Shown: in pieces, positions 1 to 64,000 of the stretch
How positions within the stretch are numbered: position 1 is the first letter of the stretch
Layout: each line of letters opens with the position of its first letter
Origin: Margaritifera margaritifera
Taxonomy: Eukaryota; Mollusca; Bivalvia; Unionida; Margaritiferidae
NCBI GenBank assembly: GCA_029931535.1
Contig: JAQPZY010001094.1
Coordinates: forward strand, 372,001 to 436,000
Length of the DNA: 64,000 bases
Direction: 5' to 3'
Program-made: the position numbers and the translations under genes
The notes under the pieces: model-generated
Seen by the model: the letters and a program-made list of their open reading frames with translations, nothing else
Told to the model about the DNA's origin: nothing
The model's database searches: none

Positions 1-501
1 ATACATACATACATACATACATACATACATACATACATACATACATACATACATACATACATACATACATACATACATACATACATACATACATACATAC
101 ATACATACATACATACATACATACATACATACATACATACATACATACATACATACATACATACATACATACATACATACATACATACATACATACATAC
201 ATACATACATACATACATACATACATACATACATACATACATACATACATACATACATACATACATACATACATACATACATACATACATACATACATAC
301 ATACATACATACATACATACATACATACATACATACATACATACATACATACATACATACATACATACATACATACATACATACATACATACATACATAC
401 ATACATACATACATACATACATACATACATACATACATACATACATACATACATACATACATACATACATACATACATACATACATACATACATACATAC
501 A

Positions 502-530
<29 letters not shown>
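1..530. repeat. (ATAC)n microsatellite array
   Basis: Uninterrupted tetranucleotide ATAC from the window edge, over 130 units. It continues leftwards out of the window and stops abruptly before a dispersed repeat. Confidence 0.98.
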
Positions 531-532
<2 letters not shown>

Positions 533-544
533 TACATTTTGTAT

Positions 545-1353
545 AGAACAGAGAATACCGCACGTAAATATTTTATCGCTTATTAGAAATCCACATTGAA
601 GCGTTCAGCAAAACATTTTATAGGCAGAGATTTTATGTTGCGTTGTTATTTGTTTGGTTTTATTCAACATAGCCGTGCACGTTGTAATGTATTGTTCTGT
701 ATAAAAGGGAGATAACTGCAGTATTTTAAGTGAAATATTTCAAATTACGCCCACCGCTACTTCAGCTAATCCTATATGCGCTTCCAACCTTTCTTTAAAT
801 TTTGGAAATGTTCAGTGGGCTCAGAAAAAAAAAAAAAAAAAAAAAAACCAACGTATGATTATAAATCTTTTACGAGTTTGTTATATGAATTAAACCCTCC
901 TGCATGACCTCCCCCCTCCCACTCCAACCTTTTTCATAGCCCAGCCTTGGACCCATGCACGTGTGTAATATCATTTATCATATTGCATAGTAACATTGAT
1001 ACAGGCCGAGATAACTCAGGGTGGATGACTGTCTTAAACGTAGGATGATCTAAAATTATATTTTACGGCCAAAGTGAATGTCTTAGTTTTAACCTACCTT
1101 TTACGCCCCCAAACTATTTTTCCTTCCTGGTTCCCGATGCGACCTTGACATTTCCTTTAGTAAAATTTCCTTCCATAAATTGTTATTTAAAACGCAACTA
1201 TTTATGAAATCCATGACTTTATGACTTTAATATGTTTAGTTTCTTTATGGTGATTAAGAATGAGGTCTTAATTTTGCGATCAACCAAATCTCGTCTGATC
1301 AACGTTAACAAGGAAGAAACATAGGTGGAACTACACTTAATATCTAATCAAGT
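545..1353 (+). repeat. Dispersed repeat, copy A
   Basis: About 800 bp aligns colinearly and in the same orientation with 48118-48899. Shared stretches include GCACGTAAATATT near the start, GGGAGATAACTG in the middle, TTCCTTCCTGGTT and GACCTTGACATTT towards the end, and ACACTTAATATCTAATCA at the right end. The copies are diverged by substitutions and small indels. No coding frame or terminal inverted repeat is visible, so the class is unknown. A poly-A run sits at 821-847. Confidence 0.8.
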
Positions 1354-2058
1354 ATTGTATGGGCCCGTTCCATTCTGAATCGTACACCACCTTCGCTCTT
1401 CGAAAGTATTTACCTGGGTCAGTTACTATCTAGCTGAGGATTATTTAATCTCTCTATACCTTAAAAAATTTCAAACCAAACATTGTTCCGTGTACGCATA
1501 CTTTCTTAATTTGGAAAAATAAAGTTGTTAACGGCGAGTGCAATGTTAAATAAAATGCTATTTATAGTACAAGCACTGCCTAATACACGTCGTAAGGTGC
1601 GTGGTTGCGACGCGGATCCTCGCGCATGTAAAACAAAAAGTCGGTACATTAATACTGTATAAAACGTGCACATGCTAAATGCAAATGAATACAAATAAAG
1701 ATAGAAATGTAAAATCAAATAGTTCATACTTTTATTGTAAGGTGCACAGTTGTGAAGTAAAGATATGCTGTATTACCATACAAGATGCGTACTACTTTAA
1801 TGACTATGACTATATTAAATGGATACAAAACAACATTAAAAAATTCTCTCAATCATATGTCATTCTCTAACTCATAAATATGTCAGATAATTAGATTATT
1901 GATTTTTATAATTTTTATATCTTATGTTAAACATTCAACAAAAATGCAGTATGAACATAAGTGTCTTCACCATCTAAATATATTTAAAACATATTTGCAT
2001 GGCATTTAGAATGCCATCAATTTGATTAACATTTAAAAAGAGCACATAATGTAGACAA

Positions 2059-2059
<1 letters not shown>

Positions 2060-2125
<66 letters not shown>
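2060..2125. repeat. (TTA)n microsatellite
   Basis: Perfect trinucleotide run of about 22 units. Confidence 0.97.
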
Positions 2126-2330
2126 GATCTTGTTGAAAATACAAATAATTCCTAAATATAAGCGTAAATGTCTGATAAACATATACATAATTATTGTTAA
2201 AATTATTTACTTTACAATCTGATTCAATTTCTCGAGATGATGATGTATTTTTTGGGGGAGGGGGGACAAACCCCAAATTTTCAATCTTTAAAATGATGCA
2301 ATCTCGGGTTCAGTGCTTCCTATAAAAGAA

Positions 2331-2332
<2 letters not shown>

Positions 2333-2390
<58 letters not shown>
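2333..2390. repeat. (CA)n microsatellite
   Basis: Perfect CA dinucleotide run, decaying into CA-rich sequence up to about 2408. Confidence 0.97.
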
Positions 2391-2392
<2 letters not shown>

Positions 2393-4344
2393 ACACACAA
2401 ACACACAAAGGTTCGAAGTTAGGTGGATTTTCCACCCATATTATAGACACGTTCATTTTTACATATTGTTTCGATTTCTATGTTCTTATTATTTTGCTTT
2501 CTTCAAATTATTGACGGGACATGCTTTTCTATATACTTTGATGCAAACATATATGTGGTAATTGGCATTAATTGTGTCCATATTCAACTGATCAGCTTGT
2601 CAGAGGAAAATGGCGGACGTAAACAAAACACTCGCTGATTGGTTAATCGAGAAGCGTGATTGACAAGTGGCGATAGGTCAATTAGTTTTTACAAACTTTA
2701 CCAGCCATAACTGCGCTTGAAATGATTTGATGTGAGACACATTAAGACAGTTGACAAAAAATATATCGGAGCAAATACAGCTCTGGGAAGAAAAAATATG
2801 AACAGATGGAAAAAGTATCGAGAGAAAAACATGTCATACACTATTGTATAAATGCGGAACATCCAAAGATGAGTTTTGTGTCCATTTCTAATAAACTATT
2901 TTGATTATTTTTAACGTCTTATCCCAATAAATCTAACCAGATTCCTACGATTAATTGTGCTATATGGGATCAACTGTCTCTGAGATATACTTATATAAAT
3001 AGCCGATCTTATCTCGCCTCTTTCCGGCCCTCAAACTTTGTGTGGGTAGGTAGGTAGGTGGATACGTGGATAGGTATGTCTGTGGATGGAGTAATTTCCC
3101 CTTTCAAAATCAACAGAGAAGCAACCTAAATCTTCCGTCAAATATCCTACTGGGAATAGAACCTTACTCCACTCTCGTTACATCAGATATCGTCCTATCG
3201 GAATTCAAACAGATACCAAAGGCTATCTGGTCAGGCCAAGCCTGGTAGACCATAGAAAAACCTAGTTTCAGAAGATTACTGTACTTTCTAACTTCTATTT
3301 CATCCCTACTCAATCTAACATCACACGAGACATAACAGTTTCAGTTCATGTCTTAATTATACAAATAAATTAATGAAATTCACTTCATGGCTTAACTACA
3401 TTAATTTCAGTGAATACTCACTCAAGTTTTTATCATACATGAAATCATCTAAGACAACTTGTATCAAATAAAATAATGCATGAAATTCTTAGAATACATG
3501 ATTCCTACAACAATCAAGACGCTAAATTCAAACAATTCGTCAAACTCATCTAAAGAAGATTATTGTACTAATTCAGACAAATGAACTCAAACAAATAGTT
3601 ATACTCATATCAAGAAAATAGTTATACTCATATCAAGAAAATTGAACTACGAATTTAAACAAATAAATTCAGGCAAATATAAACAAATAAATTCAAGCAA
3701 ATAATTATATTGGTATCAACGAATTACATGAGATTGATGCAAATACATTGTGCTTTCAAGACTCGCTCGCTTCTACCGCCAGAATTGTATCCGTCAACTT
3801 TCCAGACATCTGTCCCTTGAATAATTGTTTATACGAGAGAATTTCCTCCTATTCTGCTCGGAGTAAAGATATATTTTCTCTTGCTGAAAAACTTAGACTG
3901 ATTAAATTTTGCGATGGGGCATATTAAAACCATGAAATTTCGTGTGGAAACACGCCCCTTATTTTACGTAGCCAATCAGGATTAAATATATCTACCGCCT
4001 TTTATAAATACGCGACAAATTCGGTCAGCGTAACTCTCTAGATTTTCAAATAACTGATTCTGGAGATTTTCAAAAGATAATGCAACTTCCACTAGCTTAC
4101 AAATTTTTTCTGTACCCAATCAACTCAGACATTTTTGATCTCTAGACCTCCAAATAACCTTTGTACGGTTAGGTCTACAATGAAGGCTTAATTAAGAATC
4201 AATTTCGCCACCCCCCCCCCCCCCCACAGGGACATTAAAACCATTGTAGTCTAGCCATTTAATACCGTATCTTTCATAAATCTAATTAATTGTTCTCTGC
4301 GAACTAAATGTGCTCTACAGAAATCGAAAGAAATTTGCAGCCTT

Positions 4345-4347
<3 letters not shown>

Positions 4348-4419
<72 letters not shown>
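4348..4419. repeat. (TA)n microsatellite
   Basis: Perfect TA run. The open frames across it (poly Ile-Tyr) are artefacts of the repeat. Confidence 0.97.
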
Positions 4420-4422
<3 letters not shown>

Positions 4423-6603
4423 TTATGTGCCTAGAAAGGAAACAGTATCAACAACTAAAAGTGATCACATTACATTTTTCATTTCTGTTTAAACTTGCGG
4501 GATTTACAGTCATATTAATTCTTTGCATATTATAATTGGGGTTTTTTTCTTCTCATTTTCCAGTAGGAGTTGATATAGCCAGACTATGGTTACTTTTCGT
4601 TTATTTACTAAAATTAATTTAGTTTCTGCATACAGTTGTCATTGTGTAGGGAGAGGAGAGTTATTTGATACGTAATGAATAAATGAGTACTTCAAACGTT
4701 TTCTTGCATGGGTGGAAATGATAAATATCTGGCGCTAATTTAAAGTTACAATGAAGTTTCTCTCATTTTCTCACCAAATGAGAAATTTCAAAAGATGAAA
4801 TAAAATGTTTAGTTTAATTTTCTTCTTCTACTGGGTAGATGGGGTAATCTTAATAGTGTGGTAGGTTGTTCAATGGCGTGGCTTACTCTTTCAACTTCCG
4901 TCAATAAATTTAAGGCATATCATATTTGGTGTGAAATGCAATCCCTTTAAAGGAATTCATATAGTTAAACAAGTTTCATCTGATATAGATAATAGTTTGT
5001 CCCGAATTATGATGACAACTAGAACCGGCTGGAATAGTTTGTACATTTAAACAAAATGGACAAGATTTACTTAGTTGAAAACTAACTACAAATTAAAGAA
5101 AAAGAGATTTTCACGTACATGGCATATTTTCTACAGTGTTCAAATCATTAATTCTTGGAAACACCGCCAGTTCGATTGTTCATTTACACGGTGGGATAAC
5201 AATTAAATATTCTATTGAAAGAAGTACATCTTCATGATATGATTCTTCCATGACATCAATTTAGCCACATTATTGGAAACGTTATGACACGGTTCATATT
5301 AGCTAATTAGTTGCCTTATATTTAGATATATAGTGTTTATATTATAATGTTTCCCTGTAACACTTCGGGAGAGGAGAAAATACGATATGCCTGCTACCTA
5401 GTACATTTCGTTCTTGTTTTTTTTCTTTCTTTTTTTTGTGATTGAAATACATCTTAACAGGAATTGTATGGCACTCGTCACCATTGCCTCAAACAATCGT
5501 TGTTTTGAAAAAACATATTGTCATAAGAGTTGCATATAATTGTTAATGCGAATGGTTTTTACTCTTTCAGTTGTTCAATAGTTGCTTCCAATTCCTTAAT
5601 CGATCTCCTCAATCCGCTTTCGCCGACCTTTTCCTTGTTTTCTTTTCTAATTAAAGATAGAAAATCACGTGTTAATGTTATAACATGAAACGATTAGTAA
5701 CACAATTTCGTCTTTTAAGAAAAGTAAAGACGTCCTGTTTATATTATCAATCATCATACTGTGGTTCCTTTATCAAATGTATAGGATTCATATATAAATT
5801 GAACAGTTTGCTTTTATGTGTGACATTAACGCATCAGGTTACAGGTATACTTGTTTACGAAAAGAAATGTATTGTGTAAGATTGATTATTTTAGAATAGG
5901 TCAGCTTCACCTCCCAATCCCCCCCAACCCCCCCCCCCCATACCCTACGATCACTAAAGGCATATTATGCATGGATATTTGCAAACGTGGTTAATACACC
6001 ATTCTGTAGAATATCGGACAAACATCACTGGAATTATGCGCAATTCAAGACAAACGTTTACAATTGTATGAACGTTTCATTCTGTCCCATACTATCACAA
6101 AATCGAGCTAAGTATACATGGATGTTGTCAAATTATTTAGAAAGTAGCCAGTGTATACAGAATACAGGATTTCATCAAAATATTTAGAATGTGGCAAATA
6201 TATGCTGTATAATGCAGTTTGTCAAGAGATTTCAAAAGTAATCAGATCAATAATTAAAAACAGGCATTACAAACCATTTACAATTGTAAAACTTTAATTA
6301 TGTGCTGATTTATACAGCGCTTTTTGTTTACCTCTTTCAAATATAACTCTAGTTAATAGAAAGTAATAAATAGCTGGAAAAGAAGTTGATGTTCAAAACT
6401 CTAATTGTCATGTTATCAGATTTATACATGTCTCAATCATGGCACATTAAAGTCCTAATAACTAGGTTATGCTTTCTTAAAACGAGCTTCTACTGATCTG
6501 CCTCGAAAATTTGCTATGCAAATCTCATGACAATAATAAATAAATAAATAAATACAGGGCATAAAGCTAAGGGATATATTCTTAAAACCTTTGCGCAAAC
6601 GAA

Positions 6604-6774
6604 TTAAATACTTTTATTAACATCGTTCAAATTTACTGGTCGGATGACACTAAAGATGGAAGCTGCAATTCCGTAGTACATAACAGGTAAAAGTACATAA
6701 GCTATGAGGTAATATACCATTAACAGACCAAGCGAAACTGAAATGATTAGTTTTACAACTTCTTCAATGTCCAT
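6604..6774 (-). CDS. Small hydrophobic protein or exon, unknown
   Basis: An ATG at 6774 in a reasonable context (ACAATGG) opens 56 codons beginning MDIEEVVKLI. A strongly hydrophobic segment (about residues 9-35, LIISVSLGLLMVYYL...) would form one transmembrane helix, followed by a polar tail ending NDVNKSI. A diverged relative of the N-terminal part can be read on the same strand near 6960-7045 (ELQEIAKPIVPF...INYLIANGL), which suggests a small tandem duplication. No family is recognised. Hydrophobic frames arise easily in AT-rich DNA, so it may not be a gene. Confidence 0.25.
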   Translation of the reverse strand: MDIEEVVKLIISVSLGLLMVYYLIAYVLLPVMYYGIAASIFSVIRPVNLNDVNKSI

Positions 6775-7174
6775 TGTTGATAATGGACCAATTACAAACC
6801 TCAAACTTCTTTAAAAGTATCACGTAGGTAATAGAAAATGCAGATCATAATGTCGCCAGATATGTTATTATTTATCCAGATGAAAAAGACAACAATTTGT
6901 AGACTTTAGGTCTGCAAACATTATTTTTTGCACTCAACTATGCGGTGTTCACAATTTTGTCAGATGTCAGTTGAAAGCCCATTAGCTATCAAATAGTTAA
7001 TTGTGAACGGACTGAGCGAAAATGGGACAATCGGCTTTGCAATTTCTTGAAGTTCCGTGTTTGACGGTGTATCTAGTAACATCTTCAATATATTTTTGAA
7101 AAGTATGCTGTATGGAACCTTGATAACTGAATTAACATTTGCATGTTTTATTGTGTTGATGTTGCTCTGGTTAG

Positions 7175-7371
7175 TTATTGCCTGTAAAGGTAGTCAAATG
7201 GAGGCAAACTTAAGCTTTCCTGCAGTTGGGTTGTACAAAGTACAGGTTTTAGCTTTACAACTTTGATTGATTGTTCACTGCTAAATCCAACATTTTGTAC
7301 CACTGTGTGTTGAGATGCAATTTTACCTTTTGACCAAATAAACAAGATTCCGAAAAGAGCCACCCCACCAC
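7175..7371 (-). CDS. Candidate 3'-terminal exon with TM segment
   Basis: On the minus strand a plausible splice acceptor (AATTTATAG) precedes an open frame that starts with a hydrophobic helix, GGGVALFGILFIW, followed by a stop-transfer SKGK and a polar tail of about 45 residues ending in DYLYRQ and a stop. This layout (TM helix, basic anchor, short tail) is what the last exon of a single-pass membrane protein looks like. No upstream exons were identified and no family is recognised, so this is inference from exon structure only. Confidence 0.3.
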
Positions 7372-7399
7372 CTATAAATTAGTTTGTTACCGCTGATTT

Positions 7400-8456
7400 T
7401 ATTTCCGTACGTAGTTTGATTTGACCTACTGTCCCATTATCTTTTTCCTTCTTAAACGTTTAGCTTTCACTTTTTTAATTCCTGTGAACATTTGTTAAGT
7501 TACCTACCAAATTAAAGTCAACGTGGATCATTTTGTTATGAAGTTACTGTGTCAGGTTATGTTCCAAGCACTGTTTCAAACTTAACGAGTATTTCAGACA
7601 AAGGTACCAGAAGGACGAATACCATAGGATATCACAATTTGCCAGAAGTAGGATTTTACACGTTCTTACACAAAACATCAAATCAGATACAACTTTGAAT
7701 ATTATAGGTTGGCCATCAACCGACATTTACATAAGATATCTTCACTTCACAAAGCCCGAAGTGTCAGCAATTACGACCGTTATACTGATTGCGTTATTCC
7801 ATGTACCTAATTGAACCTGTCTGATCCTGATCATCAAAGACAATTCATTGGTAAAAAAGTTAATATATATGGGCCAGAGCAATAATTATAAAAAAATAAG
7901 AAAATGCATTCCGTAGAATAGATTGAAGACCTGAACAGAAAACTTTAGCTACTAAAGATGACCATCTTTGTCATTTAGGATATATGAGACAGTATTGCCT
8001 AACATTTGTCAAAGCATGGTAAGCAGGTACACATTCTGCTGTGCTGATGCTACCCTATTTATCTAACAATCATTTTTCAAAGGCTTTTTCCCCGTCGCTA
8101 TAAGTTGATTTGTTCAAGTGAATATGTTTAAGCGTTATCAAGCTAGTACTCAGTTCAGAGATAGGTAAGCCTAGCTTGAATGACACAAACCCTGGGAAGT
8201 ATTAATTGCATCAGATGTCATGTAGCTCTATTTGAAGTTCATTTTGAATGAATTTACAAAACTCCGAAAGTCAAGTATTAATCCAAATGAGAATGAGCAC
8301 TTTTAGTAATTTCAATGAATATTTCAAATAAATAATTCCTCTCTCTGAATTTACTCTAATTTTCACAACTGTAACATCTGATTACTAAAATAAATTCCTC
8401 AACAGACTGATCTTTATAACATGAAGTTTAGCATAGTAATGGTAACTTGTTTTCCA
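7400..8456. other. Non-coding, nothing recognised
   Basis: AT-rich sequence without repeats, conserved frames or RNA genes that I can see. Confidence 0.5.
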
Positions 8457-8498
<42 letters not shown>

Positions 8499-9245
8499 GA
8501 CTTTGTACAGCGTCTAATCTTTAGAAGCTCTAAGCGCTTTACAATATTAGATAACACATAAAAACATGTATTAAGACATGATTAAAAAAACAAACACAAT
8601 GAAATTAGAAAACAAAAACGTGCTGACATAATTAAGGTAAGGAAACATTATTAAGTCTTTAAATCTGTTCTTTAGTCAAAATATGTGAGTTTTGAGAGCA
8701 CTCTTGAATGAGATCACAGTGTCCTTGTAACTAAATTCAACGGACAATTCGTTCCACGTAGCTGGGCCCTGGTATGCAAAAGAACGTTGTCCGTATGACT
8801 TCGTTTTGATAGTGGGAATAATAAGAATACGAGTGTCGGAAGAGAAGCGTAAGTATCTTATTGGGGTGTACACATGGGTGAGGTCAGATAGGTATTTTGG
8901 ACTGGAGCCAGTCAACAAAATGTAGCATAGTGAACAAATCTTTTGTTTGATTCTGGATCGAATGGGTAGCCAATGTAGGGTACATAGCAGGTATAAGGTT
9001 AGCTCGGTTCTTGGTACTCTAAGGATGATCCAAGCAGCTGTGTTTTGAACTTTTTGAAGTTTCTGTAGTGGATACGAACCAGATAGAAGTGAATTACAAT
9101 AGTGGTTTAGTGGCATCAACTAAAAGAAAACTGTGAATGGAGCTGATGCGTCTCAGCTCCAGATATGCAGCCTTCATATGTTGGCGTAATGAGAGAGTAC
9201 TGTCGAGAGTCGCACCTAGGTTTGGTACTGACTGTGAATTTAATG
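8457..9245 (-). mobile_element. CR1/L2/Rex-type LINE, 5'-truncated 3' end
   Basis: The minus strand encodes the C-terminal part of a non-LTR retrotransposon reverse transcriptase. The best frame (9119-8676) contains CNSLLSGSYPLQKLQKVQNTA, LHWLPIRSRIKQKI, SYGQRSFAYQGPATWNELS and ends FKSALKTHIF, the usual C-terminus of CR1/L2/Rex-like ORF2. A preceding piece (LGATLDSTLSLRQHMKAA, near 9230-9180) is in another frame, so the copy is frameshifted. After the stop, a 3' UTR (AAGCGCTTAGAGCTTCTAAA) leads into an (ATT)n tail on the minus strand (8457-8495), the usual 3' terminus of this LINE group. It is a dead-on-arrival fragment with no endonuclease domain. Confidence 0.85.
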
Positions 9246-9339
9246 TTCATAGATTTGCTTAATAATAGTGAAGCTGGTGGAAAGCCAAAGCCTCTCAGGC
9301 TTACGGCTCTGTAAATATAAAGGCAAGTCACCTGACAGA

Positions 9340-12300
9340 ATATTCTAGAATATGAGTAACTCTAATGTAAAATTACTATGCGTACCTGACTTTTCTCATA
9401 TCAAGACATGGGAAGTTTTAATCTAAGCACTAAATAAGTACATCTTACTTCATGGACATATATTATAAATTCAATATACATAACAACAGTACCTTTAATC
9501 GATTTCCATTTTACATTGGGATCAGCTGCGATCTTTATTTCCATAATTGCCTTCACATTATCTCATAGTGTGCGCTTGTATTCTTCAATAAATATAAGAA
9601 TATTATTCAATTTAAAGTATCATGGACCGCGTTGATCTTTTCAAAGCTCCAAGTGATATGAACAAATAGATGGTATAATTTTGCTTTCGAAAACACTGTT
9701 TTTTACCCTATTTGAGACTAGAAAATAATACAGTGTACATAATATAGGAGAAAAATTTGCCATAGACATTGTTTCTACCTCAGGTTATAATTTTTCTGTA
9801 AATTTACTTAAAATATCTCTAGTATTTTGACTTGGACTCACGTTGCCCCCTTTCTTACCCACAGGAATATCGATTACTGTATTAAGAGGTATGGTTCGTA
9901 TTGTAAGTCCTTTTTATTTTTACTTATGGTCCCAATAAAGCAGGTACCGTACATTTATTTAGAACGTTTGAATTCAGAATTTAAACAGATGCTTCTAATG
10001 TTACCACTCGTCAACTTTACCTTGATCTTCATGTGTTAGTATAAGATATTACACTCACTTTTCCACGTGTGAAGTCTAATACATTACACTCACGTCGAGA
10101 TAGTGTTTAAATAATGCTTAAGAATGGTAAATGCTAAATGGCCTTTAAACAAAGACATGTACGTATCAAAGGTATGTGTTTAATCGATGTGTTTGATTTT
10201 ATAAAGGGAAACACATTGAATTCCTGATCAGATGAGTCAGAATTCACCTAGATTCTGTCAGAAAACTTGTTCAATCTTTAAGCGAAAACAATCATCTTAA
10301 AAAGTGAATACTACTTCGATTTAAGGATACTGAATTTAATTTCCCCATAAATGTTTCTTTTTCTCTCTTTTTAACATCTAAGTCCAAACCAAATTGTTTG
10401 CTATATTTATAGATTTATTGAATGTGGAAATTACATTTTTTGCAAAATTACTTGTAATCGATTCTTGAAATGTATACCTGTTTGAACTATTTTCAAATAA
10501 TTATAACAGAGATTAATCATTGCTTACATATAGATCGGAACATAGAAGTTACTGTAGCATGAACATTATCAAGTGGGAAATACACAAATGTTACAATGTC
10601 ACTTATTGATCTTACACCAGCATTATCTGGCCTAACCACTGTACTAGGATCAATGCAGGCAGGGCAGCAGACAAGGGCATCAATGGAAATTCTTATCTTC
10701 CAGAAAGTATTTGGAATGGCAGTGATTTTATTGAATCATGCAGAGACAGTGCAGGTTTCTCTAAATTTGGTTGCGGTGTATTAGTTTATATTTTTGCTAG
10801 GAAATAGGTGCACAATTTTAATGACCCGGGGATTAGGAGAGACTAAACATAATAAAGGACACAACAATATAGAATTCATTCCCTTTTGCTCATGCCGTCA
10901 TGATTTGGAGAAGTTCCATTGCAAACAAGATTTCGTTTTATGTAGACGATGGTAACGACAAGTTCGTTGTGGCTGGTTACTTGTTCATATCTATGCCTTT
11001 TCTGATGTTTTGTATTTTTGAAAAGAACTTAAGATTCCATTTTTATGTGCTTTACTTTAACGAACAACCAACTAAATAAAAGCTGAATACAAGTTCAATT
11101 TACGTACAATTAATTTAGTGTATTACTAAACCTTATGGCGTCCGTTTCCCTCTTTAAAGGCAGTGTTTATGCATATTTAGCGGCTTAGTTAAACAAAACT
11201 CAACATTTCCTTACAACGTTAATACAGGATTAGATTGACACACATGCAATATTTTACTACAATTTCATTACAGAATAAAATTGGCACTCGTGAATCTCTT
11301 CTTTTGGTATTGCTAATACTGTTTTGAATTAGGGGAGCAAAGACCACATTAATGTTCCATTTCCAAAACTTGCTCTGGTGTAGATTGACTTCAATACCTG
11401 CAGTCGCTATGTGACAAGTCACCGTCGCGTCCAAAAGTATCAGAATGCTTTCGTCCACATGATTTCAGTGAACTGCAACACATATTGGCACTTGTATTGA
11501 TACCATGGATGTTCACAAAATGTTTTCAGCATTTCCGCAACTATTAGATTTACGCCATAGTTGTTATCAAATAATGTAAGGCAAACAAAAACACAGCTTT
11601 TAAATATTTGGTATTGGCAAGTCATTGGTCATAAGGACGTTTTCAAATTAGGCGAGATGAATTAGTTCAGTAAGACTTGGTCAAAATATTTCTGACTACT
11701 AAAGGGAACGAAGAAACATTTGTCAACTGATTATGACTTTTATAATACCGTTCATTCTGATTGAGGGAGCAGTAACAGCTACTTTTCTCAACGTGGGTCT
11801 TACAAGTCCAGACAACCATCGCCGGGCACCTGGTGAGTATAGTGTGCTTAGGAAACAGCATGATTCTCAAAAGGCCACGAATGAACACAACAAGTGACAC
11901 ATCAATTTGATAAAAGTAACCAACGATTCTGCTTGAATGCATGCATATTTGGCCGTTGCTACCAGACGACCAATACATATTTTCTGCCTGTGTAAAATTT
12001 TTGTCTGAAATGAGAAGTAACTCTACACAGGTCGCTCGAGCAACAAGCTGTGACTCTCAATGTAATTCTTTTTTCGAACTGAATATATTTTGCCTTCAGG
12101 ATATCAGTGTACAATCGGTAAATGCAAACATATACTGTTGACCTCGGGTGGTCAAAGCAAAACGTATTGTGAATGGTCTAGCCATCTGTATGTTACTGTT
12201 AGAAGATTTAGTATGATTGTACAGCTGAGTCACGATTCTGCTCACCTTATAGAATGCAATAGACTTAAAAAAAGAAACATCACCAAGACATAAACACAGT

Positions 12301-12600
12301 ACCCTGATATCGCGAATGTACTATAACTATGTTGCGCACTGTATGTCCTGAACGAAGGTAGTGTTTGGCCTCAGTGTAATAAAGACCAAAGCCACGGACA
12401 ATCCAGATTGGTAATATTATCTTTTAGGAAGAGTGTTCATATAAAACAAAAATGATGATACCTTCTGGACAGAAATCAATAATGTACAACTGGACCTTAT
12501 GGAAGGACGAAAATTAACATTAGTCCCTTACAAACGGTAGATGGAACTCAGCCGTTGGTACAAATAACGTATACCTCACTATCCAATCCTAAGCTCACAG
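9340..12600. other. Non-coding, nothing recognised
   Basis: AT-rich sequence. Several open frames of 60-100 codons near 11.2-12.3 kb show no motifs and overlap one another on both strands. I could not assign any of them. Confidence 0.5.
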
Positions 12601-13199
12601 AGATGGCATAGTTATAACAGGAGTTACAATCATTAATGGATCAAACAGACTTGTCAGGCACGGAAAATCACAAAGGTATGGACAATTATTGCAACATCTT
12701 CAACTGTTTGAACAGAAAGCATTAGACGAGGCTGCCAAGCCTACTCTTAGAGATTCCAAGAATTTGATAAAAACCGAAGAAAAAAGAAACACACAGAAGC
12801 AGCTACAAAGACGACCACAGACATTGCAACAAATATGGAAGAGAAAGAGAGAAGAGAAGAGTTAGTAGAGTTTCAAACCCCATCTGCTAAAAGAACTATA
12901 CTCAAAGTTGTGCAACCATATTGACATCTTCACATAAAAGCATGGGTCAAAGAAAAGATGTCGATATCAATTATTGCGGAAATAAAAAAGAAAGAAGTGA
13001 AGACAGAAGTGAAGCAAGAAGTCAGGAAAAATAAGTGAACAAAGAGCCGATGACTTGTCTAGGGGTCTTTTTACACACTTCTAGTGCTCGTCGGCACGTA
13101 AAGTATCGCAATCCAAATTACGACACGAACCTAAGAGCATCGAACATGGGACGACATATTGAATATCAGCATGGGCACATTTTTGGCTAGCATATACTA

Positions 13200-13850
13200 C
13201 AACCGTCCCCATGAAATGCGATGGCAAACAGACAAATGTACTGAATTTCTCAACCAACCGTTTAAAAAAGAATTGAATAAATCACAAATTCATCTTTTTC
13301 ACCTTTGAAAATCCTGAAACAAAGCAGGTGTCGTGGAATGTTTTCAAAGAACATTGAAATGACGTATGTGGAAATATTGTTCACATGAGCATACCCTCCA
13401 ATACATTAACGTATTACAAGTTCTGCAGCAAAAGAACTGACTGCTCAAAAAGAAGTGGCAGTGTTGGGTCAGTTGTTTGCAGCATATGATACATCATCCA
13501 AGAAGAATGGAATGTTGAGCACATTAGAATGGGTTCACACAATTAAAACAAAACGCACTTTTGACAAAGGATATTTACCGAGCTGGACTACAGAATTATT
13601 TCGTGTCAGGGGATAGGTGCATTGACGTGACTCGTCTGTCTATATATTGGACTAACAGAACGGAGAAATGTAAAAAGGAACCTTTTACAATGAGTGACCA
13701 AGAACGTCAACGCCGTATACAATATAGAAAGCGTTCTCGACCAAAGAATACGCAAACTGGGTAAACGTCGCATCAAAGAAGTCAAATTTAGATGGGAAGT
13801 ACATCCACTCAGTTTCTATTTTTTGGATTGCAGCATCGCAACTCATTGAC
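13200..13850 (+). pseudogene. Polinton-type RVE integrase remnant
   Basis: Pieces of the retroviral-type integrase core (DDE fold, which inserts element DNA into the host genome) can be read in several + frames. TDKCTEFLNQPFKKELNK (about 13230) corresponds to the second catalytic Asp region. TKAGVVECFQRTLK (about 13320) corresponds to the catalytic Glu helix. TKRTFDKGYLPSWTTELF (about 13550) matches the basic segment after the core. A chromodomain-like end, RKLGKRRIKEVKFRW, lies at about 13750-13800. These blocks and their order are typical of Polinton/Maverick integrases. Frame changes between blocks and internal stops show it is dead. The N-terminal zinc-binding part was not recognised. Confidence 0.75.
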
Positions 13851-14399
13851 TATAAACAGAAGCAGAATTCATGAATTTTGTTTTAACACTGTGTCACCTT
13901 CATTCACTTAACCACTACTGGAGATACAGAAACAACGACAACAACAGTAAATGTTGTGTGAAGAACGTGTCCCTAAAAATCAAATCGTCTTTTTCTTTAA
14001 GATTTTTGTTGTGTATTAGATGATTGGAGCAGCTATTGGAAACTTGAGTTTGTAAGAAGGGAATAGGCATATGTGGATTATTTTACCCAGCAGTTGTATT
14101 GGTTATCCTCTTGATAAAAAATTCGTTGAAATGTACCTATAGTAGCAACAGCAACGGCAATGGCAGTAACGTTTTCCTCAATCAGAAGTGTCAAAGTCAC
14201 ATCAATAATCTTTTTACCTCAGGAGACAAGAACAACTGAACTATGAATATTCAATTTAATTTGACTTTACCCAGTGACAGTTCTTTGAATGTTCTTTCCA
14301 AAAACACATTGTTCTGATTCACGGCAAAATTACCTAAAGCTATACAACTGGATCGCAAAACAAATTAGGATGTGGTTTCGGTAGGAATCATTCATCCCA

Positions 14400-14819
14400 C
14401 TCAAGTCTTGCACATTGCCGCGGGCGAAACCCTTTTCTCGTAGAAATACTGCACGAACATGTAGAAGAACGCTTGCACAACAATGATCCTGGCTATTACG
14501 AAAATAAAAAACCAGCGGCAGTCAATTCCTGATTGAATGGGTCTTACATGAGAATTCCTGCAGAGTATTATTTTATTCCTCAGCATCTCGGCGATACGAT
14601 TTGGAATGTCTTCAAATTTCAGTTTCGCAAGGCAATCGAGAAAACAAACAGACGTGCGCTGATCGAGTACCATCCACCCTCTCATCGTCCTCAAATGGAA
14701 TTTTCCGACGCAAAACTCTGTCTGTCAAATTTTCTCCAAGTTTGTTTTCTGTTCTGGGTAAAATCAAATACCTCACGCCTACAAAAGACATCTACAACAA
14801 CAAGAGATTCTTCAAGTAA
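14400..14819 (+). pseudogene. Possible Polinton minor-capsid-like remnant
   Basis: Two overlapping + frames carry MRIPAEYYFIPQHLGDTIWN and ALIEYHPPSHRPQM, then in a shifted frame LSVKFSPSLFSVLGK before a stop at 14817-14819. A 'GYY...L...N' block followed downstream by a V-x-F-S-P-x-L-x-x-x-L-G block is a pattern I associate with the minor capsid (penton-like) protein of Polintons and adintoviruses. The location between integrase and zinc-knuckle remnants fits. The assignment is tentative because similarity is by memory of short motifs, and the gene is frameshifted. Confidence 0.4.
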
Positions 14820-14955
14820 AAAAAAAGACAAAAACAAAAATAATTTTTAAAAAAGCCCTGAGAAAAGGTTACTGAATTCTGAAAAAATGTGTTAGTCCAG
14901 TTAGGAAAATAACTTTTAAAACCACATACGAAACCACAGCTCTTCTAGAGATAAA

Positions 14956-15240
14956 ATGGAAGATACCTGTTATGTATGTCGAGAGAAAGGATATTGCGCC
15001 CCAGAATCATCACAAAGTCAAACAAAACGAACTATTATCATAAGAAAGTAGAACAGAGGTACCGAGACAAAAGCAAGACAAAGTTGTATGTGTTTGGAGC
15101 AAGGACATTGACCTTCAGAGTATCTCCCACGCAAAAGGACGTTGAAGACAGAGAGAATGGAAGAAAAAAAAGATATATCAGAAGAAGAAAAAGAAGAACT
15201 TATGAAATTCAGAGCAAGACACTAAGAAGAAATAATTGAC
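14956..15240 (+). pseudogene. CCHC zinc-knuckle protein remnant
   Basis: Starting with ATGGAAGATACC, the + strand reads DTCYVCREKGYCAPES, the counterpart of the first zinc knuckle of the gene at 57.5 kb (DTCYICQEKGHWAPEC). About 100 nt later a second knuckle can be traced in a shifted frame with a stop inside it (near 15090-15135). A Lys/Arg/Glu-rich tail follows, as in the 57-kb gene. The order (two knuckles, then charged tail) is conserved, but frameshifts and lost Cys residues make it non-functional. It links this old locus to the young element at 54.7-64 kb. Confidence 0.7.
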
Positions 15241-15466
15241 TTTGTGAAATATTTGAAATTCATTGTGATTCTTATTTACAAGATTATTCCAAATGTAAGT
15301 GAAAATCAAAATATTCTTGCTGTTGTTGGTATTATTATTACTATTATTATTATTATTTTTTTTTATTTTCATCTTCATCATCACTATTATTATATAGACA
15401 CACACAGTTTGGAGGTTTTTTTTATTATTTTGCAATGATTGAGTAGTATCTCTTTTCTGAGAGACA

Positions 15467-15490
15467 TGAGTTACCCAGGAAAGGTCCGTT
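15467..15490 (-). terminator. Eroded histone-type 3' end signal
   Basis: The minus-strand 24-mer at this position aligns without gaps to the stem-loop plus ACCCA block of 56911-56933, with 17 of 24 bases identical by eye. The stem is no longer fully paired. A purine-rich CAGAAAAGAGA follows at the expected downstream distance. It lies about 40 nt after the stop of the minus-strand gene at 15532, as expected for that gene's old 3' end. Confidence 0.5.
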
Positions 15491-15531
15491 GCTTTGTAAA
15501 AGGTCCTCAAACAATCATAGATCTTCCATCA

Positions 15532-15810
15532 TCAAATACAACTTAAACCTCTTCGTAGTCTGAATTTGTCGCCGCTGCCGTCGTCATAGTCGTTTTTATA
15601 AGTGCTTAAGCTGATGCTGCCTCCTATGATGGTTTGGATATTTTGGAGCAGTGCAGGTTTATTTCTCCTGGACTTTGCCAGAAATGTTTTGTATAACGCC
15701 CTTATCTCTTTGAGGTCATCTAGTATTTGATGTATGTAAGAATGTGTGTTAGTAATCATCACACTACCTTTTTCTGTTTTGTTTGTAAGGACGAGTGTTG
15801 GTGATTCCAC
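15532..15810 (-). pseudogene. Old relative of the 56.2-kb charged gene
   Basis: A 92-codon minus-strand frame without an ATG start (an in-frame TGA lies immediately before it). Its middle reads YIHQILDDLKEIRALYKTFL followed by KSRRNK, resembling LLEEILYELKWLTNAYKYSL followed by PKRKRP in the gene at 56233-56862. Both genes lie tail to tail with a zinc-knuckle gene and have a histone-type 3' signal just downstream. Position, orientation and the short helical match together suggest homology; either alone would be weak. Function unknown. Confidence 0.45.
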
Positions 15811-15819
15811 TCATTATAT

Positions 15820-16320
15820 ATCTTAATCCTGTTTCACATGAGTTTGTATGTAAGTGCTAGTGTGTTGGATTGCAAATAACGTGTGTTACATTGTAATTAT
15901 GTGTCATAGTACTACTTAACTATATAATCTATATCCCCTTTTAAATGAGTTTGTATGCTTGTGTGTGGGTGTTGGACAGTAAGGGTAATTGTTGTTGGAT
16001 CATAATTAGGTGTCAGTGACCCTCACCTAACACCGTTCCCCCTCTGTTTTGTTTTTATATGTGTTTCATTGTTTCATTGTAAATGTGTGTGTTTTGTTTG
16101 TCCATAAGTAAGTGTGAGTGATCCTCAACTATTCTCATTCCATGATCTGTTTTGATTGTAAACGGTAGTGGTTGGATTGTAATTATGTGTATTAGTGACA
16201 CAACATAACTCCCTTTCCCTGGTCCGTTTTGTTTGTATGTGTGGGAATTGGATAGTCGAGATGGCTGATGGATGATTATTAGGAGTTAGTCCTCATCACT
16301 TTCAACGGTTGTATCAAAAG
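15820..16320. repeat. Degenerate tandem repeat, ~100-bp unit
   Basis: Recurring blocks such as TTTTGTTTGTATGTGTG, GTGTTGGATTGTAATTATGTGTTAGTGA and CACTAC/CTCACCT recur about every 100 bp from roughly 15730 to 16290. Units are diverged and it partly overlaps the end of the decayed element. Confidence 0.6.
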
Positions 16321-16574
16321 AGCGTAGCATTTGCTAATAACCTTGATCATTGCTAACCCAAATGGCTCATTTCATGGCTACCATGGTTTCTAGAAATTGA
16401 AATATTATTCAATAGTGCCAACATTTCTTTTGTAAAAAGAATTATTTTGTACAAAAAGAACATGAATTGTTTTCTACATCGTTTTACAATTTGCACAAAA
16501 TCTTTTTTTAATTTTTTATATTTTTTTCACAATTTGTAATTTTGTTTTAAAAAAAATATTATTTCGCGCTTTTT

Positions 16575-17110
16575 TTGTCTCTGCAAATTTCGGTATTAGT
16601 TTCAGAATTGTGATATTACTTTTAGTCTCGGCCATATTGTTAATCCTTTTCCAGATGTTTTTACAATCTCCGCTAAATTCTTTATCAGTTTCGAATTTAA
16701 ATATTGCTGTTAGTTTCGGCCGCATTTTTTATTTTTTCCGGATATTTTATCTATAGACTCCGCTAAATTCAGTATCAGTTTCGAATTTTGTGTTACTTTT
16801 TAGTCATGGCTAAGTTTTGTACCAGTTTTGAATTTTAGTATTACTTTTAGTCTCAGCCATATTTTAAATTTTTCTCTGCTGAAAACCGTGACGGTTTCGG
16901 AATTTTAGTATTACTTTTGGTCTTGTTCGCATTTTTTTATATATAATCTTCCAGATTTATCTTTTAGTCTCCCACAAAGTTCGTATTACCTTTTGAATTT
17001 TAGTATTAACTTTAGTCTTAGCCAGTTTAATCTAATGTTGCGGGTTTTTTGTTTTATCCGCTAAATTCCGTGACTATTTAGTAACTTTAGCATTACTTTC
17101 AGTAACTGTT
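16575..17110. repeat. Satellite-like tandem repeat, ~85-100-bp unit
   Basis: At least seven diverged units share CAGTTTCGAATTTTAGTATT, ACTTTTAGTCTCGGCCATATT and CTCCGCTAAATTC. Unit starts fall near 16597, 16686, 16773, 16822, 16890, 16986 and 17072, with one shortened unit. Confidence 0.75.
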
Positions 17111-17369
17111 ATTTAACTGTTTTTATGAGTTGACTCATTTTATGACAGCTATTAATAAACCTCAGTACAATATATGCTTATTTATCGACACCGCCAACAT
17201 AATCTGAGGCTTAGGTCATGCTTGATATATAAATTTCTTAACTTCTTTACCTCTGTCTTGTTTTTAAAAGTATGAGCCTTGAATGGTGATAATGAGTGAC
17301 TATCTGTCTAAAATAATTTGTTGATGCTCATTACTTTACCCTCTTATTTTATAGCCTTCCCTTACACGT

Positions 17370-17470
17370 CTGTTTGTAGGTGTGGGTGTTGGCCAATAGG
17401 TGTGGGTGCCGGTCAGTAAGACGGCGTGTTGGTCAGTAGGCATGAGTGATGGTCAGTAGGAATGTTTATT
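17370..17470. repeat. GGTCAGTAGG minisatellite, small block
   Basis: About five units of roughly 20 bp related to GGTGTGGGTGTTGGTCAGTA. Same family as the larger block at 18660-19075. Confidence 0.75.
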
Positions 17471-17750
17471 ACATACTTTGTAAACAGTCTCGTCGTTTAA
17501 CGTTCTTGCTAGTGGTCAATATTCAGCGGTATTGACCGTAGTCATTAAAAAATATTTTCCGCTTCCTTCAATGGTAAACACATGACCGCATTCGACGAAC
17601 TATTTCTGGTTACGCCTACAAATATTGGTGACGGAAACGTGGAACACAAACCACGTCATAAATCTGATAGTCACCAGAGGTCAACAATAAATCTAACCCT
17701 TTCTACACACCAGTGGTAGAGAATCAGTAGATCTAGCTCTGTTCCCCCAA

Positions 17751-17755
<5 letters not shown>

Positions 17756-17809
<54 letters not shown>
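17756..17809. repeat. (TA)n microsatellite
   Basis: Perfect TA run. Confidence 0.96.
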
Positions 17810-17812
<3 letters not shown>

Positions 17813-17890
17813 ATGGAAAAATAATTAAATACGATTTATAAAAATATTGAAAATGTACGGCTATTAATCGCTAGTTGGCGCTGTTGGTAC

Positions 17891-17891
17891 A

Positions 17892-17924
<33 letters not shown>

Positions 17925-17930
17925 GAGAGA
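17891..17930. repeat. (GA)n microsatellite
   Basis: GA run with one GGG interruption, ending in poly-A. Confidence 0.95.
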
Positions 17931-18659
17931 AAAAAAAAAGAGGTGGGGGAAGGGATGGTTGGAGAGAGAGTCAAACTGACCTTTGATGCAATGTATCAGT
18001 CAGCAACTTCTCTTTCATGTAAACAGTGCACTTTTATCCTCTTTAAATAACATTGTTTTATCCTCTACTACGAATATAAAGAAACACAAACATCTCCAAA
18101 ATGAATCTATATCCTTTCTTTGACGTATATTCAACATAGATGGACCACAATACGCTAGCGCAACAATAACAACGCACACTGCACTTTCGAACTAACCCGG
18201 CACCATTGAAACAATGACAACGATAACCTTAGACGGAATTTTTCGGCTTCATCCTTTTATAATGGTATCTTCAATGTTCATTAATGTTTTTTCCTAATAT
18301 CAATATTTCTTTGTGTCTCTTTGGCTACATGACATTCCATCCTTTTTAACAAACTTAGTTTCCTTCACTGGCAATGAGAATCACCCCATGTACACGCACT
18401 TATATGGCAGTAAAGTATAGTGTTTTTTCTGTGCGGTGTTCAGGTTACACTCATTGAATGAACGACATGTAAAATGTTTAATAAAACATTGAAATATTTC
18501 TTTGTTTCAATTCTGTTATATTTATAGCAGAACAGAATTATTAATATGCTTGTTTTAGGTAAATAATAAGAAGGTTGTAGAATGCCCTCATAGCTCAAGC
18601 ATCTTGCGCCACGTGACCTCTGGCCTAACATGTGTCAATGCTCAGTTAATAACCTATAT
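17931..18659. other. Non-coding spacer between minisatellite blocks
   Basis: AT-rich sequence without a recognisable gene. Confidence 0.5.
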
Positions 18660-19075
18660 GTATTAGTCACTAAATGTGGGTGATGGTCAGTAGGTGTGAG
18701 TGCTGGTCAGTAGGTGCGGGTGCTGGTCAGTAACACTATATATTGGTTAGTCAGAGTGGCTGCTGGTCAGTACGTGTGAGTGCTAGTCAGTAACACAGTG
18801 TATTGATTAGCAGGAGTGATTTTGGTTAGTAGATGTGGGTGCTGATAAGTAAAACTGATTGTCGGTTAGTAGGAATGGTTGTTGGTTAACAAGACTGCGT
18901 GCTAGTCAGTAGGTGTGAGTGTTGGTCAATAGGTCGGTACATTGGTCAGTAAGTCTGGGTATTGGTCAGTAGGTGTGGATGTTGGTCAGTAGGTACGGAT
19001 GCTGGTCAGTAGGTGTAGGTGTTGGTCAGTAGGTGATGGTCAGTAGTTCCGTCTGTTGGTCAGTAGGTGTAGTTT
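18660..19075. repeat. GGTCAGTAGG minisatellite, main block
   Basis: About 20 imperfect units of 20-24 bp built on TGCTGGTCAGTAGGTGTGGG, with some units reading GGTCAGTAACACTG instead. Variation between units suggests an old array. Confidence 0.85.
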
Positions 19076-19079
19076 TAGC

Positions 19080-20945
19080 ATTATCTTTTCCCTTGACATA
19101 TATTGCCAAACATGTCACTTTGGATTTATAATGTTAATTTCCTCTTGAACCACAAGTGACATTTTTGACCCCCAAGTGACACTCTAATATTAATCATACT
19201 TCAGGTCGCTCAAATAAAAGGTTTCAAAATTTCTAGGTATATTTCTTTAGTCAAAGTAACGAGATGAACATTTTAATCACTTATGATCAATAACTTTTAA
19301 GATATCTGAATTCAAAGTTTGGAGCAAATTTTCAGTCTAAGTCTAGAAATTTTATGAACCTTAAGGTCTTATAAATGGATTTCAATAGCCGTTATGAGTT
19401 TGGATATTAAGATTGCATCAGGCATTTGTTATTCCAACCATTTAGACTTGCTCTTATTTCAACATTGAATTTTGGATGGCAATATCATATTGTGCTATTT
19501 AAATTTACATTTTCTCAGATCTCTTAAACATAGGATTGAACAAGATATTTCATCTATTTGAGAAGTGTTTTGGGCAAATAGCATACAAAGTTTACCAAAC
19601 CAAACAAACAAGGTCTGGCACAAGTTCTGGTATGTATGTTTATAACAATATTGTTGTCATGCATGCTACATGAATGAATACAGATTACTGCAAGAGAGTT
19701 AAACCAGTGGGCTTCAACAGAAAAATACACATGTTGGCATGTTTATCATACTCAGGTTACTTATTGACCTAACTACATTAAATAATGGATACATATTGAT
19801 AAAGATATTAAACACGAAATATAATAAGATTTACACTTGAACTTCGTATAAATCATTGCGTTAAAAAGACAAGGGGAGTTCAGAATGTATTAACACAGGA
19901 CTGACCCTTATTATATTTTCCTTGTTACATGTATGAGCGGAGACTTGTCTTGCGGTATCTATGGCTAAAACATCATTTGTGATTGAAATCAATGCTTTCA
20001 TAACAGATCCGCTCTACTTGTATTTTCTTTTAATTTCATTTCAGGGAATGTCATTGATCCCAGAGCAGGTATCAAGATGAAAGTTATTCTTAACAGAGGA
20101 GTCTCGCTATTATGTGTGTGCACTGAACAAACTATTCGTCCATCTGTAAATATTTGCAACTGCTTTAGTTGGTAAATACAATGAGGATTTCCATTGCTCA
20201 TAATGTCGCCATAGTTGCGTTTAGGTTCCGTTCTATAGTTTCATACTTTGCAGGGTTTGATGTTAAAGAAAAAGAATTTCACAAGATTTCCTCGTTGGTT
20301 ATCCTGGTTATGTAAAACCAAAAGACCTGGAATAGTTTAGGTATTGTTAAAATAGCTTTTAATTCCCGTTATTTTGTTGGTGTATGATTGATGAGTGTAA
20401 TTTGGATTATAGAGTATACAACTTGTCTTTACTTTAGATGCACATTTTTCAAATCACTGCAAACTTAGCGGGGTCTTTTTTACTGGACGTCAGAGGTAAT
20501 TTGGAATATAACTAGCCGATAAACTTTTGAAGTTTTTTTATATTTTATATTTCATTTATTGCACTTTAAGAATTTATCATTGTCTACTCTGGCAAAATTC
20601 ATTTTCTATATTTTAATGACTGCTAATTTGGACTAATTCAAGTTCATTTCTCGAGCACATTGGAACAAACATTTCGAAAAGCTGTCTCTTTTAGGCAGCA
20701 CGTTGTTTCCCTAATACCACATTATAAAGAAATTTCAGTTACAGTACACTGAAGTAGCACAGAGGTATGCCAACATTCTCTCCAATGGGATTGTTGCAAA
20801 TGCACACAACTACACCTTATACCTGTCCAGCTATCAGAAGTACATAATAGTTGTAGAGAGGAAGCTTTATTTCTATATAAACTGTGTAAAATAAAAATAA
20901 AAGTATGAATAAAATTCATGCAAATTGCAATTATAAGAATTTACT
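19080..20945. other. Non-coding, nothing recognised
   Basis: AT-rich unique-looking sequence without conserved frames. Confidence 0.5.
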
Positions 20946-20949
20946 ATAG

Positions 20950-21072
20950 TTTTTTCTGCGTGTATCATGGTATATACTGTCAAATAACAAAGCTTATATA
21001 ACGCCACTCTGGGGTTATTTGCTCTGTGATTCGGACACTGACAGTATATACCACAATAAACTCAGAAAAATG
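20950..21072. mobile_element. Small MITE-like inverted repeat
   Basis: A perfect 15-nt inner arm TGGTATATACTGTCA (20969-20983) is inverted at 21039-21053, and the outer flanks continue as an imperfect inverted repeat out to TTTTTCTG / CAGAAAAA. The whole is about 120 bp with no coding capacity. Confidence 0.55.
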
Positions 21073-21095
21073 AGAAACAAACCATCATTATAGCT

Positions 21096-21316
21096 ATCGG
21101 ACCACTATGTTATTAGGTGCAGACCAGGGAGTCCCCTGTTTAGCAGTACGAGGCGCAAGGAAATGCTGCGAAACACCTGTTTTTCAAGGCTTAAATAAAT
21201 TTTCTAACTCAAATGATGGAGGCATGTGTAGTTTGTATGCCAATCTAATGAAGAAATTAATTTTATTTTTTATATATTAACATTAAGTTCCATGAGAAAT
21301 AAATTAGTGGTCCGAT
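21096..21316. mobile_element. Non-autonomous DNA transposon, short copy
   Basis: Bounded by a perfect 12-bp terminal inverted repeat, ATCGGACCACTA at 21096-21107 and TAGTGGTCCGAT at 21305-21316. The interior is shared with 22944-23121, including TTATTAGGTGCAGACCAGGG and GAAGAAATTAATTTTATTTT. Confidence 0.65.
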
Positions 21317-21319
21317 TCT

Positions 21320-22700
21320 TATAGAGGTGGGGATAGCGTGTGCATCCATGACAACTATGTGCATTTCTGCATTTCTTTCAGTGTCGTTAGTTGATTTATG
21401 AGAAATTACAATAGAATGAATCATTTCTAGTGTAATTTAGAACAGGCACAAGTAAAAATGCATATAGTTATGAAAATTAAGCCTCACGAAGCTTTACATC
21501 TGCCCAGTAGCAACTACTATCTGGATCAATTGTCATATTTTTACCTCCACGTGAGATTGAAGTTTACGTTCTAATAGACCCTCTATTGACCATGATTTTT
21601 CATCATCACCAATATCCATTTTAACAGTTATATGTGCACTATAGGCACAGTTAACAACTTCTTGAATGTATGAAATTGACCATAGGGGCACAGTTTGGTT
21701 TTGGTCACCACATTCATTACCTTGTTATTTTTAGTTACATTTTCTACCTAAATATAACAGAACTGAGTTGCAGGGCGGAACGGTGTTTTCTCGACTCCTA
21801 AATTCACTGCGTTATTGCACATATTGCATTAAAATGCCTATAACATTTTCTGTATCACATTAAAACAAATTCACTTTTCTTATTTCATCCCATATCTTTG
21901 CCATATATTTCCTGTATATGCTCTTATCACTCGACCTGACTTGAAATTTATGAATGTATTACCTTTTTTGTCACAAAGAATCTAAGTTTTATCATATGTT
22001 ATGTTGCACGGTGCTTTTTAAAGGGCATAATTTCTAATCTAATTTACAATTCTCTATGCCTAGGTGTTAGTTGAAGTGTATAGGTTACCTCCCATATACT
22101 AACTGTCTGAAGGTTAAAATGGTACATGTATTTTGCAGTTTTTAAATATTAGGAACTGTGTGAAGAGCCATGTCTGTCAGAATAAATGATCTTTTGTGCA
22201 ATATCTTGTCAGCTCTATTTTGGATGAGTTTTTTTTACTATTATTCGTAGTTTGTTTGGGTGTTTTGTTGTTGTTGTTGTTGTTGTTTTCAATTTGGCTT
22301 ACATTATTGTTACCTTTCATCATGAAACAGTACATGCAAATATAATATTTTCCCTAGAAATTAATGAAAACAGGGGGTTGTTATAATTTGATACCTCTTA
22401 TTACACAATGCCCATTGGTACATATTTCATGCATGCACATGGCAGACTCAAAGGGAATTAAGACAAACATGAGACCAACTATTAAAATCCCCGCATTTAT
22501 TCAGGTATTTCCATCTATAATGAATGAACATGTTAACATTTCTTGCAAAGCAACATTCATTCTTATCATCTTTCTGCATTACATAACTGTCGATATTTTC
22601 ATTGTATGTGCTTAGAGTATCGCCAAATTAGTGTAGTGCATACTTGGTGTCTAAGGTTGTCAATACACAAAAAATGTACAAAATTGATGGTCGGTATAGG
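21320..22700. other. Non-coding, nothing recognised
   Basis: AT-rich sequence; a (GTT)n run lies at 22266-22287. Confidence 0.5.
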
Positions 22701-22701
22701 C

Positions 22702-23121
22702 ATCGGACCATTAATTCTTTTACAGCCAGAGAAACAGTCTACTGGTGGAGGAATAAAAAATAGAGTAATAAATATTTTGAGATGTACCCATTGACTTGCA
22801 AATTAATTTAATTTTTTCCATTATACATTTCATAAACTTCAATTTATGTACTATAGTTGACAGCAAAATAATTACTTTTATTTTGATATTCTGTCTTTAA
22901 GTTCCTATTGACAAAATATCATATGAACTCTTGCTGTGAGGCTATGTTATTAGGTGCAGACCAGGGAGTCCGCTGTTTAGCAGCACGAGGCGCAAAGAAA
23001 TGCTGCGAAGAACCTGTTTTTCAAGGCCTGTGTATTTTGTATGCCAATCTTATGAAGAAATTAATTTTATTTTTTTATATATTAACATGAAGTTTTATGG
23101 GGAATAAATTAGTGATCCGAT
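22702..23121. mobile_element. Non-autonomous DNA transposon, long copy
   Basis: The left end ATCGGACCATTA (22702-22713) and right end TAGTGATCCGAT (23110-23121) match the 12-bp termini of the 221-bp copy at 21096 with one change each. The right ~180 bp is nearly identical to that copy. About 240 bp between the left end and the shared part is absent from the short copy, which looks like an internal-deletion derivative. Confidence 0.55.
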
Positions 23122-23124
23122 CCC

Positions 23125-24805
23125 TATAAACTCTTTTATTTTATGCTAATCCGTGAATTAGTGGATTGTTAAATATAAATAATTTTGATAATTCACCATG
23201 CTGTCAATAGTTTCGTTTAGTAGTAGGCAAAGAGACATTTCACGCAGTAGTATCTGGTTCAAATTCCTTAAAGTGCTTTTTTTAAATATGCTTTTTTGCC
23301 TTGAATTAGGAAAGAGAATTATGTTACTACTGACATTTTCTGTGTGAATATACACAAAACAAAGAAGAAAATAAACGGTAAGCAGCTGATATTATCGAAA
23401 GAAATCTGCTACCTCAGTCTGTTATACACTATAGCTAGCCAATACGTTTGAACATAAAAAAAAAACAATATGCAAAAATGCTTGTTGTTCTGAGTGAATA
23501 ACGGATATATTTTATTAAGTGGTTGAAAAACTATAGCAAATTTACCCATTCGATGAAATATATCCCTTATTCACCAAATACAAGCAAATATCCTCTATCA
23601 ATTATCCGTTCATTTATCCGTTCATTTATGTGTTGAGCATCACATATTTAACTTCTAATTTCAAAAGTGAATTACTTTGGGGAGAAGAAAGAAACGTGGT
23701 AAAAAAAAATGAAGGTTAAGGTCGTTACAACAGAAAGAAGAAAAAGTGTTATCACGAATATCCTCCGCTAAATTTTGTTATGTATCTTGTCTTGAAGTGG
23801 GAAAGATACATACGAGCCTAGTTTAAAAGGTAAAATGTCTTGGATTCTGGCACCTTAAAAAGAATGTTGTGTGCAATTTACAACCAACTGCGCATTACAT
23901 ATCTTCGTTTATCTTCACGGGTAGATTGGTTTCAGGGCAAAGGGTCCTAAGTCAAAGCTGATGTCACCTAAAATGTAAGAAAACATTATCTGAGCGATAT
24001 ATGTTGTTTAATTCGTGGATTGCTATAGTAACTTCAAACAATTTTAGGCTCCATGGCCGCGGTGAAAGCCGCTATCAACATAGAGAATAAAAAAGAAAAT
24101 TCATATTAACATCAAATCGAGCACATACAGTTCAGGAATCGCAGTTTTATACCTGAATCCATATGAAATCACCCCAATCGGAATACCTCTTTGCTTTTCT
24201 ACCAAAACTCCAGCTCAGAAATACCTAGTTGGAATGAGACATCGTAAAATGGAGCAAATTGCCGGATCACACAATGATGTAAGCAAGGGTAAATCAGAAC
24301 CATACCAAAAGTATCATGATAGCTTTATGGAATTGTTCGCACAAATTCAGTAAAGGAAAATTCGCTAATAAGTCGCTACTTGAAACAAATTGGAAGTGCC
24401 TCGACTAAGAATAGGCCATCTCAATCGGTAAGTCGCCATAATGAACATTATGATGATCTGTGAAGTGCACATGATGTAATTTGACAAACAAATTACATTG
24501 TATGAATTGGCGGCTACTGGAATGTTTTCGAAGTGTTTTCCAATCATTGGCGAACCTAACACGTGAAAAGATCACGTTGCGAAATACGCCTTCACTGTGC
24601 ACATGAAAACTAAAGTATGAATTTATTAAGACAATAATAAAATGAAAGACTCATGAAGCTACAGTCAGTTACCAATATATGTCTTATCTTGTATATGCTT
24701 TTTGGACCTTTTATTTATATTGTAACACGCAAGGGGGCTCACTATAGTGCGAATAAAAAAATTAATGCGTGAGTCTGGATTGAGGTCCATGTTTCCCATA
24801 TTTCC
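23125..24805. other. Non-coding, nothing recognised
   Basis: AT-rich sequence without a supported gene. Confidence 0.5.
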
Positions 24806-24809
24806 GAGG

Positions 24810-25330
24810 ACCTTAGGACAACAGTCGTTTTAAACTGAAGGGTTCTTGAAAGCGCAAATACTAAAAAAAAAATTATTCTAATCACCTAAATGACCGAACA
24901 CCATGAAACTCTAATTTCACACTTGCATGCATTTTCTTGTTTCACATGTGTACGGTGTAATAGGAAGCCTTTTTTAAGCCAAAGATTGGTACTTTACGCC
25001 ATGCAAGACCAAACACGACACAAACATTCTAATACAAAGAATTCTTCCTTTTTCAAATTACTAAACGTGTATACAATATAATATTCCGAGAATTCCTTAT
25101 ATTAAGAAATTAGGGAGGGTCCATTTTATAAAACTAATCAATGTTGCCATAAAGTCCCGTTAATACTGTACATTATGACGTCATCTCCTTGGTTTGAGAA
25201 ATATCTTCCGAACACCGACTCCCTATCATCAACAAATATTCACTAAAATCGAACAAAGCAATATATGGAGACCTAAATGCAAATAGCACATACCCTAGGT
25301 TTATTACAATACTATATATGTTCAGAAAAT
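24810..25330 (+). repeat. Dispersed repeat, copy 1 of 2
   Basis: Aligns in the same orientation with 39098-39860. Shared landmarks in order are AAACTGAAGGGTTCTT, AATTTCACACTTG, TTTACGCCATGC..ACACGACACAAACATT, AAATTACTAAACGTGTA, ATGACGTCAT and GAGACCTAAAT..CCTAGGTTTATTACA. Diverged, with no coding frame seen. Confidence 0.7.
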
Positions 25331-25334
25331 ATGT

Positions 25335-28135
25335 CGTAGCGTACTATTTTATTGCACGATAACTTTGTGTTGTTCGTTGTTTTTTGTTTCCTTGTTTACC
25401 TCCCCTAAAAGGGGCACATTTCTCTTCCTAACATATCTCAGGTTTTTCTGGCACGACAGAAAAGGCAGAGGTCGCTCCAATTGTCATGCATGCATTATGA
25501 AACTTATTAAATGTTTGTCGTAATGTTGGTATTAAAAATAGGTCTTTGCCAACAAAACAATATTCAGGCAATGACTTTTTTGTTTTTAAATTGTAATCTA
25601 ATATAAAATTTCCAGTGCCAAATTTTATTGTCAATTTAAGATTCCGGCATGAGAAAGGTGTCTTTGATATTACACAAAGTCATCTTGCTTGGAGATTTGT
25701 ATTTAACAGCTCCTATTATTGCCCAGCAATTTATAGCAGAAGTATGTTAACTGTCTGTAGTTAAACTGAATTACATTCATTGCTGAAATGAATAATAATG
25801 TGGGAGATTTTTCATGATTCCAAGACTAATGTGTGCGTGTGTGTGTGTGTGTGTGTGTTATTGAGATTTTGTTTTCAACCAAAAAAGGAGAAATACTTCA
25901 AATATAGGTTGCCTACTTGCATTTTCTTGTTTTGGTCTAAAATTATACGATGTTCCATACTACCTGACAAACCTCAGTATTCAAAATCAAAATCATCTCT
26001 CTCTCTCTCTCCTGTGTTAAGGGCTATTGGTAATGCGAATATGCTTCATAGGGTGAGTGTGGGTGGTATAGCCCAAATCACGTATCGCACATTTATAAAG
26101 TGGAAACTTATAAATTAATAACTTAAAAATCTGTCATTTAAATGTGCAGGTACAATTTGTTTTGCGGAATCGGTATTTATAAGAGCTAAAATAGACAATT
26201 TGATATTGCATTAGATCACGACACTGAGATAGAAGTGAGCTATTGCATTGCAATTATTGTGTTACATGGAAACTAAGCAAGATGCAACGAGCGTTACATT
26301 TGTCATATACATTGAGCCTTGCATGTAGCAAACATCACGAGGACATTTAATGGGGGCTGCCATACTGGTCTTTTTCCAGTCGAGCCAGTCCCATGACTGA
26401 CAGTCATATTACACGCATTAACCCGATGGGTATCAAACTTTCATTATAGAAAGTACGGTTGTGGCCGGTACTGTTAATAGCGAAGACAATTCCTAAACAC
26501 TCCTGAAATACATACTATGAAATGACTTATTTTGCTAAAATTTTTTCCTCACTTCTTTCACCGCATGTAGTTCTATAAATATTATTCCGCCAAAGTGTAT
26601 ATCTTCTGGTATTTTCAGTCCTTCGTTCCTAATACCCGTCTAAAGATAATTAAACGTACTTGACATTACCTAATTCGCTTAAATAAACCTTATATGAATG
26701 CATACATGGGATATATATTGAATTTGCTTGTAAGTATGAGAATTATTGTAGTGATGGAATGTGTGTCGGCTAGTGCGTGAGAAGGCTGTTTCCCACAAAG
26801 CAAGAGTGGTTCAAATTAAGAAAAAGACAAATTTGAACAAAATTACAAACTGATCAGGTAATGTATATGAGCAGTTGCATACTTTAGTAAAAGGTATTTC
26901 GCCCAGTTATGTTGGATATTGCGATTGTCACTAATCGTGAATGTTAAACTAAGTATAGCGCAACATGCTTAGTGACGATGAATATGACATGTATGCATGT
27001 ATAAATCCATGTGTTGTGTAAAGTGGATTCTAGGGTGTGTCGAATAGGCCAATTGGAGGGAAAGAGTTGACACTTATTGATATTATTAATTATATACATA
27101 TTAGTGGTGATTTAGTGGCATTTGTTGGTATTTTGATATATCGTTATTGATATTGTTTTGTGCGTGACATTTGAACACTGGATAAATTAGTTTTTTTAAT
27201 CGTTGTACAGTGTTTGTCATTTACAAAGACATGGGGTGCTTTACAAAAGCAGTATAACAGGAGGTGGCTTGATGTGGCTGGTGGGCTACGTAAAGGGGAA
27301 AAATTAGACCAAAGTCTTACATTTTGTACATTTTGCCTTGACCCCATTACAAGGATATCAAGAAAGTGGTCAGAGATATAAACTCACGACTCAATAAGTA
27401 ATACAGTATAGAAAACTAAATTACCAATTGTGGTATAACAGACATATGCACAGCATGTACAGAAAGACATGTGAGCAGAAAATATGAAAATATTCCACAA
27501 TGTTCATTTTGGGATCATCATAATGTTTGTCACTGAAAATTGTGTCATTATTATTATTACCAATATACATGTATAATTCTGTCACTGACTTCATCATAAA
27601 ATGTTGCTTATTGCCAGTACAGGCCTCCCTACCTATTTTTAGGAACATCTGTCAAGGTTGTTCATGACTGACAAGAATCGAGTTTATTTGCACACAGTAT
27701 GTGCAGAAAAATAGATCATGTTCAATATATCCAAGTTTTATACAAAATCCACTTCTGCTTGACACTAAATGGATTATTCATAAGTGTCAGTGACATTTCT
27801 TTTTCACTACATACAAACTCCATACTGCATCAAAGTCTGTGGACAAAAACGAATGCAATTTTTATTTATAGTTATTCTTTCACACACTCACTGCTAAATC
27901 TTACAGGATACTTAATAGAAAGAAATGGAACATCACTATTACCATACTTTTTAGCCATTTCTTCACATTCAAAGTACCACCCCCCACCCACCCATAATGA
28001 TTTGTGCATTACCAATAGCCCTTAAGACGCCATATAGTTTATTTAGTTCACTTGTTCATAGGAAAGATGTGTAGGTATCTACGCTATTTTACTGGGGGTC
28101 ACTGTCGGCATTAAAATTATAATTTGTTTTAAAAA
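25335..28135. other. Non-coding, nothing recognised
   Basis: AT-rich sequence with a (TG)n run at 25830-25858 and a short palindrome ATGACTGACAGTCAT near 26392. No conserved frame. Confidence 0.5.
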
Positions 28136-28139
28136 AATC

Positions 28140-28690
28140 GGTGTCCCACTGTACTCTCTCTTTCTCTCAACGCAACTCGGTAGCGCATGCTTGCTGAGGT
28201 CATAAACAATAAACCACGTCCGTTTTTCGACACTAACTGAATTCCGCGATGATCGGCGGATACGACTCAGTGAGGAAGCGTGGTGTTAGAGCTGTTCTAA
28301 GAGTGAAGGGCGGCAGCTCGATCATAACGTGTGAAGAGATGATGGGGAGACTGTTTCTTAGTCCTCTCCATTCCCCACCGCAATGAGTGATGAAACAGAT
28401 TATTTTTAAAGGATATCAGGACACAGTAGAGCTTATCGACACTAACGCTTTGCCACAGGCACTTGTTTCTATCAGTAAAAAGGGGGATATTAATTATAAC
28501 ACCATTCCCTACCCCATTTGGTTTCCCCCACCCATTTTTACTGATATAATCAAGAGCTTGTGCGCATTGCGTATCGGCGGGTTTTAACACGATGCAGGCT
28601 GAAATGATCTGCTATAAAACACAGTACACACACAACTTTTGAAATTGTAAAGATCAACCGAGTAAAGTTTGCGGCATAACGGTTATCCGA
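28140..28690. other. CpG-richer patch, function unknown
   Basis: In an otherwise CpG-poor region this stretch has clusters of CG (for example 28225-28330 and 28560-28690) and a 97-codon minus-strand frame. It could be a promoter or first exon of an unseen gene, or a remnant of inserted DNA. No motif settles it. Confidence 0.2.
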
Positions 28691-29159
28691 CCAGGCGACC
28701 AATTTAACCTAAGAAAATATGAAACATTCGAGTGGTTAAACCAATCGCACGATGCTTCACGTTTTGACTTGGTTTTCGATACTATACGAGAAAATACTTT
28801 TGCAGATAAGCAGGTAACCAGTTCATGTTGTTGATCTTACTGCTGTAATATTTTGACAAAAGTATATGTAGGCACTTTGTAGCTAATGTTAGACCTACAA
28901 ACCTACAAGCATGAACACTCCACCTTCAGCTTCTCGTTAAAATGTCCTTACATTTATGAATGATATAAGCGTGATGTGTGCATTATTATTTCTTTTAGTA
29001 TTTGCAACACTGTAATAAATTCAGATCATATTTAAATTTTCTGTTATTAAATGTAGTTTTATTTACGATAATTACTCATTCTTTTCTGATATTTTCACAA
29101 AATAATTTTTTTCAGCTGATTGTAACGGCAATTTAACACAATATTGGCTATATCATGCC

Positions 29160-29293
29160 GATGAAATGGCATCTAAGTGCCGTTTCCAAGGACACACTGT
29201 GGCAGCCGTCTCAGGCTGGCCTGGGCGGGTGTCTAACCCGCAACCCTTTGGTTATGAATCTGACACTCTACCAACTGAACTACCGCTGCTCTC
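29160..29293 (-). mobile_element. tRNA-derived SINE remnant
   Basis: The minus strand begins GCAGCGGTAGTTCAGTTGG (tRNA D-arm and A-box), has an anticodon arm with CAT (Met-like), and a degraded B-box GGTTGCGGGTTAGACACC. It then continues past the tRNA part into TGTGTCCTTGGAAACGGCAC, a tail block common in animal SINEs. The acceptor stem is not intact and non-tRNA sequence is attached, so this is a SINE and not a functional tRNA gene. Confidence 0.7.
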
Positions 29294-29609
29294 TATTTCA
29301 CAAAATAAATTAAACCAAGAACAAGCTATACCTGTATATCTGAGGGTAATTCGTCCACACCTGGCAAAGACATATATACATCTAGCTAGAGCTGGAACGA
29401 ATACCATTTTCTCCTATTCAAATATTCGTTGAATGTATTTGAATAGAATCTGAATGTTCATAAATGTTAATTAAAGCTATAAAATCCAACCATTTTTCTT
29501 CATCTATTTTGGTTTTGTATTATCCCTCCCCTCCCCCACCACCCCCGAGACCAATCTGCATTAAAAACAAATGAACTCCGTCATCTAAATGTAACTAAAT
29601 TTCACCTGC

Positions 29610-29612
<3 letters not shown>

Positions 29613-29661
<49 letters not shown>

Positions 29662-29691
29662 ATATTTTGTGTGTGTGTGTGTGTGTGTGTG
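29613..29691. repeat. (TA)n-(TG)n microsatellite
   Basis: TA run followed by two TG runs. Confidence 0.96.
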
Positions 29692-30099
29692 AGGATTTAG
29701 GACTAAAAATTAAATGAATGTAGTTATTATTTTCTCTTGTCTATCTTCAGACTCGGTATGACCATAAAGGTTCCTTTAGTAATGAAGGTGGACCATGGGT
29801 AAAGAAGGGCAGTATATATGTTACATGCTCAGTTAAACACTTGATCTATCTCAAGAAAATGTGCTAGGAAGTGATTTGTTCACAATGAAAATCAGACAGA
29901 CATGTCAATTTAATTAAATTGGGATAGGTTGATAGATATATAAACAGTTGACTTTGATACGACCATGTTCTTTATCATCTTGCCTTCAATCAAGTCATCT
30001 TTTCAAGAGCACCCGAATAACGATGAATATAAATGATAATGCTGTAAGCAATGTGATTATTCAGAATTTTGATATTAGATCAAGAGGAGAAAAAACTGC

Positions 30100-30828
30100 A
30101 TGATTAACGAAAAGGAAATCCACGTGAGATTTGGAATTTTTTTAAAAGTTTGAAACGTTTCCGTAATTATTCGAATGATTGTTGTGATTTTTATGAACAT
30201 TTTAAGAAACTCGCAACAGCTTTACTAAAAAATAATACTGGTCAATTAGAGCATATCATAAGCATACAATACAAAGATATAACTGAGTATTTAAGCGACC
30301 GATATTTGTGATTTGGATACTCTAATTATAATTGAAGAACCTAGATCAGCTGTAGCAAATTTAAACAACAATAAAGCATCAGGTCTTGACACAGTTTTGA
30401 ATGAATACATTATTGAGTCATTTCCACTTCTATCAAATTGCACGCTGAAACTTTTTAATATGATATTTAGCAGCGGTATTTATCCTGCAAACTGTAGCAA
30501 GGATCTTATTATACCAATTTTTTAAAATGGTGATCCATCCGATACAAATAATTATAGAGGAATAACACTGCTTAGCTGTATAGGAAAAGTTTCACTAGCA
30601 TATTAAATCAAAAACTCTCCTCTTAGGCTATTAAATATGATATTATTACTGATGCGCAATTTGGTTATAAGAAGAATAATAGACGCCATTTTTATATTAA
30701 ATATTTTTATCCAAAAGCTACTCGATGAAAATAACGCGCTTTGTGCCTTTATATATTTTTAAAAAGGCACTTCATTATGTGGAAAGGACAAGTATATAGC
30801 AAAAAGGAGTAAAATGCGTATATATATA

Positions 30829-30905
<77 letters not shown>

Positions 30906-31233
30906 AAAGATATACAAGATATCTTCGAAACCGCTTCTTATCTTAGAATAATTGATAATGCCAACCACAGAAAGGCTTTAAATAAATTAAGGGTTTCATC
31001 GACACCCATTAAATATCGAGACTGGTAGGCATGTAGGAAACGAACGGCGTGAAAGGAAATGTGAACTTTGTGTAAATAATGAGGTCGAAGATGAATATCA
31101 TTTTGTCTTAATTTGTCCTCTATACCTCTCACTAAGAAAAACTCATATTGATCTTTATTATTGGCAGAAACCAAGCATGTATAAACTACTAGAATTACTT
31201 AAAAATAAAGATTTAATAACTGTAAAATACCTA

Positions 31234-31240
<7 letters not shown>
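30100..31240 (+). mobile_element. LINE fragment, internally deleted, + strand
   Basis: Reverse-transcriptase domain sequence on + reads VANLNNNKASGLDTVLNEYI, LKLFNMIFSSGIYP and, after an in-frame stop at 30523, NGDPSDTNNYRGITLLSCIGK-like sequence, all standard RT blocks 1-2 of non-LTR elements. A later piece (about 30720) matches the 'LCAFIDF' palm region. The catalytic middle is missing, and a TA microsatellite occupies the gap. From about 30960 the C-terminal region resumes with KCELCVNNEVEDEYHFVLIC and PLYLSLRKTHIDLYYWQKPS, a typical C-terminal Cys/His block. The same family occurs inverted at 33380-33780. Confidence 0.85.
30819..30904. repeat. (TA)n microsatellite
   Basis: TA run ending in TATG units, sitting in the deleted part of the LINE. 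Confidence 0.95.

Positions 31241-31299
<59 letters not shown>
31239..31299. repeat. (TA)n microsatellite
   Basis: Perfect TA run directly after the LINE coding remnant, possibly grown from its 3' tail. Confidence 0.96.
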
Positions 31300-31301
<2 letters not shown>

Positions 31302-31336
31302 GCATTCCAACTTAGATTATCTTCTCTCGTTGTCTA

Positions 31337-31338
<2 letters not shown>

Positions 31339-31386
<48 letters not shown>
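31339..31386. repeat. (TC)n microsatellite
   Basis: Perfect TC run; an ATTT-rich stretch follows at about 31424-31465. Confidence 0.96.
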
Positions 31387-31388
<2 letters not shown>

Positions 31389-31975
31389 AGGATTTATGTG
31401 TACACAGGTTTTTATCGACATTATATATTTATTTATTTATTCATTTATTTATTCACTCATTTATGCAACAGTGTATTGCATAAAAGTATGTATTATATTG
31501 ATTGTTTTTTGCATACGTCAATTCAGGTTAGTTCTGTTCAGTTCTGTTTAAATCAGTCTAGCAATTTTCAAGAGTGCACACATATCAATATTTTCTTTTC
31601 ATGGCCTATGTAATGGTTTGTGAAGTTTAGTAGAAGTCCATATACTATATTCTCATTTTCAAAAGACAAAATCTATTTGATCCCGTTTCTGGAGTAAGTC
31701 AGTGTACATGTATTTCATTAACCATGTTCCGGTAAGGTTTCTGATTATATTCACAAGCGCTAAACCTTTCGGGTTCTAAAATCGTCCCATTCGGAGTACA
31801 CACGGCCTTTTGTTTGGAACACGCCTTGAATTGGATAGAAACATTCACACAATTGTTGACCTACATATGAGCACATTTGAGGAATCATTTTATACCTGTA
31901 ACTCAGTTATTGTATATCGTTTCCAAATGAAAACCAGTCATGATGAGTTATTTAAGGGTGGAAATACAGACCAGA

Positions 31976-31988
31976 CAGAGAGAGAGAG

Positions 31989-32058
<70 letters not shown>
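31976..32058. repeat. (GA)n microsatellite
   Basis: Long GA run with a CAC interruption near its start. Confidence 0.96.
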
Positions 32059-32061
<3 letters not shown>

Positions 32062-32361
32062 TATATAATATAAAACTAACAAAACTTATTCCACGAGTAG
32101 GCCTGCATAGAGAACAGTCATAAAACGGACTCGGAACTGGACTGGCCAGATTTGTCTTTCAACTGATGCTACAATAATGTTGAACATAGGAGCTCGTGCA
32201 ATATAGAGCAGACCGACTTGTAGGTAAAGGGACGTAATTGCAGGTATAAGCGGATACTTTTGCAGTCTTATATTATAAATAATCCGTCTCTTAGTACCAT
32301 TAACTTAATTGTCATTATCTTGGAAACACGTATCGAGGCCAATTGCATGTATTTTTGCCAA

Positions 32362-33225
32362 TCATTGGCGGAAAGATCTCAGAGTGTTCAAATTGCTTCT
32401 CGTGGATCGTATAAGCAGTGCGTCACGCTCAGAAATCAGCTTCTTCAGTCCCAGAACAAAGCATCTTGTTCTGGACGCATGAAGTAAAGTGTCACTCTCG
32501 TCGATTTTAGAAATTTCAGTAATTACATTAATAAGCATACATATTAATGAATACAAAATAAGAATGACACTATTGGGACGAAAGGTTTCATTGCGTTTGA
32601 CATCACACTTTAATAAACCATAAAAGGCAGCTGATCTCGCTTTAATGATTTTTGTTATTACTGACGGAGCTTCAAAATGTTCAGTGCAAGAAGTGCTTAT
32701 AAAAGCTATACTATGAAATAAAAATAAAAATAATTGGCTCATATTTATAATGCAGCATTTTCATTCATCCAACCAGAAGATATAACAGTTTTGATATTTG
32801 AAGAAAGTTGCAGTTACTTTTTGCCGAACCGAAATAAATGGGAAAATATGGACTGTTAGATGCGATCCGAATTTTGTCACCGAAAGCAGCTGCCGATTCC
32901 TTAAAATACTGGATGTTGACGCACTAACGGTGGACAGAAAAATGTAAAAGAAATACAAAGTGTGGACGAAAATGATTGTCGGAGATACCGAGTTGAAAGT
33001 TGAGATAAGGTCTGAGACTAATAATACAGAGAACAGAGTTAGTTTCAACTTCCTGAGACAAGCATACAAACTATATCTCTTTAAATATCTTCCATCAGTA
33101 CTATCTTTAAAAGCTTCATACATCATACTTTCAAACAGTTTACATATAATATTATTGCAGTAATAAGCAATATTTAACAATAAACAATGGAAATTCAAAA
33201 CATTATTCAGCTGTAAAACACGCAT
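32362..33225 (-). pseudogene. Long unexplained frame with hydrophobic segments
   Basis: Two minus-strand open stretches (33225-32761, 154 codons; 32742-32362, 126 codons) are in the same frame and separated by a single TGA at 32761-32763 plus six codons. In DNA this AT-rich, about 285 codons with one stop is unlikely by chance. Hydrophobic stretches such as LFSVLLVSDLI, IIFVHTLYFFYIFL and SVILILYSLICMLINVI could be membrane helices, suggesting a multi-pass protein. I recognise no family. It may be a decayed intronless gene or a chance run. Confidence 0.3.
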
Positions 33226-33379
33226 GAGCGCAATAATCTGAGGTAATGAGAATGTGATGAATTAAGATTCTAGTACCTTGTTAGATAGTATTGCATTAAA
33301 TTATTAAAACTGTTAATATAGTACATTCATTACTGAAGTAACGCATTATTTCTCAATTGAAAAGCTTTATAAATAAAGA

Positions 33380-33780
33380 TATTGCACTGGAACTTGATAT
33401 TAATGTGACACATTTTAACATGTTAGGTTTTCTCCAATAATCCATCGATACATGTCTCTTCCTAAGTTCCAAATGCAGTGGACATTCGAGGAGAAAATGA
33501 TATTCATTTCCAAGAATTGAGCAAATTTACATGTGATATTTTCTCTCCGGGTCTTCTTTAGTCTATTCCATCTACCAGATTCAGTGAACAATCTATGTGA
33601 TGATGCTTCTAATTTAGTTAATGCAATTCCATACTTTCGGATCCCAATAGCTTCTAAATATGAATTATAGCAAAAATCAGCAAAATGTTTTGTAGAAAAT
33701 AGGTGCTGAATAATTCGCCACACTAGCATTCCAATTTTGAATTAAGTTATCAGACAATCATTTTTACAATAGCTAGAGAA
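33380..33780 (-). mobile_element. LINE C-terminal fragment, - strand
   Basis: On the minus strand YGIALTKLEASSHRLFTESG and RWNRLKKTRRENITCKF (best frame 33729-33415) lead, after a frameshift, into NEYHFLLECPLHLELRK near 33500-33440 and YWRKPNMLK. This is the same C-terminal Cys/His block as in the + strand LINE at 31.0-31.2 kb. Only the last part of the ORF is present. Confidence 0.75.
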
Positions 33781-34377
33781 TAAATTATATTACCAACACC
33801 CTGGTAAATCCAAACTTCATAATAAAAGACTAGACCAGATATTAAAAGTCTAACCAGGGTACCCCAAGCTTGCTTTCTTGGTAAACCAGTACTGTCATTG
33901 AGCATATCATTGTACACTAATGAACAGCAGAAGATCCCTATACTTTCTTGAAATTCCTTTATTGACTTACCCTCTCTTTTCGTATTTACAACTGCTTGTC
34001 ATAAGCTTTAATTAACACATTTGCCTAAGAGTTAATGTACAAGATTAACAATCACCAACAAACAGAGTTAATGCGGGTTATCACGTTATCTCGCAGATCG
34101 AAAGTGAGGCTTATGGTGTATGCCTCATGTATGTGAATAGATACAATGGAGGACTTTTATGTCCAAACATCCTACTTAGATCTGTTATTGGAAATTGTTG
34201 GTCCTAGTTTGGAAGTAAGCTTTTAAATTAGAATGAAAAGCAGCAATAATAAAAAGAGGCTGATGATAAATGCATTAAGATAGCTAAATAGTATATTTTT
34301 GGTTCCATTCCTAAGGCCAACAACTCGAACGACTGGGATGCACGATAAACAAAGCCAAACAAAACAAATCAAAAAAA

Positions 34378-34416
<39 letters not shown>

Positions 34417-34896
34417 GCAAGCAGTTGGACTTCATAAAATTAAATTACCTGCAAAGCTCTTTCAAAGTTGATAATTGCACTAGATATTCAACCTAAATTA
34501 TTTCCTCAATGCAACTTTCATCAGCTATTTGACTTAGTTGTAGTGAAGACATGGGAATTCCGTTAAAGAAACTTCAGGTGTTTGCTGAGATATATTGAAA
34601 TTTTCTATCAATCCTTAAAGGAAGAATACAGCATTTAGTGTGGAATAAAGAAAAGATAATGAAATAAAACGGTTGAAAATGAAAGGAATAGCCGCAAGAA
34701 AACACGAGGAATACTTGCGATCATCGTCTTTGTGACTGGTAATATTTTGTATGGATTGATATATAGACACACGTTCTCCCTTCGACTGAATGTCGTACAG
34801 TGTAATCATATGCATATTAATAAACAAACTCTCATACTCAGACTAGAAAAGTTTATTACACAAAACATATTTTGCAAGACAGTGTACATGAATATA

Positions 34897-35013
<117 letters not shown>

Positions 35014-35595
35014 TAAATGGCTGATAAGACATATTTCTGATGGTGGGAGAAAACGTCATATAATAAAAGAAAATAGATAGGATATGTTTCCTTTTCTATG
35101 TTCAACTGAGGGAAACATTTTGAACTTTCTTAGGTCAAAAGAGAGTTTGTGAATTTGCCTCGCTGGACGGCAATACGTTGATGGGGGAGGGTGATTTTTA
35201 TTTGCTGATCACAAGGGGCAAAATTAAATGTATGGCAGGAATAATTCTAGAATGACAATAACGGGAACTTCGGTTAGATGGCTGTGTGTAGCGTTTAAGG
35301 GCTACATCAACTAATTTATGTGCTGTTTTGTAGACGAGATAGGGACATTAATCTGACCTTCTTTGTTCCCAATACGTCCATCCTAATACATCAAGCATAG
35401 TTGAGAAACTAGAGATTGAGAAATAATTGTTGAGAGTCCAGCGTGCACCACGGTGCTGAACAATTTCAATTTTAGAGCTGGCATACATAATATAATTGAG
35501 GATCAACAAAAACTTTATAGGCTATTTCTCCAATGTTTTGCTTTCATATGTTTTGGTTTATAAAGTCAAGAGTTTCGTGTGCTTTATTGACAATT

Positions 35596-35599
<4 letters not shown>

Positions 35600-35657
<58 letters not shown>
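35600..35657. repeat. (TA)n microsatellite
   Basis: Perfect TA run. Confidence 0.96.
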
Positions 35658-35660
<3 letters not shown>

Positions 35661-36496
35661 GCTTTCCATAGCAAGTAATATGCAAGGTCATACATTTAGA
35701 TGGACTGAAGTGCAAATTCCATTGTGTTCACAAACTTGGAGTTTTTAGAAGTCTTTCTATATTGTCTTTCTATCTTTGTTTGAATTAACGTTAAATAGAC
35801 GGCTCTGTCGTCGGCAAACAGTCTCATGTGGGGTTTTTTTTACCGGGAAGGTCATTTATATACACAAAGAACTGGATGGCACCAAACACTAATTCTTGTA
35901 GATTGCCTGACTTCACTGGCCCTGACTATAATTCATTGCCATCAATGACAATCTTGATGGGACGTTGTAACAACAATTGAGGGAACATTTTCGTTTGTAT
36001 TGATATTCCTAAGTTGTACGTTTTAACATTTTAAATAGGAATGTGCCATTAAATCCTACAGAATTTATGTAAATGAGCGGTTCTTCTGTGATATACATAT
36101 TTGTATCGCGTGAAAGGAATGCTCTATGGTATCATTATCCCTGCTTTTGTCGTCTCGCGCCTCAAGATTCTGAATGTTGCTGCACAGATTTGTGTCACTG
36201 TGCAAATTCTCAAATGCTCCATCCCTTCTCAAGTACGTAAACAGTGTTCTCTGGAAAAGGTGACAATTACTATTCTTCCTCGTTCAAGCTCCATGATATG
36301 GGTACACAGCGAGGTTGAACATTCTTCCAGGAGAAGAATATGGCTGTATGGGTTAGGTATAGGGTGCTGGAACACCGTCGTGTTTTAATTTACTTAGTTG
36401 TGTCAACGGCTTAAACAAGATTCTTAAAATATATTGATCAATTTACCCGGTAACGTAATCAAAACTAAAGATGAAGTAACATAAAACAACGTTTTC

Positions 36497-36745
36497 TTAG
36501 CATACAAAAAGCGTAAGGTAATTGTCTAAACTTAAAACTATAAAGATTAAGCATAGATGCTTAAGAACAAGACAGTGTTCATATTCATTGAATAATAAGC
36601 AAGCTCCACCAGCTGTTTCTGAATCATCATTAATTGATAATTGCAATCCACCGACGACCAGTAGGAAACACAACGTAACGAGGCCTAGGATTAAAACTGA
36701 TATATGTATTTTCACTGTAGTTTTCACTGCATAACACAAACACAT
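36497..36745 (-). CDS. Candidate membrane-protein exon
   Basis: From an ATG at 36745 the minus strand reads a short polar start, a strong hydrophobic helix ISVLILGLVTLCFLLVVGGL (about residues 15-34) and then an acidic loop SINDDSETAGGACLLFNEYE. A helix followed by a GxCLLF loop resembles the first transmembrane segment of four-helix membrane families (TMEM179-like is a guess). A possible splice acceptor (TTATGCAG) lies just inside. The continuation after residue 55 may be intron. No partner exons were found. Confidence 0.25.
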   Translation of the reverse strand: MCLCYAVKTTVKIHISVLILGLVTLCFLLVVGGLQLSINDDSETAGGACLLFNEYEHCLVLKHLCLIFIVLSLDNYLTLFVC

Positions 36746-36759
36746 TGAAATAATCAAAA

Positions 36760-37892
36760 AATCCTTTTTTACATGTCATTTTTACTGTCAACCAAAATCA
36801 ATATTGCTCAAAATGGTGCAAGTTTCTAATGAAAAAAAAAATAAAATTCTATGCAATGAGCAGACTTAACAATCTCGGTCGTACTGATCTGCAAATAGAG
36901 TTTGCATATAATTTCAGATAGTTTTCCGGTTGGAATATAGGTTAATCTCGATAAACCTTTTCTTCCTGTAAAAGCAATAGCTTTCGTTTGTTTTTTAGTT
37001 TGATACATTTAATCAGAGTATAAATATTATCAACATACTTTTGTGTTACTTAGGTCAAGTATGGTGCGAATAAGACTGTAATAACGAGAGGTGCATGTCT
37101 CTTTAGGCAAAAGGGTTAATTTAACTTAAGGTGTAATAATAATAATAATAATAATAATAATCACTCATATGCATTGGTATTGGATTGGAAAATTCTACCC
37201 GAGGATCAGATATATGCATCAGATGCGAGACTTTGCCGAATGTCTGAAGAAACTTCTGATCCCTGAATTATTCTCACATTCTTCTACAAATTGTAGGTTG
37301 TAAACAAAGAACAGATAAATGCTTCCATATTTAGCGAAAGGGTATGTTTGGTTTACAGCGAACTATTCAGTGTAAACTTGGAAATGAGGTTAAAACATAT
37401 ATAGATTGGACGAGTGCTGAATTTTAAGTGGTATAATAATAGCAGACAATCGTTACACGATGGATTTGATGACATCATACAATCAAGTCAATGTGGTGAT
37501 GCGACAATCAAAACGCTGTTTTGACGTCCTGTGATGTGAGACAACATTCATTTAATAACAGATGGAGAGAATATCCACCGGTGTTCTACACTGTAAAATA
37601 AAACCATACATATGTAGAAATGTGAGAAATAAACTGGTCTGTACACTTCACTTGATTCTACACGTTTCATTCAAGCTTTACATTAAAAAAATAATTTATA
37701 ACATAGAACCAACATTCTCAGTGTCTCTGTCGTATGTTTTCATAATGCTTTGCGCACTCCGATGCCAGCAAGGCGATTAAATACTAATTTTCATATACAA
37801 AAGTATCGTCGTATCTCTCTTCCACTGTTTAGTGTATATTACATATTTTTTACTTGATTGTCTTTCTTTCTTTCTTTATTTCTCTCTCTCTC

Positions 37893-37957
<65 letters not shown>

Positions 37958-38056
37958 GCATATATAATTAGATATTGTAATGTTTCATTGCAGTGAACTT
38001 AATAAAGACAGTCTTCTGCATTATCCTCTATAGGAAAAGGAAGCTCTATGCTTAAA
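36760..38056. other. Non-coding; probable 3' flank of the Mieap-like gene
   Basis: Holds an (AAT)n run at 37140-37162 and a CTTT/CT/TA compound repeat. On the minus strand a possible AATAAA signal lies at 37875-37880, about 180 nt past the stop of the gene at 38057, but it is inside a TTTC repeat. Confidence 0.4.
37859..37955. repeat. (CTTT)n/(CT)n/(TA)n compound microsatellite
   Basis: Three adjoining simple repeats. Confidence 0.95.
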
Positions 38057-38383
38057 CTACTTTCTCTTCACACACTCTACAACACCCTTTCGCAACAGGG
38101 CGCCATTGTCCTTGTGCATAAACATTGCTGGCCAGACGGGAAAGAACATCTTCTCTCCTGAGTTGAGATATGGTGAATAGATTTTACCATCGAAATCTGC
38201 TTTGATGTTAAATTCAAGATGAATTGGTGGAAACTGGATCCGCATTAGCCAGCACAGCTGAGCACAGTTCTCCACGTAAATCTGCATTTTGTCTTCAAGA
38301 GGATTATCAGATTTGGATGGGATTCTTTTCTTGCCGCCTTCTTGAACATGACCAATTTTACTGAGGACCTTCTGCGAGATTAT
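38057..38383 (-). CDS. Mieap-domain protein, last coding exon
   Basis: A minus-strand splice acceptor (TTGTTATTAG) is followed by 108 codons and a stop at 38057-38059. The sequence includes MQIYVENCAQLCWLMRIQFP, PPIHLEFNI and FFPVWPAMFMHKDNGALLRKG. A 'C.LCW.M....PP' helix followed by 'VWPA..LH..G.LL.KG' near the C-terminus is the signature of the C-terminal domain of mitochondria-eating protein (Mieap/SPATA18), a mitochondrial quality-control factor, and of its many invertebrate relatives. The exon is phase 0 and joins the exon at 38867 in frame. Family membership is inferred from motif memory; the exact function of this paralogue is unknown. Confidence 0.65.
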   Translation of the reverse strand: MISQKVLSKIGHVQEGGKKRIPSKSDNPLEDKMQIYVENCAQLCWLMRIQFPPIHLEFNIKADFDGKIYSPYLNSGEKMFFPVWPAMFMHKDNGALLRKGVVECVKRK

Positions 38384-38780
38384 CTAATAACAAGAAAAAG
38401 AGCAACAATAATAACAACAACAATAATAAATAAATAAATACATAAATAAATAAAGACATAAATAAATACATAATAACAAGAAAATATTAAAGTTATAGTG
38501 CCATCCTATCATAAATTAGTATTAAGCGCAAGAAATGATATTTACATTTTGTTGTATAAAGAAATAAAGTGACAAGATCTGTCATGCCAACACGGGCTTT
38601 CCCAAGTGAACATAAGTCGTTGTTATATTTACGCAACAAGCATGGTTTTACCACTGAATAAAGAGACTATATAGCTTCCAAATATGATTGTTTGTAATCA
38701 TATTCATGTACTGGATAAGGATCACGGTAGTCCGCTCGCTGCATTTAGCATTAAGTAAAGACTTTTCAATCAAACCTTAC

Positions 38781-38867
38781 CTGTGGCATGAACTTGACTG
38801 TTTCCGTCCCCCAATTTTTCTGGAACTCCCTGATGGCATCTTTCAGTTTATTACGAGCTTCGTCAGT
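38781..38867 (-). CDS. Mieap-domain protein, penultimate exon
   Basis: Flanked on the minus strand by acceptor ATCAATTTCAG and donor CAG/GTAAGG. Exactly 29 codons, phase 0 on both sides: TDEARNKLKDAIREFQKNW, then a 10-residue end closing in FMPQ. Amphipathic helical character and in-frame joining to the last exon support it. Confidence 0.6.
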
Positions 38868-39097
38868 CTGAAATTGATTAAATGCTCTTTATTTTACCTC
38901 ATGTTTTCATATACAAAGTCAGGTAACTTAAAAAATTTTAATGTTATTACTTCTTTGCATGCATGCATTACAAAACTTGTATCTTTATTAATATTTATGA
39001 TATTTGCAGCTCGTACAATTTCACCTCATAAGCGAGCAACAAAAAAAAAAACAAACAAAAAACAAAAAACAAACAAATCTTTGTTTTCCCTATTTTT

Positions 39098-39729
39098 AAG
39101 GACCTCAAGCCAACATTCGTTTTCAACTGAAGAGTTCTTAAGCGCGCCAATACAACACACTGTTTTCCTCTAATTAAACTGTGAAGCACACATTCACGAG
39201 AATACAATTTCACACTTGTATGTTGTTTCTTGCTTTACATTCGTATATTTTATTAGTAAGCAGTTCTAAGTCATAGATCTATATTTCATGCCACATACCA
39301 CAAAAAAAACACAACATTAACACCTAATGCAAAGAAGTATTCAAATCTGAAATTACTAAACACGTAACGGTGACAATAGCCAGAAAATTCCTAGTATTAG
39401 AAAATATTACAGGAGCTAATTCATACTACCGTAAATTCCGCAAATACGATTCGGTATCAATGACGTCTATGTCAATTGGATAGCTGGCACCAGTTTCCCA
39501 TAATCAAACGAATAATCGCTAAATTCAACCAAATATATAAGCTATATGTAATATATGCGTATACAACCTTTCTCTTTGTAGTTCTCTCTCCCTCTTTAGC
39601 TCATTTTCTATTTCCCAGTTCAATCTGGTACTTTGGATCCACTATTATGAATATTTCATATTTATATCTCATAAATTGTTAACGGTGAGTCCAAGGTCCC
39701 CTACCTTGCTACCATAATGTGTCTGGAGG

Positions 39730-39805
<76 letters not shown>

Positions 39806-39860
39806 GGAGACGTAAATACAGATAAATACCTAGGTTTGTTACAGTATATATTTTGTATTC
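39098..39860 (+). repeat. Dispersed repeat, copy 2 of 2
   Basis: Same orientation and order of landmarks as 24810-25330 (AACTGAAGAGTTCTT, AATTTCACACTTG, AAATTACTAAACACGTA, ATGACGTC, CCTAGGTTTGTTACAGTA). It is longer because a (TA)n run and extra sequence were inserted. Confidence 0.7.
39734..39804. repeat. (TA)n microsatellite
   Basis: Perfect TA run inside the dispersed repeat. Confidence 0.96.
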
Positions 39861-41444
39861 TTAATTAAGATCTAGTTTTTTTTGGCTTTTAGCCTCTTTT
39901 GTTTATTTTTTGGGGGGAGGGGGGTGAAATAGGCGTATGACCGAGTGGATTTGGTTTGTGGTTCATACGTGCTAGAAGATAGCTGACTTTACTCGGGGTA
40001 TGGTTACGAGCTCTGCTTGAAACAAATAAAGTCTCAAAGCTTATTTTATTGTAACTGTGTCATTTGGCAACACTTTCTTGAATTATTATGATATATATGA
40101 ATTAAAAAGAATGTCCGTGAAAATGTTCACTCTGCATTATTTGGCAGATGTTATTATAATAAATACATCAAATGTAAATGAAGGTCATGCTTGTGTAGAT
40201 ACTTTATTGACGACTTTTGAAACTCTAGAGTCTCTACAGTGTGCACGGCACCGCCATATTGCAGAGGTACAGTGTGTGAATTATATGAAAGCATAAGAGG
40301 ATCTCCGAATGGTTCATTGCCAGGTCCGTTTGTGTTGACATCAGTGCTATATACAGTACAGTTAAGAATGTTGTACGAGTGAAATTGTTTCGTAAAATTA
40401 AAACTTTAACTACACTATATCTCGATTTATGTTTGTGTTAAATTCAACTGTGCGTTTCATTCCAACGACGGTTTAGTTGGTAACGATCTCCGAACCGAGA
40501 GAAAGTAAATAGATGATGCTGTGGTCGTTGTAACTTTCACTTGAAAACATAAATTATGATTTATCTGGGCCGACAATTAAAACCATCAGTTTCTTTTCTA
40601 ACTTTTGCATCTAGAATAGCTATATTAGTAAGTAAATAGTTTGTTATGTTTGGCATATAAGTATTTCATAATTATGAGGTTTAACTGTACAGTATACGTA
40701 GCCATTGTAAACATAATCGGACTTTGTGACATCACATGCAGGCTCCAATGAAGATCGAGAGTGAGAGTAACAACAGGGCATTTTCAAGAGATATATTTCA
40801 TACAAATACAACATAGTTTCCGTCCTGATATGGATATTATATAAAACATATCTCCTAAATAATATACGTAATAAATAAAATGCAACGTTCTCTTTACATT
40901 TTAGGGAAAGACTGAATAAATATTAACACTGATTAACCTAATTGTTTCACACGCAAGAGTGTAATTTGCAGTATTGACCCATAGTGTATCGATGCCTGCA
41001 TATAGTAACAAATTTGAACAGTGTGCTATATTTTTTAATTGTGTGGATTTAAATCTTTAACGCAGCTTCCACTAGAAGGCTAAATGAACACAACCCCAGG
41101 CAGTCCTGAAACAAGTGAATCGGTTGTATGTACATTAAGTATGATTACATCATAATAGTGATCAAGAATGAGATAAATATTCTCAGATTTTAATATCTTT
41201 ACAATACGTTCATCCTTTAGTTTGTTTTTCTTTCAAGTTTGTCTTCCTAAGCGACTTTTCTAAATATTTAACGGTAAAGACGAAAAAGCAAATCAATTTT
41301 AATACTTGTGAATATTATATAGAGCTTTTCCATTAACATCAGTAAGGAAAAACATCGCCACTGGCATGGTTGAAGTGTGACGGTCCTGTCGTCTGCACCA
41401 CGGTATTCATATCATTCGTCATTAAATTGATAGAAAGAGAGACA

Positions 41445-41448
<4 letters not shown>

Positions 41449-41508
<60 letters not shown>
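41449..41508. repeat. (GA)n microsatellite
   Basis: Perfect GA run. Confidence 0.96.
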
Positions 41509-41509
<1 letters not shown>

Positions 41510-42046
41510 AACATGATAAGCGTGATAAAAACATTCATAACATTTTCTACTTGTACCTATGTCTTATTTTAGGTACACTTTTACCTTTGTCTTATTTTAG
41601 GTACACTTTTACCTTTAGGTAAGGCTAGTTTTCGGAGAGTTCTGGATGCAAATACTGACATCTTGAATATTATCTCACATAGCTTAATGAATTGATCACG
41701 GGCATTTTAACAGAGACTTCGTCTTATAAAGTGTTATCTAACCCGCAACAATTATTTTACCCTGATATCTTTTCCTTGCACTGGATGCGTCAGCTCATCG
41801 ATGTATATGCCGGAACATCCGGAAGAACCTGTCACTGTCTTGAAGTGGAACCAGAATATTCATTGAAAAAAGAATGATTGTATTGCTTCAAAATTGCGCT
41901 TACGCTTTTCAACAATTATTCAGAATGTTTTCCATCTGTGCAAAAAATCAATTAGAGAATAAGCGAATATACATGAATTTCGTCAGAGTTAGGTATGTTT
42001 TGTTGCAAGTTATATGAAAAAGATAATCCCAACACGTCCCCCGCAC

Positions 42047-42260
42047 AAAAAAGCAACAAACGAACAAAACAACCCCACCCCCCCACCCCCCCAAAAAAAT
42101 GAACAATGAAACTGTGCTCTGAATGTTGAAAGATACCCCAACAACAACCCCCCCCCCAAAAAAAAAAAAAAAAAGCAACAAACGAACAAAACAAACAAAC
42201 CAAAAAAACCCCCAAAAAACAAAAAAACAATGAAACTGTGCTCTGAATGTTGATCAAGCA
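42047..42260. repeat. Tandem duplication with A/C-rich core
   Basis: Two copies of a block starting AAAAAGCAACAAACGAACAAA and ending ATGAAACTGTGCTCTGAATG, about 125 bp apart and separated by homopolymer-rich A/C sequence of different length. The open frames across it are artefacts. Confidence 0.85.
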
Positions 42261-42397
42261 TTTATCTCTACAATACATTCAAACATACATATATAAATGT
42301 GGCGGTGCACACATGCGAAATAAAACTGTCAATGAATCAGCCAAAAGAAGAGATAACATGCAAAAGTTTTTAAGAACATTAAACTTAGCTATACAGC

Positions 42398-42400
<3 letters not shown>

Positions 42401-42430
<30 letters not shown>
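42401..42430. repeat. (AAT)n microsatellite
   Basis: Perfect AAT run followed by degenerate AAT/AAC units to about 42480. Confidence 0.95.
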
Positions 42431-42434
<4 letters not shown>

Positions 42435-43032
42435 TGTTAATAATAATAATAACAATCGCAAGAATACCAATAATAGCAAATAATGACTACGATACTAATA
42501 ATAGTATAAAGTTTTTTGTTCTTATGTTTTATGTCCAAAATAGGAAATCAATGTACCTTGTTTGAAAGAAATTTTTGTTTAATCTGTAAAGATAAGCAAC
42601 GCTTATAGCCATAAATGTATATAATGAATTTATATAAAATAAGAGTACAATTACGTCTGAAAAATTGTTTTACCCAAAATACAGAAGACACCGGAAACAG
42701 GCTAAATGAAACCCCTCTCTATGATGTTTCTTTTTTTCTATGAATGAATTTAAAATGTAATTGTCACCCACACATTATTCGCCTCGAAAAGAAACTTTCC
42801 GTCCTCACTGAAAAGATTATGGAGTTCTAGCAAGTAAAATTCAGCGAATCAATATCACATTATTATGAAGAATTCTATTTTTTTTTAAAAGAAAGAAAAA
42901 ACAAATGAAATAAACAGAGTAATTGGATATTAAAATGGTATTATGTAAATGTATCTGCTGATTATTGGCCCACACATAAATAGAGAATAAGAAAAATGTA
43001 TGATAATTTAACATTATTTGACAGGTACTTAC

Positions 43033-43056
43033 CTTAGACCCAACGAACTTTGCCAT
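43033..43056 (-). CDS. Mieap-domain protein, 24-nt microexon
   Basis: Minus-strand acceptor TGTTTTTAG, then ATGGCAAAG...TCTAAG, then donor GTAAGT. Eight codons (MAKFVGSK), phase 0 on both sides, so it fits between the exons at 51109 and 38867 without changing frame. The strong donor and preserved phase support it, but a motif this short could be chance. Confidence 0.4.
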
Positions 43057-43399
43057 CTAAAAACATAGAGAATATTAAAATATATTCATAGAATTATGAA
43101 CATAACTTGATAAAGTAACTTAATTTTGAAGAGTCTATTTTCATGACATTGCTATAACTGTAGGCAATATTTAGTTCATATCATTCTTGGAATCAAAGTT
43201 GTATCTTTTGTTTATTTAAAGGTTAATATTGCAACTTTCACCATAAGCACCATGACTCTTCCCCTATCCCCCTTTGTTTGCCACGCTTATGCCTATGTTG
43301 GTTATTCATATAGATGTTATCAAAGTAAAAATATCAAGTGTCAACAATGTACACAAGCTTAATAAGAATGTATTAATGTTATTTGAACAACTCCTTTAA

Positions 43400-43600
43400 T
43401 TGTAAACTGTGAAATCTAAAACAAATTCCTTTTGTCAAGATGTAAACTATAAAACTTATTGCAAATTCCGTACAAGTATGACAAGTTGTACATTGTGAAA
43501 GTTGTAAATCTATTGCAAATTCCGCAACACAATGTCAAGTTGTATACTGTGAAATTTATTGAAAATTTGGATACAGAATGTCAAGTTGTAAACATATCGC
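43400..43600. repeat. ~60-bp tandem repeat
   Basis: Three to four units built on TATTGCAAATTCCG, CAATGTCAAGTTGTA and ACTGTGAAA. Confidence 0.75.
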
Positions 43601-43849
43601 AAACACTGTTAAAGAAGAAACCGTCTTTAACAAACACAAGATATTGGATAAATCTGAATATCATAGATAGTCTAGATTCTGGCCCACCTGTACAATATAC
43701 TCCATTTTTTACCCATTTGTTGCTTCGTTCGGTTGATTTTTTATTTTTTTATATTTAGCACTTTTAGATTTAAATTGTACTATTTACCTAGTACTGAAAA
43801 TACCAGACCTAGACTAGTGAATCATGCTATCGTTACCGGACCACATGTA

Positions 43850-44030
43850 CATTATACTACAACTAACACTGATAAATCTATTAAAAACGATAGGCCACCA
43901 ACATCCACAATCTTATTAAAACCGTCGGCCACTAGCACTCAAAATTGTATAAAAAACCATAGGTCACTAAAATTCAAAATTGTATGAAAAACCGTCGACC
44001 ACTAACACTCAACATTTTTTGAAACACCAC
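43850..44030. repeat. ~40-bp tandem repeat
   Basis: Four units of AAAACCGTCGGCCACTAACA and CTCAAAATTGTAT, each slightly different. Confidence 0.8.
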
Positions 44031-44354
44031 AGCAATCCTTCCTATGCTGCAATTTTCATGACTGCTAATTTAAACTTTTAGTCCTAAATTTTAAATTTTG
44101 AAATATATCCTTAGCTAAGAGTCCTGATTAATTAAATTATTAAACCAAAAGTCTAGGATAAAAAGCGTGCCCGTCGGGAAGCGAGGCACCCCCCTCCCAA
44201 CACCTCCGTGAAGCGGAGCGAAGGGGGAGATCTTTATATCCTTTAATTTCAGTCTTGTCAAAATCTGTAAATCAAAACAACTTGGGACGGCATGACTTAT
44301 ATACAGACAAACATGCTTAGTTGATAGATAGCTCCAATCTACGTAAGGACATAG

Positions 44355-44952
44355 CCATGTGCGAACCTCCGGTTTTGTAGACTTCTGCTGGTATAGCATT
44401 TGCTCCAGGTGCTTTGCCATTTGACAGCAGGTAAGTTGCTTTCTCAGTTTCAGCCAGCGTTGGAGGACCAGCAAGAGATATGTTGATTTCTACTTGGGGT
44501 AGTCGATCACTTGCCTCCTCACTTACAGATGATTGCTGATAGAAGATGTTGTTGAAGTGTTCTATCCATCTTTGTAGTATTCATTCTTTGCCAGTGAGCA
44601 CAGTTGTGCCATCAGCAATCAGTATTGGAGATGTTCCTGATGGCTGTCGTCTATAAATTGTCTTAAAAGCATCAAATAAGTTCTTCACGCCATTCCTATT
44701 TGCGTAGGACTGAATCTTATATTCCTTGTTGCTCAGCCATGATTCTTGCAACTCTCTGAGTTTGCACTGGACAGTCCTATTGATGTTGTTGAAAGCTGCA
44801 TTATTAGATGCTGAAGTGCTGTCTTCTAAACATCCCTTTAAGAGTCGATGCTTCTCGTTTAGTAGTCTCCGTATTGCAGCATCTTCATCAGGTGAGTTAA
44901 ACAGTTCCCATAACACACAGTCATCCTTGAGTTGTATTTGAAAATACATCAA
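44355..44952 (-). mobile_element. LINE ORF2 fragment (RTE/Jockey-like)
   Basis: The minus strand encodes the linker between endonuclease and reverse transcriptase of a non-LTR element: RRLLNEKHRLLKGCLED, ESWLSNKEYKIQSYANRNG, KNLFDAFKTIYRRQ, then after an in-frame stop at 44581 HFNNIFYQQSSVSEE, RLPQVEIN and LSNGKAPGANAIPAEVYK. The last is the RT entry block. It breaks off just after that block near 44360, so it is truncated at both ends. Confidence 0.85.
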
Positions 44953-45124
44953 TTCAACGAAATATTCGACGCTTTAATGAGCTTTCTTGACTCTCGTATA
45001 GAACACACTTAAAAGAAGTTGCCTATGAGTTAGGTATACTTCTACATTTAGTAGTAGTCATCTATTTACAAATTTACTTTGATGCTTATAAATGTATTCC
45101 TTTAAGGAACTGGGATACGATTTT

Positions 45125-45241
45125 TCATTTCGCTTGTATTAAATTCCTGGTATTATTGGTGTTACTTTCCTCACATTTGTCCTCGAGTCCTTGTTTATAA
45201 TCTTCGAACATGCTTTCAGATTCACCAGCTACAGTGTGAAC
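45125..45241 (-). CDS. Candidate alternative terminal exon
   Basis: A good minus-strand acceptor (TTCTTGATACAG) opens 38 codons, beginning VHTVAGESESMFEDYKQGLE and ending IQAK and a stop. It lies between two supported exons of the Mieap-like gene. Reading starts in phase 0, but the only nearby GT donor would break the frame of the next exon, so it may be an alternative last exon. Acidic and helical; no motif. Confidence 0.3.
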   Translation of the reverse strand, partial: VHTVAGESESMFEDYKQGLEDKCEESNTNNTRNLIQAK

Positions 45242-47471
45242 CTGTATCAAGAATGCAACAGCCAATTTATCATATTCATGGATCTTGCTTCGTATGATAA
45301 GTCAGTTTAATTAGCCATATTTTTACCACCGCTCGGTGGATTTGAATACAATATTTGTATTTATTTATATTTACTTAGAATATTTATTCAAGGAAAAAAT
45401 GGTATTTAGAATATGTTTTTCTTAAACCCCTCATTTCCAGTTTCACTTAAAATTCCACTGTTACTTCCAAAGCTATCATTTATACATATCATTAACTCCA
45501 GACAAGAAAGGAACAGTGAACTTCACATTAGTACCAGTCTATATTGATATAAATGTTCAAATCAACGAATGTTTAATGCCTAAAAATGTAAATCGTTTAG
45601 ATTAGGCTACTCTGACTAGAAACATCAGCTCATATTAAAAACTGAACTAAATGGCTATCCAGATGTTAGGATGATTTCACAGAATATTATCCTTCATGGA
45701 CACGGAGAAAAAAAAAGTTAGTGCAAATGTACAAATTCATTGTTCGGCCTAATTTGTGATATGTTGAAAACCAAGTTAGAAGCAAATTACAGTTTTGTGG
45801 GAACATGTCCGGTGATGAGCTAACAGATTAGTCAAGAGGCTACAACACATGCTTAATGTTTAAAGATGATAAAACTTTTGTCCCCCAACATTACGATATA
45901 TACAGCTTCTGGCTTAAATTATGCAGGAATATAATATTTCTACCAAGATAAATGTAGTAACGATGTATATCATACTTCTAGCAGCAAATGATAACTAATT
46001 GAATCGTTATGCTTATATTCACAGCTTGCAACATGGAAGATTGCAGAAACAAACATCTATTAGAATCAGTCAATATCTGTAAGACAAACATGGGAATTCA
46101 ACATCACTGCCTTCTGGATTGAACCTGTGTCAAGTCTTTACAACTGTCGAAGACTTGACTGCTTGGGAAATATACCATTTATTATTTAATTGCTTTTGAG
46201 TGAGTATCTTTTATGTTTAAAGCAGAAAAGTCATCAGACTTTTTCATAGAGATTAGTAACGAAGCATCTTCCAAAAGCCAAATAATAGAAGAAAAGACAC
46301 CAACATCAAATATAACGCAATTTATGTATTACCTTTTCTTTGTTAGCAGGCGGTACAAAAATTAATAAGATTTTTATTGATGGGGTTAAGCACCATATGT
46401 ATGTCAACATGTTATTATTGATCTCAGTTGGAAGTTCCCACATATATAGTTTAATGCAATCTGACGTTAAAAACAGTTTTACAGTTTTTTTATGGGTTGA
46501 AGCGTCTCGGCTTTTAAAGAATAAAGAAACGAGAGAGATAGAGAGGGCTATGCATATTCTTTATATTTATGGACACTTACCATTTGTAAGACACAACCCT
46601 AACTTACGTGTGTTCAAAGTTTTAAAGAATTAGAGGGCAACAATTTCAAGGAAGTATATAATGTATTACTTTCACTACTAGCACTTTCCATGTTTACGAA
46701 AACTTTTGTTAGCACCAAATCTATGTCTTGGCAAAATATACACTATAAGCTTTCAAACGCTGTATGATGCGGATGTGTGGGTACAGTGTCTATACTAAAT
46801 TATTATATAAGTAGGAAGTAGGCAAAGATATGAAAATAATGGTGCAATGAAAAGGTACCTAACTACTAAACCAAGACGCCATATGTCTTATCAATAAATA
46901 TCCAATTACCTTTTATCCTGATCATCTCCCTTTCCAAATGTTTTGTCTAGATATGCCATATTCGTCTAATTCCTTTGTTTGATTCTACAAAATAGTAATA
47001 TTAACATTAAAATTAGAATGCACATCCCCCCCCACACACACACACACATACATACACCAACAAAACGAACATCTGTTTTATGTTTCAAATGACTCGCTTA
47101 GACGCGCACCATTTGTAAGACAAAAAAACCATCATAACCATATGGCATCTATCAATGTAAACGCTATTAATGCAACACCAATAAAACTATCAGTATTGTT
47201 TGAGAAGCACATATCCGTACTCGTAACTGTTTTGACCACCACCCACTCTGTAATTTGAGACACTTGGCTAAGTGGCTATTGTTGATGCATAAGTGCATTT
47301 GAGTGGCATATCTGTATTCGTATTTTCATGCACAGTAAGTGTATATGTGGTGATAGGTTGTGGATCTTGATGGTTGCAAGTCTAGATCCATAGGGTAAGG
47401 AAAGAGCGAGCGGCCAATGCCAGTTACATATTAGTATCTGAATTTGCCTTTCCACGCCCAGTAAGTGTCTG

Positions 47472-47547
<76 letters not shown>

Positions 47548-48117
47548 GTGAGGATCTCTATAGTTTCTAAATTATGACCTAGGGGCTACGTCAATGGTGG
47601 TAAAAGTAAACCTAGGAGCAAATTTCATCTTTATATCCGAATACGTCTTGCATGTCTGAATAATCTGGTCAATGTTTATCAACTTTTTAAGAAATTATTT
47701 CAAATGCATTGCATTATATTGGGAGCTATTAACTGTTCTACCATGTTGCGATCTGCATAGCGTAACGGACGGATGGAAGGATGGATGGAGAGGTGCAGGT
47801 AATACGGGACCAACCATTTAATTAAAAGGGGGAGGGAATAGACTGGATTGCTTTTTAACAACAATATTTTTTTTTTCGTCTACCTCAAGATAATATTTTT
47901 CAACTAATATAACGGATCCAATAAGTTCTTTTTTATTTCTGAAAATCAGAGCAAGACTATTTTTTTCAACCTATTTGAAAGCCTGGCATTTTTTCTAAAA
48001 ACATTTTGAGGCTCCCCCTCCTCCCCCCGGCCCCAATAATCAAATGGTCGGTCCCTAAATCCTCGTCACTTTTAACGAAAGCTTGGTAATAAATATTCAT
48101 ATATTGCATTCTGTTTT
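45242..48117. other. Intron sequence, no gene recognised
   Basis: AT-rich. A 97-codon + frame at 46340-46633 has no recognisable motif and is probably chance. A (TA)n run occupies 47479-47544. Confidence 0.45.
47479..47544. repeat. (TA)n microsatellite
   Basis: Perfect TA run. Confidence 0.96.
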
Positions 48118-48899
48118 GAATAGAGATAGCATAGCGCACGTAAATATTATACTGCTTATTTGAAAAAAAACTCATTGAAGAGTTGAACAAAATATTTGAC
48201 AGGTAGAGATTGTATCTTGAGTTGCTTTATATTTCCTTTTGTTTAACATAGTAATGTAGATTGGTTTCTATTATACATTGTAAGGCAGAACTCTGGACAA
48301 AGGGAGATAACTGTCCTATATTTTATCCCCACCCCAGGTAAATCCCATATATTTACTTCCAAATTTCTCTTAGGCTTTGGAAATGGTCTGTGGGCTCTGA
48401 TAATATTTACAATTATATGTAATTCGCGAGTTTGTTTAATGAAATGTAATCAAATTCTTGGAACCCACGCACACCCACCCCTTCTCTTAATCCTTTCCTT
48501 AAGGGTGCTTTTGACCCTTGCACGTTTGTACCATCATTTATGGCATGGTAATACTAAAACATATGGCGAGCTGAATGAGTGGTGTGGGACTATCTTCAAT
48601 GTACGCAGATCTAAAATTGTTTACGGCCAATGTAAATGTCTTAGTTTTTACTTACCTTTTACTTTCCCAAGCTCTTTTTTTCCTTCCTGGTTCTCGATGT
48701 GACCTTGACATTTCTTTCAGTAAAACCTCCTTCCATAAATAGTTATTTGGAACGCAAGAATTTATGAAAATGACTCCACGACCTTAATATATGTTTTTTC
48801 TTCATGGTGTAAATTTTAATTTCGTGATTGAATCAAATCTCGTGATATCCACGTCAACTACAAGAACAATGTATATACGTACACTTAATATCTAATCAG
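48118..48899 (+). repeat. Dispersed repeat, copy B
   Basis: Colinear with 545-1353 (see there). The poly-A run of copy A is missing here, and the right boundary (ACACTTAATATCTAATCA) is the same in both, which helps define the end of the element. Confidence 0.8.
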
Positions 48900-50971
48900 G
48901 AAGTGATTTAGTTTCACGTGAACATAACCGATGATAAATTAAATTATTAATAAACAGACTGCATATAATAAACATAAGAGCAAAATCTGACGATTCATAA
49001 ATTGTAAGATCAAGTGTTGCGCCTGTGTAAATGAGACAGACAGAGATACAGAGACAGAGCCGGAGACAGAAGGAGAGAGTGTGTATCAAGCAATCCGGGG
49101 AACAATATAGTTTTCTTTTCGCCGTTTGACAGAGATATATGATACTTAAATTGTACATATATCTTATATGTAAATTATTTTGATGACATTGTTTCATATT
49201 TGACAGTCTTTACTATATAGATAGACATTGGAAATCATTTTAATTTATATTTTTATGATTAACTCGCAAAGGTGTCATGGACAGTATCATTTAGAATGCG
49301 TAAGTTTTACTCGGATTTAGATATATGCAAATACTGTGGCTCTGTTTCCTAATAAAGTACTGAGTGAAACGATAGCATATCATTTAAAAATATTAATAGT
49401 AGATATTGCCATTGATGTTGAAGCAGCATCAGTGGCATTATTAGTAGCAGCAATTTTTGTTGTTGTTCTTTAGTTTGCTGTTTTTGATGTTCTTGGCATT
49501 GTTTCTATGTTGCTGCCAATAATGATATTTGGTTTGTCTGCAATCTGTATTGTAGTTGCTTTTTTATTTATATTTTCCGGTTGCTTGTTTATAGTGGCAG
49601 TTTTCAAGGTTGCATAAAAGCACCAGTATGGGGGCTGCACATATTGTATAATGTTCGGATTATTGAAGCTGCGGTGCCTTATCAAGTTCTAATTTATAAT
49701 GTAGCTACAAGAACAGCCATACTCTTATATTTATACAAATCTGACTTACTTCCACCACTTTTCACACCACCTTCGTCTCTGTAAACTTTCCTCTTCTTCC
49801 TTCAAGACTACAAAGACGGCGGCAATCACATTTTCTACTGGTGATGCTATCAAAACGACAACTATGTCCAGCTATTAGTTAAACAGGTAAGAGCTCTGTA
49901 TTCCTAAGGTATTCATTTTTAAATTTTTGCTTCATTCTTTTTTCTCAAAAATTTCAAAAATCAAAAACTTCAGTGAGTTGCTCGTAGATTTAACAATCTG
50001 AATATCGGTTTAAACACGACTGCCAGTATATACGATCATGCTGCACCTTATCTTCTAAAAAGATCTAGATAAAAAAAATAGGTATTCGATCCTTCCAAAT
50101 GCCCATTTTGTAACATATAAAGGACTATGTATCTACTATATGGGTACTTCATATCACAGTTTTGTTTTCAACATTATTATTAGTCTTTACTGTGTTTTTC
50201 ATGCAAAATGATTATGACGTCATGTACAGCAGAAAACATAAAATGACGCTCACCAACGTTATGAGCGACGTGTTGTGTTCATGTACTACAGTATATACAT
50301 ATATATGCAAGAGGAAGAAGTTATTATTCTCTTCTCCGTTTATATTTATTAAAACTGATATGTTTCTGATTAGTTATATTATTCTAAAAGTTTCTTCCAT
50401 ATGGCGAACATTTTCCAATTCATTATAAGGTGTGTTGCATTAGGTGCCGACGGTTCTCGATTATATCATTACGAATTGTTTTCTTGGTGAAATTATTCAA
50501 TGTATGCCAAAGATTTCTGTGAATAATGTAGTGCAGTTAATTTTAATATTTTTGGATTACTTCAAGATACCGAAACTACTATTGTAAATAAATAAATAAC
50601 AGTAATATTTCTTCACATCAAATACATTAACTCATCTTCGCTATTACCATTATTGTCAATTGTCTGTATTACTAGAAAACATGGGTTAATACTAATACGT
50701 ATCTACAATTACATTGTAGTAGTGTGCATAGTGCGGGGGGGGGGGGGCTGCAAGTTTAGAGATTCTTTAGCATACTTTTAAAAAATTATGAATTCTCTTG
50801 CCATTTTGGGAGTAACTGCCTCTTACTGCGGTTCTAAATGTAGGGTAGGGTAATTAGAATGGGTATATATTTCATGTAAGAGAATTATAGGAAGGAAACC
50901 TGATCGCGGTACACGTCAATGCAATAACATTCGTTTTCGTCTGACCAATTAAACATCCTCCTTAACACACA

Positions 50972-51005
<34 letters not shown>

Positions 51006-51108
51006 CTTTGTGGAGCACCTACACAAATATATACACACACAAACACACGCATTTTCTGTTTGATGGAGATAATATTAATGCACCAAAATAATATTTCTTT
51101 CTTCTCAC
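48900..51108. other. Intron sequence, no gene recognised
   Basis: AT-rich; includes a poly-G run near 50736-50748 and a (TC)n run at about 50977-51002. Confidence 0.45.
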
Positions 51109-51162
51109 CTGCGTCGCGTTTCTTAAATCATGTATAGCGTTAGCTGCTATATCCTGTTTGTG
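51109..51162 (-). CDS. Mieap-domain protein, upstream exon
   Basis: Minus-strand donor CAG/GTGAGA ends an open stretch HKQDIAANAIHDLRNATQ (18 codons from the nearest usable acceptor, CTCAG). Coding continues upstream as WSNIQAQ if a more distal acceptor is used, so the 5' boundary is uncertain. Phase 0 at the donor agrees with the downstream exons. Helical character fits the coiled-coil part that precedes a Mieap domain. Confidence 0.45.
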
Positions 51163-51294
51163 CTGAGCTTGAATGTTCGACCATATTTTAAGCAATAAAA
51201 ACAATATTAAGCAAGTCTGTTTGAAATTTTAGTCTTCGAATGACATGCATTTGAAAATCATACGTAGTTATTCGCAAACTATGGAATTGTTGGG

Positions 51295-51408
<114 letters not shown>

Positions 51409-51889
51409 TATGCACGAAGGTAATTCTGTAGTTAAGCTGATAACTCCCCATTTCAAATTTATTGCTCTTTTAATTTCATTCATCTGAATGAAAGTTTAAC
51501 AATCCTCCTTTAAAGTGCAAAAAGGGGGCTAATATGAATAGAAGCAAGCATTCGTGGTGTATTGCGTTTTTTAATAGCTCTTCTGTTTGAACAAAAATAT
51601 TTGAAGATGACATAGTAAGTCAATTTGTTGACAAGACAAACACACGGTTGTTTAGAGTTGCATAGAACGAACGGACAGACGGACAGAGAGATGGATCAAT
51701 AGGGAAAGAAAGAGAGCGGAGGGACAGACGATAAGATAAACACAAACGGACAAATTTTTCAAAGAGTGAATTGACGGACAGGCAATTGGCAAAGGATGGA
51801 TTAAGGAACTGATGGTCAGACAACTCAAACGTATAGACGAATAAAAGGATGGAAGGACGTACATATATGGGAGAACATATTGTTCTAGC

Positions 51890-52270
51890 ATGTTGTGCCT
51901 GCGTAGTTTTCTGAGTCGTTGTCTAAGTTGTTGCATACGAAGATTTTCTTGTGTGATATTTCTAGTCTTTAGTGCTGAAATCATTCTATCATTGGTTCTC
52001 GTTGATGTGATATCCCGCTTTGTCGTCTAAGACGGTTTTCTTTGAACAAAACTTTGTTGTATGAGTTTGTCAAGTTTGTTGATAAGTTTCTTGTCGTCTA
52101 CGCTCTATTTGATGTTCAGCTCTAGTGAGTCTCTGACGGTTTAAATTTGAGTTAGAAGTGATTGATGTGTTTAACAAACCTTGTTCTAATTTGCTCACGT
52201 GTGCATTCAGCAAACTTGCAACTGTCTTATCCATAGCAGTTGCAGATTTTGATTTACTCAGCAAATATTG
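51890..52270 (-). pseudogene. Coding-like remnant with coiled-coil character
   Basis: The minus strand reads LLSKSKSATAMDKTVASLLN, AHVSKLEQGLLNTS and LTRAEHQIERRRQETYQQT to a stop at 52070. Overlapping it in another frame, coding-like sequence resumes (KKLINKLDKLIQQSFVQRK, a stop, then TQENLRMQQLRQRLRKLRRH). Amphipathic, Gln/Lys/Arg-rich composition across a frameshift and a stop suggests a broken gene. It could be an upstream exon of the Mieap-like gene or part of an element gene; neither is proven. Confidence 0.35.
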
Positions 52271-53040
52271 TGCCTATATGTCTGCCTTAGAATGTTCAAA
52301 CTTTCAACATTCATGAACTGTTTGAGGATATATTAAAGTCACTACTTTATTGTGGATTTTTATCTTTAAGCGAGTTCGTATTGAATGAATTGTTTCAATT
52401 CGTCCTCATATAATCTGAACGGTTCTCTTTTATTTTTTCATCCAATTTTCCAATACCATTTAACTTTTGTTTGTTGTACATGTTGTCAATATTATCCACC
52501 CGTTTTTTCTTTCCTCTAATTCATCTTAAAAATTGTATTTTATTACTGTTTATGCAAGCTATTTTAATAGTTTTATGCAAGGGAAAGTGCTTATCAGCAG
52601 CAACTATTATATTTGTATCAACACTAATTTGTAATGATTTATTTACGAAAGCTTGTTTTTAATATTGAACAAAATATTGACCACCTCGAAAGTGACCAGT
52701 AAAAGTTTAATCTTAGTGCCATTCAGTATCTGTAAGGGAGATTTGAGCTGCGAATTTACCTGTCTTTTCAGGCAGTTTATCTGAAAAAAAAGGGTCAATT
52801 TTCTATTTTTCCACGTATTTGCTCTTTAAGCAGAAGGTCTTGATTTTCGTGGGTCACTAGCTCAGTGCACGAGAAACCTTGGTTATGATAGAGTTTCTTA
52901 CTGTAAAATAAATGTATACAAAGGTTAACTCAGGTATTTGCTGGGGCCAGTATCCTTCCACCATTCAATTGTCACAAACATCACCACAGTTAACAAAAAT
53001 GTAAGTCGTCATTATGTTTTGCACCTGTAAACGATTTCTC

Positions 53041-53098
53041 ATAGCACACACACACACGCAGACACACGCACACACACACACACGCACACACACACACA

Positions 53099-53155
<57 letters not shown>
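53041..53155. repeat. (AC)n-(TA)n compound microsatellite
   Basis: AC run with G interruptions joined to a TA run. Confidence 0.96.
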
Positions 53156-53157
<2 letters not shown>

Positions 53158-53279
53158 TTTAAATCTGCTGAACCATTTCATTGGCAGGAATGAGCTGTTA
53201 TAGCACCAAAAAGTCCTTTAAAACGTAAAAATAGTATCTATATCTCTTTACTGATACATATGACTTTATGGTCCAATAA

Positions 53280-54060
53280 ATGCTACCAGATCAAAGTGCG
53301 TGTTGTGGAAACTGTGAGACATAAAAGTTGAAGAGTTTATTCAACAACTCATAATCAAAATCTCTGGTGTGGAAATAATGATAAATTCTCAAAAGAGGCT
53401 ACGGCAGATTATATAGACATGCTCATGGAAAGTGATCCCGCAAACTACGCAAGAAAGATATTATTCATGGAGAAATCATGTTCAGCATTCACGTTCCATT
53501 AAGGGAACTTTCTGAAGAGACTTTAGGAGAAAACCCGCAGAAATGATTAAAAAAACTACAAAACAAGAAGAAAAAGCAAAACAATAAATGGAACAGAGTT
53601 AAGTTGCCCCTATGACAGATCACCATTAAAAATGGCATCGATGAAAGATCTATTTGAGGTTACAAATACAATGGTATGATCAATGACCTGGATCTCCCAT
53701 TGGCCAGGGTACAAACACTATTATTTTGGTCTATGATTCCGTGAACTCCTCTTTCCTTCTAATGCAATGAAGAACGCTTTTCAACTTTTGTCATGCGAAA
53801 GACTCAGGATTGACGGTATTGAAAGGTGCCTTAAGATCTGGTCATCAAAAGTCTGCAATATCTGCTCGCGCGGCAAAGTTCTCGTTTTGCATTGGTTCTT
53901 TCCGTGATTCTGACGAAAAAATTGACCCTTTACCTTGGAAGATATTGATCAGTGTTCCAGCAAAATGCAAAAACGTCTTTTCAAAGCATACACAGCAATG
54001 AGAGACTCTTATCACCGTTGAGACTGAAATGGAACACAGGAAAATACCCGTCAAACACGA
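53280..54060 (+). other. Unresolved coding-like remnant
   Basis: Higher GC than the flanks and short coding-like pieces in changing + frames: DYIDMLMESDPANYARK, GEIMFSIHVPLRELSEE (about 53400-53520), LSCERLRIDGIERCLKIW (about 53790) and SSKMQKRLFKAYTAMRDSY (about 53960). It lies next to the young element and may be decayed element DNA, possibly a capsid gene, but no motif is decisive. Confidence 0.25.
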
Positions 54061-54522
54061 CCAGACAAAACTATTTGTATCCGTTCGTCACAGTCCATGC
54101 CTCTAAAAACTAATGGTTGATACACCAATTATGAAAGGAAGTTGGTCAACAATGACGGTAGCATGGTAATATTTTTCTCGGAGAAACCGAGCAGGAGGCA
54201 GAGGCAAGCACACAGAAGACTTGTTAATATTTGTATTCTTAAATGGATAAAATTGGGAAGGAACGGTAAAAAAGCGCCCATGCAATCCGGGTGTTAGCAC
54301 TGTTCTATAAACATTTGGAGGAAATAATTTATTTTTCCAAACATAAAACACACATACACATATAAAGGGATAGAGTAGGATATGTTGTTCATTGAAACAC
54401 TTAAATTCATGTATACAACAACTCACAATCACACTTACAAACAAATTGTTATGGCAGTAAAGGTGATATGCTCCTCTTGCAAACGAACACTCTTTCTTAC
54501 AAACTAACGTCCACAAGTAGTT

Positions 54523-54680
54523 AAGGGGGGGGGGGTACTGAGGTACAAAGGGGCCTCTATAGGTAAGTACGAGAGTTTAACGTGGTGGGGCCTTCTATAG
54601 GTACAAATGGGCCTCTATAGGTACAAAAGTGAAAAAATGTATAGGTACAGAGGGGGCTCTATTGGTACGTACGGGAATTT
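54523..54680. repeat. Degenerate CTCTATAGGTAC tandem repeat
   Basis: Five imperfect units around GGGCCTCTATAGGTACAAA at about 20-40-bp spacing, preceded by a run of 10-11 G. It lies directly outside the inverted repeat that starts the virus-like element and could be part of its terminus. Confidence 0.7.
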
Positions 54681-54690
54681 ATCATAGCGT

Positions 54691-54790
54691 CCGTATGTAG
54701 TGACGAAGACAACGTCCTCTGCCATCAAAAACTAGGTGGGGGGGGGGTGTTTTTGATAGTAGAGGACGTTGTCTTCGTCACTACATACGG
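54691..54790. repeat. Near-perfect 42-bp inverted repeat (hairpin)
   Basis: 54691-54720 is a perfect reverse complement of 54761-54790 (30 of 30). The arms extend inwards to 54732 and 54749 with two mismatches. The loop (54733-54748) is G-rich, and a poly-G run abuts the right arm. It may be the element's left terminus, a junction of two terminal inverted repeats, or a replication hairpin. Confidence 0.85.
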
Positions 54791-54842
54791 GGGGGGGGGG
54801 GGTTCGTGTGTGTAGGACATGGCAATGATGGAAAATAATTAA

Positions 54843-54877
54843 TCTTTCTTGTAAAATGGGTGGTCCTGATAAGGACC
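54843..54877 (-). terminator. Histone-type 3' processing signal (gene at 54893)
   Basis: On the minus strand, GGTCCT-TATC-AGGACC (54877-54862, perfect 6-bp stem, 4-nt loop) is followed directly by ACCCA (54861-54857), and 10 nt after the stem by CAAGAAAGA (54851-54843). This matches the replication-dependent histone mRNA 3' end: the SLBP stem-loop with ACCCA and a U7-type purine-rich downstream element. It lies 16 nt after the stop codon of the upstream minus-strand gene. No AATAAA is seen nearby. Confidence 0.8.
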
Positions 54878-54892
54878 GTTGGAGGAGGATTA

Positions 54893-55492
54893 TTATTTCC
54901 TCCAACATTGGGTGAAGAAACTTAGGAAGGTGGTGTGAGATCTTTTTTTCTTGGTTGGAAGTGTTGGTGGTAAAGAATCAGGTAGCCAGTCAGGATGTTT
55001 CATCCGCCTGAACTTATCCTGGATTTTCATCCAATTTAAATTCAGACGTTGGAATTCCTTTTCTTTCCTGGCCTGTTCTTTCTTGGATCGTTCAAGAGCC
55101 CACAAGATCTTAATGTGGGTTACTTCCTTTTCTAAAACTTTCTTTAACAATACCTTCACCATGTGAAGGTTCACCTCTTCGCGCCTGACGTTACTGGCGG
55201 GTGGATAAATATAACAATCTTCCTGAACTCGGTTCAGGAAGTACTCCACCTCATCCAGTAAATCCAGGCTCTTCTTGATGAACCCCACACGGCAAGGGGT
55301 TGAGGAAGTTTTTTGTCTTTCCTCCACCAAGACATCAGTCACCAACCTTCTCGCTGAAGTGAGAGCCGCTAGTTGGCTGGTGACGTATGGTTTGGTGGCA
55401 GGATATCTCCACCAATACTCCAACCTTTCCATCAAGGACTCCACCTCCACCATTCTATCCCAAGCTTCTTGTAACAATTCAACAGAGTTCAT
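54893..55492 (-). CDS. Helical protein of unknown function
   Basis: The ATG at 55492 (AAGAATGAAC) is chosen because a TATA box lies 52 nt upstream, leaving a short leader; this gives 199 codons. An in-frame TTG extension upstream is not needed. The protein is rich in predicted helices and Leu/Glu/Lys: SVELLQEAWDRMVEVESLME at the start, KKVLEKEVTHIKILWALERS and KKEQARKEKEFQRLNLNW in the second half, which looks like a coiled coil. The tail is basic and Ser/Thr-rich (LPTKKKRSH). No internal stop is present. No family is recognised; a structural or core-associated role is only a guess. Its transcript should end at a histone-type stem-loop 16 nt after the stop. Confidence 0.7.
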   Translation of the reverse strand: MNSVELLQEAWDRMVEVESLMERLEYWWRYPATKPYVTSQLAALTSARRLVTDVLVEERQKTSSTPCRVGFIKKSLDLLDEVEYFLNRVQEDCYIYPPASNVRREEVNLHMVKVLLKKVLEKEVTHIKILWALERSKKEQARKEKEFQRLNLNWMKIQDKFRRMKHPDWLPDSLPPTLPTKKKRSHTTFLSFFTQCWRK

Positions 55493-55536
55493 TCTTGTAG
55501 AGTGAAAGTGTGAATGGCGCAACTGTGGAAGGCACC

Positions 55537-55547
55537 GCTTTATATGC
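55537..55547 (-). promoter_or_regulatory. TATA box for the 55492 gene
   Basis: Minus strand GCATATAAAGC; TATAAAG begins 52 nt before the ATG, which places a likely start site about 20 nt before the ATG. Confidence 0.7.
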
Positions 55548-55723
55548 TAGAAGCGCGGACGTGATGGAAAACATCCCCCCTTTTTTCCCCAAAAAGAAAC
55601 CATACATAGAAACAAAACACACAACACACTATCCTTTTTTATATTTTTTTTTATATCAAACATACTCTATACAAGCATACTCACATTCATACAAAAATAT
55701 ATATAGCAATAATAGAAAATTAA

Positions 55724-55760
55724 TCTTTTCTTGAAAAATGGGTGGGCCCTTAAAAGGACC
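55724..55760 (-). terminator. Histone-type 3' processing signal (gene at 55784)
   Basis: Minus strand GGTCCT-TTTA-AGGGCC (55760-55745, 6-bp stem with one T-G pair), one C, then ACCCA (55743-55739), then CAAGAAAAGA (55733-55724) 11 nt after the stem. It lies 23 nt after the stop codon at 55784. Confidence 0.8.
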
Positions 55761-55783
55761 TTTTTTTTTTTTTTGCTATAATT

Positions 55784-56017
55784 TTAGCAATGACATCGTT
55801 TGTTAGGTCTTCTTCTTATTCTTCTACTTCTTCTTACTTCTTCCCCATATATCAGTACTCTTTTCAAACATCCTTGTCTTGCAATGTATATTCTTCTTTC
55901 CCAGTAGGCACTTTCATCAATTCTAGTGACTGCCCATGATGCTCTAACATACATGAGATATTCAGGATTGAAGAGCATTCCTGACACAATGCTTGAAGCT
56001 TCTACTGTAGTCCACAT
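55784..56017 (-). CDS. Small Arg-rich protein, unknown
   Basis: The frame is open from an ATG at 56092 (102 codons), but a perfect palindromic TATA element at 56070-56059 lies between that ATG and a second ATG at 56017. It is 51 nt from the second ATG, the same spacing as in neighbouring genes. I therefore prefer 56017, giving 77 residues starting MWTTVEASSIVSGMLFNPEY. The middle has aromatic and small residues (ASWAVTRIDESAYWERRIYI), and the C-terminus is very basic (RRSRRIRRRPNKRCHC), suggesting nucleic-acid binding. It does not resemble a core histone despite its histone-type 3' signal. Function unknown. Confidence 0.6.
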   Translation of the reverse strand: MWTTVEASSIVSGMLFNPEYLMYVRASWAVTRIDESAYWERRIYIARQGCLKRVLIYGEEVRRSRRIRRRPNKRCHC

Positions 56018-56058
56018 GATTCTTCTTTTTTTACGTAAAGCTTTATGAGACAAGTGGT

Positions 56059-56070
56059 GGTATATATACC
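56059..56070 (-). promoter_or_regulatory. TATA box for the small Arg-rich gene
   Basis: GGTATATATACC, palindromic, 51 nt before the ATG at 56017. Confidence 0.55.
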
Positions 56071-56180
56071 TTACGATAGGATTGAAATGCATCGAAATGA
56101 ACTACCAATCCCAATACGCGTTACAAGCGGGTCGGTTTTTCTTCCAATAGGAAGAGAGTAGGGGTATAACGTCATCTCGG

Positions 56181-56188
56181 GTATAAAG
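56181..56188 (+). promoter_or_regulatory. TATA box for the 56233 gene
   Basis: GTATAAAG; TATAAA begins 51 nt before the ATG. A CRE/AP-1-like ACGTCATC lies just upstream at about 56169-56176. Confidence 0.7.
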
Positions 56189-56232
56189 GTATCACAGCGT
56201 TCGTAGGGTTTATTACTTTTTCGACAACCTTC

Positions 56233-56862
56233 ATGGAGACCGGAAAGACAAGTATGTATTGGAGTGAGCCTTCAATGATTAATGCTGCTGTTTTGCTGAA
56301 CTTCCGGCCGGAAGACTTTGATTTAGATTTTCTAAATCAAAATTTTGAGTCTGAGACTACTACTACTACTACTACTGTTGTTGCTACACCAGTGATGGAT
56401 GAATTTAAAAAGAAACAACAGGAAGAGATGGAAATTCTTTTAAAGAAACAACGAGAGGATGAAGAAATGTTTCTTCTTCAGCAGCAGAAAGAAGAAGAAG
56501 AAGAGAGAAAAAGAAAAAGTGAGGAAGAAATCAGACAATAGTTAGAAGAGGAGGAGGAGAAGGAAACAGCAAAAGAAGGCGTCAGTCCTGGAGAAAAATC
56601 GGTGAGTCTTTTAGAAGAGATATTATATGAGTTAAAATGGTTGACAAACGCATATAAGTATTCTTTAACTCAGCCAAAGCGAAAAAGGCCATCACGAGCT
56701 AAACATTCCAAATCTACAACTTCTAGTGAGATGCCACCACCAACACCACCACTTCCACCAGTGACTACCACCATGAGCAAAACACCAGCAGTAGCAGCAG
56801 CATTAGCAGGATTTGGATTGGGTCGTGGTAAAGGACTACGACAATTGAAGTTGATTATGTAA
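56233..56862 (+). pseudogene. Charged coiled-coil protein with internal stop
   Basis: One reading frame of 210 codons from ATG 56233 to TAA 56860-56862, interrupted by a single TAG at 56539-56541. Residues 1-40 are mixed, then a short Thr tract, then a long Glu/Lys/Gln-rich coiled coil (KKKQQEEMEILLKKQREDEE) running up to and past the stop. After it comes a helix EEILYELKWLTNAYKYSL, a probable nuclear signal PKRKRPSRAKH, a Pro-rich linker and a Gly-rich end GFGLGRGKGLRQL. Coding character is uniform on both sides of the stop, so it is either a recent nonsense change or a readthrough site. A likely relative is the old gene at 15532-15810. Function unknown. Confidence 0.65.
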
Positions 56863-56912
56863 AAACTTCATAAGTTTGTTTTTAACAACAAGATAAAAAC
56901 AAACACCCCAAC

Positions 56913-56950
56913 GGTCCTTTTAAGGGCCACCCAGATTTCTAGAAAAGAAA
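56913..56950 (+). terminator. Histone-type 3' processing signal (gene at 56233)
   Basis: GGTCCT-TTTA-AGGGCC (56913-56928), ACCCA (56929-56933) and the purine-rich AGAAAAGAAA (56941-56950) 12 nt after the stem. The preceding CCAAC also matches the base context usual before histone stems. It lies 50 nt after the stop codon. Confidence 0.8.
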
Positions 56951-57172
56951 TCAAATTGCCAAAAAATCAAGTAAAACTTAAAAAATCCCATTGTGTTGTA
57001 TATAAGTGTGAGTGTGTGCGTGCGTGCATCTATACTCTAAAACAAAATAACACAAAATCACTTACTTTTTTTCCAGTCTGGTGTATTCTGCCAAATTTTT
57101 TACAAAAATAATTCACCAATAACATATAACACCACACTTCAAAAAAAAAAAAAAAAAAGTTCCTTTGTTTTT
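56951..57172. other. Spacer between two convergent genes
   Basis: Contains a poly-A run at 57139-57158 and the 3' flank of the minus-strand zinc-knuckle gene. No histone-type signal and no AATAAA were seen for that gene. Confidence 0.5.
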
Positions 57173-57667
57173 TCACTGTCTGTCTCTTTTGTTTTTCTTG
57201 AATTTCTTCTTCATAGGGATCCTGATCGTCACAGGAATCATATTTTCCTTTTCTTCTTCTTCATTCTCACTGTCTTCCATCCTTCTCACTCTCTTCTTAC
57301 TTTTCTTGATGATATGTTCTTCTTCTTCTTCTAGGTTTGAAGATCCTTCGGCTTCCTCCCTCTCCTCTGGTAGATTTTCTTCTGCTTCTTCTTGTTCTTG
57401 TTCTTTCTGAGGGCACTCCGAAGACCAATGTCCTTTTCCTTTACAATGATAACAGGTATCTTTCCCTTTATCTCTGTTTTGGTTTTGACGTTGTGGACAT
57501 TCTGGAGCCCAATGTCCTTTCTCTTGGCAGATATAACAAGTATCTTGACTTTTATCTCGAGAGGTAGAGGAGGAGGAGTAGTCCTTACTCTTACTGGTAG
57601 TATACTTTCGAAGGACTGTCTGCAAATCTCTCACCAAAAAAGCAATCTGTCTTCTTTACTCTTCCAT
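57173..57667 (-). pseudogene. Two-knuckle CCHC zinc-finger protein, early stop
   Basis: An ATG at 57667 opens the frame but codon 4 is TAA (57658-57656), after which the frame stays open for over 150 codons to 57173. Two zinc knuckles of the C-x2-C-x4-H-x4-C type, CYICQEKGHWAPEC and CYHCKGKGHWSSEC, bind nucleic acid in retroviral Gag and many cellular RNA/DNA-binding proteins. They are followed by a Glu-rich stretch, a basic patch KKSKKRVRRM and a Lys-rich end KKKFKKNKR. A divergent TATA box lies 64 nt before the ATG. The same gene, more decayed, is at 14956-15240. Role inferred as genome or RNA binding in the element. Translation could start at a non-ATG codon after the stop, which cannot be excluded. 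Confidence 0.7.
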
Positions 57668-57724
57668 CTTGACAGTTTGAAAATTCAATCACCAAAGACT
57701 GATTCTGAAGGTACGAAGGTCTCT

Positions 57725-57755
57725 CTTTATATACTCTCCTCTTTCTATATAAAGG
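57725..57755. promoter_or_regulatory. Back-to-back TATA boxes, divergent promoter
   Basis: Minus-strand TATATAAAG (57733-57725) serves the zinc-knuckle gene and plus-strand TATATAAAGG (57746-57755) serves the polymerase gene. Only 12 nt separate them, so both genes probably share one compact promoter. Confidence 0.75.
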
Positions 57756-57801
57756 TACCTGGGTGAAAAAAAACTGAATCAGTTTCAAAGTAAACTTTAA
57801 G

Positions 57802-60800
57802 ATGAAAAGATCACGCCCAAACCATGAGAAACCAGAAGAAGAACAAGAAGAAACAAAGAAGCCACGACGACGAAGGCATTCCGTGCCACCTGAAACATCA
57901 TTAGATGAACTACTAGCTCAAGTCCATGCAAGTGACTTCGAAGAGGAGATGAGTGAACCTGAAACTTTACCACCTTCAAAACCACCCAAAATAAAATCCA
58001 CCACTACCAACACCAGAACCCCAGACCAAGAAACACAATCTAGTACCTTGGCTTCTCCTGAAAATTATTATCGGATTCGAGAGACTCAAAAAATTACCTC
58101 TCGAAAATTTAGAACCCCTGCCTACACTCACACGGTTCACTTCAAAGACTTCAAGTCCGAAGTACCTCCCGAAAAAACGGTGGGGTTCATTACCGATTTG
58201 TGGGGTTCTGTGTTACAGAACTTGAAACGGCAATGTGGAGCCAAAGAAGATGATCGCTTGAGACTGTCTATTCATCACGACAACTTGAAGAGTCCCGTTT
58301 GGATTGAGTTCAGCACCCCGGCAGAATTAACGCCAGACAAAGTTATGTCTAAAATAGAACATGTGCAACAATCCAATGACAAGTTTACCATCAACGATGG
58401 AAAGGCGACACTCTACATGACTCACGTTGCTCCACCTCGAGGAAGTGGACGAAGCAGAAAACCGTTATTGGTGGACGATCTTCTTACTACCAAACGTAGT
58501 GTCGTCCAAATCGACAATACCCAAGACCAGATGTGTTTAGCTGGAGCTATTGTGGTGGGGCGTACGTTTGCCAACAAGAACGAGAGCAAAGAATGGAAAA
58601 AAGCCTGGGAGAGCATTCGACGATCGCAAAGACCCCAACAACGAAAAGAAGCAGAACTCCTGTTGCAACAAGCGGGGATCCCTAAAGAGACCGTGTGTGG
58701 CATTTCTCAAATGCAGCAACTTCAAGATGTTTTGGCTCCTCATTATACTTTGAAAGTTCACCCTCAAGAAGTGCGCGGAGATATGGTGTTTCGAGGCCCC
58801 GATTTCCCTGAAGGAAAATACATTCACCTCTATTACCATCAAGAACATTTTGATACCATCACTAGTATTACCGGATTTTTGGGATACTCTTACTACTGTG
58901 AGAAATGCAACCAAGGGTTTAATAGTCGAGAGAAACACATTCATTGCGGAGCAAGATGTAGGGGCTGTTTAGCGGACAAGCCATGCCTTCCTGAACAACA
59001 ACAACACCACGTTCATTGTGAAACGTGTCGACGAAGTTTTTTCAGTCCTTCTTGTTACGAACAGCATCGCAAGACACAAGGGCACCAACAAAAATGTGCT
59101 TGCGAGTTATTGAAATCGTGTTCTACGTGTGGACATCTAATTCGAACCAACAATACCAAGAGGCACGTTTGTGCTGGCAAGAAAAAATGTTCTATTTGTC
59201 AGCAGATCGTCGATTTTGATCATCGATGTTTTATTCAAAAGTTTGACAAGACAGAGAAGAAAGAAATAAAGAAGAACAAGGGACCAAGTAGATTTCATCT
59301 TCTTTGATTTTGAATGTATGCAAGAAACAGGTATTCACATTCCTAATTTTTGTGTGGCGCATCGGGCTTGTGATCAGTGCATTCAAGAATCGATTCATTT
59401 TCACAGTCCTCATTGTAGTCGAATTCCAGGAGGACGTGAAAAAATCTTTCGTGGAGTTAACACTTTGTCTGAGTTTGCTGAATGGGTTTTCGACCCTACC
59501 ACCCACGACAGTTGGAGCGAAGACGACATTCAACGTTACGGAGATTGTCATCGGTATGCCACCGTCATAGCTCACAATTTTTCGGGATACGATGGGCAGC
59601 TTTTACTCAATTATTATTTGAACCATGGCACCGAACGTCCTGAAGTCACCATGAACGGAAAAAAGCTCATCTACATGAAAGTAGGACAAGTACAGTTTAA
59701 AGATTCTATGAGTTATTTAGCCATGCCTTTGAGTCGCATGCCAAAAACGTTTGGCATGACAGAAATGGCTAAAGGCTACTTTCCTCACTTCTTCAACACG
59801 GAAGCTAATCAACATGCTGTCCTACCTCATTTGCCTGACCTTCATGATTACGACCCCGACGGAATGCGCCCCGAACAGCGAGAAGCTTTTCACTCTTGGT
59901 ACTGCGCTCACCAGACCGATCCATTTGACTTTCAAGAAGAGATGTTGAAGTATTGTCGATCTGATGTGGATATTTTAAGACGTTGTTGTGGAAAGTTTCG
60001 AGAGTTATTTCTCGATCACGGAGAGGTCGATCCTTTGAAAGGTGCAGCCACCTTGCCTAAAGCCTGTTCCTTAGTCTACAGGCAAAATTTCATGCCTGAG
60101 AACCAACTCGCCATCATCGACTCCAACACGTCTCTCTTTGCTAGTCGTCAATATTCGGTCAAATCTTTACGTTGCTTTCATTACTTGTGTGAAAAAGAAG
60201 ACAAATGGATACAACATGCTAGAAACGGAGGAGGAGAAAAGAAGATTGGAGGTTATTCCGTGGATGGATTTGATTTAGAAAACCCGCACACGGTATACGA
60301 GTTTCAGGGTTGTTTGTTTCATGGATGCCCAACTTGTTATCCTGATCGAGAGATGAAAGGCCCTTATTCAGATTCTACCATGGAACAGTTATACGAACAG
60401 ACTTGCCAACGACGCCTCAAGTTAGAAAGTCAAGGATACCAAGTGGTAGAAATGTGGGAGCACGAGTACGATCGACGTTTGAAAACCGATCCTGAATTTA
60501 AGAACATTACTCAAAGTTACGACGCGGTCGAAATCGAACCTTTTGATCCGCGCCACAGTTTATTTGGAGGACGAACCAATGCCACTCGCTTGCTGTACGA
60601 CGTGAATGAATCCCAAGGAGAAGAAATCAAATACATCGACGTGTGTTCTTTGTATCCTTGGGTGTGCAAATATGCTCGTTTTCCCACCGGTCACCCTGAA
60701 ATTTTGACAGAACACATTGACGTGGAACACATTCGTCAATACGAAGGATTAATTAAATGTAAAGTCTTACCTCCTACCAACTTATACCATCCCATCTTCC

Positions 60801-61984
60801 CTCACCATTGTCAAGGAAAACTGATGTTTCCTTTATGCCGTACGTGTGCCGAAACGTGCAACAAAGATCATCCCTGTCACCACACGAAGGAATAACGGTC
60901 TTTGACAGGAACGTGGGTTAGCGCCGAATTGTTTCGGGTACTGGATCGTGGATACCATTTGTTGAAAGTGTACGAAATCTGGCACTTTCCAACTACAGCC
61001 CAATACCAAAAGGGCTACGCCACCAATCATCCAGGCATTTTCTCGGGGTACGTCAATCAGTTTTTAAAACTGATACAAGTAGCTAGTGGTTATCTTTCGT
61101 GGTGTCAGACTCCCGAAGACCAAGAACGATTCAAAGAAGAGTACCGTGACATCGAAGGCATCACTTTGGAAGAGGTTGAAAAAAATGAAGGAAAAAGATC
61201 GTTTGCCAAAGTGATGCTCAATTGCTTGTGGGGAAAAATGGCTCAACGTACGATCTTACCCAAAACGGAATACGTCACCGATCCTTATCGTTACTTTCAA
61301 CTAGTGGACGACAAAAGTATACTAGTCAAACACGTCGAAATCGTCCGCGATGATTTGATCATAGTCAATTTCGAAGAAGAACCCAAGTTTGTCAAACCTG
61401 ACAAGTTTAGCAACGTAGTCATTGCCGCTTACGTGACCGCTCATGCTCGTTTGAAATTGTACGACGAAGCGTTAGAAGTCTTGGGAGATCGTGTCCTGTA
61501 CTTTGATACCGACAGTTGCATCTACATTCATCGACCCGGTTGCCCCCACCCTACCATTCAAGGCGATCGTTTAGGAGCCTGGACAGACGAGCACCCTCAA
61601 GACACCATTCTGAGTTTTGCCAGTGGTGGCCCTAAAAATTATGGGTACCGATACTGAGACCCACAAGGTCAACTTCACACCTCCTGTAAAGTCAAAGGCT
61701 TGACTCTCAACTATCGAACTAACCAAGTGGTGAACTTTGAGGTTTTAAAAAATGCTTTACTGTCTGGACCAGTGGAAGACTTTCGAGTACCCACGTTAGA
61801 ACCTCACAAGATTGTACGACTACCTAATCATCAAATCGTTACTCGACCTGTACAAAAAGTGTACCGCATCGTGTATCAAAAACGAGTGAGACTTCCAGAT
61901 CACACCACTTTGCCTTACGGACACGCTGATTTGGAGTATAAAAAAGGAAACCCTCTTGAACAGAAAAAAAAATACAACACCAAG
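57802..61984 (+). pseudogene. Polinton/adintovirus-type family B DNA polymerase (broken)
   Basis: The replicative, protein-primed-type DNA polymerase of the element. From ATG 57802, 54 nt after a TATA box: a charged N-terminus with nuclear signal KKPRRRR, then a Cys/His-rich zinc region (codons ~364-476, YYCEKCNQGF... to CSICQQ). Next come exonuclease motifs: DFE at 59306-59314, HNFSGYD at ~59573, YCRSDVDIL at ~59951. A conserved FHGCPTCYP lies near 60320. Polymerase motifs are A (DVCSLYP, ~60638), B (KVMLNCLWGK, ~61208) and C (YFDTDS, ~61499), followed by GGPKNYGY at ~61625. All catalytic residues are present. Three breaks interrupt it: a one-base frame change near 59296 (old frame stops at 59305-59307), TAA at 60893-60895 and TGA at 61655-61657. 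The frame then runs without a stop into the BIR gene at 61985. Confidence 0.9.
61937..61947 (+). promoter_or_regulatory. TATA box for the first BIR gene
   Basis: TATAAAAAAGG inside the polymerase 3' end, 48 nt before the ATG at 61985. The following bases (AAACCC) are also shared with the promoter of the second BIR gene. Confidence 0.65.
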
Positions 61985-62377
61985 ATGACTTCAACATTGG
62001 CCTTGCCTGACTATTGTGAGTGTACCAGTCGCTTGAAGACGTTCAAAAATTGGCCTAAACACATGCCTGACTATTGTTATTGTCCTCATCGATGGAGCAC
62101 ATTCAAAAAAGGAAAAAATGGATTACCTACTTCCCACTCTTTAGCCAGAGCAGGATTTGTTTACTTTGGACAGGGAACCAAAGTACAGTGTTTTAGTTGT
62201 GGTGTCACTATTCGTATGGATTGTAAGAATTCAGCTTTCCTGGAACATGTCAGATGGTCACCAAACTGTGCTTACCTTTCTTTAACGTTTCCACGGATCA
62301 CATTACAATACTTTTCGGATGGTACAGTCGACAGGTATAAAAAAGGAACCCCTTCCAAGCCTAACCCTTCATTCTGA
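61985..62377 (+). CDS. BIR-domain protein 1 (IAP-like)
   Basis: ATG 61985 (CCAAGATGAC) gives 130 codons, although the frame is open upstream into the polymerase. It has one BIR domain: an N-terminal helix RLKTFKNWPK, LARAGFVYFGQGTKVQCFSC, and zinc ligands Cys69, Cys72, His88 and Cys95 (CFSC...FLEHVRWSPNC). BIR domains of inhibitor-of-apoptosis proteins bind caspases or IBM peptides, and viral copies commonly block host cell death. This one departs from the usual pattern: the stretch between CxxC and His is one residue short and lacks the conserved Gly/Trp, so peptide binding may be altered. The first 40 residues contain a doubled PDYC-C motif, apparently an internal duplication. No RING domain. 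Specific target unknown. Confidence 0.75.
   Translation: MTSTLALPDYCECTSRLKTFKNWPKHMPDYCYCPHRWSTFKKGKNGLPTSHSLARAGFVYFGQGTKVQCFSCGVTIRMDCKNSAFLEHVRWSPNCAYLSLTFPRITLQYFSDGTVDRYKKGTPSKPNPSF
62336..62346 (+). promoter_or_regulatory. TATA box for the second BIR gene
   Basis: TATAAAAAAGG within the end of BIR gene 1, 67 nt before the ATG at 62403; near-identical to the element at 61937. Confidence 0.6.
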
Positions 62378-62402
62378 CTTTCAACTTTGACCAAGCAAGA
62401 AG

Positions 62403-63083
62403 ATGAGTCATTTTGTTATCCTTCCACATAACTACAATAAGAGTACTCAAACTACCACCCACCCGTCACCATTACCAAGAGAGAAATCTAGTGTTGGTGG
62501 TGGTGGTGTGAACTCCAAGTGCCATCATCACGACTTGGAGTGTGATGCAGTACCATGCGATGAGACGGATTCCGTACGGTTTGGCATCCCCGATTCACAC
62601 GTTCAAACGGATTCCGTATGTTGTAACATCTTGGATTCAGGGCCCTCTGGAAGTCTCACTCATCGACAACCCTCTAAAGAGGCAGTACGCCCTTTTTGCT
62701 TTAGTGGAAATACTAAAGGAACCTGTATTGACCATAACGACAACAAGGGAATAGGTATTGGTCAATATTCGCATGTCAGAATACCTGTGACTTTACCTGG
62801 TTATTCCAAGTATGACAGTCGACTCGAGTCATTCAAAGACAAGTGGCCAAAATATCTACAAGGACCTAAACCCGAAGCTTTAGCCAGATCTGGATTTAAA
62901 TACGTGGGAGAAGGAGATAAAGTTCAATGTTTCAGTTGTGGTGTGAAACTTCACCAATGGGAGCCTACCGACTCAGCTTACATTGAACATGCCAGATGGT
63001 CTCCGCACTGTCAGTTCTTACCTTTAGTGGCCTTAGAAGAGTACAGGTACGATGAGCCAGATGCCAAACAGAAGAAGAAATAG
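62403..63083 (+). CDS. BIR-domain protein 2 (IAP-like)
   Basis: ATG 62403 (AGAAGATGAG), 226 codons, intact. The N-terminal ~120 residues are low-complexity with Thr/Pro, Gly and Cys/His clusters and a duplicated TDSV(R/C)..I.DS motif. The BIR domain occupies about 138-206: DSRLESFKDKW, ALARSGFKYVGEGDKVQCF, with zinc ligands Cys176, Cys179, His196 and Cys203 and the canonical Trp-Glu-Pro before the His. It is the better-conserved of two tandem BIR genes and the likelier functional inhibitor of apoptosis. No RING domain follows; the tail is basic (KQKKK). Duplicate of the gene at 61985, including its promoter. Confidence 0.8.
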   Translation: MSHFVILPHNYNKSTQTTTHPSPLPREKSSVGGGGVNSKCHHHDLECDAVPCDETDSVRFGIPDSHVQTDSVCCNILDSGPSGSLTHRQPSKEAVRPFCFSGNTKGTCIDHNDNKGIGIGQYSHVRIPVTLPGYSKYDSRLESFKDKWPKYLQGPKPEALARSGFKYVGEGDKVQCFSCGVKLHQWEPTDSAYIEHARWSPHCQFLPLVALEEYRYDEPDAKQKKK

Positions 63084-63102
63084 TTTTTTTTTTAAAATTC
63101 CA

Positions 63103-63705
63103 ATGTAGGAGGAGAATACTTCTTTAGAAGAATACATTGCTGGTTTACCTTTGGAGTTGCAAGAACGCATTTTTCAGTATATACCAAGCTTAGAAGATCG
63201 TATTTGTGACTTGCCTTTGAAGTTGCGAAAACGCATTTACGATGAGTTTGTCCAGATTCAAGTGAAACGTAAACTTCAATTCATTCCTCGATTTGCGTAC
63301 TACCGTGACTTTCGACATATCAGAAGTCTGATTTTGAAGAAAAACTATCACGAGTATCGTGAAGAATACAAAAGAGAGTTACTTCTTTCCAAGTCGGAAA
63401 CTTTACCAGAGTACATTCGTGGCTTGCCTTTGGAATTGCGCCAAATGATTTACCAAGAGTTTGTCAAGATCCAAGTGAAACGTAAACTCAAAGTCATTTC
63501 TCGAGCTGTACACTATGCTTACTTCCAAAGTCATAGAAGACTGATTCTGGGAAACGTCTATTGCAATAGCTACGTTCACGGAGACTTTCTCAAAAGGTAC
63601 CAACCTTGGGAGCCTGGCTATAAAAGCATGCCACCCAAGATACCTACCTTAGCCATCGACCCCTATCATGTACCGGTATGTCTGGGCTCTACTCGTCACT
63701 CGTGA
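63103..63705 (+). pseudogene. F-box-like repeat protein, stop at codon 2
   Basis: ATG 63103 is followed immediately by TAG (63106-63108), after which the frame is open to TGA 63703-63705 (about 198 codons). Three F-box-like helices recur: AGLPLELQERIFQYI, CDLPLKLRKRIYDEF and RGLPLELRQMIYQEF. The last two are followed by the same ~40-residue block beginning (V)QIQVKRKL, so the gene contains an internal duplication. F-boxes recruit Skp1 of SCF ubiquitin ligases, and several large DNA viruses use such proteins to redirect host protein turnover, which would fit next to BIR genes. No TATA box is seen at the usual distance. The F-box call is from motif shape only. Confidence 0.5.
63619..63626 (+). 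promoter_or_regulatory. TATA box for the 63668 gene
   Basis: TATAAAAG inside the upstream gene, 49 nt before the ATG at 63668, the same spacing as for the other genes of the element. Confidence 0.65.
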
Positions 63706-64000
63706 AACGAATTCCGTGGAAGGAAAAGTCAACGATCGTGTTCAGACTTTAGAAGATTATAAAGACTTGATACAAGAACTGTTTCCATTGAATTTTGGAC
63801 GGTATGCAGTGTGTGTCTTAGTGACTGCTTATCTTGGATTTCGTTTTCCAGGACATTCGTTGTGGAATATTTTTGAGGACAAGTGTTTGCCTTGGATTAT
63901 TTTGGAGGACCCGTGGTTGTTTTGGACTCATTTGTTGAGTTCAAAAAAACAATATGACCCTTTGTTCTTCTTCGGACTTAGTAGAAGAAGAAGACTATAA
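63668..64000 (+). CDS. Small protein of unknown function
   Basis: ATG 63668 overlaps the end of the F-box-like gene by 38 nt in another frame and is supported by a TATA box 49 nt upstream. 110 codons, with the stop TAA occupying the last three bases of the window. The middle is moderately hydrophobic (LNFGRYAVCVLVTAYLGFRF) and could be a single membrane-associated helix. Trp/Leu-rich sequence (PWLFWTHLL) follows, and the end is basic (LSRRRRL). No family recognised. Confidence 0.55.
   Translation: MYRYVWALLVTRETNSVEGKVNDRVQTLEDYKDLIQELFPLNFGRYAVCVLVTAYLGFRFPGHSLWNIFEDKCLPWIILEDPWLFWTHLLSSKKQYDPLFFFGLSRRRRL

Follow-up and report, generated by a model that had tools for sequence, protein, structure and literature searches.

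Results

Gene content and boundaries of the element

A mobile element begins at position 54515 of the window, that is, of the whole 64-kb stretch of DNA analysed, and continues beyond it in stretches designated L031 and L032. Blastn of both ends identified a left terminal inverted repeat of 369 bp (54515..54883), which carries the stem-loop and purine block of gene A at its inner edge, and a right terminal inverted repeat (L032:1982-2342, right of the window) with 95% identity to the left copy. The element is 20.8 kb long between its outer ends; Polintons and adintoviruses are about 15-25 kb in length.

The ORF list, Pfam and the site scan define a core replication region on the plus strand (57802..61657) with ORFs at 57802-59307, 59318-60895 and 61214-61657 in separate frames, the second of which matches PF03175 (E 1.6e-28), a viral-like type B DNA polymerase (PolB). 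Two ORFs with BIR domains (IAP-type) lie at 61985..63083 on the same strand. The 9-kb stretch L031 contains a packaging ATPase gene (Pox_A32, 33.6 bits at a cut-off of 22.8), an integrase-like match at L031:3665-3982 (rve, 13.7 bits, below the cut-off of 32.6, in a frame that is short in this copy) and a capsid-like ORF at L031:6708-8072. No Pfam or PHROG profile matched the latter, a putative double jelly-roll major capsid protein with 1860 relatives in the protein database, some of them from bivalve genomes; these suggest that the host is an animal, probably a mollusc. Given PolB, the BIR proteins, the Pox_A32-like ATPase, the weak integrase match, the capsid-like protein and the terminal repeats, the element is, as judged from its sequence, a multicopy element of the Polinton/adintovirus type. 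It resembles Polintons/Mavericks and adintoviruses in the viral-type PolB, the poxvirus A32-like ATPase, the capsid-like family, the long terminal inverted repeats and the length of about 21 kb, but differs from them in having accessory genes, here called A to E, with histone-type signals. The in-frame stops in genes C and E and the splitting of the polymerase region between frames indicate that this copy is decayed.

Genes A and B are transcribed leftward and gene C rightward, while E and D lie at the right end of the element. Gene A (54893..55492, minus strand; 199 aa) has no Pfam or PHROG match, and a protein database search found no relatives of it; gene B (55784..56092, minus strand; 102 aa) has no Pfam match either, A and B being the members of the set covered by the Pfam comparison. 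Gene C (56233..56862, plus strand) has 17 relatives with 35-46% identity in the protein database, located on short contigs. Its stop at 56862 is where the original prediction placed it, but the frame that it closes is interrupted in this copy by an in-frame TAG; other copies of the gene in the genome are intact. Six of eight gene E proteins compared (of nine) contain an IxCxE word, and the protein has an AT-hook-like end. The word may be related to pRb-binding motifs; we do not rely on this link, as the cysteine is not present in all proteins. No core histone match was found in the element at E-values up to 1.

Histone-type 3' ends in the window

Each of the genes A, B and C is followed on its coding strand by a structure matching the Rfam family Histone3 (RF00032; gathering score 34 bits): at 54837..54882 (minus strand) for gene A, with 37.6 bits, above the gathering score; at 55719..55765 (minus strand) for gene B, with 27.6 bits, below it; and at 56908..56952 (plus strand) for gene C, with 33.4 bits, just below it. 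The E-values in a 14-kb search were 4.9e-8, 2.5e-4 and 1.7e-6, respectively. Thus all three predicted structures are present on the predicted strands, and their identification with the histone 3' end agrees with RF00032, one match being above and two below the gathering score. The parts of the gene A site follow each other in the order CCAAC, 6-bp stem, 4-nt loop, ACCCA and purine block. The stems at 54862-54877 (minus), 55745-55760 (minus) and 56913-56928 (plus) all have 6 bp and a 4-nt loop and start 15, 23 and 50 nt past the stop codons of A, B and C, close to the predicted range of 16-50 nt. Two further details of the prediction had to be amended: the stem is generally followed by ACCCA, but at site B one extra C stands between the two; and a purine block is present at each site, but at site C it reads CTAGAAAAGA and not CAAGAAAGA.

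These sites share with replication-dependent histone 3' ends (RF00032; SLBP and U7 snRNP sites) the 6-bp stem, the 4-nt loop, CCAA before and ACC after the stem, and the purine block, but the genes that carry them are part of a mobile element and are not histone genes. Three instances of the bare stem pattern are present in the 64-kb window as compared to a mean of 0.01 in 100 dinucleotide shuffles, none of which reaches three, and our own scan of the 64 kb found no histone-type sites besides those of A-C. Single-sequence folding was clearly better than in shuffles at sites A and C only (z-scores: A, -3.3; C, -3.6; B, -0.9; E, -1.1; D, -1.1).

While three genes with such ends had been predicted, the element has five small ones. 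The two additional sites lie outside the window, at L032:1009 for gene E and at L032:1988 for gene D, where one stem pair is lost; the left and right terminal inverted repeats have site A and site D, respectively, at their inner ends. In agreement with the prediction that no AATAAA is near the three original sites, the minus strand of the element has neither AATAAA nor ATTAAA past sites A and B, and on the plus strand the nearest one past site C is at 57990. Past the stem of gene E, AATAAA occurs after about 170 nt. The gene to the left of E ends near L032:232, as read from the sequence, and is followed by ATTAAA at 286. The site scan found no histone-type 3' end after the core replication region or after the BIR ORFs, and L031 has neither a histone-type site nor the promoter pattern described below; in this copy the polymerase and capsid regions are thus free of both signals, and PolB is not among the signal-bearing genes.

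Copies of the signals in the host genome

The host assembly (2.45 Gb) contains at least 75 RF00032 matches, all above the gathering score; this is a lower bound, since it comes from 75 scored places out of 508,685 candidates. Of 14 control genomes, one, from a bacterium, was matched, below the cut-off. We inspected the neighbourhood of 48 of these host matches (L001-L030 and L033-L050), selected by their RF00032 score. Homologs of A-C were found with the three window proteins as queries in 28 of the first 30 loci and in 17 of the other 18, and homologs of A-E were found in all 48 loci at E 1e-4 with 16 A-E representatives as queries. There were no core histone genes around the 48 loci at E 1e-5. 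Capture of the motifs together with a histone gene, which the original prediction had named as a counter-explanation, is hence not supported, neither the element nor the 48 loci having a core histone.

A scan that required at least five of six stem pairs was applied to the 48 loci and to the element itself (51 sources). It found 119 sites, of which one (L011:2337) was dropped as false. The remaining 118 sites are distributed over 50 of the 51 sources, the exception being the core-gene stretch L031. Almost all of them (116) lie past the end of an A-E gene on the sense strand: 35 past A, 32 past B, 25 past C, 14 past D and 10 past E. Of the remaining two, L010:2449 follows a gene E frame; the second is L035:2507.

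As the loci had been chosen by the motif, we also located gene ends by protein similarity, excluding the hit that led to each locus. The strict scan found a site at 64 of these 67 ends; at the three missed ends the motif is still visible, but in two of them the stem is altered, and the third is close to the locus edge. A motif-independent sample was drawn from PolB copies with at least 95% identity, at least 82 of which were scored among 12,798 candidates. We took four of the 82 listed copies (ranks 8, 26, 44 and 62) and applied a looser scan (four of six pairs or better). Three of the four slices contain A-C genes, and all eight gene ends inside these slices have the signal on the sense strand, although one of them is short of a stem pair and another has CCCA in place of ACCCA; one further end (C in L100) is outside its slice. 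The promoter element precedes all three A genes of this sample. The fourth slice (L102) has neither A-C genes nor the signal.

Conservation and covariation

In the region from -5 to +52, where CCAAC through the purine block stands out, the 118 sites have a mean of 1.38 bits of information per column, against 0.20 before and 0.10 after it; this contrast is partly built in, the sites being derived from a motif scan, and the gene-end control is the fairer check. The purine block AGAAAAGA occupies +28 to +35, each of its letters being present in at least 94% of the 118 sites. Within gene families, the mean identity is 88-93% for the stem with ACCCA and 80-90% for the purine block, but 30-44% for the 50 nt downstream, a contrast that is exaggerated by indels, as the comparison was ungapped. 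The gene A proteins are as little as 31% identical (18 of 29 compared), whereas the mean identity of the A stem with ACCCA is 91%.

The stem sequence varies among GGCTCT, GGCCCT and GGTCCT, with pairs 3 and 4 alternating among C-G, T-G and T-A. Standard pairing is seen for pair 4 in 106 of the 118 sites (shuffled mean 94, maximum 103) and for pair 3 in all 118 (shuffled mean 112, maximum 118). The stem pairs thus show modest covariation among sites that had been scanned at five of six pairs.

Comparison with host histone genes

The host histone cluster is a repeat of about 8 kb with H3, H4, H2B, H2A and H1, each of which has a stem-loop and a purine block. The RF00032 scores of host H3, H4 and H2B (36.1-36.9 bits) lie between the extremes of the element sites (27.6 and 45.8). 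A TGCC(A/G) word, for which we know of no name, stands behind 87 of the 118 element sites, compared to 3.4 in mononucleotide shuffles, and 13 of 16 host histone genes were seen by eye to have it past their purine block. The comparison with the host's own histone genes that had been proposed thus showed that these agree with the element sites in stem, purine block and the word that follows it. The two groups differ in that host stems are mostly followed by ACACA or ATACA instead of ACCCA, and in that the element stems vary. Differences such as ACCCA in place of ACACA make it less likely that the signals were copied recently from the 3' ends that the host histone genes have today.

When the first 9.5 kb of the element were compared with 13 host histone loci by untargeted blastn, the promoter and 3'-end signals gave the best matches; the other matches were short, and several, including those that were looked at, were A- or GAG-rich. 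Weak matches of gene C in host histone loci (two queries, E 0.001-0.002, 10-33 residues) were judged to be due to chance or low complexity.

A promoter element common to accessory and histone genes

New here is that genes A, D and E have a promoter element in common with host H2B, H1 and H2A. Upstream of gene A in the window, the 23-bp sequence TGTTTTCCATCACGTCCGCGCTT (55551..55573, minus strand) is identical to a sequence upstream of host H2B and is followed by a TATA box at 55544. When scored over a 20-bp core with three mismatches or fewer, this element is found upstream of 29 of 35 A genes, all 14 D genes and four of six E genes, but of none of 27 B and 29 C genes; it does not occur in the host part of the window. 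A TATA box follows it in 46 of 47 cases (A, D and E). Among the host histone genes examined upstream, the 20-bp core is present without mismatches in three of ten H2B genes and with one mismatch in another one, as well as with one mismatch in the single H1 and, inverted, in the single H2A; it is absent from six of the ten H2B, all three H3 and the one H4. The host H2B/H1/H2A promoters and those of the element have TGTTTTC(C/A)ATCACGTCCGCG in common, and in H2B a TATA box lies downstream as in A, D and E, but the element copy is closer to the TATA box, and genes B and C use a different promoter. The divergent B/C promoter (56093..56232) has CCAAT boxes, a TGACGTCAT-like site and a TATA box, is conserved in a 29-copy alignment and is devoid of the 20-bp histone element.

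U7 snRNA, distant relatives and published descriptions

No match to U7 snRNA (RF00066) was found in the host assembly, and none was found in the control genomes either. A U7 pattern search gave 84 matches against 56 in a reversed control, which is little above background. One repeated candidate was judged to be a host repeat, having near-identical flanks in all eight copies read and no Rfam match, and 18 further candidates as well as five loci of the first matches had no convincing 3' hairpin.

Four distant relatives, whose capsid-like proteins are 27-42% identical, had no RF00032 match at E-values up to 0.5; three of their contigs are shorter than 12 kb and probably partial. The contigs are filed under bacterial MAGs, two of them those of tubeworm and mussel symbionts, and we infer an animal origin for them. 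Absence of the motif from related elements had been named as an argument against the original prediction: the motif is absent in these four distant relatives but kept across the host copies. As these four have no RF00032 match, the histone-type trait looks lineage-specific, or at least not universal in such elements. A viral contig collection, which cannot speak to distribution, yielded nothing for PolB, for the capsid-like protein (alone or as an alignment), for the gene C alignment or for the motif.

In the open-access literature, as judged by titles and the beginnings of abstracts, we found no account of Polintons or adintoviruses with histone-type 3' ends or promoters. For adomaviruses, histone-like 'Histoid' proteins, not RNA ends, are described (PMC11071296).

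Discussion

In histone genes, SLBP binds the stem-loop and U7 snRNP binds the purine block. Genes A-E very probably constitute an accessory gene set that would run on the host histone 3'-end machinery, and A, D and E also on a histone promoter element, most likely in S phase. SLBP would bind the stem-loop and U7 snRNP the purine block of the A-E pre-mRNAs, and a cut just past ACCCA would leave mRNAs without poly(A). The major cut in histone pre-mRNA is 5 nt past the stem (PMC6303110).

Genes A, D and E would in addition be transcribed from the element common to the host H2B, H1 and H2A promoters, and the gene set may thereby be tied to the host histone programme, most likely to S phase; this timing rests on established knowledge of histone genes. 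The RNA processing, the absence of poly(A) and the timing of A-E transcripts are what we infer from cis-signals, and the copies, the host histone genes and the promoter element in three of the five genes lend strong support to the original proposal that these transcripts are cut by the histone machinery, have no poly(A) and are tied to S phase.

The same 3' ends could be used for another purpose, if the histone machinery cuts the transcripts for the sake of stability, export or evasion of poly(A)-dependent silencing and not for coupling to S phase. Genes B and C fit such a use, as they keep the 3' signal yet have no histone promoter element (0/27 and 0/29); on the other hand, A, D and E do have the element common to H2B, H1 and H2A, while B and C have CCAAT boxes and the conserved TGACGTCAT-like site, and we consider this explanation unlikely. 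Far less credit can be given to the idea that the repeats are DNA-level signals for replication, packaging or integration which merely resemble a histone 3' end. It would agree with the position of sites A and D of this copy at the inner ends of the terminal inverted repeats, but the other three of the five are internal, 116 of 118 sites lie past a gene on its sense strand, and host histone genes match the sites in stem, purine block and the word downstream, with H2B, H1 and H2A also having the promoter element.

It is equally hard to believe that the element once captured histone genes and that the signals are what is left of them, without any function. The resemblance does span promoter and 3' end together, as it would in a relic, but neither the element nor the 48 loci showed a core histone, the 3' end occurs in five gene families, and it has been retained in copies whose flanks and proteins have diverged. 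The signals may nevertheless descend from a histone gene in the distant past.

If the accessory genes do use the host histone machinery, S-phase timing would be of advantage to an element with DNA replication of its own; since the PolB gene does not have the signals, the benefit would lie in what A-E do. With somewhat less assurance, we consider it probable that a DNA virus lineage has here a counterfeit histone gene regulon, with promoter and 3' end both fitted to the host histone system, and that its five proteins would be produced exclusively during S phase, perhaps at the histone locus body, from poly(A)-free mRNAs. Genes of the A-E type could escape annotation that is based on poly(A) RNA. 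If the proposal is true, the A-E transcripts would be animal mRNAs that end in a histone stem-loop and yet encode proteins other than histones, their variation would provide RNA biologists with natural variants of the SLBP/U7 substrate, and the element would represent a new way for viruses to couple genes to S phase.

Additional features of the element

Genes B and C, two of the small element genes that end in a histone-type 3' signal, share one divergent promoter (56093-56232), and in an alignment of 29 copies its CCAAT boxes are conserved, as is a site resembling TGACGTCAT. The terminal inverted repeat contains a long hairpin at 54702-54779, which has a counterpart in the right repeat. Two ORFs with a BIR domain (inhibitor of apoptosis type) are located behind the polymerase region of the element (61985-63083).

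Proteins of the gene E family (gene E lies in the right end of the element, L032:547-981) carry an AT-hook-like KRGRP stretch close to their end, and six of the eight compared have an IxCxE word. On the contig of a distant relative of the element, which comes from a mussel-symbiont assembly, a stretch just behind the capsid-like gene (L053:11734-11798) weakly resembles the twister-P1 ribozyme, scoring 28.9 bits, under the cut-off of 67.2.

Host repeats and histone 3' ends

A word that resembles a U7 5' end and Sm site was found at eight host loci (L073-L080). These candidates for the U7 snRNA were judged to be a repeat, having near-identical flanks and no match in Rfam. Histone-like frames with stop codons form tandem arrays with a period of about 1.74 kb on several contigs, for example at G000:C668:580797-595042.

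A TGCC(A/G) word that the element has too lies approximately 30-40 nt past the stem in 13 of 16 host histone genes (L051, L056 and L057-L067). In this animal, the signal at histone 3' ends may include this word as an additional component.
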